From Loigolactobacillus bifermentans DSM 20003 (GTDB lineage: Bacteria > Bacillota > Bacilli > Lactobacillales > Lactobacillaceae): a DNA stretch of 44,371 nt. Positions 1 through 44,371 of this stretch are shown in pieces; the first letter of the stretch is position 1; each line of letters starts with the position of its first letter. The notes beneath the pieces were generated by a model that was not told where the DNA came from, did not search any database, and worked only from the letters and a program-made list of their open reading frames with translations. Both the position numbers and the translations under genes were made by a program. The stretch spans positions 1 through 44,371 of the forward strand of contig NZ_AZDA01000033.1 of assembly GCF_001434575.1 (NCBI RefSeq), written 5' to 3'.

Positions 1-20
1 ATTATACTAAATCAGAGTCT

Positions 21-260
21 CTATTTAACTTGTACACTTTTTATTCTAGGCCCAAGTGTCTGTAAGCGAAACTGTACGATTTCTGTTTTATTGCTGAAAA
101 TTTGATAGAAAGTTTGTCGTGATAATTGAGCTTCTTGCGTTAATTGACGTACAGTGATCTCCGCAAAAGAATTGGTTTTTAACAGTTGGAATAATGCTGA
201 AACTAAAAGATCACGGGAACGTAATGCAGATGGATTATGGCCTGTATAGATAAGCAACAC
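21..260 (-). pseudogene. TetR-family regulator, N-terminal HTH fragment only
   Basis: The 79-residue product is only the DNA-binding part of a TetR/AcrR-type regulator. A helix-turn-helix region (ITVRQLTQEAQLSRQTFYQIF, about residues 35-54, ending in the family's typical S-R-x-T-F-Y-x-x-F pattern) is followed by about 20 residues and a stop. Family members are usually 180-200 residues, so the ligand-binding/dimerisation domain is missing. The start is a non-ATG codon (GTG at 260 or TTG at 257) behind a weak TGAGG. The gene faces away from the membrane protein at 426, as a local regulator would. It could be a decayed gene or a minimal HTH protein; I favour decay. Confidence 0.6.
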
Positions 261-327
261 CTCAAATCATTAGGATTAATAAAAAAGCAGACAGTTAAGT
301 GAATCTGTTTGACTTGTTCCAAAAACA

Positions 328-356
328 TTGACACATGTCAGACATTCTTTAGAATG
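328..356 (+). promoter_or_regulatory. Promoter with two dyads, upstream of the membrane protein gene
   Basis: TTGACA (328-333) and TAGAAT (350-355) are 16 bp apart. A dyad TGACA-CA-TGTCA (329-340) covers the -35 and a second, CATTC-TTTA-GAATG (343-356), covers the -10. This is a plausible operator arrangement for the divergent TetR-type protein, of which only the DNA-binding part remains. Operator ownership is inference. Confidence 0.5.
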
Positions 357-425
357 AACATAAAGTTAAGGCTTGTCAAGTCGTTGCTTTAGACGATGAT
401 GGGCTAGAGAGAAGGAAATGTTAAA

Positions 426-1352
426 ATGACCATAATGGCAACCGCACGTACGGTAGAGATTGTTTTTTATTTGATTTATGCGCTGACATTAGTCGTGTTG
501 TGGCAACAGCGGCGTACCGAACAGCTGTTTCAATTTATTACCTGTTCATTATTAGGAATCACGTTAGAGTTATTCAGCGTAAATGTTTTCAAGACCTACC
601 ATTACAATCCCGATTTTTTGGTAAATATTGGTAACGCTCAGGCTTTAAAAGCGTGTCCGCTGTGGGTTGGTTTAGGCTGGGGACTGCTCATGCCATTAGC
701 GATTGCGGGTGCGAAAAAGTTGGATAGGCGCCCATTAGTAACAGGTTTAATTGCTTATGTGATTGTTATTGGTTGGGACTTTGTCTGGGATGTGCTGGCG
801 ATTCGTACAGCCGGTGGCTTGTGGGTTTGGCACGGTGCCCCGATTAATTTTGCCATTACAATTCAAAATATGTACGGTATTCCGTGGATGAATTATCTTG
901 GCTACTCAGGCGCGATCATTCCAGTAGCGTTACTGACGGCACGACATGCACAAGCCGCTAAAAATGCGACTAATGGTTGGCAACGTTTAGGTTTCGCCTT
1001 GCGCGATTATTTAGAGGCTATTATCAGTTTTATTGTGATTGTGGCCTTGTATGCGCTGGTTTATCATTTCGTACCACTATTTGCAATAGTAGCCTTTTTA
1101 GTTTTATTTATTGGAACATTAGGTTATATCGCACGCTGTCTTGTCAAGAGCCGCAGTAATCAGTGGTTTAAGCAAGCTGATTGGGCTTACTTGACAGAAT
1201 TTGGTGGCAGTTATTTGGCTAGTGTGATCGTGGGCTGTTTATTAGGTGTTTTACCACAACATCCTTGGTTGTTTGTGGTTCATGTAATTTTGTTGCTCAT
1301 GACGCTGAGTCTAGGCTTCTATCGTCCTGCTGAAATCCGAACAAACAATTAA
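426..1352 (+). CDS. Multi-pass membrane protein, carotenoid-biosynthesis (CruF/DUF422)-like
   Basis: The 308-residue protein has about eight hydrophobic segments and no signal peptide. The middle part (about residues 110-160) contains GWDFVWDVLAIRTAGG, a W-x-W segment and YGIPWMNYLGY. This resembles the pattern of the DUF422/CruF family, in which a G-x-W-x-W stretch precedes a Y-G-I-P-x-x-N-x-x-G motif. That family includes carotenoid hydratases, but no other carotenoid gene is present, so the substrate is unknown. The start is supported by AAGGAA about 8 nt upstream; an in-frame ATG lies three codons further in. A strong terminator follows, so it is monocistronic. Family assignment rests on motif resemblance only. 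Confidence 0.6.
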   Translation: MTIMATARTVEIVFYLIYALTLVVLWQQRRTEQLFQFITCSLLGITLELFSVNVFKTYHYNPDFLVNIGNAQALKACPLWVGLGWGLLMPLAIAGAKKLDRRPLVTGLIAYVIVIGWDFVWDVLAIRTAGGLWVWHGAPINFAITIQNMYGIPWMNYLGYSGAIIPVALLTARHAQAAKNATNGWQRLGFALRDYLEAIISFIVIVALYALVYHFVPLFAIVAFLVLFIGTLGYIARCLVKSRSNQWFKQADWAYLTEFGGSYLASVIVGCLLGVLPQHPWLFVVHVILLLMTLSLGFYRPAEIRTNN

Positions 1353-1362
1353 ATATAAAACT

Positions 1363-1397
1363 AACCGCACTGAAATAATAGTTTTAGTGCGGTTTTT
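1363..1397 (+). terminator. Rho-independent terminator after the membrane protein gene
   Basis: AACCGCACT pairs with AGTGCGGTT and the stem is followed by a T-run. It begins about 10 nt after the stop codon at 1352. Confidence 0.85.
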
Positions 1398-1519
1398 GTA
1401 ATGCATGCAATAGAGGCGTTAATTAAGCGATACAGCGCTATTGAGGATTGAATAAGGAATCAGGGTAACGCTTTAACAGAGATCGTCCCTGATAGAATAT
1501 TTTAGTTGATCTTAACGAA

Positions 1520-1566
1520 TAAAAACTGGCGCGGCTTGGACTGATTAATCTGTCCAGGCCGTGCCA
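1520..1566 (-). terminator. Terminator for the DUF4811 gene (minus strand)
   Basis: Read on the minus strand, GGCACGGCCTGGAC pairs with GTCCAAGCCGCGCC (one unpaired base) and is followed by AGTTTTTATT. It lies about 75 nt past the end of the minus-strand gene at 1641. The remaining intergenic DNA (1398-1519 and 1567-1640) shows nothing else I recognise. Confidence 0.75.
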
Positions 1567-1640
1567 ATAAATTCAGAATGATTAAATGACTGAGCTAGTA
1601 GCTTTGTACGAGAGATCAGTAGTTGAACTGATCATTCAAA

Positions 1641-2387
1641 TTATGATGTACGTAGCACAGTCCTAAGACCTTGAATCGTCAATATTGCTAGAAGTTGTTG
1701 CTGGTAAGTCTTGACCTGACGAGCAGTCGCTTTTGGATGCTGCTTTAAGTAAGCCTGGGTTCCAAGCGTTAACTTTTGTTTTAACGCAGCTTGTGTGATA
1801 GCGGTGGTTGCCGTTTTTTGATGTGCGGCAACTTGTTTCGCCTGCGTGGTAGTCAGGGCCAGCCATGTTTGTTGTGGCAATTGAACAACGATACGTTTTT
1901 TAATTAATTCGCCAGATTGATCACCTAAATTGAGCCACCAGCGATCACGAGCTGAGCGCCAACGCCAGCGGGTCGTTTTGGTGACAACTTGCGCCTGTTT
2001 AAACTTGCCATAATGATAAGCAGTCGTTGTTTTCGCGGCAGTAACCGGTTGATCAGTATCAGGTATAAAGTGTGCGGTGGCCTTTTTCTGGTGGGCTTGA
2101 TCCCGATAAACCATCACGTAGTAGTTGTGTTCAGTGCCAAGCACTTTGGTTAACAATAAATTTGCTGGTGATGTGGTTTGACCGGCTGTGTAAATCTGGT
2201 GGGTCGTTGTTGTGGTGACTTTGTGCATGCCCCAATGGTGGGTAAAGTTTAAGGTCATCAGGCTGACTACCCCTAGTGTGAGCAATAAGCCGAGACTACC
2301 GGTGATGATGCGGCCAAGCCAGCTTTTGGGAAGGGTCCAACCTACAATGGTAAGGATGACGGTTAGAATCAAGATACCGACGATCAT
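1641..2387 (-). CDS. DUF4811 domain membrane-anchored protein
   Basis: The 248-residue protein has two N-terminal hydrophobic segments (about residues 1-20 and 28-48). A polar, Thr/Lys/Gln-rich outer domain follows, with W-R-W-R-S-A and DRWWLNLGD in its centre and a Gln-rich helical tail. This matches DUF4811 proteins, which in lactobacilli sit directly behind a DHA2-type MFS exporter. Here the start codon overlaps the original stop of that exporter as ATGA (2384-2387), with AGGAGGTG just upstream, so translation was probably coupled. The gene itself is intact although the upstream transporter is broken. Its function is not known to me. Confidence 0.8.
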   Translation of the reverse strand: MIVGILILTVILTIVGWTLPKSWLGRIITGSLGLLLTLGVVSLMTLNFTHHWGMHKVTTTTTHQIYTAGQTTSPANLLLTKVLGTEHNYYVMVYRDQAHQKKATAHFIPDTDQPVTAAKTTTAYHYGKFKQAQVVTKTTRWRWRSARDRWWLNLGDQSGELIKKRIVVQLPQQTWLALTTTQAKQVAAHQKTATTAITQAALKQKLTLGTQAYLKQHPKATARQVKTYQQQLLAILTIQGLRTVLRTS

Positions 2388-3483
2388 TCAGACACCTCCT
2401 GATTATTTTTCATAAAACCCACGGCCAGTACGCCGATAATGGCAAAGACCAAGCCAACGATAAAGGCGATTTGGAACCCGGACACGCATGTTGGGCATAA
2501 CGGAGCGGATCGGCTAGTTTGGTGGCATGGGTTGGCATATGGTTTGCGGTGACGTTTTGAACCACAGAAGTTAAAATCGCAACCACAACCGAACTTGACA
2601 CTTGGCGGGCGGTATTGTTAGCCGCAGTACCATCAGTGGCCTTGTCAAGCGGTAAGGCGGCCATTGCCGCGGTGGTCAGTGGCATTAAGGCCAAGCCGAC
2701 ACCAACCATGCGTAAGGTATACATGATGGTGATCACGGTTGCCGGTGTGGCGGCATTAATAAAGACAAATGGCAAGGTGCCGATTCCGAGTAACGCAAAA
2801 CCAGCTAAGGCCAGGGGCTTGACCCCGACTTTGTTGTATAAAAGACCGGCAATCGGGGACATGAACCCCATGAGTAAGGCGCCAGGCAATAAGGTTAGGC
2901 CTGAGTGCAAGGGCGTCATCCCATGAACATTTTGCAAGTAAGTTGGCAGAACCATTTCCACACCGTACATGGCCATGGTAACCAATACAACCGCTAAAGT
3001 CGTGTAACTGAAGTTGGCAGATTTAAAGACGCGAATGTCCAAAAATGGTTGCTTCAGGTGCAATTGCCGACCTGCAAACCAGCCAATTAATGTGATACCG
3101 ACGATAATGGGTAAAATAACATTCTTCCAATCCCCCCAACCATCACTGGCAACATTGGTGAAGCCGATTAAGAATAAGCCGAAGCCGATGGATGATTGTG
3201 CTAAGGAGAGGACGTCTAACTTAACGTGCTTGGTTGGTAAAACATTTTTGATCAAAAATGGGCTGAGTATCAAGGCAATCACGAAAATAATCAACGGAAT
3301 GACAAACATCGTTCGCCATGAAGCTGAGATCGTCAAGCCCAAAATGGTATGCGATTTATCTAGGATCCAGCCAGTAAGGGTTGGTCCAATAGCCGGTGAC
3401 ATCCCGACCACTAAGCCGGCTAACCCCATGGCCAAGCCTTGCTCAGATTTGTCATAGATGTTCAAAATCACCATTTGCATCAA
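2384..3483 (-). pseudogene. DHA2/EmrB-QacA-type MFS exporter, 5'-deleted and frameshifted
   Basis: The readable product starts abruptly at an LMQMVIL stretch that lies about 115 residues into complete relatives, then carries GLVVGMSPAIGPTLTGW (motif C of drug:H+ antiporters) and the remaining transmembrane helices. The first four helices are absent. Near 2471-2495 the frame is lost. The annotated frame ends at 2410 in an implausible Ser/Pro/Trp-rich tail, whereas the neighbouring frame encodes the expected last helix (GFQIAFIVGLVFAIIGVLAV) and a stop overlapping the DUF4811 start. There are therefore two independent lesions: a 5' deletion joined to the divergent TetR gene, and a one-base frameshift (or sequencing error) near the 3' end. 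Confidence 0.85.
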
Positions 3484-3968
3484 ATGAAATTGCAACTGAA
3501 GCGGGCTTTGAACGGAGTACCTTTTATAATCATTATGACGATCAAGAAGATTTATTGTGCCAAATTGAAGATAGTGTGATTGACGCGATTGAAAAAGTAC
3601 GGGCCGCTTCGCATGTTTTTACAGTTAATAAAGCTAATAATCTCGAGCAATTGGTAACACTTTGCGACGAGCAACGTTTTGTTTTATCACGCTTATTAAG
3701 TGATCATGGGGAAGGCCATTTTGAACGGCGAGTGACACAAGTTGCCAATCAGGCATTTATCGACGAATACGGGCCAGCTTATGGGACAAATCCAGAAATT
3801 CAATTGTTGCGTGTCGGGGCGACAGCAAGTTCGTTACAAATGTTGAAATATTGGTTGACGACAGATAGTCCGTTAACGGCTAGTCAAGTAGCACATGCTT
3901 TAATTGCGATTCAAACAGCAGGCCCAGTCAAGGCATTGGCGAGTTTTCAAAAGTTTCAAAATGATTAG
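3480..3968 (+). pseudogene. TetR-family regulator, 5'-deleted
   Basis: From codon 3483 onward the sequence reads as a normal TetR protein: NEIATEAGFERSTFYNHYDD (HTH recognition helix) followed by an intact C-terminal domain to 3968. The start codon and about 25-30 N-terminal residues are gone. Upstream in-frame codons belong to the antisense of the MFS gene. It was evidently the divergent repressor of the DHA2 exporter and DUF4811 operon. One deletion with its junction near 3478-3485 removed both 5' ends and the shared promoter. Translation from an internal codon would lack the first HTH helix, so DNA binding is unlikely. Confidence 0.85.
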
Positions 3969-3969
3969 C

Positions 3970-3998
3970 TTGCAAATTATTTTGAAATTAAATATAAT
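3970..3998 (+). promoter_or_regulatory. Promoter of the ABC exporter operon
   Basis: TTGCAA (3970-3975) and TATAAT (3993-3998) are separated by exactly 17 bp. Transcription should start near 4005, inside the first operator-like element. Confidence 0.8.
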
Positions 3999-4015
3999 GA
4001 TTCGTATGCTAATTA
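3998..4015. promoter_or_regulatory. Imperfect operator overlapping the -10/start site
   Basis: The right half (ATGCTAATTA, 4006-4015) equals the right half of the perfect palindrome at 4052. The left half matches at 5 of 8 positions. It is probably a second binding site for the operon's MarR protein. Confidence 0.55.
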
Positions 4016-4040
4016 TTTAGCGCGGCGCTGCCGCGTTAAA
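4016..4040 (+). other. GC-rich hairpin in the 5' UTR of the ABC operon
   Basis: TTTAGCGCGGC pairs with GCCGCGTTAAA around a GCT loop, giving an 11-bp stem with one G-T pair. There is no T-run, so it is not an obvious terminator. It sits between the two operator-like elements and may stabilise the mRNA or separate the sites. Confidence 0.6.
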
Positions 4041-4051
4041 TTCAAACTATA

Positions 4052-4069
4052 TAATTAGCATGCTAATTA
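4052..4069. promoter_or_regulatory. 18-bp perfect palindrome, likely MarR operator
   Basis: TAATTAGCATGCTAATTA is its own reverse complement. It abuts the AGGAGG ribosome binding site (4069-4074) of the first ABC gene. Size and symmetry fit a MarR-family operator, and a MarR gene ends this operon at 7597-8055. Confidence 0.75.
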
Positions 4070-4081
4070 GGAGGCGAAAAC

Positions 4082-5836
4082 ATGCTTCGTTTATTGAAAC
4101 GACTAAATCGTAAAGAGTGGTTGATGATCGTTGTCAGTGTGTGGTTTATTGTGATACAAGTTAGCCTTGAATTGGCAATTCCCGATTACATGACAAAAAT
4201 TACCAATGCGCTGGAAACGTCAGGGTCGACGGCAATTGATATTTTGCGTCCTGGTAGTCGGATGCTGTTGTATTCCTTATTAAGTGTTGCTGCTGCAATT
4301 GTAGTGGGCTATTTTGCAGCTCGTGTGGCCGCTAGTTTTTCAGCACGGTTACGGCAGGTGGTATTTGACCAAGTATCGGCGTATTCAAGTGCCGATATAA
4401 ATCGCTTTTCTACCGCTAGTTTGTTGACCCGGTCGACAAATGATATTACGCAGGTTCAAACCCTGATTGCAATGGGCATGCAGGTCTTGATCAAAGCACC
4501 AATCACGGCAATTTGGGCGATTACCAAAATTGCCAATAAAAACTGGGAATGGACAGCAGCTACTGGCGTGGCCGTTGTTATTTTAATTGTGATGTTGACA
4601 GTGATTCTCACATTGGTACAGCCGCGCTTTAAGCAAGTTCAGCAATTAACCGATCGATTAAACCTAGTGACTGGGGAAAATATTAGTGGTATTCGAGTGG
4701 TTCATGCTTATAATGCTGAAGCTTATCAAAATAACAAGTTTGATCATGCTAATCAAGAATTGACGCAGACCAATTTATTTGCAAACCGTGTGTTAGCTAT
4801 GATGAACCCTGGTATGTCATTGATCAGTAATGACCTTACATTAGCTGTTTACGCGCTAGGAGCGACTTTAATTGCAACGGCAACTGGTGCGGCCAAACTT
4901 AAGTTATTCTCGAATATGATCGTCTTTTCCAGTTATGCCATGCAAGTGATCATGGCTTTTCTCCTGTTGAGCATTATTTTCGTCATTATGCCACGTGTTA
5001 CGGTTTCAGCGGCGCGATTAAATGAGGTATTAACCTTAAAATCGAGTATGTCTTATCCTACGAATAGGCAACCTCAGACAACCCAATCAGGCACGATTCA
5101 ATTTGAACATGTCAGCTTTAAATTTGCTGGCGCTGAGGAAAATGCAGTTAGTGATTTATCCTTTCAAGCCCAAACTGGTGATACTGTAGCTATTATCGGG
5201 GCTACTGGAAGTGGCAAGTCGACGGTGCTTAATTTATTGGCGCGGCGCTATGATGTTAGTGCTGGTCGTATCTTGATCGATGGTATTGATGTGCGGGATT
5301 ATCCAGCAGCACAATTAAATGACAAAATCGGTTATATACCACAAAAGGCAGTGCTTTTTTCAGGCACGATTCGCAGTAATATTGATTTTGGTATCGGGGC
5401 GCATAAACCTGAAAAGCTATCGGATGCGCAGATTCATTCAGCATTAGTAACGGCACAGGCAGCTGATTTTACAAATGACTTAGCAACACCAGTCGCTCAG
5501 CATGGAGATAATTTTTCCGGTGGTCAAAAACAGCGGCTTGCCATTGCTCGGGCAATCGCGCGACGGCCAGAGATTTTGCTATTTGATGATTCTTTTTCCG
5601 CATTAGACTACGCCACAGATGCCAAGTTACGACAGGCCTTAAAGCAACAGGCAGCACAAACTACTCAAGTAATTGTGGCGCAACGAATCAGTACCATTAT
5701 GGACGCAGATCAAATTATTGTGTTAGATCAGGGGCAAGTCGCTGGAATTGGGACCCATACAACGTTATTGGCTCAAAATCAGGTTTATCAAGAAATTGCC
5801 TATTCACAACTTAGTAAGGAGGAACTGGCCGAATGA
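4082..5836 (+). CDS. Heterodimeric ABC exporter, subunit with degenerate ATP site (LmrC/BmrC-type)
   Basis: The 584-residue half-transporter has six transmembrane helices (about residues 15-300) and a C-terminal ATPase domain. The Walker A is GATGSGKST, the signature FSGGQKQRLAIARA, and the Walker B ILLFDDSFSALD. The residue after the Walker B Asp is Asp rather than the catalytic Glu, and the H-loop His is Gln (IVAQRIST). This subunit therefore supplies the non-hydrolytic site, as in LmrCD, BmrCD and TM287/288. It overlaps the next gene by ATGA. A drug or peptide export role is inferred from the family. AGGAGG at 4069-4074 fixes the start. Confidence 0.92.
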   Translation: MLRLLKRLNRKEWLMIVVSVWFIVIQVSLELAIPDYMTKITNALETSGSTAIDILRPGSRMLLYSLLSVAAAIVVGYFAARVAASFSARLRQVVFDQVSAYSSADINRFSTASLLTRSTNDITQVQTLIAMGMQVLIKAPITAIWAITKIANKNWEWTAATGVAVVILIVMLTVILTLVQPRFKQVQQLTDRLNLVTGENISGIRVVHAYNAEAYQNNKFDHANQELTQTNLFANRVLAMMNPGMSLISNDLTLAVYALGATLIATATGAAKLKLFSNMIVFSSYAMQVIMAFLLLSIIFVIMPRVTVSAARLNEVLTLKSSMSYPTNRQPQTTQSGTIQFEHVSFKFAGAEENAVSDLSFQAQTGDTVAIIGATGSGKSTVLNLLARRYDVSAGRILIDGIDVRDYPAAQLNDKIGYIPQKAVLFSGTIRSNIDFGIGAHKPEKLSDAQIHSALVTAQAADFTNDLATPVAQHGDNFSGGQKQRLAIARAIARRPEILLFDDSFSALDYATDAKLRQALKQQAAQTTQVIVAQRISTIMDADQIIVLDQGQVAGIGTHTTLLAQNQVYQEIAYSQLSKEELAE

Positions 5837-7581
5837 CACAACCAAAATTAATACCAGGTATTCGACGTTATGGCAAACCATATCTGCTACCGTTATTCAC
5901 GGCCATGGGCTTGGCGGTTTTAGGTAACTTGGCGACTTTAATTGGGCCAGATCAATTAAGCCGGATCACCAACAAAATTTCGGCCGGCTTACGCGGGGGT
6001 ATGGATCTTAAAGGAATCTGGCATATTGTGAGTCTATTAGCAGTAATTTACGGCATAGGGGCATTCATGTCCTACGCCCAAGGCTATGTCATGGCAACGG
6101 TGGCGCAAAATTTTACACGTGATCTGCGAACTAAGATTTCCCGAAAAATCAATCGTTTGCCGTTAACTTATTTTGATACACATTCTGAAGGGGATACGTT
6201 GTCCCGTGTCACTAACGATTTGGATACTTTTGGTCAGGCTTTAAATCAAAGCTTAGGTACATTAGTATCATCAGTTGTTTTGATTGTTGGAGCTGTAATA
6301 ATGATGACTTGGAGTAATTGGTTATTAAGTTTAACGGCAGTAGTAGCATCACTGCTAGGGATGAGTGTGGTCGTTTTATTGCTGACGCACTCACAACGAT
6401 ATTTTGGTGACCAGCAAACTCAATTAGCCGCTGTTTCTGGTTATGTTGAAGAGGTTTATGCAGGGCATGAAGTGGTTCAAACTTATAATCAAACTCAAAA
6501 AGCGACACAGGATTTTCAGCAATTAAACCAGCGGCTTGAAACCAGTGTTTGGAAGGCTCAATTTTTATCTGGTATCATGCAGCCTTTTATGAATTTCATC
6601 GGTAACTTTGGGTATGTTGCTGTGAGCGTTGTTGGCGCATTGTTAGCATTGAAAGGAACGATTTCAATTGGTATGGTAGTTGCTTTTATGGTGTACGTTC
6701 GTATTTTTACCCAACCCTTAGGACAAATCACCCAAGCATTTTCTGGCTTACAGTCAGCTCAAGCTGCCTTACGACGGGTATTTGCATTTTTAGATACGCC
6801 AGATGATGATGATCGTTCAGCGGCAACCGTAATGTTACAACGGGCCACAGGTAAAATCGACTTCGAGAAGGTTGATTTTGGTTATACATTCGAAAAACAA
6901 ATCATTCATCAGTTTTCAGCACACATTAAACCTGGCCAAAAGGTGGCTATTGTTGGACCGACTGGTGCGGGAAAAACCACATTAATCAGCTTACTAATGG
7001 GGTATTATACGCCACAACATGGTCAAATTAAGATCGATGACCAGCCGATTGAACAGCTGTCAAAGGCTACAGTACGGAACCAGTTTGATATGGTATTGCA
7101 AGATACTTGGTTATTTGAAGCGACGATTATGGCGAATTTAAAGTATAATGATCCTAATATTAGTGATGCGCAAGTGTTTGAAGCAGCTAAAGCAGTTGGT
7201 GTGGATCATTTTATTCGCACATTACCCCAGGGTTACGCCACAGTTTTAAACGAAGCAGTATCATTATCAGTTGGCCAAAAACAATTGCTGACGATTGCAC
7301 GGGCATTAGTGCGTAATCGGCCCATGCTGATCTTAGACGAAGCAACGAGTTCAGTCGATACTCGTACGGAAGAACAATTACAGCAGGCGATGGATGTATT
7401 GACCAAAAACCGTACTAGTCTCGTGATTGCCCATCGCTTATCTACGATTAAAAATGCAGATACGATTTTAGTTTTGAATCATGGGACAGTCATCGAAGCG
7501 GGAACTCACGAAGAACTCATGAAACAAAAGGGGTTCTATGCTAATCTATATAATAGTCAATTCGAAAAATTAACCGCTTAA
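5833..7581 (+). CDS. Heterodimeric ABC exporter, subunit with canonical ATP site residues (LmrD/BmrD-type)
   Basis: The 582-residue partner of the preceding subunit has six N-terminal helices and an ATPase domain. The Walker A is GPTGAGKTT, the Walker B MLILDEATSSVD with catalytic Glu, and the H-loop IAHRLST with His. Its signature is LSVGQKQ rather than LSGGQ. Because signatures act in trans, that altered signature faces the other subunit's degenerate Walker site, which fits the asymmetric design. It is translated by start-stop overlap (ATGA, 5833-5836) for equal stoichiometry. The multidrug-type export assignment is by family; the substrate is unknown. Confidence 0.92.
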   Translation: MTQPKLIPGIRRYGKPYLLPLFTAMGLAVLGNLATLIGPDQLSRITNKISAGLRGGMDLKGIWHIVSLLAVIYGIGAFMSYAQGYVMATVAQNFTRDLRTKISRKINRLPLTYFDTHSEGDTLSRVTNDLDTFGQALNQSLGTLVSSVVLIVGAVIMMTWSNWLLSLTAVVASLLGMSVVVLLLTHSQRYFGDQQTQLAAVSGYVEEVYAGHEVVQTYNQTQKATQDFQQLNQRLETSVWKAQFLSGIMQPFMNFIGNFGYVAVSVVGALLALKGTISIGMVVAFMVYVRIFTQPLGQITQAFSGLQSAQAALRRVFAFLDTPDDDDRSAATVMLQRATGKIDFEKVDFGYTFEKQIIHQFSAHIKPGQKVAIVGPTGAGKTTLISLLMGYYTPQHGQIKIDDQPIEQLSKATVRNQFDMVLQDTWLFEATIMANLKYNDPNISDAQVFEAAKAVGVDHFIRTLPQGYATVLNEAVSLSVGQKQLLTIARALVRNRPMLILDEATSSVDTRTEEQLQQAMDVLTKNRTSLVIAHRLSTIKNADTILVLNHGTVIEAGTHEELMKQKGFYANLYNSQFEKLTA

Positions 7582-7596
7582 TTAAGTGAGGATAAT

Positions 7597-8055
7597 ATGC
7601 AAGCAAATGAATTTGGGCCATTGATCAAGGCTATCGACACTGAAATTCAAAAACACATTAATAATGGTTTGGCAGGTGCACCAAAAGGGCTACCACGCAT
7701 TACGGGTACGCAAATGGCAGTGTTAGGGTATTTATACGATCGCCCACATGCGGTCATTTATCAAAGTAATTTAGAAAATGAGTTTAATCTTAGTCGCCCA
7801 ACCATTAATGGTTTAATCAAACGGTTGAAAGACGCAGGGCAACTTGAAGTGATTACCAGTGAAACGGATCGGCGTTATAAGCAGATTCGGTTAACCGATG
7901 TTTGTCGGTTAGAAATGGCACGACATAAGCCAGAATTTGACGCAGATATTCAGCAGATGGAAGCACAAATGACTGCTGGTATGACATCACAAGAAGTTGA
8001 ACAAATGCGTCAGTGGTTAAGACAAATGCTGACGAATATGCGTCAGTCACAATAA
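7597..8055 (+). CDS. MarR-family regulator of the ABC exporter operon
   Basis: The 152-residue protein has a winged-helix core: a recognition region NLSRPTINGLIKRLKDAG (about residues 66-83) followed by the wing ITSETDRRYKQIRLT. Terminal helices are suited to dimerisation. It lies 15 nt behind the second ABC gene, with a terminator after it, so it is the third gene of the operon. The palindrome at 4052-4069 and the imperfect copy at 3998-4015 are its probable operators, giving autorepression that a ligand, perhaps an exported drug, would relieve. The operator assignment is inference. Confidence 0.88.
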   Translation: MQANEFGPLIKAIDTEIQKHINNGLAGAPKGLPRITGTQMAVLGYLYDRPHAVIYQSNLENEFNLSRPTINGLIKRLKDAGQLEVITSETDRRYKQIRLTDVCRLEMARHKPEFDADIQQMEAQMTAGMTSQEVEQMRQWLRQMLTNMRQSQ

Positions 8056-8075
8056 ATCGATTGAAATAGAGTACC

Positions 8076-8106
8076 AAAGACGGTAGCGTTCGTTATCGTC
8101 TTTTTT
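8076..8106 (+). terminator. Terminator of the ABC/MarR operon
   Basis: AAAGACG-g-TA pairs with TA-t-CGTCTTT and is followed by a T-run. Confidence 0.75.
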
Positions 8107-8126
8107 GATGTTTTTTCAAATTTTCC

Positions 8127-8157
8127 TTGCCTTGAAGTAACTGCAAGGTCGTAGACT
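8127..8157 (+). promoter_or_regulatory. MerR-type promoter with 19-bp spacer and dyad operator
   Basis: TTGCCT (8127-8132) and TAGACT (8152-8157) are 19 bp apart, longer than the usual 17. The spacer holds a near-perfect dyad CCTTG-a-AGT-A-ACT-g-CAAGG (8130-8148). An over-long spacer filled by a dyad is the hallmark of MerR-activated promoters, in which the activator twists the DNA to realign the hexamers. No merR gene lies in the window, so the activator must be encoded elsewhere. Confidence 0.75.
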
Positions 8158-8189
8158 AGGGTCATTCAAGCCAGAAAAGAGGCAATCAA

Positions 8190-8795
8190 ATGGTTAAAGT
8201 CTTGATAATTGGTGCCACAGGCTCAGTAGGTCAAGTGACACGGCATTATTTTTTGCAATACACTACCGATCAGATCACCTTAATGGCCCGTCACACCCAG
8301 CGGTTAGGCACGATTGATGCGACGCGTGAAAAAGTAGTGGCCGGCAGTGTCTTAGACGCTACTGTTTTACAAACGGCTTTGCAAGGACAAGATGTGGTGT
8401 TTGCGGCGTTAAGCGGCAATTTGCCTAAAATGGCAACCGCCTTGATACAAGGGATGACCGCGGCCGGGGTACAGCGATTATTGTTTATCACGTCCATGGG
8501 GATTTACAATGAAATTCCGGCTCGTGTTGGGGCAAACGGCAATTTACAACACAACCCAATGTTACAAAACTATCGTGAGGCCGCTGATGTGATAGCAGCG
8601 TCGTCTTTAAATTACACCACCATTCGCCCAGGCTGGTTTGATAACGGCACCGATACCGATTACCAAATCACCCACCAAAACGAACCTTTTGGTGGGCATG
8701 ATGTTTCGCGACAAAGTATTGCAGACTTAGTGGTGCGTTTGGCGCATGATTCAGATTTTGGCGCTCGGGATAGTTTAGGCATTAATCGTAAATAA
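8190..8795 (+). CDS. NAD(P)-binding atypical SDR (NmrA/YwnB-like)
   Basis: The 201-residue protein begins with a Rossmann motif, IIGATGSVGQ (about residues 6-15). An SM-G-Y-like segment (ITSMGIY, about residues 98-104) and NYTTIRPGWF, typical of atypical SDRs of the NAD(P)H-binding/NmrA type, follow. It probably reduces, or senses through NAD(P)H, an unknown carbonyl or quinone substrate in the cytosol. It is driven by the MerR-type promoter at 8127-8157, so it is likely induced by a chemical or redox stress. The stop codon abuts the first unit of the tandem repeat array. Confidence 0.85.
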   Translation: MVKVLIIGATGSVGQVTRHYFLQYTTDQITLMARHTQRLGTIDATREKVVAGSVLDATVLQTALQGQDVVFAALSGNLPKMATALIQGMTAAGVQRLLFITSMGIYNEIPARVGANGNLQHNPMLQNYREAADVIAASSLNYTTIRPGWFDNGTDTDYQITHQNEPFGGHDVSRQSIADLVVRLAHDSDFGARDSLGINRK

Positions 8796-9199
8796 GGAAG
8801 CCCATGTTTCCTACGAGGGTGGTTGCGCCCGTAGGAATGGTCATCCTCCGGAAATAAGATTTTTGCAGAAGCAAAATAGACATTAGATTACTTGGGAGGA
8901 GCCATGTTTCCACCGTGACGGGCTGCGTCCGATGGAATGGACATCCTCCGGAAATAAGATTTTTGCGGAAGCAAAATAGACATTAGATTATTTAGGAGGA
9001 GCCATGTTTCCTACGAGGGAGATTGCGCCCGTAGGAATGGACATCCTCCGAAATAGGATTTTGCGTTAGCAAAATCTAACATTAGAGCATTTAGGAGGAG
9101 CCATGTTTCCACCGTGACGGGCTGCGTCCGATGGAATGGACATCCTCCGAAATACGATTTTGCGTTAGCAAAAATCTAACATTAGAGCACTTAGGAGGT
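8795..9199 (+). repeat. Tandem structured element array 1 (4 units) upstream of the alcohol dehydrogenase
   Basis: The four units begin at 8795, 8894, 8994 and 9093 (period 99-100 bp). The last AGGAGG (9193-9198) is the ribosome binding site of the next gene. Each unit has AGGAGG (AGGAAG in the first), ATG about 4 nt later, hairpin H1, then TCCTCC, hairpin H2 and an ACATTAGA...TTAGGAGG tail. H1 arms alternate: units 1 and 3 pair TTCCTACG with CGTAGGAA, while units 2 and 4 pair TTCCACCG with CGATGGAA plus GACG with CGTC. H2 is TTTTGC-AGAA-GCAAAA, TTTTGC-GGAA-GCAAAA, then GATTTTGC-GTTA-GCAAAATC. The H1 types run A-B-A-B while the H2 types run a-a-b-b. Confidence 0.9.
9143..9198 (+). promoter_or_regulatory. 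Anti-SD / SD pair controlling the alcohol dehydrogenase start
   Basis: CCTCC at 9144-9148 can pair with GGAGG at 9194-9198, enclosing hairpin H2 of the last unit. That GGAGG is part of the ribosome binding site of the gene starting at 9207 (8-nt spacing). The pairing is seen in sequence; regulation is inference. Confidence 0.55.
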
Positions 9200-9206
9200 A
9201 TTCAAA

Positions 9207-10244
9207 ATGAAAGCAGCAATTTTTATGGCACCTGGTAAAATGGTGATCAAAGAAGTCCCAAAGCCACAATTGGAACAACCTGGCGACGCGGTGATCAAAG
9301 TCTTACGGGCCTGTGTTTGTGGCTCCGATTTATGGTGGTATCGTGGCATCGCCAAGCGTGAAAGTGGGTCAAATGCCGGGCATGAAGCCATTGGTATTGT
9401 GGAATCCGTTGGTACTGAGGTCACCAATGTGGCCCCTGGAGATTTTGTGATCATGCCGTTTACGCACGGTTGTGGGCACTGTGCCGCTTGTTTGGCAGGC
9501 TTTGATGGGGATTGTATCAATGCACCGCAAGGGTCTAGCGGCTATCAAAGTGAGTACGTTCGGTTTAATCACGCAAATTGGGCATTGGTGAAAATTCCTG
9601 GCCAACCTAGTGACTACACGGATGCCCAATTAAATGATTTATTAGCCCTGTCCGATGTGATGGCCACGGGGTATCATGCGGCGGCTAGTGCGGAAGTGAA
9701 AAGTGGCGACACAGTCGTTGTGATAGGGGATGGCGCAGTTGGGTTATGTGGTGTGTTGTCAGCGAAGTTACGCGGGGCGCAACGGATCATTGCCATGAGC
9801 CGCCATGTCGATCGCCAGGCGTTGGCCACTGAATTTGGCGCCACAGATATTGTGGCCGAACGTGGGGATGCGGCTGTTCAAAAGGTGTTGGCGTTAACGG
9901 CTGGCAACGGTGCCGATGCCGTTTTAGAATGTGTCGGGACGGAACAGTCGGTGGCGACAGCTGTGCAAGTGGGCAGGCCGGGCGCCATTGTTGGTCGCGT
10001 TGGGGTCCCGCAAAAATCTGACATGAACACTAACCAACTTTTTTGGCGCAATATTGGCTTGCGAGGCGGTGTTGCTGCGGTGACCACGCACGACCGTCAC
10101 GTATTGTTAGATGCCGTTTTGCAAGGCAAAATTCATCCCGGCAAAGTCTTTACCCAACGGTTTGCCTTAGCTGATATTCAGGCAGCGTACAACGCTATGG
10201 ATCAGCGAGAAGCCATTAAATCTTTACTAGTTGTGGCACAATAA
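9207..10244 (+). CDS. Zinc-dependent alcohol dehydrogenase (MDR superfamily)
   Basis: The 345-residue medium-chain dehydrogenase/reductase oxidises or reduces an alcohol/aldehyde pair with NAD(P). Catalytic zinc ligands appear in ACVCGSDLWW (Cys near residue 38) and in GHEAIG (His59-Glu60). A structural zinc site is formed by GCGHCAACLAGFDGDC (four Cys, about residues 92-107). A nucleotide-binding VIGDGAVG lies near residue 173. The start is set by AGGAGG at 9193-9198, which is the end of the repeat array. An aldo/keto reductase follows with its own promoter, suggesting a carbonyl-detoxification neighbourhood. The natural substrate is unknown. Confidence 0.92.
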   Translation: MKAAIFMAPGKMVIKEVPKPQLEQPGDAVIKVLRACVCGSDLWWYRGIAKRESGSNAGHEAIGIVESVGTEVTNVAPGDFVIMPFTHGCGHCAACLAGFDGDCINAPQGSSGYQSEYVRFNHANWALVKIPGQPSDYTDAQLNDLLALSDVMATGYHAAASAEVKSGDTVVVIGDGAVGLCGVLSAKLRGAQRIIAMSRHVDRQALATEFGATDIVAERGDAAVQKVLALTAGNGADAVLECVGTEQSVATAVQVGRPGAIVGRVGVPQKSDMNTNQLFWRNIGLRGGVAAVTTHDRHVLLDAVLQGKIHPGKVFTQRFALADIQAAYNAMDQREAIKSLLVVAQ

Positions 10245-10289
10245 AGGCAATCACATACAGTTGATGCATCGGCACATGCCTAAAAAGTA

Positions 10290-10319
10290 TTGTTCAATTT
10301 TTGTTAAGACGACTATGCT
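10290..10319 (+). promoter_or_regulatory. Putative promoter of the aldo/keto reductase gene
   Basis: TTGTTC (10290-10295) and TATGCT (10314-10319) are 18 bp apart. GAGGTG at 10335-10340 is the ribosome binding site. I see no dyad like those at 11242 or 11765. Confidence 0.45.
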
Positions 10320-10347
10320 AAGCGAAAAGAACGATGAGGTGAAATAA

Positions 10348-11205
10348 ATGACAACAACAATTCAATTAAATGATGGCAATCAGATCCCAGCCATTGGTTT
10401 TGGCACTTTTCAAATTCCTAACGATGGGTCAACAAAAACGGCAGTTAGCGCAGCTTTAAAGGCAGGGTATCGCCACATTGATACCGCAGCGGCGTATTTT
10501 AATGAAGCCGAGGTGGGCCAAGCGATTGCGGCCAGTGAGTTAACCCGGGATCAAGTGTGGGTGACCAGCAAACTGTGGTTGCAAGATTATGGTGTGGCTG
10601 CGGCAACCAAGGCGATCGATACTTCGTTACAAAAGTTAGGGTTAGATTACCTGGACCTTTACCTGTTGCATCAGCCTTACGGGGATGTCCCTGGTGCTTG
10701 GCAGGCGCTTGAAGCCGCTCAAAAAGCGGGGAAGATTCGGTCTATTGGGGTGTCCAACATGACACCGAAATCCTGGCAACAGTTTGTGCCACAATTTGAC
10801 GTGCTGCCAGCGGTAAACCAAGTGGAATTCAACCCTTATTTTCAGCAACGGCCACTGCGTGATTTACTAGCACCTGCCAAGGTTAAAATCGAGGCCTGGG
10901 CGCCATTAGGGCAGGGCAACCCACAATTATTTAAAGAACCTGTGATCCAACAGTTAGCGGCTAAGTATCAAAAAGATGCCGGTCAGATCATCTTACGTTT
11001 TGAAAATCAATTAGGAATCGTTGCTTTACCGAAATCAGTGCATGCAGCGCGGATCCAAAGTAATCTAAATTTATTTGACTTTACGCTAACGGCCACGGAA
11101 ATGGCACAATTACAACAGCTCGATCAAGGCCATGGTCGGCATGACCCTGATCAGCCAGGCTTAGAAAACCGCTTGCTAAACGCTTTTGACGTTCACGCAC
11201 AATAA
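10348..11205 (+). CDS. Aldo/keto reductase (2,5-diketogluconate reductase type)
   Basis: The 285-residue (beta/alpha)8-barrel NADPH-dependent carbonyl reductase shows the family catalytic tetrad. GYRHIDTAAAYFNEAEVG carries the Asp and Tyr, VTSKLW the Lys, and YLLHQPY the His. NADPH-binding elements follow (GVSNM, LPKSVHAARIQSNLNLF). Length and motifs fit the AKR5-like group common in lactobacilli. It has its own promoter, and the next gene is a MarR regulator with its own promoter. The substrate cannot be predicted beyond small aldehydes and ketones. Confidence 0.92.
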   Translation: MTTTIQLNDGNQIPAIGFGTFQIPNDGSTKTAVSAALKAGYRHIDTAAAYFNEAEVGQAIAASELTRDQVWVTSKLWLQDYGVAAATKAIDTSLQKLGLDYLDLYLLHQPYGDVPGAWQALEAAQKAGKIRSIGVSNMTPKSWQQFVPQFDVLPAVNQVEFNPYFQQRPLRDLLAPAKVKIEAWAPLGQGNPQLFKEPVIQQLAAKYQKDAGQIILRFENQLGIVALPKSVHAARIQSNLNLFDFTLTATEMAQLQQLDQGHGRHDPDQPGLENRLLNAFDVHAQ

Positions 11206-11207
11206 AC

Positions 11208-11235
11208 TTGCAGAATTTGCCTTAGCCGTTATACT
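11208..11235 (+). promoter_or_regulatory. Promoter of the MarR gene
   Basis: TTGCAG (11208-11213) and TATACT (11230-11235) are 16 bp apart. The same hexamer spacing is found at the MFS promoter (11731-11758). Confidence 0.65.
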
Positions 11236-11241
11236 GAAAGT

Positions 11242-11257
11242 TGTTAGTAAGCTAACG
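11242..11257. promoter_or_regulatory. MarR operator O1 (GTTAG-N4-CTAAC)
   Basis: The inverted repeat GTTAG-TAAG-CTAAC begins 7 nt after the -10. It matches the element before the MFS gene in sequence and placement. Confidence 0.75.
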
Positions 11258-11273
11258 GAAGGAGCAACTGCAA

Positions 11274-11690
11274 GTGGACTATGGCAAACTATTGAAACAC
11301 GCAACCAACCAAATGAATAAAGGAATGGACGCGTATGCCAAGCAGTTTGATTTAACGGGCACGCAAATGTCGATCATTGATTTTATTGGCAATCAGCAGC
11401 AAGTACTGCAGCGGGATATTGAAGCAGAGTTTAATATTCAGCGTTCTACGGCAACTGTGGCGCTTCAACGAATGGAAAAGCGCGGTTTAGTGGTACGGCA
11501 ACCAGCCGCAACGGATGGTCGGCAAAAAACGGTGGTATTAACGGCGAAGGCGCAACAACTGCATCAAGTGGTCTCGCAATATATTGCCAAACAGCAAAAC
11601 GCTATGAATGCGGCGTTTACCCCCGCCGAATGTGAGACTTTTGTGCGGATGCTCCAGTATTTTATCACGCTCAATAGCAGTCAACCCTAA
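11274..11690 (+). CDS. MarR-family regulator
   Basis: The 138-residue winged-helix regulator has the recognition helix region NIQRSTATVALQRMEKRGLV (about residues 54-73) and the wing RQPAATDGRQKTVVLT. The start is GTG at 11274 behind GGAAGGAG. Its promoter and that of the downstream MFS gene carry the same inverted repeat at the same distance from the -10 hexamer, so it most likely represses both itself and the transporter. The inducer is unknown. Confidence 0.88.
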   Translation: MDYGKLLKHATNQMNKGMDAYAKQFDLTGTQMSIIDFIGNQQQVLQRDIEAEFNIQRSTATVALQRMEKRGLVVRQPAATDGRQKTVVLTAKAQQLHQVVSQYIAKQQNAMNAAFTPAECETFVRMLQYFITLNSSQP

Positions 11691-11730
11691 AAGACCTCGG
11701 AAAGAGATCTTTTTAGATGGCCAACAACCG

Positions 11731-11758
11731 TTGCACATTATTGAATTTGCGTTATACT
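11731..11758 (+). promoter_or_regulatory. Promoter of the MFS gene
   Basis: TTGCAC (11731-11736) and TATACT (11753-11758) are 16 bp apart. Confidence 0.65.
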
Positions 11759-11764
11759 AATCAT

Positions 11765-11780
11765 CGTTAGCTGTCTAACG
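11765..11780. promoter_or_regulatory. MarR operator O2 (CGTTAG-CTGT-CTAACG)
   Basis: This is a perfect 6-bp inverted repeat with a 4-nt spacer. Its GTTAG core starts 7 nt after the -10, exactly as at O1 (11242-11257). Confidence 0.78.
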
Positions 11781-11811
11781 AAAATTCGCACCATCGAGAT
11801 AAGGGGCAATT

Positions 11812-13191
11812 ATGTTGAATGATAAAATTTCGCCAAAAGTCATTGGGGCCATTATCGCTACTGGGCTCATGTCATTTTGTGGCGTCATCGTAGAAACGGC
11901 GATGAACATTACCTTTCCAACTTTAATGAAGGAATTTAACGTGGCGACCAATACGGTACAGTGGATGACCACCTTGTACTTACTGGTGGTGGCTTCAATG
12001 GTGCCACTATCGGCTACTTTGAAACGGCGGTTTAAAACCCGCTCACTGTTTATTTGTGCCATTAGCTTTTTCATTTTAGGGGTGATTTTAGATGGGGTGG
12101 CGCCAGCTTTTTGGGTGTTATTGCTTGGGCGTGGTATCCAAGGCTTAGGTACCGGGATCGCCTTACCGTTGATGTTTAATATTATTTTGGAACAAGTCCC
12201 AGCCTCTAAAATCGGCATGATGATGGGGGTCGGCACGATGATCACCGGGGTGGCGCCAGCGATTGGACCAACTTTTGGCGGCATTGTGGTTTCGGCGCTG
12301 AATTGGCGGTATATTTTCGCCTTCTTATTGCCAATTTTAGTAGTTGCCTTGATTTTAGGTTTAATTTGTATTCAACAAAAAACACCGACGGCCAAAGCGT
12401 CTATTGATCGCCTTAGTGTTGGGTTGATCGTGGTGACATTTTGTGGCCTGATCTTCGGGATTAGCAGTTGGGGCTCGCAACCCTTTGCCAGTTGGTCAGT
12501 TGCAGGGGCGTTAGTGGTGGGTATTATTGCGTTGATTGGTTTTACACGCCGGTCTTTGCGGATCACACAGCCGATTATCAACTTACGTTTATTTGCAAAT
12601 CGTGGCTTTACCACCTGTGTGTTGGCGTTTGTTTGTTTGCAGATCAGTGCGTTAGGCTTGTCCTTTGTATTGCCGAATTACATTCAATTGGTCAACGGCA
12701 ATACAGCGTTGATTGCTGGGTTGCTAGTTCTACCAGGATCCGCTTTAGGCGCCATTGTCGGTCCGTTAAGCGGGCGTTTATTTGATCATATTGGCGCGAA
12801 ACTACCGTTGCGTTTAGGCGGTCTCGTTGGTGCGCTGGGGCTATTAGGGCTATTTTTGTTCGGGCATCAATTAAGTGATCCACTGCTTGTGCTCATGTAT
12901 TGTTTCTTCATGCTGGGACTGGGGTTAAGTTACGGCAACCTGATGACCTTTGGCTTAGGGCATTTAGCACCAGAAGCCAGCAGTGATGGCAATGCCATTT
13001 ATAACACGTTGCAGCAGTTTGCCGCCGCGGTGGGGACCAGTGTGGCAGCGGCACTGGTAGCAGCTGGTCAAGCAGCAACACACAATTTAGCTACTGGCAC
13101 AGCCAATGGGTCAGTGACCACGTTTGCCCTGTTAACTATTTTGTTAGTTTGTGAATTCATTTTTGTGGTTCGGGTTACCCGCGCCAAATAA
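11812..13191 (+). CDS. DHA2-family MFS multidrug exporter (14-TMS type)
   Basis: The 459-residue integral membrane proton antiporter has about fourteen hydrophobic segments. Helix 1 contains VETAMNITFPTLMKEF, and motif-C-like GVAPAIGPTFGG (about residues 145-156) is the antiporter signature of drug exporters. A helix-4 segment reads GRGIQGLGTGIALPL. It is transcribed from its own promoter behind operator O2 and ends at a terminator at 13201. It probably exports a toxic organic compound sensed by the adjacent MarR protein. Confidence 0.92.
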   Translation: MLNDKISPKVIGAIIATGLMSFCGVIVETAMNITFPTLMKEFNVATNTVQWMTTLYLLVVASMVPLSATLKRRFKTRSLFICAISFFILGVILDGVAPAFWVLLLGRGIQGLGTGIALPLMFNIILEQVPASKIGMMMGVGTMITGVAPAIGPTFGGIVVSALNWRYIFAFLLPILVVALILGLICIQQKTPTAKASIDRLSVGLIVVTFCGLIFGISSWGSQPFASWSVAGALVVGIIALIGFTRRSLRITQPIINLRLFANRGFTTCVLAFVCLQISALGLSFVLPNYIQLVNGNTALIAGLLVLPGSALGAIVGPLSGRLFDHIGAKLPLRLGGLVGALGLLGLFLFGHQLSDPLLVLMYCFFMLGLGLSYGNLMTFGLGHLAPEASSDGNAIYNTLQQFAAAVGTSVAAALVAAGQAATHNLATGTANGSVTTFALLTILLVCEFIFVVRVTRAK

Positions 13192-13200
13192 GCTTGTTTG

Positions 13201-13229
13201 AAGTGCATCGGTTGGCGGTGCACTTTTTT
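13201..13229 (+). terminator. Terminator after the MFS gene
   Basis: AAGTGCA-t-CG pairs with CG-g-TGCACTT and is followed by a T-run. Confidence 0.85.
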
Positions 13230-13230
13230 G

Positions 13231-13258
13231 TTGCAAATTTCGGTTGTGGTGTTATTAT
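13231..13258 (+). promoter_or_regulatory. Promoter of the quinone-reductase-like SDR gene
   Basis: TTGCAA (13231-13236) and TATTAT (13253-13258) are 16 bp apart. The expected start lies just before the dyad at 13270. Confidence 0.6.
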
Positions 13259-13269
13259 ATAAATAACAA

Positions 13270-13286
13270 GTTACTTAAAAAGTAAC
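13270..13286. promoter_or_regulatory. Operator dyad GTTACTT-AAA-AAGTAAC
   Basis: This perfect 7-bp inverted repeat lies just downstream of the -10. It closely resembles the dyad in front of the HxlR regulator gene (TTACTT-GT-AAGTAA, 22959-22972), so HxlR control is plausible. Confidence 0.65.
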
Positions 13287-13311
13287 AAATAACAACTAAG
13301 GGGATCTTAAA

Positions 13312-14172
13312 ATGACAACATATGCAATTACAGGTGCAACTGGGAATTTTGGTCAAACAGCCGTGAAAGCATTGGTACAAGATGTAGGGGCTCGTAACGT
13401 GATTGCCTTGGCGCGAAATGCTGAAAAGGCCGCGAAGGTTTTGCCGGCGGCTGTAACGGTTCGGCCGGGCAGTTATGAAGATGTGGCAACCTTGACCACC
13501 TCGTTGCAAGGCATTGATCGGTTGCTCTTTATCTCCTCACAACCTGGTGGTGCCATGCCTCGTCCTGAACAACATGCCAATGTGGTCAATGCTGCTAAGG
13601 CGGCTGGCGTGAAATTAATTGCCTACACTAGCTATGCCCATTTGGAAACGGCCAAAGCACCATTAGCAGACGACCATCAAGCTACTGAAGCCTTGATTAA
13701 AGCCAGTGGCCTGACTTACACCTTCTTACGGAATAATTGGTATTTAGAAAATGATTTAAATGTTTTAAAAGCAGGTGCCGCAGGTCAGCCATTTGTTTAC
13801 GCTGCCGGTGATGGTAAAGCGGGTTGGGCGTTGGAACGTGACTATGCCACAGCCGCTGCTAAAGTGTTGCAGTTAGCTGAACCAAAGGCTGTTTATGAAT
13901 TTTCTGGTCCAGCACACACTTACGCTGAATTGGCAGCAGCCGTTAAAGAGGCCACTGGCCAAGATTTCCCAGTTCAATCGATTTCAGAAGAAGCTTATCA
14001 GGCCGGGCTAGAAAAAAGTGGTATGGACAGTGCCACCGCCAGCATTGTGACTGGTATTCAAGATTTAATCAAAATTGGCGATTTAGCTGGCACCACAGAT
14101 GATTTACCAAATATCCTTGGACATTCGTTACCAAGTCTGGCAGAATCGATTAAGGAAGTTTTAGCAAAATAG
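13312..14172 (+). CDS. NAD(P)H:quinone reductase-like atypical SDR (QOR2/NmrA type)
   Basis: The 286-residue Rossmann protein starts AITGATGNFGQ (residues 4-14) and continues with the pattern of YtfG/QOR2 quinone reductases: LFISSQPG near residue 73, AYTSYAHLE near residue 103 and TFLRNNWYLEN near residue 138. It likely reduces quinones or related electrophiles with NADPH in the cytosol. In many Firmicutes such genes are controlled by HxlR regulators. An HxlR-like dyad overlaps the start of transcription here, but the nearest HxlR gene is 9 kb away. Confidence 0.88.
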   Translation: MTTYAITGATGNFGQTAVKALVQDVGARNVIALARNAEKAAKVLPAAVTVRPGSYEDVATLTTSLQGIDRLLFISSQPGGAMPRPEQHANVVNAAKAAGVKLIAYTSYAHLETAKAPLADDHQATEALIKASGLTYTFLRNNWYLENDLNVLKAGAAGQPFVYAAGDGKAGWALERDYATAAAKVLQLAEPKAVYEFSGPAHTYAELAAAVKEATGQDFPVQSISEEAYQAGLEKSGMDSATASIVTGIQDLIKIGDLAGTTDDLPNILGHSLPSLAESIKEVLAK

Positions 14173-14197
14173 TCATTTGGGAAAGCAGGGTGATGAG

Positions 14198-14662
14198 ATG
14201 AAGACATCACATAAATTAAGTGATGCCGTCCATATTTTAACGTATATTGTGGTGGTGCAAGATGGTGATCTGTCTAGCGCGGCGATTGCGGATAGTGTGG
14301 CATCAAATCAAAGCCTGATTCGGCGGCTCATGTCGCAATTACGCCAGGCGGGGTTATTGCAAACAAGCCCGGGGAAAGTGGCGCCTAAGTTGGCGAAACC
14401 CGCAACTGCGATTACGTTGTTAGATGTTTACAAAGCCATTAACCCAGATGGACAGCGTGAACTATTGCATGTCGATCCGAAAACCAATATTCGTTGTCCG
14501 GTAGGGGCCAACATTCAGGCCACTTTGGACGGTGCTTATCAGCAGGTGCAATTGGCCGCGGAGCAAGAAATGCAGGCAATTACGTTGCAACAGATCATTG
14601 ATGACTTGGTAACGCGGGTGGATGGGCCCCAAAAAGCGTGGCTCGCGTCCATTAAGAAATAA
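14198..14662 (+). CDS. Rrf2-family transcriptional regulator
   Basis: The 154-residue winged-helix protein has LSSAAIADSVASNQSLIRRL (HTH, about residues 26-45), then LRQAGLLQTSPGK, matching the Rrf2 pattern of a conserved HTH followed by G-L-[LV]-x-S-x-x-G. It has only one Cys (NIRCPVG) instead of the three that bind an Fe-S cluster in IscR/NsrR. It therefore resembles the YwnA-like subgroup rather than a cluster sensor. I chose the ATG at 14198 over the earlier TTG because AGGGTG lies at a suitable distance. It follows the SDR gene by 25 nt and may be cotranscribed with it. Confidence 0.85.
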   Translation: MKTSHKLSDAVHILTYIVVVQDGDLSSAAIADSVASNQSLIRRLMSQLRQAGLLQTSPGKVAPKLAKPATAITLLDVYKAINPDGQRELLHVDPKTNIRCPVGANIQATLDGAYQQVQLAAEQEMQAITLQQIIDDLVTRVDGPQKAWLASIKK

Positions 14663-14705
14663 AAAATGGCGCTTAAAACCAGAATTTGGTTTTAAGCGCC
14701 ATTTT
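14663..14705. terminator. Bidirectional terminator
   Basis: A perfect 19-bp stem (AAAATGGCGCTTAAAACCA with its complement) around a 5-nt loop lies between convergent genes and ends in T-rich sequence on both strands. Confidence 0.92.
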
Positions 14706-14725
14706 GTGATGGTAACTGTGATAGA

Positions 14726-15778
14726 TTAATCATTTGGCATTAAATAGTGTTGTTGGTAGTAGTGCCACACCAAATTGCATAGCCAAGCAATCACACCTGC
14801 CAAGAGCAACCCGAGACCGTTGTTTAAAATGCGCAGGCCACTGGCAGGTACCACGCCGAAAAAGGTGGTGGCCATGGCTAAGGCGCCAAAGCAGTTTAAA
14901 CAGCTGGCCCAAAAGTAACTGGGGGTTAAGCCGAGGCCAAAACCAGTCACAGGTGCGATCAGAAAGGCCCAACGTGTGGGAACGATGGCCATCGCAATGG
15001 TAAACGCAATTGAACCAACGATTACGCCAGCTAGGCGGCGGAGGCCACGGTCTTTTAAATTGGTGGTTACTGGTAAGAGCAGTGACATGCCAGCGAAGCC
15101 CAGCCAGCGGGCGCGACCATTGCCTAAAAACTGGCCTAGCCATAAAACGCTTGCCACACCCAGGGCGAGCCGAAGTTGCCAACGAAAAACCTGATCCGTT
15201 AAACCAGGCCGTTTTAAAATCTGGTGTAAGGTGATCTGACGGTCCTTAGTATGATTTTGGTGCCATAAAACGGCGCCGCACAGGAGTAACGCCAACAACA
15301 GCGCACCCCAACGTTTTGGTAGTGCAGCTGGTGCGACCTTGGTGTAAACCACTAAGATATAACTGAACACATACACGCCACCATTCCCGAATTGCGGGTG
15401 ACCGGCGGTTAAACGCAGTAATACCAGTAATAATAACCCATTTAGGCCGAAAGCCAGTCCGAAAGGTAAGTGTGGTAGCCAGGTGCTCATGAGCCCAATA
15501 CTGCTTAAAATCAGCGCCAAAGCCAGCAGACTATCTTGAATGCGGTAGCCATAATTCACGTAGCGTGCACTGAGCAGCATACAAAAACTGGCGACACCAA
15601 CACAACTATTGCTCGGCCCAAATAAAATTGAAAAACTGGCAATATAGACAATGGCAAAAGCTAATAAAGCCGCATCACGCAGGACTAGCGCTGCCAGTAA
15701 ACGCCAAGTTTCACGGCCTTGGGCGATACGGATCTTTTGCCACAATAAGCCTGGATCTAGTTGCATCAATTGATACAT
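14726..15778 (-). CDS. FUSC-family membrane protein (aromatic acid exporter/fusaric acid resistance-like)
   Basis: The 350-residue protein has about ten hydrophobic segments in two clusters (residues 25-165 and 200-340) around a short polar linker (HQNHTKDRQITLHQILKRPG). The second half contains NLKDRGLRRLAGVIVGSIAF, the R-x-x-G-T/V-x-x-G pattern typical of the FUSC repeat. It probably exports small aromatic or other organic acids, though the long cytoplasmic domain of YccS/AaeB types is missing. It is a single gene between two bidirectional terminators. Confidence 0.72.
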   Translation of the reverse strand: MYQLMQLDPGLLWQKIRIAQGRETWRLLAALVLRDAALLAFAIVYIASFSILFGPSNSCVGVASFCMLLSARYVNYGYRIQDSLLALALILSSIGLMSTWLPHLPFGLAFGLNGLLLLVLLRLTAGHPQFGNGGVYVFSYILVVYTKVAPAALPKRWGALLLALLLCGAVLWHQNHTKDRQITLHQILKRPGLTDQVFRWQLRLALGVASVLWLGQFLGNGRARWLGFAGMSLLLPVTTNLKDRGLRRLAGVIVGSIAFTIAMAIVPTRWAFLIAPVTGFGLGLTPSYFWASCLNCFGALAMATTFFGVVPASGLRILNNGLGLLLAGVIAWLCNLVWHYYQQHYLMPND

Positions 15779-15858
15779 AAAATCGTTCCCTTCTTAAAAA
15801 TAGCAGAGAGCAGTGTATCAAAGTTTGTGAACACTTGTCAATGGGAGGAAACTGCATC

Positions 15859-15895
15859 AAAATAGCGCCTGGCTTTTAAAGCCGGACGCTATTTT
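15859..15895. terminator. Bidirectional terminator
   Basis: AAAATAGCG pairs with CGCTATTTT, with an inner GGCTTT/AAAGCC stem, between two minus-strand genes. It ends transcription of the oxidoreductase gene. Confidence 0.85.
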
Positions 15896-15902
15896 GTAAA
15901 GT

Positions 15903-17234
15903 CTATTTAAGCTGGCCCCAAGTTGCGGCATCGATCGATGGGAAAATGTGAACTAATTGCCACATTTGGTCTTGATCAAGGCCAAAAACAACGGCTGGTA
16001 ATAAGCTGTTAATGACATTTTCAGCTTGTTCACTGATTTCACTGGCACCGACCAAATGGTGTTCTGCATCGAAAACCAGGACGTTTTCACCTTGCGTTTG
16101 GCGATCGATTTGGCGATACCAGTCGTTTGGTAAATGGTTTTCCACCAATTGATGACCAGCAGCGGCACCGTCTTCAGGACTAACCCCAACTTGCGCCAGT
16201 CGTGGTGAAGTGTAAACCGTAGATGGAATCGCGGGATAAGCAATGGCAGCGTCGGTTTTACCACTCAATAACTCGAATAAGTAGTGTGATTCAAAAATCG
16301 CAGTTGGGGTTAATTTTGGCTGCGCCTTATCAACCACGTCACCTGAAGCATAGATATTGGCCACATTGGTTTGCAAATGATCGTTAACTGGAATCCCATG
16401 TTTAGTGGTAGTAATCCCAACCGTTTCCAATCCCATATTTTCAATGTTTGGAATCCGACCCGTAGCATCTAAGATCCAGTCAACAGTTTTGCTGTCATTG
16501 TCACCATATTCAACGGTGTAAGTATTGCCACTCTTTGTAAAAGCTGAGACACCAGCATTGCGAATGAACGTAATACCCCGTTTGGTCATTAAGGCAATCA
16601 GTTGTTCAACAAATGGTTGATGGAAACGCCGTAATGCTTTGTCGCCATGCATAAAGACGGTGACTTCAGCACCAGCTGCTTGGGCAATCGTGGCAAATTC
16701 CATACTAATATAACCTGAACCGATAATCCCGATCCGCGCTGGTAACTGGTCTAAAGCCATAAAATCAGTGCTATCATGGCCGAATTCAGTTCCTGGAATG
16801 TCCAAATGATTTGGGCGTAAGCCTGTGGCGATTACGATTTTGTCAGCGGTGTATGGATTCCCGTCAACCGTTACTGTGTGGGCATCCGTTAATTGGCCGT
16901 GGCCGTGGATCAACTTAGCACCAGCATCCGTTAATAACCCTTCAATAAAGTCGGGTAGTGGCTCGATCACGGCGTTTTTTTGCGCGATCAAAGCGGGCCA
17001 ATTAATTTTCAGATCACCGCTTACCACGCCTTGCATGCGTTCAACGGTACGTTGGAGGGCAACTGGAACGTCTAAGGTGATCTTGGCATTACAGCCACGA
17101 TTGGGACAAGTCCCACCAATCAAACCACTTTCGATGATCCCGACCTTTTTGCCTGCAGCAGCCAATGGAATTGCACCATCAAAAGTACCATGGCCGGCGC
17201 CTAAATAAAGCACATCAAAATTATAATCTGTCAT
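15903..17234 (-). CDS. Class I pyridine nucleotide-disulfide oxidoreductase-like flavoprotein, variant C-terminus
   Basis: The 443-residue FAD/NAD(P) enzyme is related to glutathione reductase and dihydrolipoamide dehydrogenase. It has an N-terminal FAD motif (YLGAGHGTFDGA), the redox-active CX4C in GGTCPNRGCNAK, an NAD(P) motif (IIGSGYISMEFA) and an FAD-contacting YASGDVV. The C-terminal dimerisation domain ends VHIFPSIDAATW, where disulfide reductases have H-P-T-x-x-E: the catalytic His is Phe and the Glu is Ala. It may therefore not act as a standard disulfide reductase. GAGGAGG at 17241-17247 favours ATG 17234 (6 nt) over ATG 17237 or an earlier in-frame codon. Confidence 0.85.
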   Translation of the reverse strand: MTDYNFDVLYLGAGHGTFDGAIPLAAAGKKVGIIESGLIGGTCPNRGCNAKITLDVPVALQRTVERMQGVVSGDLKINWPALIAQKNAVIEPLPDFIEGLLTDAGAKLIHGHGQLTDAHTVTVDGNPYTADKIVIATGLRPNHLDIPGTEFGHDSTDFMALDQLPARIGIIGSGYISMEFATIAQAAGAEVTVFMHGDKALRRFHQPFVEQLIALMTKRGITFIRNAGVSAFTKSGNTYTVEYGDNDSKTVDWILDATGRIPNIENMGLETVGITTTKHGIPVNDHLQTNVANIYASGDVVDKAQPKLTPTAIFESHYLFELLSGKTDAAIAYPAIPSTVYTSPRLAQVGVSPEDGAAAGHQLVENHLPNDWYRQIDRQTQGENVLVFDAEHHLVGASEISEQAENVINSLLPAVVFGLDQDQMWQLVHIFPSIDAATWGQLK

Positions 17235-17276
17235 CATTTTCCTCCTCAGTTCTATCCGGTTGATTAATGCTTGCAT

Positions 17277-17460
17277 TCAACCATGCTATCTAACATCAGT
17301 AAGCTGATACATCTCTATGGTAGCAAACAAAAACGCTTTTATCTATAAAACAGCATCTATCAATCATTATCAAACCTGTCATAAATTGAATAGAAGCTGT
17401 TTTGAAATCGTCACAAAATCGTTAAGTTGACATGTTACACTTAATTTAATAAGAAGGGAC
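17277..17460. promoter_or_regulatory. Divergent promoter region
   Basis: This AT-rich stretch lies between divergent genes. On the plus strand TTGACA (17427-17432) and an extended -10-like TGTTACACT (17433-17441) are visible, but their spacing does not give one clean promoter. AGAAGGG (17452-17458) is the ribosome binding site of the NFACT-R gene. Confidence 0.35.
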
Positions 17461-17466
17461 ATGATG

Positions 17467-18321
17467 ATGATCCAACCAACTGAACTGGAACAAGTCCAAG
17501 GTGCTATGACGCACCAACTTTATCATACTCAAAAACAAATTGAGGCTTTAACCCGTGCGACGCAACAAGTTCAAGACGCTGAAAGTTTCAAAGTGCAAGG
17601 CACCTTGTTACAAATGCACGCTCACGAGATTCAACCCCACACGCGTACAGTCGAACTAGCAGATTACCGCGATCCACAGCACATTTACATCATTCAACTG
17701 GATCCTGAGCAGTCCATTCAGGCCAATGCGCAAGCCTATTTTCAGCGTTATCAAAAAGAAAAGCGTGGCCAATCCGTGGTACAACAACGGTTAGCAACGG
17801 CTAAGACCGCTTTACAGCAACAACAGGCCCGCCAAGCGGCGTTTGATCCAACAGACGCTGAACAAGTGACCCAACTCAAGCGCCAATTAATGGCGGAAGG
17901 GGCGTTAAAAACCCAGGTATTACATTCATCAAAAGCACCAGAACCTGCCCATCCCCGGCGATTTTATACCAGTGAGCATGTGTTAGTGGAAGTTGGCAAA
18001 AATAGTGTTCAAAACGATCAGCTGACATTAACGGCGCAAAAGAATTATTACTGGATGCACGCAGGCGGGGAGATTCCAGGCTCACACGTGGTGATCCACA
18101 GTAGTCATCCCAGTGAAGCAACGCTGACGCAAGCGGCGAACTTAACGGCTTATTACAGTAAAGGGCGTGCTGCACAACAAGTACCAGTAGATGTGTTGAA
18201 AGTGAGCCAATTGTACAAACCGAAAGGCGCCAAACCAGGCCTGGTTTACTTCACTGGTCAGGCCCGTACCATAACAGTTCGACCAGATCCGGCCTTGGCC
18301 CAACAATTAAAAGCAGAGTAG
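17467..18321 (+). CDS. Short RqcH/Rqc2-like protein: coiled coil plus NFACT-R (DUF814) domain, no NFACT-N
   Basis: The 284-residue protein aligns by pattern with the C-terminal half of RqcH/FbpA. It has a helical coiled-coil segment (about residues 8-45), LLQMHAHEIQPHTRTVELAD and ITRLDP-like IIQLDPEQSIQANAQAYFQR, a second helix, and then an NFACT-R domain: RRFYTSEHVLVEVGKNSVQN, YYWMHAGGEIPGSHVVI and KPKGAKPGLVYFTGQ. The NFACT-N and HhH domains of RqcH (about 560 residues) are absent and the start has a proper ribosome binding site, so it looks like a genuine short form. In RqcH, NFACT-R binds tRNA/60S-type ribosomal RNA during quality control. The role of this short form is unknown. Confidence 0.82.
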   Translation: MIQPTELEQVQGAMTHQLYHTQKQIEALTRATQQVQDAESFKVQGTLLQMHAHEIQPHTRTVELADYRDPQHIYIIQLDPEQSIQANAQAYFQRYQKEKRGQSVVQQRLATAKTALQQQQARQAAFDPTDAEQVTQLKRQLMAEGALKTQVLHSSKAPEPAHPRRFYTSEHVLVEVGKNSVQNDQLTLTAQKNYYWMHAGGEIPGSHVVIHSSHPSEATLTQAANLTAYYSKGRAAQQVPVDVLKVSQLYKPKGAKPGLVYFTGQARTITVRPDPALAQQLKAE

Positions 18322-18423
18322 GTATCAGTTGGGGCTAATAATCAAAGGATTGCTTATTGTGACCGGTGTCATTTTGGCTTAAAATAATGGTACGATTATA
18401 AAAAGTTATGGTGAATATTGCAT

Positions 18424-19392
18424 ATGAATAGACGATGGAAACGACGGATTTTATTAGCGAAGCGCTGGTTGATCCTGATTTTACCGTTTGTCATTATCGG
18501 TGTTTGGATCAGCTACGGTCTTGGTGTCGGCGGTCTACCTGAAAAAACAGGCGCAGGTATTGCAAAGGTAAAACAAGTGATCTCAACGAAAACCAATCAC
18601 GGTTGGTCGCACAAACGTGTTCAAACCAAGCAGCAACAAATTAAAACTGAATTAAAAACTTATTTAAAAACCGTGACAGCTGACGGAACAGTAGCCGTTA
18701 GTTTCTATAATTTAACCCCACGCAGCGGCAGTAGTGCAGCGCAGGCTAAAAATGCGGCGGTTTATCAAGCTGGGGATTTGGCAGTTGATCAATCAGGTGA
18801 CAAAAAATGGGTAGCAGCTAGTACGTTTAAGCTGTACATTGCCGCCTATTTATTCCAACAACAGAAACAAGGTCATTATCAGTGGACCACCAATCGTTCT
18901 GATGGGTTTAAACGGATGATCGTGAACAGCGAAAATGACTTTGCTGACCGCACCTTAACCAGTGCTGGTTTGGACAAAGTTAACAACTTTGTCAGTCGCC
19001 AAGGCTGGTATGTGAACTTTACCAAAGGCCAGGCAGCTATCACTACCAGCAATAGTTTGGTGAAAGTACTTCAGGCACTGGACGCTGGCAGTGGGCCGTT
19101 TACCAACAATGCCAACCAAAAATTGTTACTGGGTTACATGGGCAAACAGATTTACCGTACTGGGATTCCAACCGGTGCGGCGAAGGCCTTACCGAAGACC
19201 ACCGTCACTGATAAAGTCGGATTTTTAGATGATACCAACAATGATGCCGGCATTGTCACGTTGCCAAGTGGCCAACGTTATATTTTGGTGATCATGACCA
19301 ATGGCCACGATCAAAGTAGTTTAAGTGGGTTCCCTCGGATTGCAAAAATCACCAAGCGGGTCCAGAAAATTGTCTACGGCCACGCCAGTTAA
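18424..19392 (+). CDS. Membrane-anchored class A beta-lactamase-fold serine hydrolase
   Basis: The 322-residue protein has a basic N-terminus and one hydrophobic segment (about residues 12-33), then a linker and a penicillin-recognising domain. The nucleophile motif is STFK (S-x-x-K), the second motif SEN (in VNSENDFA) and the third KVG (in TDKVGF) in place of KTG. It is extracytoplasmic. Such proteins in lactobacilli are usually annotated as serine hydrolases and may trim peptidoglycan rather than confer resistance. I chose ATG 18424 over the TTG two codons earlier. An L,D-transpeptidase follows, fitting a cell-wall role. Confidence 0.85.
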   Translation: MNRRWKRRILLAKRWLILILPFVIIGVWISYGLGVGGLPEKTGAGIAKVKQVISTKTNHGWSHKRVQTKQQQIKTELKTYLKTVTADGTVAVSFYNLTPRSGSSAAQAKNAAVYQAGDLAVDQSGDKKWVAASTFKLYIAAYLFQQQKQGHYQWTTNRSDGFKRMIVNSENDFADRTLTSAGLDKVNNFVSRQGWYVNFTKGQAAITTSNSLVKVLQALDAGSGPFTNNANQKLLLGYMGKQIYRTGIPTGAAKALPKTTVTDKVGFLDDTNNDAGIVTLPSGQRYILVIMTNGHDQSSLSGFPRIAKITKRVQKIVYGHAS

Positions 19393-19469
19393 GCAAGTCA
19401 CTTCACGTTCTGCCGGATTATGTTAGAATGGCAATAGGGTTGTCAAGATTTTAAGAACGGAGGGAGATC

Positions 19470-20189
19470 ATGGCGAAACTTTTAGAATTTTTGAAAAGTT
19501 GTCAACAACTGGTTCATTTTCTACGCACACACCGGCTTAAGCCAAAGTATCGCCGCCGTTTTATCGCGTTGTTAGTGGTGTTTGGGGTATTCCTGTTTGG
19601 TGTGGTGAAGACAGTCCACGTCATCAGCCAATGGGGGGCGCCTACCACTGCGGTGGCTGAACAGAAATCCACTAAAGCGGATACGGCTAAAAAAGCTAGT
19701 ACCAAGCCCAAGCAAACGACAACGTCTAAAAAAACAGCGACGGCAACTAAACCAAAAACCGTCGACTGGACCAAGCCTTCTGAAAGTAAGGCTTATCCAG
19801 ATGTCAGTCAATACAAATATTTGGAATTGCAGGTGAATTTAAAACGCCAGCGCGTCTATGTTAAAAGCGGACAGCAAGTGCTTTATACCATGTATGCGTC
19901 TAGCGGGATGAATAACACCACACCCAAAGGCACCTATAAAATTGGCAGTCGCGGGTATAGTTTCTATAACCCCACCGAAAAAATGGGGGCCCATTACTGG
20001 ACGGCCTTTATCGGCACCACTTATTTATTCCACTCTGTGCCGACAGACCAAGATGGTCACTACATTGCCAGCGAAGCGGTTTACTTAGGTAAACGGCCAA
20101 GCTCACACGGCTGTGTGCGCTTAAGCATTCCTGATGCCAAGTGGATCAATGAAAAAATCCCAACGGGGACTAAAGTTGTGATTGGTTAA
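19470..20189 (+). CDS. L,D-transpeptidase (YkuD domain), membrane anchored
   Basis: The 239-residue protein has a basic N-terminus, one transmembrane helix (about residues 30-50) and a low-complexity Thr/Lys/Ala linker (about residues 65-100). The YkuD catalytic domain follows. The active-site signature SSHGCVRLS with catalytic Cys and His is at about residues 210-218, and YASSGMNNTTPKGTY precedes it. It forms 3-3 peptidoglycan cross-links or links substrates to peptidoglycan outside the membrane. GGAGGGA at 19460-19466 supports the start. A strong bidirectional terminator follows. Confidence 0.93.
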   Translation: MAKLLEFLKSCQQLVHFLRTHRLKPKYRRRFIALLVVFGVFLFGVVKTVHVISQWGAPTTAVAEQKSTKADTAKKASTKPKQTTTSKKTATATKPKTVDWTKPSESKAYPDVSQYKYLELQVNLKRQRVYVKSGQQVLYTMYASSGMNNTTPKGTYKIGSRGYSFYNPTEKMGAHYWTAFIGTTYLFHSVPTDQDGHYIASEAVYLGKRPSSHGCVRLSIPDAKWINEKIPTGTKVVIG

Positions 20190-20203
20190 TTGACGATTAA
20201 TGT

Positions 20204-20244
20204 AAAAAAGCTCGTAAATTCGAAATGAATTTACGAGCTTTTTT
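20204..20244. terminator. Bidirectional terminator
   Basis: AAAAAAGCTCGTAAATTC pairs with its complement around a 5-nt loop and is followed by a T-run on both strands. Confidence 0.92.
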
Positions 20245-20254
20245 GAGTTGAAGT

Positions 20255-20360
20255 GTGCGTCCTGCGGCGTGGTTTCATCAATACTAAACAAAATAAAATC
20301 GTTGGTAACAATCAATTTTCGAATTGCTGCCGGCATTAAAATGACGTCATAACGATTCAT
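20255..20360 (-). pseudogene. RelE/ParE-type toxin remnant with internal deletion
   Basis: The frame opening at 20360 starts like a RelE-superfamily toxin (MNRYDVILMPAAIRKL). It then jumps straight to what looks like the C-terminal strand pattern (IVTNDFILFSIDET), so about 50-60 central residues with the catalytic region are missing. After IDETT the frame runs into the repeat fragment and the terminator. The start overlaps the antitoxin stop by 14 nt, the usual arrangement in such pairs. I consider the toxin inactive. The family assignment of so short a remnant is moderately certain. Confidence 0.6.
20256..20272 (+). repeat. Fragment of the tandem structured element
   Basis: The last 14 of these 17 nt (GTCCTGCGGCGTGG, 20259-20272) are identical to the H1 5' arm of the second fab unit (31052 onward). 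The first 12 (TGCGTCCTGCGG) match acc units 1 and 4. Nothing else of the element follows. It lies at the 3' end of the disrupted toxin gene. Confidence 0.65.
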
Positions 20361-20664
20361 GTTCTAGTTGATTGATTTCCGCTTCCAAGGAAGCTAAATA
20401 GTCTTTTGCAGGAATACCTTTACCCGCTTTGGCTTCTGCTAGGCCTGTTTGAATCGCTAAATGAAGCGCACGCTGTTCTTTCTCTGCAGCGGTTTCATTT
20501 GTGATTTCAAAGGGTAATTTATTTTGCTTAACAACTTGATCTAAAAAAAGGTTGAAAGCAGTTGAGAGATCCAAATGCATACCTGCCAATACACGTGTGG
20601 CATCTTCTTTTAATTTAGCATCTGTTCGAATTGAGATCCGTGCTTTTTCCGATAAGACTTTCAT
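20347..20664 (-). CDS. RelB/DinJ-family antitoxin, now orphan
   Basis: The 105-residue protein begins with a ribbon-helix-helix-like segment (KARISIRTDAKLKEDATRVL). The conserved RelB/DinJ stretch LDLSTAFNLFLDQVVKQNKLPFEI (about residues 32-55) follows, and the C-terminal helix is acidic and would wrap the toxin. AAAGGAAG precedes the start. The direct repeat GTTGTAC...GTTGTAC near 20690-20707 in its leader may be part of an autoregulatory site. The adjacent toxin is gutted, so this antitoxin has no local partner. Confidence 0.85.
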   Translation of the reverse strand: MKVLSEKARISIRTDAKLKEDATRVLAGMHLDLSTAFNLFLDQVVKQNKLPFEITNETAAEKEQRALHLAIQTGLAEAKAGKGIPAKDYLASLEAEINQLEHESL

Positions 20665-20794
20665 ATTGAAACACTTCCTTTCGATGTGGTTGTACGTCTG
20701 TTGTACACAATAATGGCAAAAATAACATGATATACTGTTGTCAGCTAGCCCTCTGTTCTTAAATTACGCTACGAATCGCATTGTTTTTTAAAAT

Positions 20795-20833
20795 AAAAAG
20801 CCACGCTAACAAGATCAACTTGTTGGCGTGGTT
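20795..20833 (-). terminator. Terminator of the racemase gene
   Basis: Read on the minus strand, CCACGCCAACAAG pairs with CTTGTTAGCGTGG and is followed by CTTTTTATTTT. Confidence 0.85.
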
Positions 20834-20839
20834 TGGCGA

Positions 20840-21538
20840 CTAACGCTCAAATAAACGGTTTACGATACGATCTAAATGAATTTCCGCCGTGTCCAGCAGT
20901 GGTAAGGCTAAATCGGCTGGCTTCAATAACAGTGGCAATTCAGTACAACCGAGAATAACGCCGTCAATTTGCTGGGTTTTAGCCATGGCTTGAATCAACG
21001 CTAAAAACCATTGTTTCGTGGCGGGTTGTACAATGCCGTTTTCCAGTTCGGCGACAATATGCTGATGAACAGTGGTTTGTTGGGCTGGTGTTGGAACGAT
21101 AATGTTAATGCCAAGCTGTTCAAAGGGCTGTTTGAAGAAGGCCTGGCTCATGGTGAATTTAGTGCCCAGTAGCAACAGGTTGTGTAAGTGCTGGGCTTGG
21201 GCAGATTCAGCGGTAGCGGTGACCATGTTGATCAGCGGGATCTGACTTTGAGCGGCAATTTCATCGAACACAATGTGCGGCGTGTTGCCACACATTACCG
21301 CAAAATCAGCTCCAGCTCGGGCTAATTCGTTAGCTGCTTGTGCCAAATAGGTAGCCGCCGCCGGATAATCCGGTTGGTCTAATAGCGCAAATAAATGGTA
21401 CATGTTCACGCTATTGATCAGCAGCTCTGGTAGGTCCGTTTGCGAGTGTTGTCGCGCTTGATAACGTTGAATAATGCCTTGATAATACATCATGGTGGCT
21501 TCTGGGCCAAGGCCACCGATAATACCGACTTTTTGCAT
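20840..21538 (-). CDS. Aspartate/glutamate racemase family protein
   Basis: The 232-residue cytosolic enzyme has the pattern of the Asp/Glu racemase superfamily. It starts with GIIGGLGPEATMMYY. The two catalytic cysteines appear in FAVMCGNTPHI (about residue 82) and VILGCTELPLL (about residue 193). It interconverts L- and D-amino acids without cofactor. The N-terminal G-G-x-G-P-x-A-T and the length fit broad-specificity amino-acid/aspartate racemases better than MurI. It is a single gene between terminators. Confidence 0.9.
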   Translation of the reverse strand: MQKVGIIGGLGPEATMMYYQGIIQRYQARQHSQTDLPELLINSVNMYHLFALLDQPDYPAAATYLAQAANELARAGADFAVMCGNTPHIVFDEIAAQSQIPLINMVTATAESAQAQHLHNLLLLGTKFTMSQAFFKQPFEQLGINIIVPTPAQQTTVHQHIVAELENGIVQPATKQWFLALIQAMAKTQQIDGVILGCTELPLLLKPADLALPLLDTAEIHLDRIVNRLFER

Positions 21539-21597
21539 AGTACACCAGCTTTTTATGATAATTTAATGAAGTAATATTATCGCTAGTATAGTATTTT

Positions 21598-21636
21598 AAA
21601 ACGGCAGCCGCAACTTTTGATGCGACTGCCGTTTAG
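21598..21636 (-). terminator. Terminator of the OYE-family gene
   Basis: AAACGGCAG-x-CGCA pairs with TGCG-x-CTGCCGTTT, followed on the minus strand by a T-run. Confidence 0.85.
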
Positions 21637-21638
21637 GT

Positions 21639-22823
21639 TTACAGCTTCTTTTCAAACCCTTCCATTGGGGCTAATTGCGCTTGGTAGTTAGTGGCGGCTT
21701 GCTGATCAGTGGTAAAGTGCATGACGCTGGCAAAGGAATTTTGCAAGTAAACTTGCATGACGGGTGGAATCGCCAATTCATCCAGGTCAGCGGGGCTAAT
21801 GGTGGTGCGAATTTCAGCGGCATCGCCTGCAGCAACTTTTTGGACCCACTGTGGTTCTCGTAGTAGTTCTCGGCCTAAAGCCACAAAGTCGGCACCACCG
21901 GTGATCACTGCGGCAGCATCTGCTGGTGTTTCAACGGAGCCGATGCCGATCAATGGTACTGCGTGGTTTAATGTTCGCGCAAACTTGGCCAATAACGGTT
22001 CCGTGTCGGCCTTGTCATTGAGGGATGTGCGTTGATAACTCCCCATGGATAAATTCAGATAATCAATTTTAGTTTTGATTTGGGCTACGAAGGCCAAGGT
22101 ATCGGCTAAACGAATGCCAGGGGTTTCGATTTCTTCTGGTGACACGCGATAACCTAAAATAAACGGACGGGTGGCGTATTTGGCGATGGTTTGCTGCACT
22201 TCATCAATCACCGCTAACGGTAAACGCATGCGGTTTGCCAGTGAGCCACCCCATTGATCCGTACGCTGATTGGCATTCGGAGAGAAAAATTGTTGTAACA
22301 AATAAGTGTTCGCGCCATGCAATTCAACGCCATCAAAGCCGGCTTGGATGGCACGACGAGTAGCGGTCCCAAAATCGTTGATCAGCTGTTTGATTTCAGC
22401 TTCAGTTAACGCCCGTGGGGTTTCAGAACCAGCGGGGTAACTGGCTGCAATAGCACTCGCACTCACTGGTTGTTCACCACGTAAAATCTGGTGATTGGAC
22501 TTGCGGCCAGCACTGAAAATTTGTAACACAGCCCGTGCGCCTTGCTGTTGAATAGCGCTAGCCAAGCGATGCAAACCGGGAATCATGTCATCACTGGCAA
22601 CGGAAAGCTCGCCTTCGAAGCCTTTGCCTAAGGCGTTCACATTGGCGACCCCAGTGATCACCAAACCGGGACCGCCTGCCCGGGCACTGTAATAATTGAG
22701 CTCGTCAGTGGTAATCATGCCGTTGTAAAAGCTGGTCATCGTGGTCATTGGTGACATAATCACGCGGTTGCGTAAGGTCAGGCCGTTTGCAAAGTGATAC
22801 GGCTCTAAAAATTGTTGTGTCAT
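21639..22823 (-). CDS. Old Yellow Enzyme-family NADH-dependent flavin oxidoreductase
   Basis: The 394-residue FMN (beta/alpha)8-barrel reduces activated C=C bonds or related electrophiles. Visible landmarks are NRVIMSPMTTMTSFYNG at the N-terminus, FDGVELHGANTYLLQQFFSP (substrate-binding His-x-x-Asn) and NQRTDQWGGSLANRMRL, followed by FVALGRELLREP in the phosphate-binding region. It lacks the C-terminal Fe-S/FAD domains of dienoyl-CoA reductases. It is divergent from an HxlR regulator, with a TACT-N7-AGTA dyad in the intergenic region, which suggests induction by quinones or electrophiles. Confidence 0.92.
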   Translation of the reverse strand: MTQQFLEPYHFANGLTLRNRVIMSPMTTMTSFYNGMITTDELNYYSARAGGPGLVITGVANVNALGKGFEGELSVASDDMIPGLHRLASAIQQQGARAVLQIFSAGRKSNHQILRGEQPVSASAIAASYPAGSETPRALTEAEIKQLINDFGTATRRAIQAGFDGVELHGANTYLLQQFFSPNANQRTDQWGGSLANRMRLPLAVIDEVQQTIAKYATRPFILGYRVSPEEIETPGIRLADTLAFVAQIKTKIDYLNLSMGSYQRTSLNDKADTEPLLAKFARTLNHAVPLIGIGSVETPADAAAVITGGADFVALGRELLREPQWVQKVAAGDAAEIRTTISPADLDELAIPPVMQVYLQNSFASVMHFTTDQQAATNYQAQLAPMEGFEKKL

Positions 22824-22885
22824 GCTAAAAAATCCTCCTAAATATGTTAGTGACTGTAGAAATAGGCCACCTCCATTGAAATACT

Positions 22886-22900
22886 TACTTTTTATTAGTA
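22886..22900. promoter_or_regulatory. TACT-N7-AGTA dyad (YodB/HxlR-type box) before the OYE gene
   Basis: TACT-TTTTATT-AGTA has the arrangement known for the HxlR-family repressor YodB. On the minus strand it lies just downstream of -10-like TATACT and TATAAT hexamers (22897-22902 and 22908-22913). Confidence 0.65.
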
Positions 22901-22958
22901 TAGTTTCATTATAGTTAGTTGATGAGATTTGACGAGTACCGACTTTAAAGTGGCATTG

Positions 22959-22972
22959 TTACTTGTAAGTAA
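22959..22972. promoter_or_regulatory. Dyad TTACTT-GT-AAGTAA before the HxlR gene
   Basis: This perfect 6-bp inverted repeat lies 27 nt before the hxlR-like start codon. It is almost identical to the dyad at 13270-13286 and is probably an autoregulatory site. Confidence 0.65.
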
Positions 22973-22999
22973 GTATTGCGAAAGGATAGGCGTTAACGC

Positions 23000-23374
23000 A
23001 TGACAAAAAGTTACAATATGGGGATCGAAGCAACCTTGGCCGTGATCGGTGGCAAATGGAAGCCGGTGATTTTATGCTATTTAGGCAATGGGCCACAGCG
23101 GCCTGGGGCATTGAAACGGGCGATTGAAGGCATTACCCAAAAAGTGCTGACCCAACAATTACATGAACTAATGGTGGATGGGATGATCCAGCGAAAAGTT
23201 TATCCGCAAGTCCCACCCAAAGTGGAATATACGTTGACTGACCGTGGTAAAAGTCTGCGGCAGGTGTTAATTGTGATGTCGCAATGGGGGGAGCAACAAA
23301 TTGCCCAGCAACAGGCGCAAGGTGAAACGATTATTTTAAAGCGTTCAGATTACAACGGTTATTTGCGCTATTAA
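23000..23374 (+). CDS. HxlR-family transcriptional regulator
   Basis: The 124-residue winged-helix regulator has IGGKWKPVILCYLG (about residues 16-29), GITQKVLTQQLHELMVDGMI (recognition helix, residues 45-64) and VEYTLTDRGKSL (wing). All are diagnostic of HxlR. The only Cys is in helix 1 (VILCYLG). The N-terminal Cys used by YodB is absent, so a thiol-based sensing mode, if any, would differ. It is divergent from the OYE flavoenzyme gene, its likely target. Confidence 0.92.
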   Translation: MTKSYNMGIEATLAVIGGKWKPVILCYLGNGPQRPGALKRAIEGITQKVLTQQLHELMVDGMIQRKVYPQVPPKVEYTLTDRGKSLRQVLIVMSQWGEQQIAQQQAQGETIILKRSDYNGYLRY

Positions 23375-23508
23375 GGGCGTGCTTTTACAGAAGGTGCTTT
23401 TCATGATAATTGTTCATTAATGATGAAAATAAAGCGTGAAACCTGCTGTTGCACCGACCTTTAGAAAAAGTTAAGATACTTAAAGTAATGACTAAATTTA
23501 GAAGAGGT

Positions 23509-23531
23509 GTTACCTGGATGAGGCAGGTAAC
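23509..23531 (+). other. Hairpin in the leader of the MORN gene
   Basis: GTTACCTG (23509-23516) pairs perfectly with CAGGTAAC (23524-23531). The 7-nt loop contains the ATG of the short leader frame at 23518. Confidence 0.65.
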
Positions 23532-23547
23532 TGGGGCAATAAGATGA
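23518..23547 (+). CDS. Candidate 9-codon leader peptide coupled to the MORN gene
   Basis: The reading frame MRQVTGAIR is preceded by GAAGAGG (23501-23507) at good spacing. It ends in a TGA that overlaps the ATG of the next gene (ATGA, 23544-23547). The next gene has only a weak ribosome binding site of its own (CTGGGG), so coupled translation is plausible. There is no direct proof of expression. Confidence 0.4.
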   Translation: MRQVTGAIR

Positions 23548-23927
23548 AAAAAATAACACGACGACAACTTGGGGAGTTGTTGGCGGTCATTGTGATCGTT
23601 GTGTTTGCAGTGCTTAGTTTGCGACCGCAGCGACAACATGTTACCGCGTATTCACTGGATCAAAAGGCCATGACTTATACTGGCGAATTGGCCAAGCATA
23701 AGTTTACGGGCAAAGGCACTTTAAAATTCAAAAACCATGATTATTATGTGGGCGATTTTAAAGCCGGTCGTTTTAACGGGACGGGCACGTTTGTGTCCCA
23801 TAAAGGGTGGCGGTATCAAGGTCACTTTGCCAAGGGTGCCCCAACTGGTCACGGTCAATTGACCGTGAATCACAAAGTGGTTGCTGAAGGCCAAGTAAAG
23901 GATGGTAAATTGATCAATGCGCATTAA
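23544..23927 (+). CDS. Small MORN-repeat protein with N-terminal membrane anchor
   Basis: The 127-residue protein has a transmembrane helix (about residues 11-26) followed by three MORN-like repeats: YTGELAKHKFTGKGTLKF, YYVGDFKAGRFNGTGTFV and YQGHFAKGAPTGHGQL. They show the Y-x-G-x-x-x-x-x-x-x-G-x-G pattern. It probably faces the outside of the membrane. Its stop overlaps the start of the O-acetyltransferase gene by 11 nt, so the two products are likely to act together, perhaps in cell-wall modification. MORN repeats mediate membrane or protein contacts; the exact role is unknown. Confidence 0.75.
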   Translation: MKKITRRQLGELLAVIVIVVFAVLSLRPQRQHVTAYSLDQKAMTYTGELAKHKFTGKGTLKFKNHDYYVGDFKAGRFNGTGTFVSHKGWRYQGHFAKGAPTGHGQLTVNHKVVAEGQVKDGKLINAH

Positions 23928-25776
23928 GTGGTTTAGTTTAGTTCGGATTACCGGCTTGGTGCTGGTGTTGACCTATCATTTCTTTCAAAATCAGTTTCCT
24001 GGTGGTTTCATTGGGGTGGATATTTTCTTTACGTTTTCTGGATTTTTGATCACGGCGTTAATGGTCGATGAGTTTGGCCGTTCACGTGATTTTAAGTTAC
24101 TGGCCTTTTACCGCCGGCGATTTTATCGAATCGTACCGCCATTAGTGCTATCGGTACTGTTGGTGGTGCCATTGACCTTTTTAGTCGGCCGGGATTTTGT
24201 GACCGGTTTAGGTCGGCAAATTGCTGCGGCATTAGGATTTGTCACGAACTATTTTGAAATTGCCACAGGTGGCAGTTATGAAAATAAATTCATTCCCCAT
24301 TTGTTTGTGCATACCTGGTCGTTAGCGGTTGAAATGCACTTTTACATTATTTGGGGCATACTGGCATTTGTGATTGCTAAGGCCGTGCAACATTGGGCGC
24401 CACCAACCCGCCACCAAACCAGTACCGCTTCTTTGCCGATGTTTCGGTTAGCGCTGTTTATTTTGGCGATTGGCTTAGCGGTTTATAGTTTGATGAGTAT
24501 GTTTTTACGCGCTGCAGGGTTAAGTGATTTTTCACCGGTTTACTTTTCAAGCGTGACCCACGGTTTTCCGTTTTTCGTCGGAAGCGCGCTGGGAACGGTG
24601 ACTGGTATTCGCTATGTGGCGCCTAGTTTTCAGCGCAGCTGGCGGGCTTGGACTTGGCAATCAGCGGCTGGTGTGATGGCATTAAGCGCGCTAACATTGA
24701 TCGTATTAGGCGACTTATTGCAGTTTGACCAATTGATCACTTACCGTGGTGGGCTGCTGTTAGCGACGCTGTTAGCTTGTGTTATGATTTTCAGCGCCCG
24801 GGTATTACATGAAAAAACACCTAACGTCCCTGAGCCAAAGCCCATTACCTTTTTGGCGGATGTGAGTTATAGTGTTTACCTGTTCCATTGGCCACTGTAT
24901 GTGATTTTCTCACATTTAATGACCAATTGGTTAGCGGCGCTGGTGACCACCAGCTTATCAATCGTGTTGTCTGCGCTTTCTTATTACAGCTTAGAGCCGC
25001 TGATTGCCGGTAAACCGGCGCACTTTTTCAAGTGGCCATTACAGTGGCGCTTGGTGAAATGGCCGTTTCTTATTTTAACGGCGGGGCTGGCCTTGTTAAC
25101 GATTCAAGTGACCCGGACTGCGCCACAATTATCGCGCTTAGAAACGAACTTGTGGTTAAGCGGGATCACCCAAGATGTGGATAAACTAAATGCCACTCAG
25201 GCAATTGCCACGGCTAAACCAGCGCCAGCTGTTAAGGCTGCGACAGCGACTGGTACCAAGCCTGCAAAAGGTGTTTCGATTATCGGTGACAGTGTGACGT
25301 TAGGGACCCGGGACTATCTTGGCGCCCACGTGGCGGATAGCAGCATTGACGCAGAAGGCGACCGGACCATGGATCTGGCCTACAAAGTCATGATGGAGCA
25401 GCAAAAAAATCATTTGTTGCGGGAGTACGTGGTGATCTGTATTGGGACCAACGCGTTAAATGATTACCAAGAACAGCTGATGAAAGTGGTCAATGATTTA
25501 GCGCCAGGGCATAAATTAGTCTTGATGACACCGTATAATGCGCAGGCCACCGCCAGTTGGAATTCGTCTAAACTTGGCGAGCTGGAACGGAGCTTGCCGA
25601 AAAAGTATAATTTCATCACGATTGCTGACTGGGGCAAAGCGGCACCAAAGCATCCTGATGCCTTTAAAGGCACGGATGGTGTCCATTTCGGTGGGATTCA
25701 CGCAGGGGATGTGGCCTACGCACAAGTTATCAACGACGCGTTGAAGGTTGCACAAACCCGTCCAGCAAAAAGTTAA
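23917..25776 (+). CDS. oatA: Peptidoglycan O-acetyltransferase, OatA-type (acyltransferase-3 plus SGNH)
   Basis: The 619-residue protein has an N-terminal acyltransferase-3 membrane domain (about residues 1-400, around ten helices). LVLTYHFFQNQFPGG carries the catalytic-type His, VDIFFTFSGFLIT follows, and VHTWSLAVEMHFYI is diagnostic. The C-terminal extracytoplasmic SGNH domain has IIGDSVTLG (Ser nucleophile), GTNAL (Asn block) and DGVHFGG (Asp-x-x-His). This is the layout of OatA, which O-acetylates muropeptides and gives lysozyme resistance. Other OafA/SGNH proteins acetylate other glycans. It starts inside the 3' end of the MORN gene (11-nt overlap). Confidence 0.85.
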   Translation: MRIKWFSLVRITGLVLVLTYHFFQNQFPGGFIGVDIFFTFSGFLITALMVDEFGRSRDFKLLAFYRRRFYRIVPPLVLSVLLVVPLTFLVGRDFVTGLGRQIAAALGFVTNYFEIATGGSYENKFIPHLFVHTWSLAVEMHFYIIWGILAFVIAKAVQHWAPPTRHQTSTASLPMFRLALFILAIGLAVYSLMSMFLRAAGLSDFSPVYFSSVTHGFPFFVGSALGTVTGIRYVAPSFQRSWRAWTWQSAAGVMALSALTLIVLGDLLQFDQLITYRGGLLLATLLACVMIFSARVLHEKTPNVPEPKPITFLADVSYSVYLFHWPLYVIFSHLMTNWLAALVTTSLSIVLSALSYYSLEPLIAGKPAHFFKWPLQWRLVKWPFLILTAGLALLTIQVTRTAPQLSRLETNLWLSGITQDVDKLNATQAIATAKPAPAVKAATATGTKPAKGVSIIGDSVTLGTRDYLGAHVADSSIDAEGDRTMDLAYKVMMEQQKNHLLREYVVICIGTNALNDYQEQLMKVVNDLAPGHKLVLMTPYNAQATASWNSSKLGELERSLPKKYNFITIADWGKAAPKHPDAFKGTDGVHFGGIHAGDVAYAQVINDALKVAQTRPAKS

Positions 25777-25788
25777 TTCAGTAAGCTG

Positions 25789-25822
25789 AAAGACCGACAG
25801 TGAGATTGCCGGTCTTTTTTTT
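25789..25822 (+). terminator. Terminator of the MORN-oatA pair
   Basis: AAAGACCG-a-CA pairs with TG-c-CGGTCTTT and is followed by a long T-run. Confidence 0.88.
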
Positions 25823-25920
25823 GCGATTTAATGCAATGAAAACAAATTTTTTGAAATTGAACAGACGTTGTGCTGACGTACTTTTGAAAGTGTCTGGCAT
25901 CACAAACTGCAAAAAAAGGG

Positions 25921-25949
25921 TTGACTAATAAAAAGACCTGCCATAAACT
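25921..25949 (+). promoter_or_regulatory. First FAS-II operon promoter
   Basis: TTGACT (25921-25926) and TAAACT (25944-25949) are 17 bp apart. The FabT box at 25947-25963 overlaps the -10. Confidence 0.65.
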
Positions 25950-25963
25950 TTGAACATCAAACT
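25947..25963. promoter_or_regulatory. FabT box 1
   Basis: ACTTTGA-ACA-TCAAACT has the TTTGA-N3-TCAAA dyad recognised by FabT in streptococci and lactococci. A weaker copy, TTTGA-TAC-ACAAA, lies at 25976-25988. Confidence 0.75.
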
Positions 25964-26022
25964 AATTGAATTTTGTTTGATACACAAAGGATACTCAAAG
26001 TGAGTGAGAAGAGGTGAAACCA

Positions 26023-26454
26023 ATGCCAATTTTACAAGCTGCCGAGATTCAGGCGATGATTCCAAATCGTTATCCCATTTGTTATATTGATAGCGTAACG
26101 GCGTTAGAACCTGATCAGTTTATCCGTGCGGTTAAAAATGTTACCATCAACGAGGACTTTTTCCAAGGTTATGTGCCACAGATGATGCCGAATACGCTGT
26201 TGATCGAAACATTAGCACAAGCGGCCTCGATCTTGATTTTGAAATCACCGCAGTTTGCCCATAAAACGGCTTATTTAGGCAGTGTCACCAAGGCTGAATT
26301 TTTGAAGCCAGTGGTGCCAGGAGATGTGCTGGTGCTTGAGATCACCTTAACCAAGGTGCGTCAAAATATGGGTGTTGTCCATACGCAAGCCTTAGTTGAC
26401 GGGGAAATGATCTGTCAGGCTGAGCTCCATTTCGTCGTAGGAGCGACTGACTAA
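26023..26454 (+). CDS. FabZ-family hotdog protein lacking the catalytic His
   Basis: The 143-residue protein is clearly homologous to the second FabZ at 32964 (shared RYP...ID, KNVTINE-FFQG, AQA). However, the catalytic [11 protein letters not shown] motif reads GYVPQM-MPN: the active-site His is Tyr and two residues are missing. The first-strand PHRYPF is PNRYPI. The Glu of the active-site helix is kept (IETLAQ). Being the first gene of the operon, it holds the place of the fabM isomerase in streptococci. It may be a different hotdog activity, a regulator or partner of the true FabZ, or inactive. ATG 26023 is preferred over GTG 26014. Confidence 0.85.
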   Translation: MPILQAAEIQAMIPNRYPICYIDSVTALEPDQFIRAVKNVTINEDFFQGYVPQMMPNTLLIETLAQAASILILKSPQFAHKTAYLGSVTKAEFLKPVVPGDVLVLEITLTKVRQNMGVVHTQALVDGEMICQAELHFVVGATD

Positions 26455-26455
26455 A

Positions 26456-26484
26456 TTGACAAATGGTTCATTTTTCATTATTAT
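26456..26484 (+). promoter_or_regulatory. Second FAS-II promoter, directly before fabT
   Basis: TTGACA (26456-26461) and TATTAT (26479-26484) are exactly 17 bp apart. The FabT box follows immediately. Confidence 0.78.
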
Positions 26485-26497
26485 TTTGATATTCAAA
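26485..26497. promoter_or_regulatory. FabT box 2
   Basis: TTTGA-TAT-TCAAA is a perfect 5-bp dyad abutting the -10 of the fabT promoter. It indicates autoregulation. Confidence 0.8.
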
Positions 26498-26516
26498 GTA
26501 GTTGGGGAATGAAAAT

Positions 26517-26963
26517 ATGACACCAGAAGAACAGCGCATTAACGATAAGTTGGTTGGGGTTTACAACAATATCGTGCAAATTGAAGAAATTGAATTAAAA
26601 AAGAGTCAGTTTAAAGATTTATCGATCAAGGAAATTCATACGATCAATGCAATCGGCATGTACCATCGCAAAACATCGTCGCAAGTGGCCCAAGCGTTAA
26701 ATGTGACACCGGGCACATTAAGTGTTTCGATCAATAATTTAGTCCGTAAAGGCTACGCCGAACGCTTACGCAGTGAAGATGATCGCCGTATCATTCACCT
26801 GGGATTGACGCGTAAAGGCCGGTTAATGTACCGGGTCCACCAAGCGTTTCATCGCAAAATGGTGCAAAGTTTCTTACGTGGCTTAAATGAACCAGAAGTC
26901 CAAATGGTGGAGCGTGCCTTGGATAACTTGCAGTATTTCTTAGACCAACATCAAGGTGACTAA
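26517..26963 (+). CDS. fabT: FabT, MarR-type repressor of fatty acid synthesis
   Basis: The 148-residue winged-helix protein has TSSQVAQALNVTPGTLSVSI (recognition region, about residues 53-72), LVRKGYAERLRSEDDRRIIH (wing) and long terminal helices. Position at the head of the FAS-II genes and the two TTTGA-N3-TCAAA boxes identify it as FabT. In streptococci FabT uses acyl-ACP as corepressor to reduce FAS-II transcription when exogenous fatty acids are present. ATG 26517 is preferred over the TTG 15 nt earlier. Confidence 0.92.
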   Translation: MTPEEQRINDKLVGVYNNIVQIEEIELKKSQFKDLSIKEIHTINAIGMYHRKTSSQVAQALNVTPGTLSVSINNLVRKGYAERLRSEDDRRIIHLGLTRKGRLMYRVHQAFHRKMVQSFLRGLNEPEVQMVERALDNLQYFLDQHQGD

Positions 26964-26998
26964 CGTTGCCTAATTAGCGTATTGAGGAGGCCAGAATA

Positions 26999-27967
26999 AT
27001 GGGCTTTCGAATCAAAAGCACGGCTCATGCCGTGCCGCAACAGGTACTGACCAACGATGACTTGGCGCAGCGCATGGAGACGTCGGACGAATGGATTCGA
27101 ACACGGACTGGTATTCGCCAACGACACATTGCCACGACGGAAACCACAACCAGTTTGGCAGTCGCAACAGCTCAGCAGCTGCTACAGCGTAGTGGCATTG
27201 CGGCCACTGAACTCGATTTTATTATCGTTTGTACCATGTCGCCTGATCAGCTAACACCCAGTACGGCGGCTTTGGTACAAGGGGCAATTGGAGCGAATAA
27301 GGCCTTTGCCTTTGATTTAAACGCTGCCTGTTCAGGCTTCATTTACAGTCTAAGTGTCGCAGCACAATTTTTCACAGAGGGCACGCCTTACCGCTATGGT
27401 TTGGTGATTGGCAGTGAATGCTTATCCCGCTTATTGGATTGGCAAGATCGCACCACCGCTGTTTTGTTCGGTGATGGTGCCGGTGGTGTCTTATTAGAAC
27501 ATCAGTCCCAAGGGTTACTGGGACAACACTTGGCTGCCGATGGGAGTCAAGCAGCTGCCTTAAAGGCCGGCGAAGTGGTGGCGTCAACCGAAATAGTTAA
27601 TTGGGTTAACTATAAATTAGACCCTTTTAAAATGGATGGTCGCGCTGTTTACCGCTTTGCCACCCATGCCGTCCCAGATTCATTGCAACAAGCAGTGGCT
27701 AGTAGTCCTTACGCACTGGCCGATATTGACCATTTTCTGTTACATCAGGCCAATACCCGCATTATTGCCCAAGTGGCCAAACGCTTGGGGCAGCCATTAA
27801 CGAAGTTTCCCCAAAATATGGCCGCTTATGGCAATACATCTGCGGCTAGCTTACCAATCTTATTAGATGAATGTGTTCAATCGCAACAAGTACAGCGCGG
27901 CGACGTGCTTGCCCTAAGCGGCTTTGGCGGTGGCTTAACCGTCGGTAGTCAAATTTTAATTTATTAG
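26999..27967 (+). CDS. fabH: Beta-ketoacyl-ACP synthase III
   Basis: The 322-residue thiolase-fold enzyme condenses acetyl-CoA with malonyl-ACP to start fatty acid chains. The active-site Cys lies in [13 protein letters not shown] (about residue 113), the His in [11 protein letters not shown] and the Asn in [12 protein letters not shown], completing the Cys-His-Asn triad. GAGGAGG upstream sets the start. It lies 35 nt after fabT and is followed within 22 nt by acpP. Confidence 0.97.
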
Positions 27968-27989
27968 AAAAAGAAAGCGTGTGATCAAC

Positions 27990-28226
27990 ATGGAAAAAAC
28001 TGAAATTTTTGAAAAAGTACAAAACATCATTATGGAACAATTAGATAAAAGTGCAGCAGACGTCCAATTAACCACCAATTTTAAAGATGATTTAAATGCT
28101 GATAGTTTAGACGTTTTTGAGATCATCAATGAAATCGAAGATGAATTCGACGTTAAAATCGAAACAGATGAAGGGTTAGCAACTGTTTCAGAGTTGATCG
28201 ATTACGTTGCAGCTCAAATCGCCTAA
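27990..28226 (+). CDS. acpP: Acyl carrier protein
   Basis: This is a 78-residue acidic four-helix protein with the phosphopantetheine attachment motif NADSLDVFE (the Ser of DSL). It carries the growing acyl chain between FAS-II enzymes. I chose ATG 27990 because [14 protein letters not shown] is the usual ACP N-terminus. A GTG three codons earlier is closer to the purine-rich GAAAG and is an alternative. Confidence 0.95.
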
Positions 28227-28253
28227 CCTGAATCGAAGAAAGAAGGCTAAGAC

Positions 28254-29204
28254 GTGAATTCTTTTATGCAATCATTAGGTTTGAAATACCCAATTTTTCA
28301 AGGCGGCATGGCTTGGGTTGCCAATGGTCATCTTGCTGCGGCTGTCTCTGAAGCCGGCGGACTCGGTATCATTGGGAGTGGTCATGCACCAGCTGACGTG
28401 GTCGAACATGAGATCCATACGGCAAAGTCGTTAACGGACAAGCCGTTTGGGGTCAATGTCATGCTCCTGTCTCCTCATGTCCAAGAAGTGATCGATGTGA
28501 TCGTGCGGGAAAAAGTAGCTGTGGTCACCACAGGTGCTGGGAATCCCAGTGAATACATTGAACGCTTAAAAGGGGCAGGCAGTAAAGTGATCCCCGTGGT
28601 ACCATCAGTGGGCTTAGCGCGGATCATGGAACGGGTCGGTGTGGATGCCGTCATCGCCGAAGGAATGGAATCCGGTGGGCACATTGGCAAAATGACTACC
28701 ATGGCGTTAGTCCCCCAAGTGATCGACGCGGTATCGATTCCCGTGATTGCAGCTGGTGGCATCGGTGATGGTCGTGGTGTGGCCGCCGCTTTAATGCTTG
28801 GCGCAGCCGGGGTCCAAATGGGCACGCGGTTCCTCAGTGCAACTGAATGTGATATTCACCCGAACTATAAAAAAGCTGTTTTAAAGGCAAAAGATATTGA
28901 TACGTTGGTCACAGGGGATTATTTAGGCCATCCTGCGCGCGTTTTGAAAAATAAAATGAGCCGGGCTTACTTAGTGGCCGAAAAAGCCGCTGCCCAAGCA
29001 GGTCAAGATGATTTTGCGGAACTGGAAGAACTTGGTAACGGCAGTTTACGCCGGGCTGTTCAAACAGGGGATAGTGAAACAGGGTCCTTTATGGCCGGTG
29101 AAATTGCCGGCATGGTGAAGCAAGAAATGAGTTGTGCCGACATTTTAACCAGTACTGTGGCGCAAGCCAAAGCGTGCTTACAACAAGGACCGGCCTTGCT
29201 TTAA
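28254..29204 (+). CDS. fabK: Enoyl-ACP reductase II (FabK)
   Basis: The 316-residue FMN-dependent TIM barrel reduces trans-2-enoyl-ACP with NAD(P)H. Landmarks are YPIFQGGMAWVAN, GGLGIIGSG, VVTTGAGNPS, AEGMESGGHIG (the catalytic-type His region), IPVIAAGGIGDGRG and GAAGVQMGTRFL. Its place between acpP and fabD matches the pneumococcal order, and no fabI follows accA. FabK is insensitive to triclosan, so this organism probably relies on FabK. The GTG start (28254) lies 7 nt after AGAAGG. Confidence 0.95.
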   Translation: MNSFMQSLGLKYPIFQGGMAWVANGHLAAAVSEAGGLGIIGSGHAPADVVEHEIHTAKSLTDKPFGVNVMLLSPHVQEVIDVIVREKVAVVTTGAGNPSEYIERLKGAGSKVIPVVPSVGLARIMERVGVDAVIAEGMESGGHIGKMTTMALVPQVIDAVSIPVIAAGGIGDGRGVAAALMLGAAGVQMGTRFLSATECDIHPNYKKAVLKAKDIDTLVTGDYLGHPARVLKNKMSRAYLVAEKAAAQAGQDDFAELEELGNGSLRRAVQTGDSETGSFMAGEIAGMVKQEMSCADILTSTVAQAKACLQQGPALL

Positions 29205-29222
29205 TGAAAGAGTGGTTAAATC

Positions 29223-30143
29223 ATGAAATATGCCATTTTATTTAGTGGTCAAGGCGCCCAGTTTGCTGGGATGGGTCAGACGTTTGATGCTGAAGCGCCA
29301 CTTTTCCATCAGCACTTTATGGCTTATGGCAAAGCATTAGGCTGGGACTTACCTGCATTGTGCTTTACTGAAAATGAACGGTTGCAGGAAACGGCTTATG
29401 CGCAAGCGGCTATCGTTGCCTATAGTTTAGCGGTTTATGAAAGCGTCAAGTCATTATTACCTGCGCCGACTGCCATGTTAGGCCTGAGTTTAGGGGAATA
29501 TTCGGCGCTAGCTGCCAGCGGTTTTATGACCGCGACAGCCACGTTGCAATTAGTTCAACAGCGCGGCCGCTTGATGGCGCAAGCCGCGGCCGATCAGCCA
29601 GGCGCTATGGCGGCAGTGATGAACGCCACGCCTGAACAATTGGCCCAAGCCTGTCAAGCGGACGATGTGACAGTCGCGAATTACAATACGCCAAAACAAG
29701 TGGTGCTCTCTGGCACTACGGCAGGGGTGGCCCAGGCCAGCGCTATTTTGAAACAGCTAGGGGTTCGGCGGGTATTGCCCTTACCGGTTAGCGGTGCGTT
29801 TCATAGTGCCTTAATGCAACCGGCGCAAGCACCGTTAGCAGCTGCCTTGGCGCAAACCACGGTGCAGGCTGGCCAAGTGCCGGTGTGGAGCAATACCACG
29901 CAACAGCCGTTTACAGTTGCCACGTTACGGGATACATTGACGCAACAGTTGGTGAGCCCAACTTATTTTGCTACTTGTTTACAAGCGTTGGCAGCACAAG
30001 GGGTCACGCACTTTATTGAAATGGGCCCTGGGAAAACGTTGACCCAATTTGTGCGGAAAACGATTCCTGAAGCGCAAGCCATTGCCATTCAGCAACCGAC
30101 CGATTTGGTGACGTTACCGGAAATATTGCACGTTAGCGCCTGA
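29223..30143 (+). CDS. fabD: Malonyl-CoA:ACP transacylase
   Basis: The 306-residue transferase moves malonyl groups from CoA to ACP. Motifs are FSGQGAQFAGMG, the nucleophile elbow GLSLGEYSAL (Ser near residue 91), an Arg in QQRGRLMAQA, the catalytic His in SGAFHSALM and EMGPGKTLTQF near the end. It is spaced 18 nt after fabK and 15 nt before fabG, so it is within the operon. Confidence 0.96.
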   Translation: MKYAILFSGQGAQFAGMGQTFDAEAPLFHQHFMAYGKALGWDLPALCFTENERLQETAYAQAAIVAYSLAVYESVKSLLPAPTAMLGLSLGEYSALAASGFMTATATLQLVQQRGRLMAQAAADQPGAMAAVMNATPEQLAQACQADDVTVANYNTPKQVVLSGTTAGVAQASAILKQLGVRRVLPLPVSGAFHSALMQPAQAPLAAALAQTTVQAGQVPVWSNTTQQPFTVATLRDTLTQQLVSPTYFATCLQALAAQGVTHFIEMGPGKTLTQFVRKTIPEAQAIAIQQPTDLVTLPEILHVSA

Positions 30144-30158
30144 GAAAGGATAGCCTTA

Positions 30159-30890
30159 ATGGATTTAAAAGATAAAGTTGTTTTAATTACTGGGAGTTCC
30201 CGGGGAATCGGCGCGGCAATGGCGCAAGCTTTTGCCCAGGCCGGGGCCAAACTGGTTTTGAACAGTCGTCATGCGGCCACTGAACAAGTGACGACTTTTA
30301 CGGCACAAGGTGTGACTTGTACGGCAATTCAAGCTGATGTAGCAGATCCTGATCAGGTGAAGCAGATGATCAAAACCATTAAATCTGAATTTGGCCAGCT
30401 AGATGTGGTGATCAATAATGCAGGGGTTACCGAGGATAAACTATTGATTCGGATGCAACCAGCTGACTTTGAAAAAGTCCTGCAAACCAATTTAGTAGGT
30501 ACCTTTAACGTGACGTCAAAAGCGTTACCGCTATTACTGAAGCAACGGTCTGGCTGCATTATTAATATTGCCAGTGTAATCGGCTTAACCGGTAATATTG
30601 GTCAGGCGAATTATGCTGCTAGTAAAGCAGGGATTATTGGTTTTACCAAATCTGTGGCTCAAGAGGCAGCCTTACGCCAAGTGCGGTGTAACGCCATTGC
30701 ACCAGGGATGATCGACACTGATATGACCGCTGTGTTAGACGAAAAACGTCAAGCCGATATTTTAGAACGAATTCCGTTAAAGCGCTTTGGCCAACCAACA
30801 GAAGTCGCCCAAACAGCCCTTTTCTTAGCCCAAAATGACTACCTCACTGGCCAAACAATTGCCATTGACGGCGGCTTGACCATGTATTAA
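30159..30890 (+). CDS. fabG: 3-oxoacyl-ACP reductase
   Basis: The 243-residue classical SDR has the NADPH-binding TGSSRGIGAAMAQ, the structural NNAG, and the catalytic Ser in INIASVIG with YAASKAG (Tyr-x-x-x-Lys). It reduces 3-ketoacyl-ACP to 3-hydroxyacyl-ACP. The first repeat array inside the FAS operon begins within 30 nt of its stop, separating it from fabF by 360 nt. Confidence 0.96.
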   Translation: MDLKDKVVLITGSSRGIGAAMAQAFAQAGAKLVLNSRHAATEQVTTFTAQGVTCTAIQADVADPDQVKQMIKTIKSEFGQLDVVINNAGVTEDKLLIRMQPADFEKVLQTNLVGTFNVTSKALPLLLKQRSGCIINIASVIGLTGNIGQANYAASKAGIIGFTKSVAQEAALRQVRCNAIAPGMIDTDMTAVLDEKRQADILERIPLKRFGQPTEVAQTALFLAQNDYLTGQTIAIDGGLTMY

Positions 30891-30916
30891 TAGGAAGTTT
30901 AAAGCGGACTAATATG

Positions 30917-31241
30917 AGCAAAATAGACATTAGCGCATTTAGGAGGGCTATGTTTCCTACGAGGGTGATTGCGCCCGTAGGAATAGTCATCCTCCGAAAT
31001 AAGATTTTGCGTTAGCAAAATAGACATTAGCGCATTTAGGAGGAGCCATGTGTCCTGCGGCGTGGGTTGACGCCACAAGACTGGACATCCTCCGAAGTAA
31101 GATTTTTGCGTTAGCAAAATAGACATTAGAGCATTTAGGAGGTGCCATGTTTCCATCGTGGCGGGTTTCGCCCGAGGGACTGGACATCCTCCGGAAATAA
31201 GACCTTTGCGATAGCAAAGATACACTAGAGCATTTAGGAGG
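30917..31241 (+). repeat. Tandem structured element array 2 (partial + 3 units) between fabG and fabF
   Basis: A 3' fragment (30917-30940) is followed by units at 30941, 31038 and 31137. A final AGGAGG (31236-31241) is the fabF ribosome binding site. H1 stems: unit 1 TTCCTACG/CGTAGGAA; unit 2 GTCCTGC/ACAAGAC (two C-A mismatches) continuing into GGCGT/ACGCC; unit 3 TCCATCG/CGAGGGA (one mismatch) continuing into GGCG/CGCC. H2: GATTTTGC-GTTA-GCAAAAT in units 1 and 2, CTTTGC-GATA-GCAAAG in unit 3. The whole intergenic region is made of this element, and I see no promoter or terminator in it. Confidence 0.9.
31188..31241 (+). promoter_or_regulatory. Anti-SD / SD pair controlling the fabF start
   Basis: CCTCC (31188-31192) can pair with GGAGG (31237-31241), the fabF ribosome binding site, enclosing the CTTTGC-GATA-GCAAAG hairpin. 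fabF starts 9 nt later. Confidence 0.5.
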
Positions 31242-31250
31242 TTTTTTCAA

Positions 31251-32489
31251 ATGACAGAACGTGTTGTTGTCACGGGGATGGGGACAGTTTCTCCATTAGG
31301 CAATGATGTTGCCAGTACCATGACTCAAATTCAAGCAGGTGAAGTCGGCTTTGCACCGATCACAAAATTCGATGCAACTGAAACAGGCATTACCTTAGCT
31401 GGCGAAGTGAAGGATTTTGATGCAACTAAACGGCTCGAAAAACGCACTAGCAAGCGAATGGATCTTTTTTCACAATACGCATTGTATAGTGCCATTGAAG
31501 CAGCTGAACAAGCCGGTTTAACCGCTAAAACAGTTGCTCCTGAGCGCTTAGGCGTGATTTTAGGCTCTGGGATCGGTGGGTTAACGACCATTGAGGCGCA
31601 AGTTACAAAAATGAATGCCAAAGGGCCACAGCGGGTGTCGCCATTGTTTGTACCACAATCCATTGTGAATATGGCGGCCGGTAATGTGGCCTTATACTTT
31701 AAAGCCAAAAATACGTGTCAGGCGGTGGTAACAGCCTGCGCCTCCGGAACCAACGCCATTGGCAATGCCTTTCGTGAAATTCGTGCTGGTCGGGCTGACA
31801 TGATGATCACAGGGGGCTGTGAAGCATCTGTGAACCAAATCGGGATTGCCGGTTTTGCGGCGTTATCCGCCTTGTCGGCGGCCACTGATCCAGCGGTGGC
31901 ATCCATTCCGTTTGATGAAAAACGGCAAGGCTTCGTCATGGGAGAAGGCGCCGGAACGTTGATTTTAGAAAGTCTCAGTCACGCCCAAGCACGTGGCGCA
32001 AAAATTTATGGTGAGATTACTGGGTACGGTAGTACTTGTGATGCGTTCCATATGACTGCTCCTGATCCAGATGGGACTCAGGCCGCGCGGGCCATGGCAT
32101 TAGCCGTTGAGGAAGCCGGCTGGCAACCAGACGAGGTTGACTACATTAATGCCCATGGTACCAGTACGGCTGCCAATGACAGTGCTGAAGCGCAAGCAAT
32201 CGTGGCCGTTTTTGGTAATCGTCCCGATCTACTTGTTAGCAGTACCAAAAGTATGACGGGCCATTTATTAGGTGCCGCAGGGGCTTTGGAAGCTGTGATC
32301 ACGTTAGCCGCACTAACGGATCATCAATTACCAGTCAATGTAGGCGTGGCACAGCAAGATCCAGCCTGCCCGGTGCACTTGGTGAATCAAGATAACACGG
32401 CCTCAACGGCAACGAAGGCCATTAGCAATTCATTTGGCTTTGGTGGTCACAATGCTGTTTTAGCCTTACAAACATGGGGTGAAGCATAA
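31251..32489 (+). CDS. fabF: Beta-ketoacyl-ACP synthase II
   Basis: The 412-residue condensing enzyme elongates acyl-ACP with malonyl-ACP. The catalytic Cys is in VVTACASGTNAIG (about residue 163) and the two His in NAHGTSTAANDS and KSMTGHLLGAAG. GFGGHNAVL is the C-terminal gatekeeper region. Its ribosome binding site is the terminal AGGAGG of the repeat array. accB begins 2 nt after the stop. Confidence 0.97.
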   Translation: MTERVVVTGMGTVSPLGNDVASTMTQIQAGEVGFAPITKFDATETGITLAGEVKDFDATKRLEKRTSKRMDLFSQYALYSAIEAAEQAGLTAKTVAPERLGVILGSGIGGLTTIEAQVTKMNAKGPQRVSPLFVPQSIVNMAAGNVALYFKAKNTCQAVVTACASGTNAIGNAFREIRAGRADMMITGGCEASVNQIGIAGFAALSALSAATDPAVASIPFDEKRQGFVMGEGAGTLILESLSHAQARGAKIYGEITGYGSTCDAFHMTAPDPDGTQAARAMALAVEEAGWQPDEVDYINAHGTSTAANDSAEAQAIVAVFGNRPDLLVSSTKSMTGHLLGAAGALEAVITLAALTDHQLPVNVGVAQQDPACPVHLVNQDNTASTATKAISNSFGFGGHNAVLALQTWGEA

Positions 32490-32491
32490 AA

Positions 32492-32962
32492 ATGGAATTA
32501 AAAGAAATTCAGGCATTATTAAAGCAATTTGATGAAAGCTCCGTGCGTGAGTTTCATTTACGGACCGGTGAGACAGAATTGCAGTTTAGTAAAAATAAAG
32601 TGCAACAGCAACTGCCAACCGAAACCAGCACTGCCGCTGTGTCAACGCCACCTGCAGCTGCACCAGCTGCCACTGAAACCACACCGGCACCTGAAAAGCC
32701 GGCACAACCGGGGCAAATGATCAAGGCACCATTGGTGGGAATTGTGCATTTACAATCTCGCCCTGAAGCCCCAGTGTATAAGCAAGTTGGTGATACGGTT
32801 CAGGTCGGTGAAGTTATTTGCCTGATCGAAGCCATGAAAATGATGAACGAAATTAAAAGTGATGTGAGTGGTGTGATCACAGCGGTACTGGTGGACAATG
32901 ACTCCTTAGTCGATTTCCATCAACCGTTGTTTGAAGTTGGCACTGCTGAAAGTGAGGCTTAG
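32492..32962 (+). CDS. accB: Biotin carboxyl carrier protein of acetyl-CoA carboxylase
   Basis: The 156-residue protein has an N-terminal helical part and an Ala/Pro/Thr-rich linker (about residues 45-78). A biotinyl domain with the biotin-attachment motif [10 protein letters not shown] (Lys near residue 115) follows. It carries carboxybiotin between AccC and AccA-AccD. It is separated from fabF by 2 nt and from fabZ by 1 nt, so it is likely coupled to both. Confidence 0.96.
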
Positions 32963-32963
32963 C

Positions 32964-33386
32964 ATGTTAGATATTCAAGAGATTCAAAAAATTTTACCCC
33001 ATCGTTATCCCTTTTTATTAATTGATAAGGTTCTAACGGTGACGCCTGGTGAAAGTGTTGTGGCTCAAAAAAATGTCACGATCAATGAACCTTTTTTCCA
33101 AGGCCATTTTCCAGGTAATCCTGTCATGCCAGGGGTTTTACAATTAGAGGCCATGGCCCAAGCCGGCGCCGTTGCCATTTTAACGTTGCCAGAATTTAAA
33201 GGCAAAGTCGCCTATTTTGGTGGCATTAAAAAAGCCAAATTCCGGCAAATTGTGCGCCCAGGGGACGTGTTAAAAATTGAGGTTGAATTGACGAAACTAC
33301 GTGATCAAATTGGTAGCGGTCAAGGTACGATCAAGGTGGATGACAAGGTTGTTTGTTCAGCTGAGTTTGTGTTTGCCATTCATTAA
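32964..33386 (+). CDS. fabZ: 3-hydroxyacyl-ACP dehydratase FabZ (canonical copy)
   Basis: The 140-residue hotdog-fold dehydratase has intact active-site motifs: [26 protein letters not shown] (catalytic His) and [10 protein letters not shown] (catalytic Glu). It removes water from 3-hydroxyacyl-ACP. This copy, unlike the one at 26023, should be fully active. ATG 32964, 1 nt after the accB stop, gives the standard N-terminus [17 protein letters not shown]. The second repeat array within the operon starts 19 nt after its stop. Confidence 0.96.
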
Positions 33387-33405
33387 ATAGTAGAAAAAGA
33401 TATTG

Positions 33406-33804
33406 AGGAGGCGCCATGCGTCCTGCGGGGTGAACTATCCCCACAAGACTGGACAGCATCCGAGAATCAGATTTTTACGATAGTAAAATAGACATTAAAG
33501 AATTGAGGAGGCGCCATGTTTCTGGCGTGATGGTTTTCGTCCGCCAGACTGGACAACCAGCGAAAATAAGACCTTTGCGATAGCAAAGATACACAAGCGT
33601 ATTTAGCTGGTGCCATGTGTCCTGCGGGGTGAACTGACCCCACAAGACTGGACAGCATCCGAGAATTAGATTTTGCGACAGCAAAATAGACATTAAAGCT
33701 GAGGAGGCGCCATGCGTCCTGCGGGGTGAACTGACCCCACAAGACTGGACAGCATCCGAAAATTAGATTTTGCGACAGCAAAATAAACATTAAAGCTGAG
33801 GAGG
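33406..33804 (+). repeat. Tandem structured element array 3 (4 units) between fabZ and accC
   Basis: Units begin at 33406, 33506, 33605 and 33702, and the final AGGAGG (33799-33804) is the accC ribosome binding site. H1: units 1, 3 and 4 pair GTCCTGC/ACAAGAC with inner GGGG/CCCC (GGGGT/ACCCC in units 3 and 4). Unit 2 has a perfect TCTGGCG/CGCCAGA plus GATG/CGTC. H2: TTTTAC-GATA-GTAAAA (unit 1), CTTTGC-GATA-GCAAAG (unit 2) and TTTTGC-GACA-GCAAAA (units 3 and 4). Between units 2 and 3 the usual CCTCC...GGAGG is replaced by ACCAGC (33556-33561) and GCTGGT (33606-33611), a matched change on both sides. Confidence 0.9.
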
Positions 33805-33805
33805 C
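33752..33805 (+). promoter_or_regulatory. Anti-SD / SD pair controlling the accC start
   Basis: GCATCC (33752-33757) pairs at 5 of 6 positions with GGAGGC (33800-33805), overlapping the accC ribosome binding site. accC starts with TTG 9 nt after AGGAGG. Confidence 0.45.
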
Positions 33806-33813
33806 GTGGCCGT

Positions 33814-35187
33814 TTGTTTCAAAAAGTACTAGTCGCCAATCGCGGTGAAATCGCGGTCCGCGTTTTACGAACCTTAAAAGAAATGGGAATTGCCAGTGTG
33901 GCGATTTATTCAGAAGCGGATCAAGAGAGCTTACACGTACAGCTAGCCGATGAGGCGATTTGCGTGGGCAGTGGGCCGGCGCAAGATTCTTATTTAAATC
34001 GCGAAAATATTTTAAGTGCAGCCATTTTAACTGGGTCAGAAGCCATTTACCCAGGGTTTGGTTTTTTGGCAGAAGACGCACAGTTTGCCGAAATGTGTGC
34101 TGCGTGTCAAATCGTCTTTATTGGTCCAAGCGCCGAAAATATTGCCTTAATGGGTGATAAAGCACGGGCGCGGCAGTTTATGCAGCAGGCCAAGGTACCG
34201 GTGATTCCAGGCAGTGATGGCTTTTTAGAAAGTTTGGCGCAAGCCGAAAAAGTCGCCGCAACCATTGGCTATCCCATTTTATTAAAGGCCGCTGCTGGCG
34301 GCGGTGGCCGGGGCATTCGGCGGTTAGAAAATGCTGACGATTTGCGCACCCATTTTGCAGCGACCCAACAAGAAGCGCAAACCGCGTTTGGGGATGGCCG
34401 CATGTATTTGGAAAAAATTATTGCGCCCGCTAAGCACATTGAATTACAGGTGATCCGCGACCAACAAGGTCATACCGTGGTCTTTCCTGAGCGGGATTGT
34501 TCTGCGCAACGACACCATCAAAAGTTGCTGGAGGAAAGTCCTTGTGTGCTGATTTCAGCGGACCAGCGGGCCCATTTAATGGCATTGGTCAAACAAGCTG
34601 CAGAGGCGTTGCATTATGTAAACACGGGGACCATTGAGTTTCTGATGGATCAAAAGCAACAGTTTTATTTCATGGAAATGAATACCCGGATTCAGGTGGA
34701 ACATCCGATTACGGAAATGGTGGCGCAAGTCGACTTGATCAAGGCGCAATTAACTGTGGCCATGGGGCAGCCTTTGCCTTGGGAACAGGCTGCGATTCAG
34801 ATTCACGGCCATGCCATTGAATGCCGCATTAACGCAGAAGACCCAACGCAGGACTTTTTGCCAGTGGCCGGTAAAATTGACTATTTGTACTGGCCAGTAG
34901 GTGGTGTTGGTGTTCGAATCGACAGCGGTATTTATGCCGGTAGTGTGGTACCACCATTTTATGATGCCATGTTAGCCAAGTTGATCACCTTTGCTCCAGA
35001 TCGGAATGCAACCATTGCGAAAATGCAGCGGTTGTTACAAGAAACCATTATTCGTGGGGTACCGACTAACTGCGAATTTGAAGCAGCCTTGCTGGAAGAT
35101 CCCACCTTTTTGAAAGGGGAACTCACCACTATGTCTGTGAATCAAACGGTTTTGCCGGATTGGTTAGCTACAAAGGAGGCGGATTAA
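33814..35187 (+). CDS. accC: Biotin carboxylase subunit of acetyl-CoA carboxylase
   Basis: The 457-residue ATP-grasp enzyme carboxylates biotin on AccB. Landmarks are VLVANRGEIAVRVLRTL at the N-terminus, the glycine-rich loop KAAAGGGGRGIR, ERDCSAQRHHQKLLEESP, FMEMNTRIQVEHPITEM (metal and bicarbonate site) and ECRINAEDP. The start codon is TTG, with the first residues FQKVLVANRGEIA at the usual family N-terminus. Combined with a possible sequestered ribosome binding site, this suggests limited or regulated initiation. Confidence 0.96.
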   Translation: MFQKVLVANRGEIAVRVLRTLKEMGIASVAIYSEADQESLHVQLADEAICVGSGPAQDSYLNRENILSAAILTGSEAIYPGFGFLAEDAQFAEMCAACQIVFIGPSAENIALMGDKARARQFMQQAKVPVIPGSDGFLESLAQAEKVAATIGYPILLKAAAGGGGRGIRRLENADDLRTHFAATQQEAQTAFGDGRMYLEKIIAPAKHIELQVIRDQQGHTVVFPERDCSAQRHHQKLLEESPCVLISADQRAHLMALVKQAAEALHYVNTGTIEFLMDQKQQFYFMEMNTRIQVEHPITEMVAQVDLIKAQLTVAMGQPLPWEQAAIQIHGHAIECRINAEDPTQDFLPVAGKIDYLYWPVGGVGVRIDSGIYAGSVVPPFYDAMLAKLITFAPDRNATIAKMQRLLQETIIRGVPTNCEFEAALLEDPTFLKGELTTMSVNQTVLPDWLATKEAD

Positions 35188-35188
35188 C

Positions 35189-36043
35189 ATGCGCTTATTC
35201 AATAAGCGGCATTACATTCATTTACCAGCGGCTCCGGCGGAACTGAAACAGCGGCAAAGTCAGGTGCCCGATGGCCTTTGGCAACGGTGCCCTTATTGTC
35301 ATGAATCGGTGTATTATCGCGACTTAGGCGCTTTTAAAGTGTGTCCTAATTGTCAATATGGGTTCCGTTTAACCGCACAACAACGACTTGATCAGTTGAC
35401 CCATCAATTTCAGCCTTGGGATACGGGCTTAACGGCCCAAGATCCGCTCCACTTTCCTGGTTATCAGACAAAGCTAGCACAAGTCCAACACAAAACTGGT
35501 TTGCAAGAAAGTGTTGTCACCGGTAAAGCACGCCTAGGCCATTATCCGGTGGCATTAGGTGTGATGGACACGCATTTTTTCATGGGCAGTCTAGGCAGTG
35601 CCACCGGTGAGAAAATCACGCGTTTGTTTGAAAAGGCTACGGCACAGCGGCTGCCAGTGATTTTATTGACGGCTTCTGGCGGCGCGCGCATGCAAGAGGG
35701 CATTCATTCGTTGATGCAAATGGCCAAGGTCAGTCAAGCTGTGGCAGCGCATCATGCGGCTGGTTTGCTTTACATTGTGGTGCTAACCGATCCAACCACT
35801 GGTGGTGTGACGGCGAGTTTTGCCATGGAAGGTGATCTGATTTTGGCTGAGCCACATGCCTTGGTTGGTTTTGCCGGACAGCGGGTTGTTGCGCAAACCA
35901 CGCAGCAGCCGTTACCATCAGATTTTCAACGGGCCGAAACAGTGTTACAAACAGGCTTTATTGATCGAATTGTCCCGCGGCCGCAGTTGGCGCAAACCTT
36001 GCGCCAGTTGTTGGCTTGGCATCAACCAAAGGTAGGTGAGTAG
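35189..36043 (+). CDS. accD: Acetyl-CoA carboxylase carboxyltransferase subunit beta
   Basis: The 284-residue crotonase-fold subunit has the N-terminal four-Cys zinc ribbon (CPYCHESVYY...VCPNCQYG, about residues 31-54). LTASGGARMQEG, the oxyanion-hole region, TTGGVTASFAMEGD and GFAGQRVV follow. With AccA it transfers the carboxyl group from biotin to acetyl-CoA, forming malonyl-CoA. It starts 1 nt after the accC stop, with GGAGG shortly before. Confidence 0.96.
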   Translation: MRLFNKRHYIHLPAAPAELKQRQSQVPDGLWQRCPYCHESVYYRDLGAFKVCPNCQYGFRLTAQQRLDQLTHQFQPWDTGLTAQDPLHFPGYQTKLAQVQHKTGLQESVVTGKARLGHYPVALGVMDTHFFMGSLGSATGEKITRLFEKATAQRLPVILLTASGGARMQEGIHSLMQMAKVSQAVAAHHAAGLLYIVVLTDPTTGGVTASFAMEGDLILAEPHALVGFAGQRVVAQTTQQPLPSDFQRAETVLQTGFIDRIVPRPQLAQTLRQLLAWHQPKVGE

Positions 36044-36044
36044 C

Positions 36045-36821
36045 ATGGCAGCGTTAAAACGCTCTGCACAAACAGTCGTCCAAGCAGCGCGCTCCGATAA
36101 AAAAATCACCACACAGGCGCTGCTAGCTGGTTTATTCCCAGATCTGATGGAATTATTTGGCGATCGTTTAAGTGGGGATGATCCAGCCTTGCGTGGCGGG
36201 ATTGCAACATTTGGACACCAACCAGTGACGGTGCTAAGCACTGATAAAGGTTCTGATTTAGAGAGCAAGATTGCGACTCATTTTGGCAGTCCAACGCCGA
36301 CAGGTTATCGGAAAGCCTTGCGCTTAATGGAACAGGCGGCTAAATTTAACCGGCCGATCATTAGTTTGATCAATACCCCTGGTGCTTATCCAGGACAAAG
36401 TGCTGAAGAACAAGGACAAGGCGCTGCGATTGCGGCCGACTTATTGAAAGCCAGCCAATTACCGGTGCCGATGATCAGTTTGATCTTCGGCGAAGGTGGC
36501 AGTGGAGGCGCCTTGGCCTTGGCTTGTGGCGACCGTGTTTGGATGCTTCAAAATAGCTTTTACGCCATTTTGTCACCAGAAGGGTTTGCCAGTATTTTAT
36601 GGAAAGACGCTAAAAAATCTGGGCAGGCGGCTAAAGTCATGCAACTGCTACCAGAGCAATTATTAGCACAAGGCATCATTGAAAAAATCGTGCCTGAAAA
36701 ACAGCCAGCAACCTTAATCGAGACGTTGCGGGAACAGTTGCTGGCAGAAATTGCGCGCTTACAGCAATTAACACCAACTGAATTATTGGTCCAACGCCAA
36801 GCGCGTTTTCGAAAGTTTTAA
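36045..36821 (+). CDS. accA: Acetyl-CoA carboxylase carboxyltransferase subunit alpha
   Basis: The 258-residue crotonase-fold partner of AccD has LFGDRLSGDDPA, TPGAYPGQSAEEQGQG (biotin/oxyanion region), IFGEGGSGGALALACGDRVWM and ILSPEGFASILWKD. It is the short form usual in Lactobacillales. I chose ATG 36045, 1 nt after the accD stop, over the overlapping GTG 36036. It is the last gene of the FAS-II operon; a terminator follows and there is no fabI. Confidence 0.96.
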   Translation: MAALKRSAQTVVQAARSDKKITTQALLAGLFPDLMELFGDRLSGDDPALRGGIATFGHQPVTVLSTDKGSDLESKIATHFGSPTPTGYRKALRLMEQAAKFNRPIISLINTPGAYPGQSAEEQGQGAAIAADLLKASQLPVPMISLIFGEGGSGGALALACGDRVWMLQNSFYAILSPEGFASILWKDAKKSGQAAKVMQLLPEQLLAQGIIEKIVPEKQPATLIETLREQLLAEIARLQQLTPTELLVQRQARFRKF

Positions 36822-36825
36822 ATGA

Positions 36826-36850
36826 AGTCACCTTTTAAGGTGGCTTTTTT
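36826..36850 (+). terminator. Terminator of the FAS-II operon
   Basis: AGTCACCTT pairs with AAGGTGGCT (one G-T pair) and is followed by a T-run, 5 nt after accA. Confidence 0.85.
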
Positions 36851-36944
36851 GGATTGTTTGTGGTGATTAAAGGCCTAAATAAGTGGTTTCGTAACCCAAT
36901 AACCTGTCTTGACATGCTATTTAGCCACTTTTTAGTTGAAACGC

Positions 36945-36974
36945 TTGTTTTTGATAAGTGCTTTCCATTATACT
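36945..36974 (+). promoter_or_regulatory. Putative promoter upstream of the leader ORF and EAL gene
   Basis: TTGTTT (36945-36950) and TATACT (36969-36974) are 18 bp apart. About 200 nt of leader separates it from the EAL gene. Confidence 0.45.
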
Positions 36975-37030
36975 AACCAGGAATAGCCGAAAGTGACTGC
37001 TATCATGTTGCAAAAGAAGGGATGATCGTC

Positions 37031-37147
37031 ATGGTTTTAGCGACCATGCGCTTCAGAAATGATGTGCGCCAATCTAACAAAACATTGTCCTTGCTACGCC
37101 GTGCAATCGATACGCCGCCCGATTTGGTTCAGGTCATAACGGACTGA
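37031..37147 (+). CDS. Candidate 38-residue leader ORF upstream of the EAL gene
   Basis: AGAAGGG (37015-37021) lies 9 nt before ATG 37031; a second in-frame ATG at 37022 is too close. The product is basic with no hydrophobic stretch (MVLATMRFRNDVRQSNK at the start) and matches nothing I know. Its stop codon lies inside the 3' arm of a 13-bp perfect hairpin, 21 nt before the EAL start. It may be a regulatory leader; expression is unproven. Confidence 0.35.
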   Translation: MVLATMRFRNDVRQSNKTLSLLRRAIDTPPDLVQVITD

Positions 37148-37156
37148 ACCAAATCG
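37120..37156 (+). other. 13-bp perfect hairpin before the EAL gene
   Basis: CGATTTGGTTCAG (37120-37132) pairs with CTGAACCAAATCG (37144-37156) around an 11-nt loop. No T-run follows. The 3' arm ends at the edge of the EAL ribosome binding site (AAAGGA, 37157-37162). Confidence 0.75.
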
Positions 37157-37168
37157 AAAGGACGGTTG

Positions 37169-37825
37169 ATGATGGAGAAGCATATTTTTTTTGCGCAACC
37201 AATTGTGGACATCAATACTGGAAAAACACTGAAAAATGAATTGTTATTACGGGTGAGCCACCAAGATGATTGGCATTTACCAGATCATTTTAATATTTCG
37301 TTGGATCTACAGTCGAAATTAATGAATGAGGCTTTGCAGAAGCTAGACGTTAAAAATATTGATTTAAACTTAACCGGGCCGCAGTTTGCGGATGAAGGTT
37401 TCCTGGCAGGTTTAACGTTGTTTAAACAAAATAATGATATTTTAGAATCACTGACCATTGAATTAACCGTTGCGCCTGATCTGGATACATTGAAAGCAGT
37501 CGGGCAACAATATCGTAAAGTGGGCATTCGTTTGGTGATCGATGATGTCGGGTCGGATAATCGCCTGTCAGAAGTGATTGATCTGTTGCCCTACGTGGAT
37601 GGGATTAAATTTGCCATTCAAAACCTCCGTGCAACCGGTGATGTTCAGGCAATGGCAATTCGAATCCAACACTGGAAAAAATTGGCAGACCAACATCAGC
37701 TGACGTTTACGCTGGAAGGTATTGAAACGGCACATGACATTGCGTTGGCTAAAAAGTTAGGTATTATTTTAGGGCAGGGCTACCATTATGGTAAACCGCA
37801 GCAGCCTGGAGCAAACGTCTGTTAG
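37169..37825 (+). CDS. Stand-alone EAL-domain protein (c-di-GMP phosphodiesterase or receptor)
   Basis: The 218-residue cytosolic protein is a single EAL domain. The name-giving motif is ELLLR (E-x-L-x-R kept). Other catalytic-type residues are in LNLTGPQF (Asn), IELTVAP (Glu), IDDVGSDN (Asp-Asp), IKFAIQN (Lys), LEGIET (Glu) and GQGYHYGKP (Gln). Loop 6, usually DDFGTG, reads DDVGSD, so activity may be changed. It closely resembles the EAL domain of the next gene, suggesting duplication. AAAGGA at 37157-37162 supports ATG 37169 (or 37172). It has its own terminator. Confidence 0.88.
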   Translation: MMEKHIFFAQPIVDINTGKTLKNELLLRVSHQDDWHLPDHFNISLDLQSKLMNEALQKLDVKNIDLNLTGPQFADEGFLAGLTLFKQNNDILESLTIELTVAPDLDTLKAVGQQYRKVGIRLVIDDVGSDNRLSEVIDLLPYVDGIKFAIQNLRATGDVQAMAIRIQHWKKLADQHQLTFTLEGIETAHDIALAKKLGIILGQGYHYGKPQQPGANVC

Positions 37826-37854
37826 GTCGTTACTGACCTAAGGGCGTTTTTTTT
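37813..37854 (+). terminator. Terminator after the EAL gene
   Basis: TTAGGTC pairs with GACCTAA, with outer AAACG/CGTTT, followed by eight T. The stem overlaps the stop codon. Confidence 0.8.
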
Positions 37855-37942
37855 AATGTAATCCTTGTGGAATTTTCAATAAGGACCTTTATGAAAATGT
37901 TATACTATTTACAATTAAAAATGAAAAAACGAGGGAAACAGC

Positions 37943-39742
37943 ATGGGGAATTATAATTGGGGCAGTTGGTTGATCGAGTCTGTGATCGCCATCTTCTTTA
38001 TTTCAGGCTTTGTGGTCTTTTATCACCAAGAATGGTTGCCATTATTGGGACGGCGAGATTATTCGCCGCGCATGAAACAACGCATGACCCATGTGGGCAT
38101 GACGGCTTTTATTTTCCTAATGGCGATTTTCTTTCAAGCGGCTGCGTGGTTGGACCCGATCAATAGTCTGACCTATTTGAATTTCAGCCTATACGTGCTG
38201 ATTATTCCATTAATGGACAACCAAGTTTTTCAATTAGAATTTTGGGTACGGGCCGCAGGTTTAGTGCTGTTTTGGGTTTACAACGATTTGGTCTTAGGCT
38301 GGTGGTTTGCCCTCTCCCTAGTGAGCTTATTGCTGATCTTAATTGTGATCAATCGCTGGGGTGATCAGATTCGTGATCGGGCTTTCGCTGATCTAGGGAT
38401 GTCGTTTTGGATCGGGATCACTTTTTGGATGACGCAAACGCAACTGGTACATTCGTATCTGGTTATGGGCATCGCCATGTTCTTCTTGATGAACGTGTTT
38501 AACTTCTTTTATTGGACCGCTGCACGGCGTAGTGAGGCTGAGCATACGGAACTGGTGAAACAGGTGAATGTGGACGCCTTAACGCGGGTGAAAAACTTCT
38601 CGGCTTTTCAGCGTGACGGCCGGCAACTGATGCTACAATCGATCGAACCGGTGACCTTGGTGATGTTTGACATTGATCATTTTAAACAAGTCAATGATCG
38701 TTATGGCCATACAGCAGGTAACTTTATCCTGTCAGAAGTGGCACGTAGTATTCAACAAATCTTAGCAGATAGTCCGTTAACCAACTATGAGTTTTATCGC
38801 ACAGGTGGTGAAGAATTCAATATTATTTTTGCCCAACGCCAAACCGCAGATGTGTTGGATTTAGTGGTGGACTTTTGGCGCCAGATTCGGGAACACAATT
38901 TTAAATTTGAAGAATTTGATATTAGTATTACCTTATCGGTAGGCGTCACGCAGCGCCAAGCCAGTGATACCACCTTTGCCATGCTGTACAAACGGGCGGA
39001 TGATAACCTGTACCATTCGAAGCAAAATGGGCGGAACACGATTACGGTAGAAGGCGAGATCTACCGGTCTAATCATCGCCATGATGTGGCGCTGACCTAC
39101 CGTTTCTTTAACCAACCCATCGTCGATGTGGCGACACAAAAGCCGATTCGTAATGAATTATTGTTGCGCATGTACCATCCCCGGTTTAAACAGTGGCAAT
39201 TGCCACGAATTTTTGAGATCTCTGCGGATACACAAATTGAACTGCTCAAAACAGTCTTGCCACAATTGGAAGTCAAGCGCGTGAGCATTAATCTCACTGC
39301 GCGACAATTTGCCAACAAGGTGACGGCGCGACGGTTAACAGCCTATTTCCAACATGAAACCAGTTTACAGGAAATGGTTGTTGAGGTGACGGAAGTGCCG
39401 ACGCCAGATGTGATGCACCAGATCAGCCCAATCTACCATGCAGGTGGGGTGAAGATCGCCATTGATGATGTGGAGTCCGATAATGGCTTTGAAGTGGTGG
39501 TGCCGTTACTGGCGGATGTTGATATGCTAAAATTTGCGCTTCAAAATTTAGCCTTTGAAAAAGAACAGGCGCAAGTTTGGGAGCAAGCGGCGTTTTGGTA
39601 TGACTTGGCCCAACAACATCAATTGGCTTTTGTCTTGGAAGGCGTGGAAAATGGCGCTGATTTAGCGCTGGCCAAACAATTAGGCATTACACAAGCGCAA
39701 GGCTACTATTATGGTCGGCCGATTTTGCCGGCGTTGGATTAG
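37943..39742 (+). CDS. Membrane GGDEF-EAL protein (c-di-GMP metabolism)
   Basis: The 599-residue protein has about six N-terminal transmembrane helices (residues 8-195). A diguanylate cyclase domain follows, with FDIDHFKQVNDRYGHTAGN and RTGGEEFNIIF (active GGEEF). No R-x-x-D product-inhibition site is visible before the motif. A C-terminal EAL domain (about residues 380-598) has NELLLRMY, INLTARQF, EVTEVP, IDDVESDN, LKFALQN, VLEGVEN and QGYYYGRP. The E/N/E/DD/K/E/Q set is present, but loop 6 is DDVESD instead of DDFGTG. It may be bifunctional or mainly a cyclase. The stop is 11 nt before the next gene. Confidence 0.92.
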   Translation: MGNYNWGSWLIESVIAIFFISGFVVFYHQEWLPLLGRRDYSPRMKQRMTHVGMTAFIFLMAIFFQAAAWLDPINSLTYLNFSLYVLIIPLMDNQVFQLEFWVRAAGLVLFWVYNDLVLGWWFALSLVSLLLILIVINRWGDQIRDRAFADLGMSFWIGITFWMTQTQLVHSYLVMGIAMFFLMNVFNFFYWTAARRSEAEHTELVKQVNVDALTRVKNFSAFQRDGRQLMLQSIEPVTLVMFDIDHFKQVNDRYGHTAGNFILSEVARSIQQILADSPLTNYEFYRTGGEEFNIIFAQRQTADVLDLVVDFWRQIREHNFKFEEFDISITLSVGVTQRQASDTTFAMLYKRADDNLYHSKQNGRNTITVEGEIYRSNHRHDVALTYRFFNQPIVDVATQKPIRNELLLRMYHPRFKQWQLPRIFEISADTQIELLKTVLPQLEVKRVSINLTARQFANKVTARRLTAYFQHETSLQEMVVEVTEVPTPDVMHQISPIYHAGGVKIAIDDVESDNGFEVVVPLLADVDMLKFALQNLAFEKEQAQVWEQAAFWYDLAQQHQLAFVLEGVENGADLALAKQLGITQAQGYYYGRPILPALD

Positions 39743-39753
39743 TGGGGGCTGTC

Positions 39754-41367
39754 ATGAAAAAACGTTATGTTTGGTTAGTTTTAGGCCTGTGTTGGTTTTG
39801 TGTCAGTACCAGTGTTCATGCAGCAAAACAAACGTTAACCAGCATGGTCAACACGCCGTTAACTACGCTAGATAGTACGAAATACGCGGTGGCTTCTGAT
39901 TCAGAGGCCATTACCGCCTATGCAGAAGGACTTTACACGTATGATGCGCAACAACATATTGTGCTAGGCGTCGCTGCTAAGGCTCCGACAGTCAACCGTG
40001 CGAAAACCCAGTACACGTTTACGTTGAAACACACCCGTTGGTCGAATGGTCAGCCGGTGACCGCCGATGATTTTGTCTATGCCTGGCAACGTTTAGCGAA
40101 TCCGAAACGCAAGTCCCGAAATGCCAGTAAAGTGGCCTTTTTGCAAAATGGTGCCGCAGTGGTCAGCGGCAAGCGGCCTTACACGGCGCTTGGCGTTAAG
40201 GCTTTAGGCAAGTATCGCTTACAGATCACATTGGCCCAACCCACCCCTTATTTGTCCCGCACCTTAGTTGGGGCGGCGCTGGTACCGATTAACCGTCACT
40301 TTGCTCATCAAATGGGGGCTAAATACGGTACCGCTGCCCGTTACGTGCTGGCCAATGGTCCGTTTCAAATTCAAAATTGGAACGGCACACAGGATAAGCA
40401 GTGGCGTTATGTGAAAAATCCTGACTATTGGGATGCTGCACAAGTGACCTTACAGCGGGTTAAATTACGGGTGGTGCGCACTTCAAAGCAAGCAGCGCGG
40501 TTATTTGATCGCGGACAGCTTGATTATGCGCAGTTAACAGATCAAACCGTGCAACGCTATACTGGTTATAAAGTGTTACATCAGCGGCAAACCATTACAG
40601 CGGCCTATTTATTCTTTAATACGCAAGCAGTCGATTTGAAGAATTTAGCGTTACGGCAGGCGTTGGCCCAATCTTTTGATAAACGCTTATTGGTGGATGG
40701 TGTTTTACGGAATGGCTCAGAACCTTTAAACGGGCTGATTCCGGAACAACTGATCAAAACACCGACCCATCAACGCGATTATCGCACCGCTGTCGGCAAA
40801 TTGACCAATACCAGCTATAATGTTCGCCGGGCAACTAAGGCGTGGCACAAGGCCCAAGCCCAGTTAGGCCGTCGCAGGTTAACGGTGACTTTATTACTGT
40901 CGAACACCCCGCAAAACTTGCAAATTGGCCGATTTTTACAAGCCCAAATGCAGCATACGTTACCCGGCTTAACCGTTAAGCTGAAAACGGTATCCCTGGA
41001 AAAACGAATCCAATTAGAAGGCAAAGGCCATTTTCAGATTGTATTAGGCATGTGGACCCCAACGGATACGGACCCGGCCAATTATGTTGGCTTCTTTAAG
41101 TCAACGAGTTTAATGAATGTTTCGCACTATCAAAATGCCGCGTATGACCGTGGCTTGGCTGAGCTGTCCGGCCGTTTGGCCACCCAGCCATCCCCACGGA
41201 TGCACAAAATCAAAAGTTTAGAGCAGCAGGCCGTTTCTAAAGCAACCGTGGTGGCGCCTGTTTACCAAAGCAGTCAGACTTATTTACAGGCGCAACGCGT
41301 GAAAGGCCTGCAAGTCTCTAAACTTGGCTCAATGGTTAATTATAAATTTACACACATTCAATCATGA
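39754..41367 (+). CDS. Extracellular oligopeptide-binding (OppA-like, SBP family 5) protein without lipobox
   Basis: The 537-residue protein has a signal sequence (MKKRYVWLVLGLCWFCVS, then TSVHAAKQ). The SBP_bac_5 pattern follows: NTPLTTLDSTKYAVASDSEA, YTFTLKHTRWSNGQPVTADD, FVYAWQRLANPK and NPDYWDAAQVTLQRVKLRVV. Oligopeptide-binding proteins of Firmicutes are normally lipoproteins. Here the cleavage site looks like signal peptidase I (VHA-AK) and no [LVI]-[ASTVI]-[GAS]-C box is evident. No permease or ATPase genes are adjacent. The position 11 nt after a GGDEF-EAL gene suggests a sensory or c-di-GMP-linked role rather than simple uptake. ATG 39754 follows GGGGG. Confidence 0.85.
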   Translation: MKKRYVWLVLGLCWFCVSTSVHAAKQTLTSMVNTPLTTLDSTKYAVASDSEAITAYAEGLYTYDAQQHIVLGVAAKAPTVNRAKTQYTFTLKHTRWSNGQPVTADDFVYAWQRLANPKRKSRNASKVAFLQNGAAVVSGKRPYTALGVKALGKYRLQITLAQPTPYLSRTLVGAALVPINRHFAHQMGAKYGTAARYVLANGPFQIQNWNGTQDKQWRYVKNPDYWDAAQVTLQRVKLRVVRTSKQAARLFDRGQLDYAQLTDQTVQRYTGYKVLHQRQTITAAYLFFNTQAVDLKNLALRQALAQSFDKRLLVDGVLRNGSEPLNGLIPEQLIKTPTHQRDYRTAVGKLTNTSYNVRRATKAWHKAQAQLGRRRLTVTLLLSNTPQNLQIGRFLQAQMQHTLPGLTVKLKTVSLEKRIQLEGKGHFQIVLGMWTPTDTDPANYVGFFKSTSLMNVSHYQNAAYDRGLAELSGRLATQPSPRMHKIKSLEQQAVSKATVVAPVYQSSQTYLQAQRVKGLQVSKLGSMVNYKFTHIQS

Positions 41368-41374
41368 TTGGATA

Positions 41375-41417
41375 GAAAAAAGCAGCCTTCAGACTTCAAT
41401 CTGGCGGTTGCTTTTTT
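41375..41417. terminator. Terminator between convergent genes
   Basis: AAAAAAGCA and TGCTTTTTT flank an inner CAGA/TCTG stem. It probably serves the OppA-like gene and the minus-strand regulator gene. Confidence 0.8.
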
Positions 41418-41432
41418 GGTTAGGCGTTCATT

Positions 41433-42095
41433 TTATTGAAATGGATGTAACGTAAATTCATTTTTATGATAGTCCAGTAGGCCGGCTTGCTTCATATCGC
41501 TTAAGGCCGCGGATAAGGCGGAGCGCTCAACCCCTAAGTAATCGGCCATTTCTTGGCGATTGTAGGGAATCTTTAACGGGTTGGTTTGCTGACGCTTGGC
41601 TTCAGTTTTTAAATAAACCAACACTTTATCAGCGGTTTTACGTTGCGAGAGAATCGCTACCTTTTTGTTAAGCAATAAGCTTTTTTGCGAGAGGATCTGC
41701 AATAGATTGCGAATGATCCGTTTGCCTTCTGGCATCCAGGCTACTTCCAGTAAGGCCTCTGGCTCAAAAAAGAGCACTGTGGCTTCGGAAACGGCATCCA
41801 CTGAAACAGGCAATGTTTTCGCACCTGCGTATAAGTAAGCTTCGCCGAATAAATCGGCAGGATCAATGGTGGCAATGATCATCCGATCGCCTTGGGGGTT
41901 TTCTTTGATGATCTGTACCCGGCCGGCGCAAACGAGTCCCAAGCTAGTGACTTGTTCGCCGGCCTGCCAGATCCGCTGACCTGCGGCGTAGGTGCGTTGC
42001 TGAGGCTGAGCAATTTTAAGCAGATCGGGTAATTCTTGTATTGAAAGCGACTGAAAAAGTCGCGAATTTAAAATGATAGGATAGAACTTGTCCAT
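41433..42095 (-). CDS. Crp/Fnr-family regulator divergent from hcp
   Basis: The 220-residue protein has an N-terminal cyclic-nucleotide-binding fold (about residues 10-125, with YAAGQRIWQAGEQVTSLGLV and DLFGEAYLYAG). A C-terminal HTH (IPYNRQEMADYLGVERSALS) follows. It lacks the four-Cys Fe-S arrangement of FNR. It is divergent from hcp with 107 bp between, so it likely controls hcp in response to nitrosative or redox stress, as Crp/Fnr-type HcpR proteins do. ATG 42095 behind GGAAAGG is preferred over an earlier in-frame start that lies too near the control region. Confidence 0.88.
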   Translation of the reverse strand: MDKFYPIILNSRLFQSLSIQELPDLLKIAQPQQRTYAAGQRIWQAGEQVTSLGLVCAGRVQIIKENPQGDRMIIATIDPADLFGEAYLYAGAKTLPVSVDAVSEATVLFFEPEALLEVAWMPEGKRIIRNLLQILSQKSLLLNKKVAILSQRKTADKVLVYLKTEAKRQQTNPLKIPYNRQEMADYLGVERSALSAALSDMKQAGLLDYHKNEFTLHPFQ

Positions 42096-42166
42096 ATTTT
42101 TTTCCTTTCCGTTGGAAATCCAACCGCAAAAATTGTTTAAAAGCGCTATCATTTTGTTATCAAAAT

Positions 42167-42181
42167 ATCAAACGATTTGAT
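42167..42181. promoter_or_regulatory. Operator-like dyad ATCAAA-CGA-TTTGAT
   Basis: This perfect 6-bp inverted repeat lies 22 nt before the hcp start, and an ATCAAA-like half also occurs at 42160-42165. It is the best candidate for the Crp/Fnr protein's site. Confidence 0.55.
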
Positions 42182-42202
42182 TCGAAAGGTGATCGATAAA
42201 AA

Positions 42203-43771
42203 ATGGCAGTCGCAGAAAAAATGTTCTGTTTCCAATGTGAACAAACAATGAAAGGCATCGCATGTACAAAAGCAGGGGTTTGTGGCAAAACCGCACCTAC
42301 TGCTAATTTACAAGACGACTTAATTGGCGCATTGATCGGCTTATCCAAAGTGGTTCCTGAAGGTGATACTGACAGCGAATTAGCCCGTTTAGTATTAGAC
42401 GGCTTATTCACCACCTTAACCAATGTTAACTTTGATGATCCAGCGATTCAAGCTCTTTTAGACAAAGTAAAAGCCCAAGCACAAAATGTTGAGATCTACG
42501 ATATGGACAAAGTTTGGCATAATGAAAACGAAGATATTCGTTCATTAAAAGCTTTGATCTTATTAGGCTTAAAAGGGATGGCTGCTTATGCCCATCAGGC
42601 TGCCGTTTTGAAATATGTTGACACCACAGTTAACAACTTCTTCTTCAAAGCATTACGTTTGATTGGTGACGACAACGCGTCACAAGATGACTTATTAGCC
42701 ACAACCATGGAAACAGGTAAAGTTAACTTCATCGCCATGGAATTATTAGACCGGGCCAACACTGAAGTTTATGGCAACCCAGTGCCAGTTGAAGTCCCAT
42801 TAACCATCGAACCTGGTCCATTTATCGTGATTTCTGGTCATGATCTGTATGACTTGAAGTGCTTATTGGAACAAACCAAAGGCAAAGGCATCAACGTTTA
42901 CACCCACGGTGAAATGTTACCAGCCCATGGCTATCCAGAATTAAAAGCTTACCCACAATTAAAAGGGAACTTCGGGACAGCTTGGCAGAACCAACAAAAA
43001 GAATTCAAAGATATGCCAGCACCTGTTTTGTTCACCACTAATTGTATCATGCCTGTTCGTAAAAGCTATGCTGATCGTGTTTATACAACTTCAGTTGTGG
43101 GTTATCCAGAAATGCAACATATCGGCGCAGACAAGGACTTCTCACCATTAATTGAACAAGCCCTTGAACTGGGTGGCTACGATGAACCACAAGAAATGAC
43201 TGGGATCAACGGCGGCCATACAGTAACAACTGGTTTTGGCCATGACTTTGTTTTGAAGAACGCTGATAAAGTCATTGAAGCCGTTAAATCTGGCGATTTG
43301 AAACAAATCATCTTAGTTGGGGGTTGTGACGGTGCACGGGTTGGCCGGAACTACTACACCCAATTTGTAAAGGAATCTCCTGAAAACACGTTGATCTTAA
43401 CGGTTGCTTGTGGGAAATACCGTTTCAATGACTTGCAATTAGGTTCTATCAATGGCTTACCACGGATGATGGACATGGGGCAATGTAACGACTCTTACTC
43501 TGCCATCAAAGTTGCGTTAGCTTTGGCAGATGCCTTTGATTGCGACGTAAACGATTTACCATTGTCATTAGTACTTTCTTGGTACGAACAAAAAGCCGTT
43601 AGTGTCTTGTTGACCTTATTGTCATTAGGCATTAAGAACATCCACTTAGGCCCAACTTTGCCAGCCTTCATTTCACCTAACATTTTAGATTTCTTGAAGG
43701 AAAACTTCGAATTAACACCAATTACTACTGCTAAAGAAGACTTAGCACGGATCTTAACACCACAAATGTAA
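42203..43771 (+). CDS. hcp: Hybrid cluster protein (hydroxylamine/NO reductase)
   Basis: The 522-residue cytosolic metalloprotein has the N-terminal [4Fe-4S] motif C-X2-C-X8-C-X5-C (FCFQCEQTMKGIACTKAGVC). Hybrid-cluster ligands lie further on: GHDLYDLKCLLEQT, FTTNCIMP, LVGGCDGAR and ILTVACGKYRFN, with THGEMLPAHGYPELK. Hcp proteins reduce NO to N2O or hydroxylamine to ammonia and protect against nitrosative stress. The codon usage looks like that of a well-expressed gene. No hcr reductase gene is adjacent, so electrons must come from another redox partner. A terminator follows. Confidence 0.96.
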   Translation: MAVAEKMFCFQCEQTMKGIACTKAGVCGKTAPTANLQDDLIGALIGLSKVVPEGDTDSELARLVLDGLFTTLTNVNFDDPAIQALLDKVKAQAQNVEIYDMDKVWHNENEDIRSLKALILLGLKGMAAYAHQAAVLKYVDTTVNNFFFKALRLIGDDNASQDDLLATTMETGKVNFIAMELLDRANTEVYGNPVPVEVPLTIEPGPFIVISGHDLYDLKCLLEQTKGKGINVYTHGEMLPAHGYPELKAYPQLKGNFGTAWQNQQKEFKDMPAPVLFTTNCIMPVRKSYADRVYTTSVVGYPEMQHIGADKDFSPLIEQALELGGYDEPQEMTGINGGHTVTTGFGHDFVLKNADKVIEAVKSGDLKQIILVGGCDGARVGRNYYTQFVKESPENTLILTVACGKYRFNDLQLGSINGLPRMMDMGQCNDSYSAIKVALALADAFDCDVNDLPLSLVLSWYEQKAVSVLLTLLSLGIKNIHLGPTLPAFISPNILDFLKENFELTPITTAKEDLARILTPQM

Positions 43772-43781
43772 TTGGGTTCTG

Positions 43782-43812
43782 AAAAGCGTCGTGTTTTTTG
43801 CGGCGCTTTTTG
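43782..43812 (+). terminator. Terminator of hcp
   Basis: AAAAGCG-t-CG pairs with CG-g-CGCTTTT and is followed by a T-run. Confidence 0.85.
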
Positions 43813-44201
43813 TTTTGTACTAAGCGCCACTGTTGGCCTTGAAAAGTGTCACAAATGATAACAAACAATCCTGCCACTGATGACTTGCGGTGAGTCGTAA
43901 GCGCCAGCCTAAGGCTCAGGTCAAATCGTGTGACTGATGATCAGCATAACACTAAACTTGTTAAGCCCAACAATTGCTGCCATACCGCGCAGTGTCGCAG
44001 GGAATGGCTAGGGTCTTTTCAGCTTTAAAAGGTCAATGTCAGATATGGTTAATTCAGTTTACGAGAACTGGACTGAGACTTTGTGAAAATCTATTGAGTT
44101 CTTTCATACGCTTTAGTAAGATACTATTTGTAAACAAATCAACGAATTAAATTTAAATTGCTCACCTTCAAGATAGATCAAGCTTAACCGCTTTGAAGGA
44201 C
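43813..44201. other. Intergenic region with several small inverted repeats, no gene seen
   Basis: About 390 bp carry no credible ORF. Small dyads are visible: AGCCT-a-AGGCT near 43909, TGAT-g-ATCA within flanking GTGT/ACAC near 43928-43953, and CAGTT...AACTG near 44055-44070. A promoter-like TTGAGT (44094-44099) and TAAGAT (44117-44122), 17 bp apart, could start a leader that includes CCTTCAA (44165-44171) pairing with TTGAAGG (44193-44199). I cannot match this to a known ncRNA or riboswitch. Confidence 0.4.
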
Positions 44202-44248
44202 GACCCGTTCGCAGGGGAACATCACCCGCTGCGCAACGGGTCTTTTTT
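44202..44248 (+). terminator. Long terminator, probable attenuator in a leader
   Basis: GACCCGTT (44202-44209) pairs with AACGGGTC (44235-44242), with inner CGCAG/CTGCG, then six T. It sits between a promoter-like element and the next genes, so it may attenuate them. Confidence 0.75.
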
Positions 44249-44292
44249 ATTCTTAAATAAAAAAGGTGTTGGCGACAAGGAGGAACTTCATT

Positions 44293-44343
44293 ATGAAGAA
44301 AATTTCATTATTAACCCTGAATTATGCATATGCATCAAATTGA
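44293..44343 (+). CDS. 16-codon leader-like ORF
   Basis: AAGGAGGA (44278-44285) precedes an ATG and the reading frame MKKISLLTLNYAYASN, then TGA. The ribosome binding site is strong and the product too short for a normal protein. It overlaps the next reading frame in another phase, suggesting a leader peptide or a frameshifted gene start. Confidence 0.4.
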   Translation: MKKISLLTLNYAYASN

Positions 44344-44371
44344 TTGGCCAAATTATCAGTTTTACGTAATT
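44324..44371 (+). CDS. Start of an unidentified ORF running off the window
   Basis: From ATG 44324 (or 44330) an open frame reads MHMHQIDWPNYQFYVI to the window end. There is no separate ribosome binding site, so translation would depend on the overlapping 16-codon frame. Too short to identify. Confidence 0.3.
   Translation, partial: MHMHQIDWPNYQFYVI

Follow-up and report, generated by a model that had tools for sequence, protein, structure and literature searches.

The tandem units described here, from Loigolactobacillus bifermentans DSM 20003, probably form a family of non-autonomous mobile hairpins, about 99 bp in size, that grow in tandem, are recognized as single-stranded DNA and carry their own Shine-Dalgarno (SD) sequence. 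Their conserved shape is more likely to point to a mobile element than to a new RNA switch. The evidence comes from the arrangement of the units in the genome, from a third helix that joins an internal guide to the 3′ boundary of the unit, from the position of the arrays at ribosome-binding sites, and from pairs of empty and filled sites.

Units, arrays and copy number

The window, meaning the whole analyzed stretch of 44,371 nt of contig NZ_AZDA01000033.1, contains 11 units of 97 to 100 bp in three arrays on the + strand. A search with a 43-base core pattern, allowing at most two mismatches, gave exactly 11 matches in the window, with 0 expected from 100 shuffles, which bears out the eleven full units in three arrays reported in the initial annotation. 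Genes in the window were named by Pfam analysis of eight proteins, and the fab and acc names were given from domains and gene order. The features of the window are as follows:

8791..9198, + strand: array 1, four units at 8791-9188, flanked by genes for a NAD(P)-binding protein (8190-8795) and for a zinc alcohol dehydrogenase (9207-10244)
9001..9043, + strand: core hairpin H1 of unit 3 of array 1 (GCCATG ... TGGACA)
9045..9049, + strand: guide (anti-SD) CCTCC of unit 3 of array 1, with GGAGG at 9094-9098 downstream (helix P3) or the upstream boundary at 8995-8999 (helix P1) as partner
9059..9074, + strand: hairpin H2 of unit 3 of array 1 (TTTTGC GTTA GCAAAA)
9193..9198, + strand: last boundary of array 1, AGGAGG, in SD position, with the ATG at 9207 8 nt downstream
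30917..30936, + strand: 5′-truncated remnant, consisting of an H2 tail, that borders array 2 on the left
30937..31241, + strand: array 2, three units at 30937-31231, between fabG (30159-30890) and fabF (31251-32489)
31236..31241, + strand: boundary AGGAGG that closes array 2, placed as the SD of the fabF ATG at 31251
33403..33804, + strand: array 3, four units at 33403-33795, between fabZ (end at 33386) and accC (TTG at 33814)
33605..33610, + strand: internal non-SD boundary of array 3, AGCTGG, the complement of the guide ACCAGC in the preceding unit (33503-33601)
33799..33804, + strand: boundary AGGAGG that closes array 3, placed as the SD of accC

Array 1 also has a higher-order period of 199 bp (window positions 8802-9198); H1 is most alike between units 1 and 3 and between units 2 and 4, unlike H2, which groups unit 1 with unit 2 and unit 3 with unit 4.

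The genome of the strain (3.13 Mb in 147 contigs) was scanned with a covariance model, R1, and 150 of 1338 candidates were scored. All 150 matched R1 at an E value of ≤0.1, and since 141 of them did so at an E value of <1e-5, about 140 or more copies are present in the genome. The three arrays first described are real, but the family is not confined to them. A set of 60 sources, comprising the window and 59 stretches around copies (515,669 bases), yielded 147 matches at an E value of ≤0.01, including a doubtful one in reverse, in arrays of 1 to 5 units. Exact matches to the core numbered 73 versus 0 for the reversed pattern, and this result, together with the shuffles and the covariation of the units, ruled out a chance origin.

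Among 301 Lactobacillaceae genomes, 16 matched, including that of the strain itself, so that diverged kin occur in 15 of the 300 others; as 13 candidates per genome were scored under strict filters, the 16 of 301 is a lower bound and the absences are weak. The matching genomes comprise eight of the strain’s own genus, six of a second genus (g5) and one from each of two further genera. By FabF, the nearest neighbors of the strain are L. jiayinensis and L. zhaoyuanensis, at 77% identity, which places it in Loigolactobacillus. A 75-bit match was seen in genus g3 (L194:2604-2702, genome G174), the other listed g3 member (G002) having none, which could reflect transfer or misassembly. Array 3 had no match among plasmids, array 1 had none among phages, and the core pattern had none among viral contigs.

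The initial annotation knew no named family with this layout, and this agrees with the Rfam searches. At the gathering threshold, five hits were obtained, all to other families and 0 on a unit, and array 1 searched at E values up to 5 gave only sub-threshold matches. A known Rfam family was ruled out on the ground that no unit scored above the gathering threshold. The Transposase-1 RNA (RF03014) was found above threshold at L059:4407-4461, without overlap with a unit.

Hairpins, guide and boundary

The alignment of the 11 units allows 28 base pairs, which form a long hairpin (H1) and a short hairpin (H2; TTTTGC GNNA GCAAAA). At the base of H1, GGAGG.GCCA is paired with TGG..ATCCTCC. The paired changes first noticed in the H1 arms were correctly read, but the arms had been drawn too short, since H1 can continue in this pairing below them. 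In the 11 units, three of five covariation measures exceeded all 500 shuffles, with 22 double-change cells versus 9.3 after shuffling; the two other measures did not, namely, double-change pairs (9 versus 6.4, a value reached by 37 of the 500 shuffles) and further pair types (16 versus 16.6). With the 147 genome copies (144 distinct rows), all five measures exceeded 500 of 500 shuffles. Double changes were seen in 24 of the 28 pairs, in 368 cells versus 147 after shuffling, and 86.9% of the cells were paired, versus 78.3% when shuffled and at most 48.5% when slid; these figures lean towards the structure because the alignment of the 147 copies was fitted to it, and the shuffles do not keep relatedness. 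The paired changes of H1 and H2 are thus real and are retained when more copies are aligned. Nevertheless, the initial conclusion that paired changes imply selection on RNA does not follow, since folded single-stranded DNA would yield equal covariation.

The loops and mismatches of the hairpins were compared under both readings. A perfect H2 stem of at least 5 was read in 135 of the 144 distinct rows. Four-base H2 loops are mostly GNNA, as had been proposed (90 of 107), with T as the third base in 58, A in 18, C in 12 and G in 2, so that pyrimidines account for 70 of the 90 third bases and purines for 20. The three-base loops are GNA in 21 of 26. GNRA loops of RNA need a purine at the third position, and GNA triloops are stable in DNA. 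The H2 loops fit stable DNA loop motifs better than they fit the GNRA loops of RNA. Such a motif, d(cGNNAg), heads the four stable DNA tetraloop motifs named in the title of Nakano 2002, as cited in the reference list of PMC5090098. The H2 loops of the relatives, taken by pattern from 26 hairpins (24 with the other pattern), comprised 9 GNA, 6 GNNA, 1 GNAB, 1 CNNG and 9 others.

Mismatches and folding energies were less telling. G-U and A-C raw cells stood at 71 to 135 over all helices, the A-C excess lying mainly in H1, and nearest-neighbor departures at 30 to 20 (distinct, 15 to 13) in 129 rows, so that G-U is not clearly preferred over A-C. Folding z-scores of 60 copies were −3.54 with DNA parameters versus −2.52 with RNA parameters, but these do not discriminate, because some true RNA controls show the same tilt: seven tRNAs, an FMN riboswitch and a T-box tilted to DNA, whereas tmRNA tilted to RNA and the Transposase-1 RNA was near zero.

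The two-hairpin layout first proposed holds for H1 and H2 but missed a helix that joins CCTCC to the downstream boundary AGGAGG of the same unit and encloses H2. We took as the guide the motif that follows the core, which could be read by the core pattern in 123 of the 147 copies (24 were left out), and looked for complementary runs within 20 nt downstream and 10 nt upstream, a difference for which the shuffles allow. A complementary run of at least 5 between the guide and the downstream boundary of the same unit was present in 94 of the 123 copies, versus a mean of 52 and a maximum of 63 with shuffled guides (200 shuffles). With the upstream boundary, such a run was present in 53 of 123 (shuffled mean, 38; maximum, 46). 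The longer run was downstream in 53 copies and upstream in 8, and the two were equal in 62.

The guides were then typed with an ordered motif list that we composed. CCTCC guides have GGAGG downstream in 66 of 69 copies and upstream in 40 of 69; CCAGC guides have GCTGG downstream in 15 of 16 and upstream in 3 of 16; and CCTTC guides have GAAGG downstream in 6 of 8 and upstream in 4 of 8. Single fits were found for CCGGC with GCCGG (one of the four so classed) and for GCACC with GGTGC (1 of 1). As seen in array 3, the unit at 33503 has the guide CCAGC followed by the boundary AGCTGG, while the other three units have GCATCC ahead of GGAGG, with one mismatch. The pairing with the boundary is thus kept in copies that end in AGCTGG, which is not an SD. 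Some observations count against the reading as a mobile element: the guides ACGAC (0 of 4) and GCATCC (0 of 3, exact) do not fit their boundary, those classed as CCGGC fit in only 1 of 4, and in several relatives the guide-boundary pairing looks weak or absent by eye.

When single units were folded, P3 around H2 was predicted without the upstream boundary (two units) and a longer H1, containing P1, was predicted with it (one unit), DNA and RNA parameters giving the same predictions. P1 and P3 share the guide and are mutually exclusive.

Ribosome-binding sites and probable insertion sites

The 147 matches were counted as 83 arrays, weak, truncated and doubtful reverse ones included, and genes were called with a simple longest-frame caller, by which five arrays were flagged as lying inside a frame. 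In 59 of the 83 arrays, a start codon of an open frame of at least 50 codons lies 3 to 15 nt past the last SD-like motif, versus 1 of 83 when the opposite end is read on the opposite strand and a mean of 2.5 (maximum, 5) at random places of the same loci. These counts support the initial expectation that the units lie upstream of genes, mainly in one orientation. Relative to the array, the neighboring genes are oriented (+,+) in 56 cases, (−,+) in 13, (+,−) in 7 and (−,−) in 3, with one side unknown in 4. Composites and copies ending in AGCTGG are among the arrays without a gene at their end. The family behaves as a dispersed repeat, scattered over the genome and with empty sites.

Ten proteins encoded downstream of arrays on the + strand of their locus belong to unrelated Pfam families: gyrase B, gyrase A, a binding protein, RadC, a hydrolase, an amino acid permease, a UvrD-type helicase, an MFS transporter, a YlmH-type protein and a DHH-DHHA2 protein. 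The genes gyrB and gyrA, so named by Pfam, each have a two-unit array in SD position (L039:3509-3704 and 5710-5906).

The left side of the arrays is also SD-like. The left flank could be read in 62 arrays, 5 of them composites, and the flank of the first unit is SD-like in 45 of the 57 non-composite arrays, compared with 5.5% of random 10-mers. Ten first units have the guide CCAGC; since six of these have an SD-like left flank and none has GCTGG at the left, this guide does not choose the target. In five arrays (L065:3190-3290, L063:3729-3777, L049:3462-3516, L042:3580-3695 and L084:3484-3529), the 5′-most unit is truncated from its 5′ side and keeps the SD end intact, as if a constraint acted on the 3′ end only.

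A cis-acting RNA switch would account for part of these observations. In such a switch, the guide would turn translation of the following gene off by pairing with the downstream SD (P3) and on by pairing with the upstream copy of the SD (P1), and the arrays would tune it in response to a signal, which might be ribosome load, temperature or a small molecule. The sense orientation and the SD position of the arrays agree with it, as do the mutually exclusive helices, both of which are predicted in RNA. The predicted accessibility of the SD, computed for 50 of the 59 arrays in SD position, is 0.33 with the last unit alone and 0.55 without the element; with the upstream boundary included it is 0.49, however, leaving a small mean effect. 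A riboswitch is made less likely by the unrelated downstream genes, both in the ten sampled proteins and in the window, and by the persistence of P3 in AGCTGG copies, whose boundary is not an SD. The orthologous fabF and accC sites of relatives, which are mostly without arrays, also argue against a switch, the H2 loops, mostly not GNRA, and the lack of a clear G-U excess may weigh on the same side, and overall we regard it as rather unlikely.

A leader-peptide attenuator, in which the SD-NGCC-ATG of each unit would start a short encoded peptide, is very improbable. The sequence AGGAGGNGCCATG is indeed present in many units, but the frame opened by the unit ATG ends at 4 codons in 36, at 17 in 31 and at 5 in 13 of the 123 readable units, with many other lengths besides, and it is this scatter that led us to disfavor the leader peptide. 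Moreover, the ATG is missing in 7 of the 123 units, and L. jiayinensis and some other kin lack it.

The comparison of empty and filled sites indicates how the units may have arrived. A second, palindromic repeat occurs in 13 copies, of which five hold exactly one unit and eight none; it measures 201 bp when empty (L254) and 302 bp when filled (L058). This repeat of about 200 bp forms a long hairpin whose arms vary between copies yet stay complementary, with a terminator-like stem following it, and was seen at loci L254 to L259, L087, L046, L080, L082, L057 and L058. The empty copies read CAGATAAATT(C/T) in five cases and CAGATAGATTC, CAGATGAATTC and CAGATGGATTC in one each. In the filled copies, CAGAT (TAGAT in one) is followed by GCCATG to AGGAGGT and next by AATTC, AAATC or AGTTC. 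The ends of the unit at these junctions are sharp and the target duplication is 0, in a comparison that concerns one kind of site, could reflect loss instead of gain, and in which the five filled copies may stem from few events. The empty sites indicate a discrete unit that duplicates no target and in most cases lies immediately 3′ of an SD.

Sites orthologous to arrays 2 and 3 were compared in relatives. Between fabG and fabF, a gap of 22 to 30 nt between alignments is empty in G123, G147 and G097, the sequence of G147 being that of L. zhaoyuanensis, whereas L. jiayinensis, whose sequence is identical in G170, has a four-unit array of a diverged subfamily. No FabF match was obtained in three of the seven related genomes at the limit used. 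The gap between fabZ and accC is empty in those three relatives whose locus contains both genes (17, 60 and 39 nt), and the listed Liquorilactobacillus loci, seven and eight for the two sites, have no array. The SD region of accC in G123, ATTGAGTAGG, resembles the left flank of array 3, ATTGAGGAGG, as if array 3 had come to adjoin the 3′ side of an old SD. In other genomes, related units were seen inside larger repeated modules (L214 of G176, L229 of G033 and L178-L185 of G103); G176 and G033, which belong to different genera, share CCGCTT as the left flank and TAGTAGCTAC as the right one.

Known systems and the proposed mechanism

Small dispersed hairpin repeats are already known, and BOX is the nearest in layout. 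BOX elements of Streptococcus pneumoniae, a low-GC Firmicute, have a modular layout (PMC3049150), and by this description they share with the units the small size, the dispersal and a central module that is repeated in tandem a varying number of times, with other modules on either side. Modularity of the same type is seen here in the arrays of 1 to 5 units and in composites that contain one unit or none. The passages of PMC3049150 consulted describe for BOX neither guide-boundary covariation nor a 3′ end that carries an SD.

The units could accordingly be viewed as a BOX-like miniature inverted-repeat element (MITE) moved by a cut-and-paste (DDE) transposase, whose transcript would be selected only through mRNA processing or stability, for example as RNase sites between operon genes. 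The modular build is consistent with this, with units found inside larger palindromic composites in the strain’s own genome and in relatives, much as boxB sits within BOX elements (PMC3049150), and so is the long hairpin formed by H1 and P1. However, the composite site shows no target duplication, and the unit ends seen there, GCCATG and AGGAGGT, do not make up an inverted repeat, which leaves this alternative distinctly improbable, more so than the RNA switch.

The IS200/IS605 family, whose members insert without target duplication, and the MITEs derived from it offer another comparison. As in IS608, the units have subterminal hairpins and a guide that pairs with the cleavage site at the right end, here presumably the boundary, and would insert 3′ of a short target; the absence of target duplication at the palindromic-repeat site is a further likeness. 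The rules of guide pairing and target choice in IS608 are given in PMC5934647. The units differ in having no transposase gene and no clear Y1 partner, in a guide lying several bases away from H2, in the lack of a left guide between the left flank and H1, and in a left flank that is SD-like instead of following the guide. In the strain’s own genome, Y1_Tnp matches were broken pieces at two places, a finding against the mobile-element reading, and the family model gave no hit below an E value of 1.7 in either of these Y1 loci. Among the 15 array-bearing relatives, 13 gave no Y1_Tnp match and 2 did, one of them partial. Because the left flank ignores the guide and Y1 is broken or, in 13 of the 15 relatives, absent, the units are partly IS608-like and not shown to be a member of that family.

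REP and BIME sequences are clustered hairpin repeats with a short conserved motif at the foot, and their RAYT transposases are expected in the Y1_Tnp family. The units differ from them in lying at SDs, in sense orientation, and in the lack of Y1_Tnp from most array-bearing relatives. With SD-sequestering riboswitches and T-boxes, the units share an anti-SD that pairs with the SD of the next gene; they differ in having no Rfam match, in the unrelated target genes of the sample, in being both tandem and dispersed, and in keeping the pairing in non-SD copies. A survey of open-access literature, which is far from all papers, found no description of the family; in the passages of PMC2267715 consulted, the only Lactobacillus entry is Lac-1 of L. 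johnsonii, which is 231 bp long and genic.

The mobile hairpin that we favor would work as follows. The element proper would extend from GCCATG to TTTAGGAGG(T) and comprise H1, the guide, H2 and the 3′ boundary. We infer that it moves by insertion and that its structure is recognized as folded single-stranded DNA by an enzyme of the host or of an insertion sequence. The guide between H1 and H2 would pair across H2 with the element’s own 3′ boundary (P3), and by analogy with IS608 the enzyme would locate the 3′ end through this pairing, the boundary presumably being the cleavage site. Insertion would take place between an SD and its start codon; since the 3′ end of the element is AGGAGG, the gene would receive a new SD and the insertion would be tolerated. 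Further units could then insert at either boundary and give rise to an array, and units ending in AGCTGG, a non-SD, would persist only ahead of another unit or where no gene follows. P1 and P3 may also compete for the guide and in this way affect translation, an RNA effect that would be secondary and a by-product.

Tentatively, and with more doubt than for the mobile hairpin itself, the units might represent a new class, namely, a single-strand-DNA repeat that prefers insertion at an SD, rebuilds the SD by its guide-paired 3′ end, now serves as the ribosome-binding site of about 60 genes, and is moved by something other than a known Y1 transposase. Covariation among the copies of a dispersed repeat, as the hairpins caution, need not signal an RNA. 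Small palindromic repeats are common, but here the 3′ end of one is placed as the ribosome-binding site of dozens of genes, together with a covarying internal anti-SD. This would show how selfish DNA can separate a gene from its start signal and yet leave the gene alive, and such insertions could rewire translation genome-wide.
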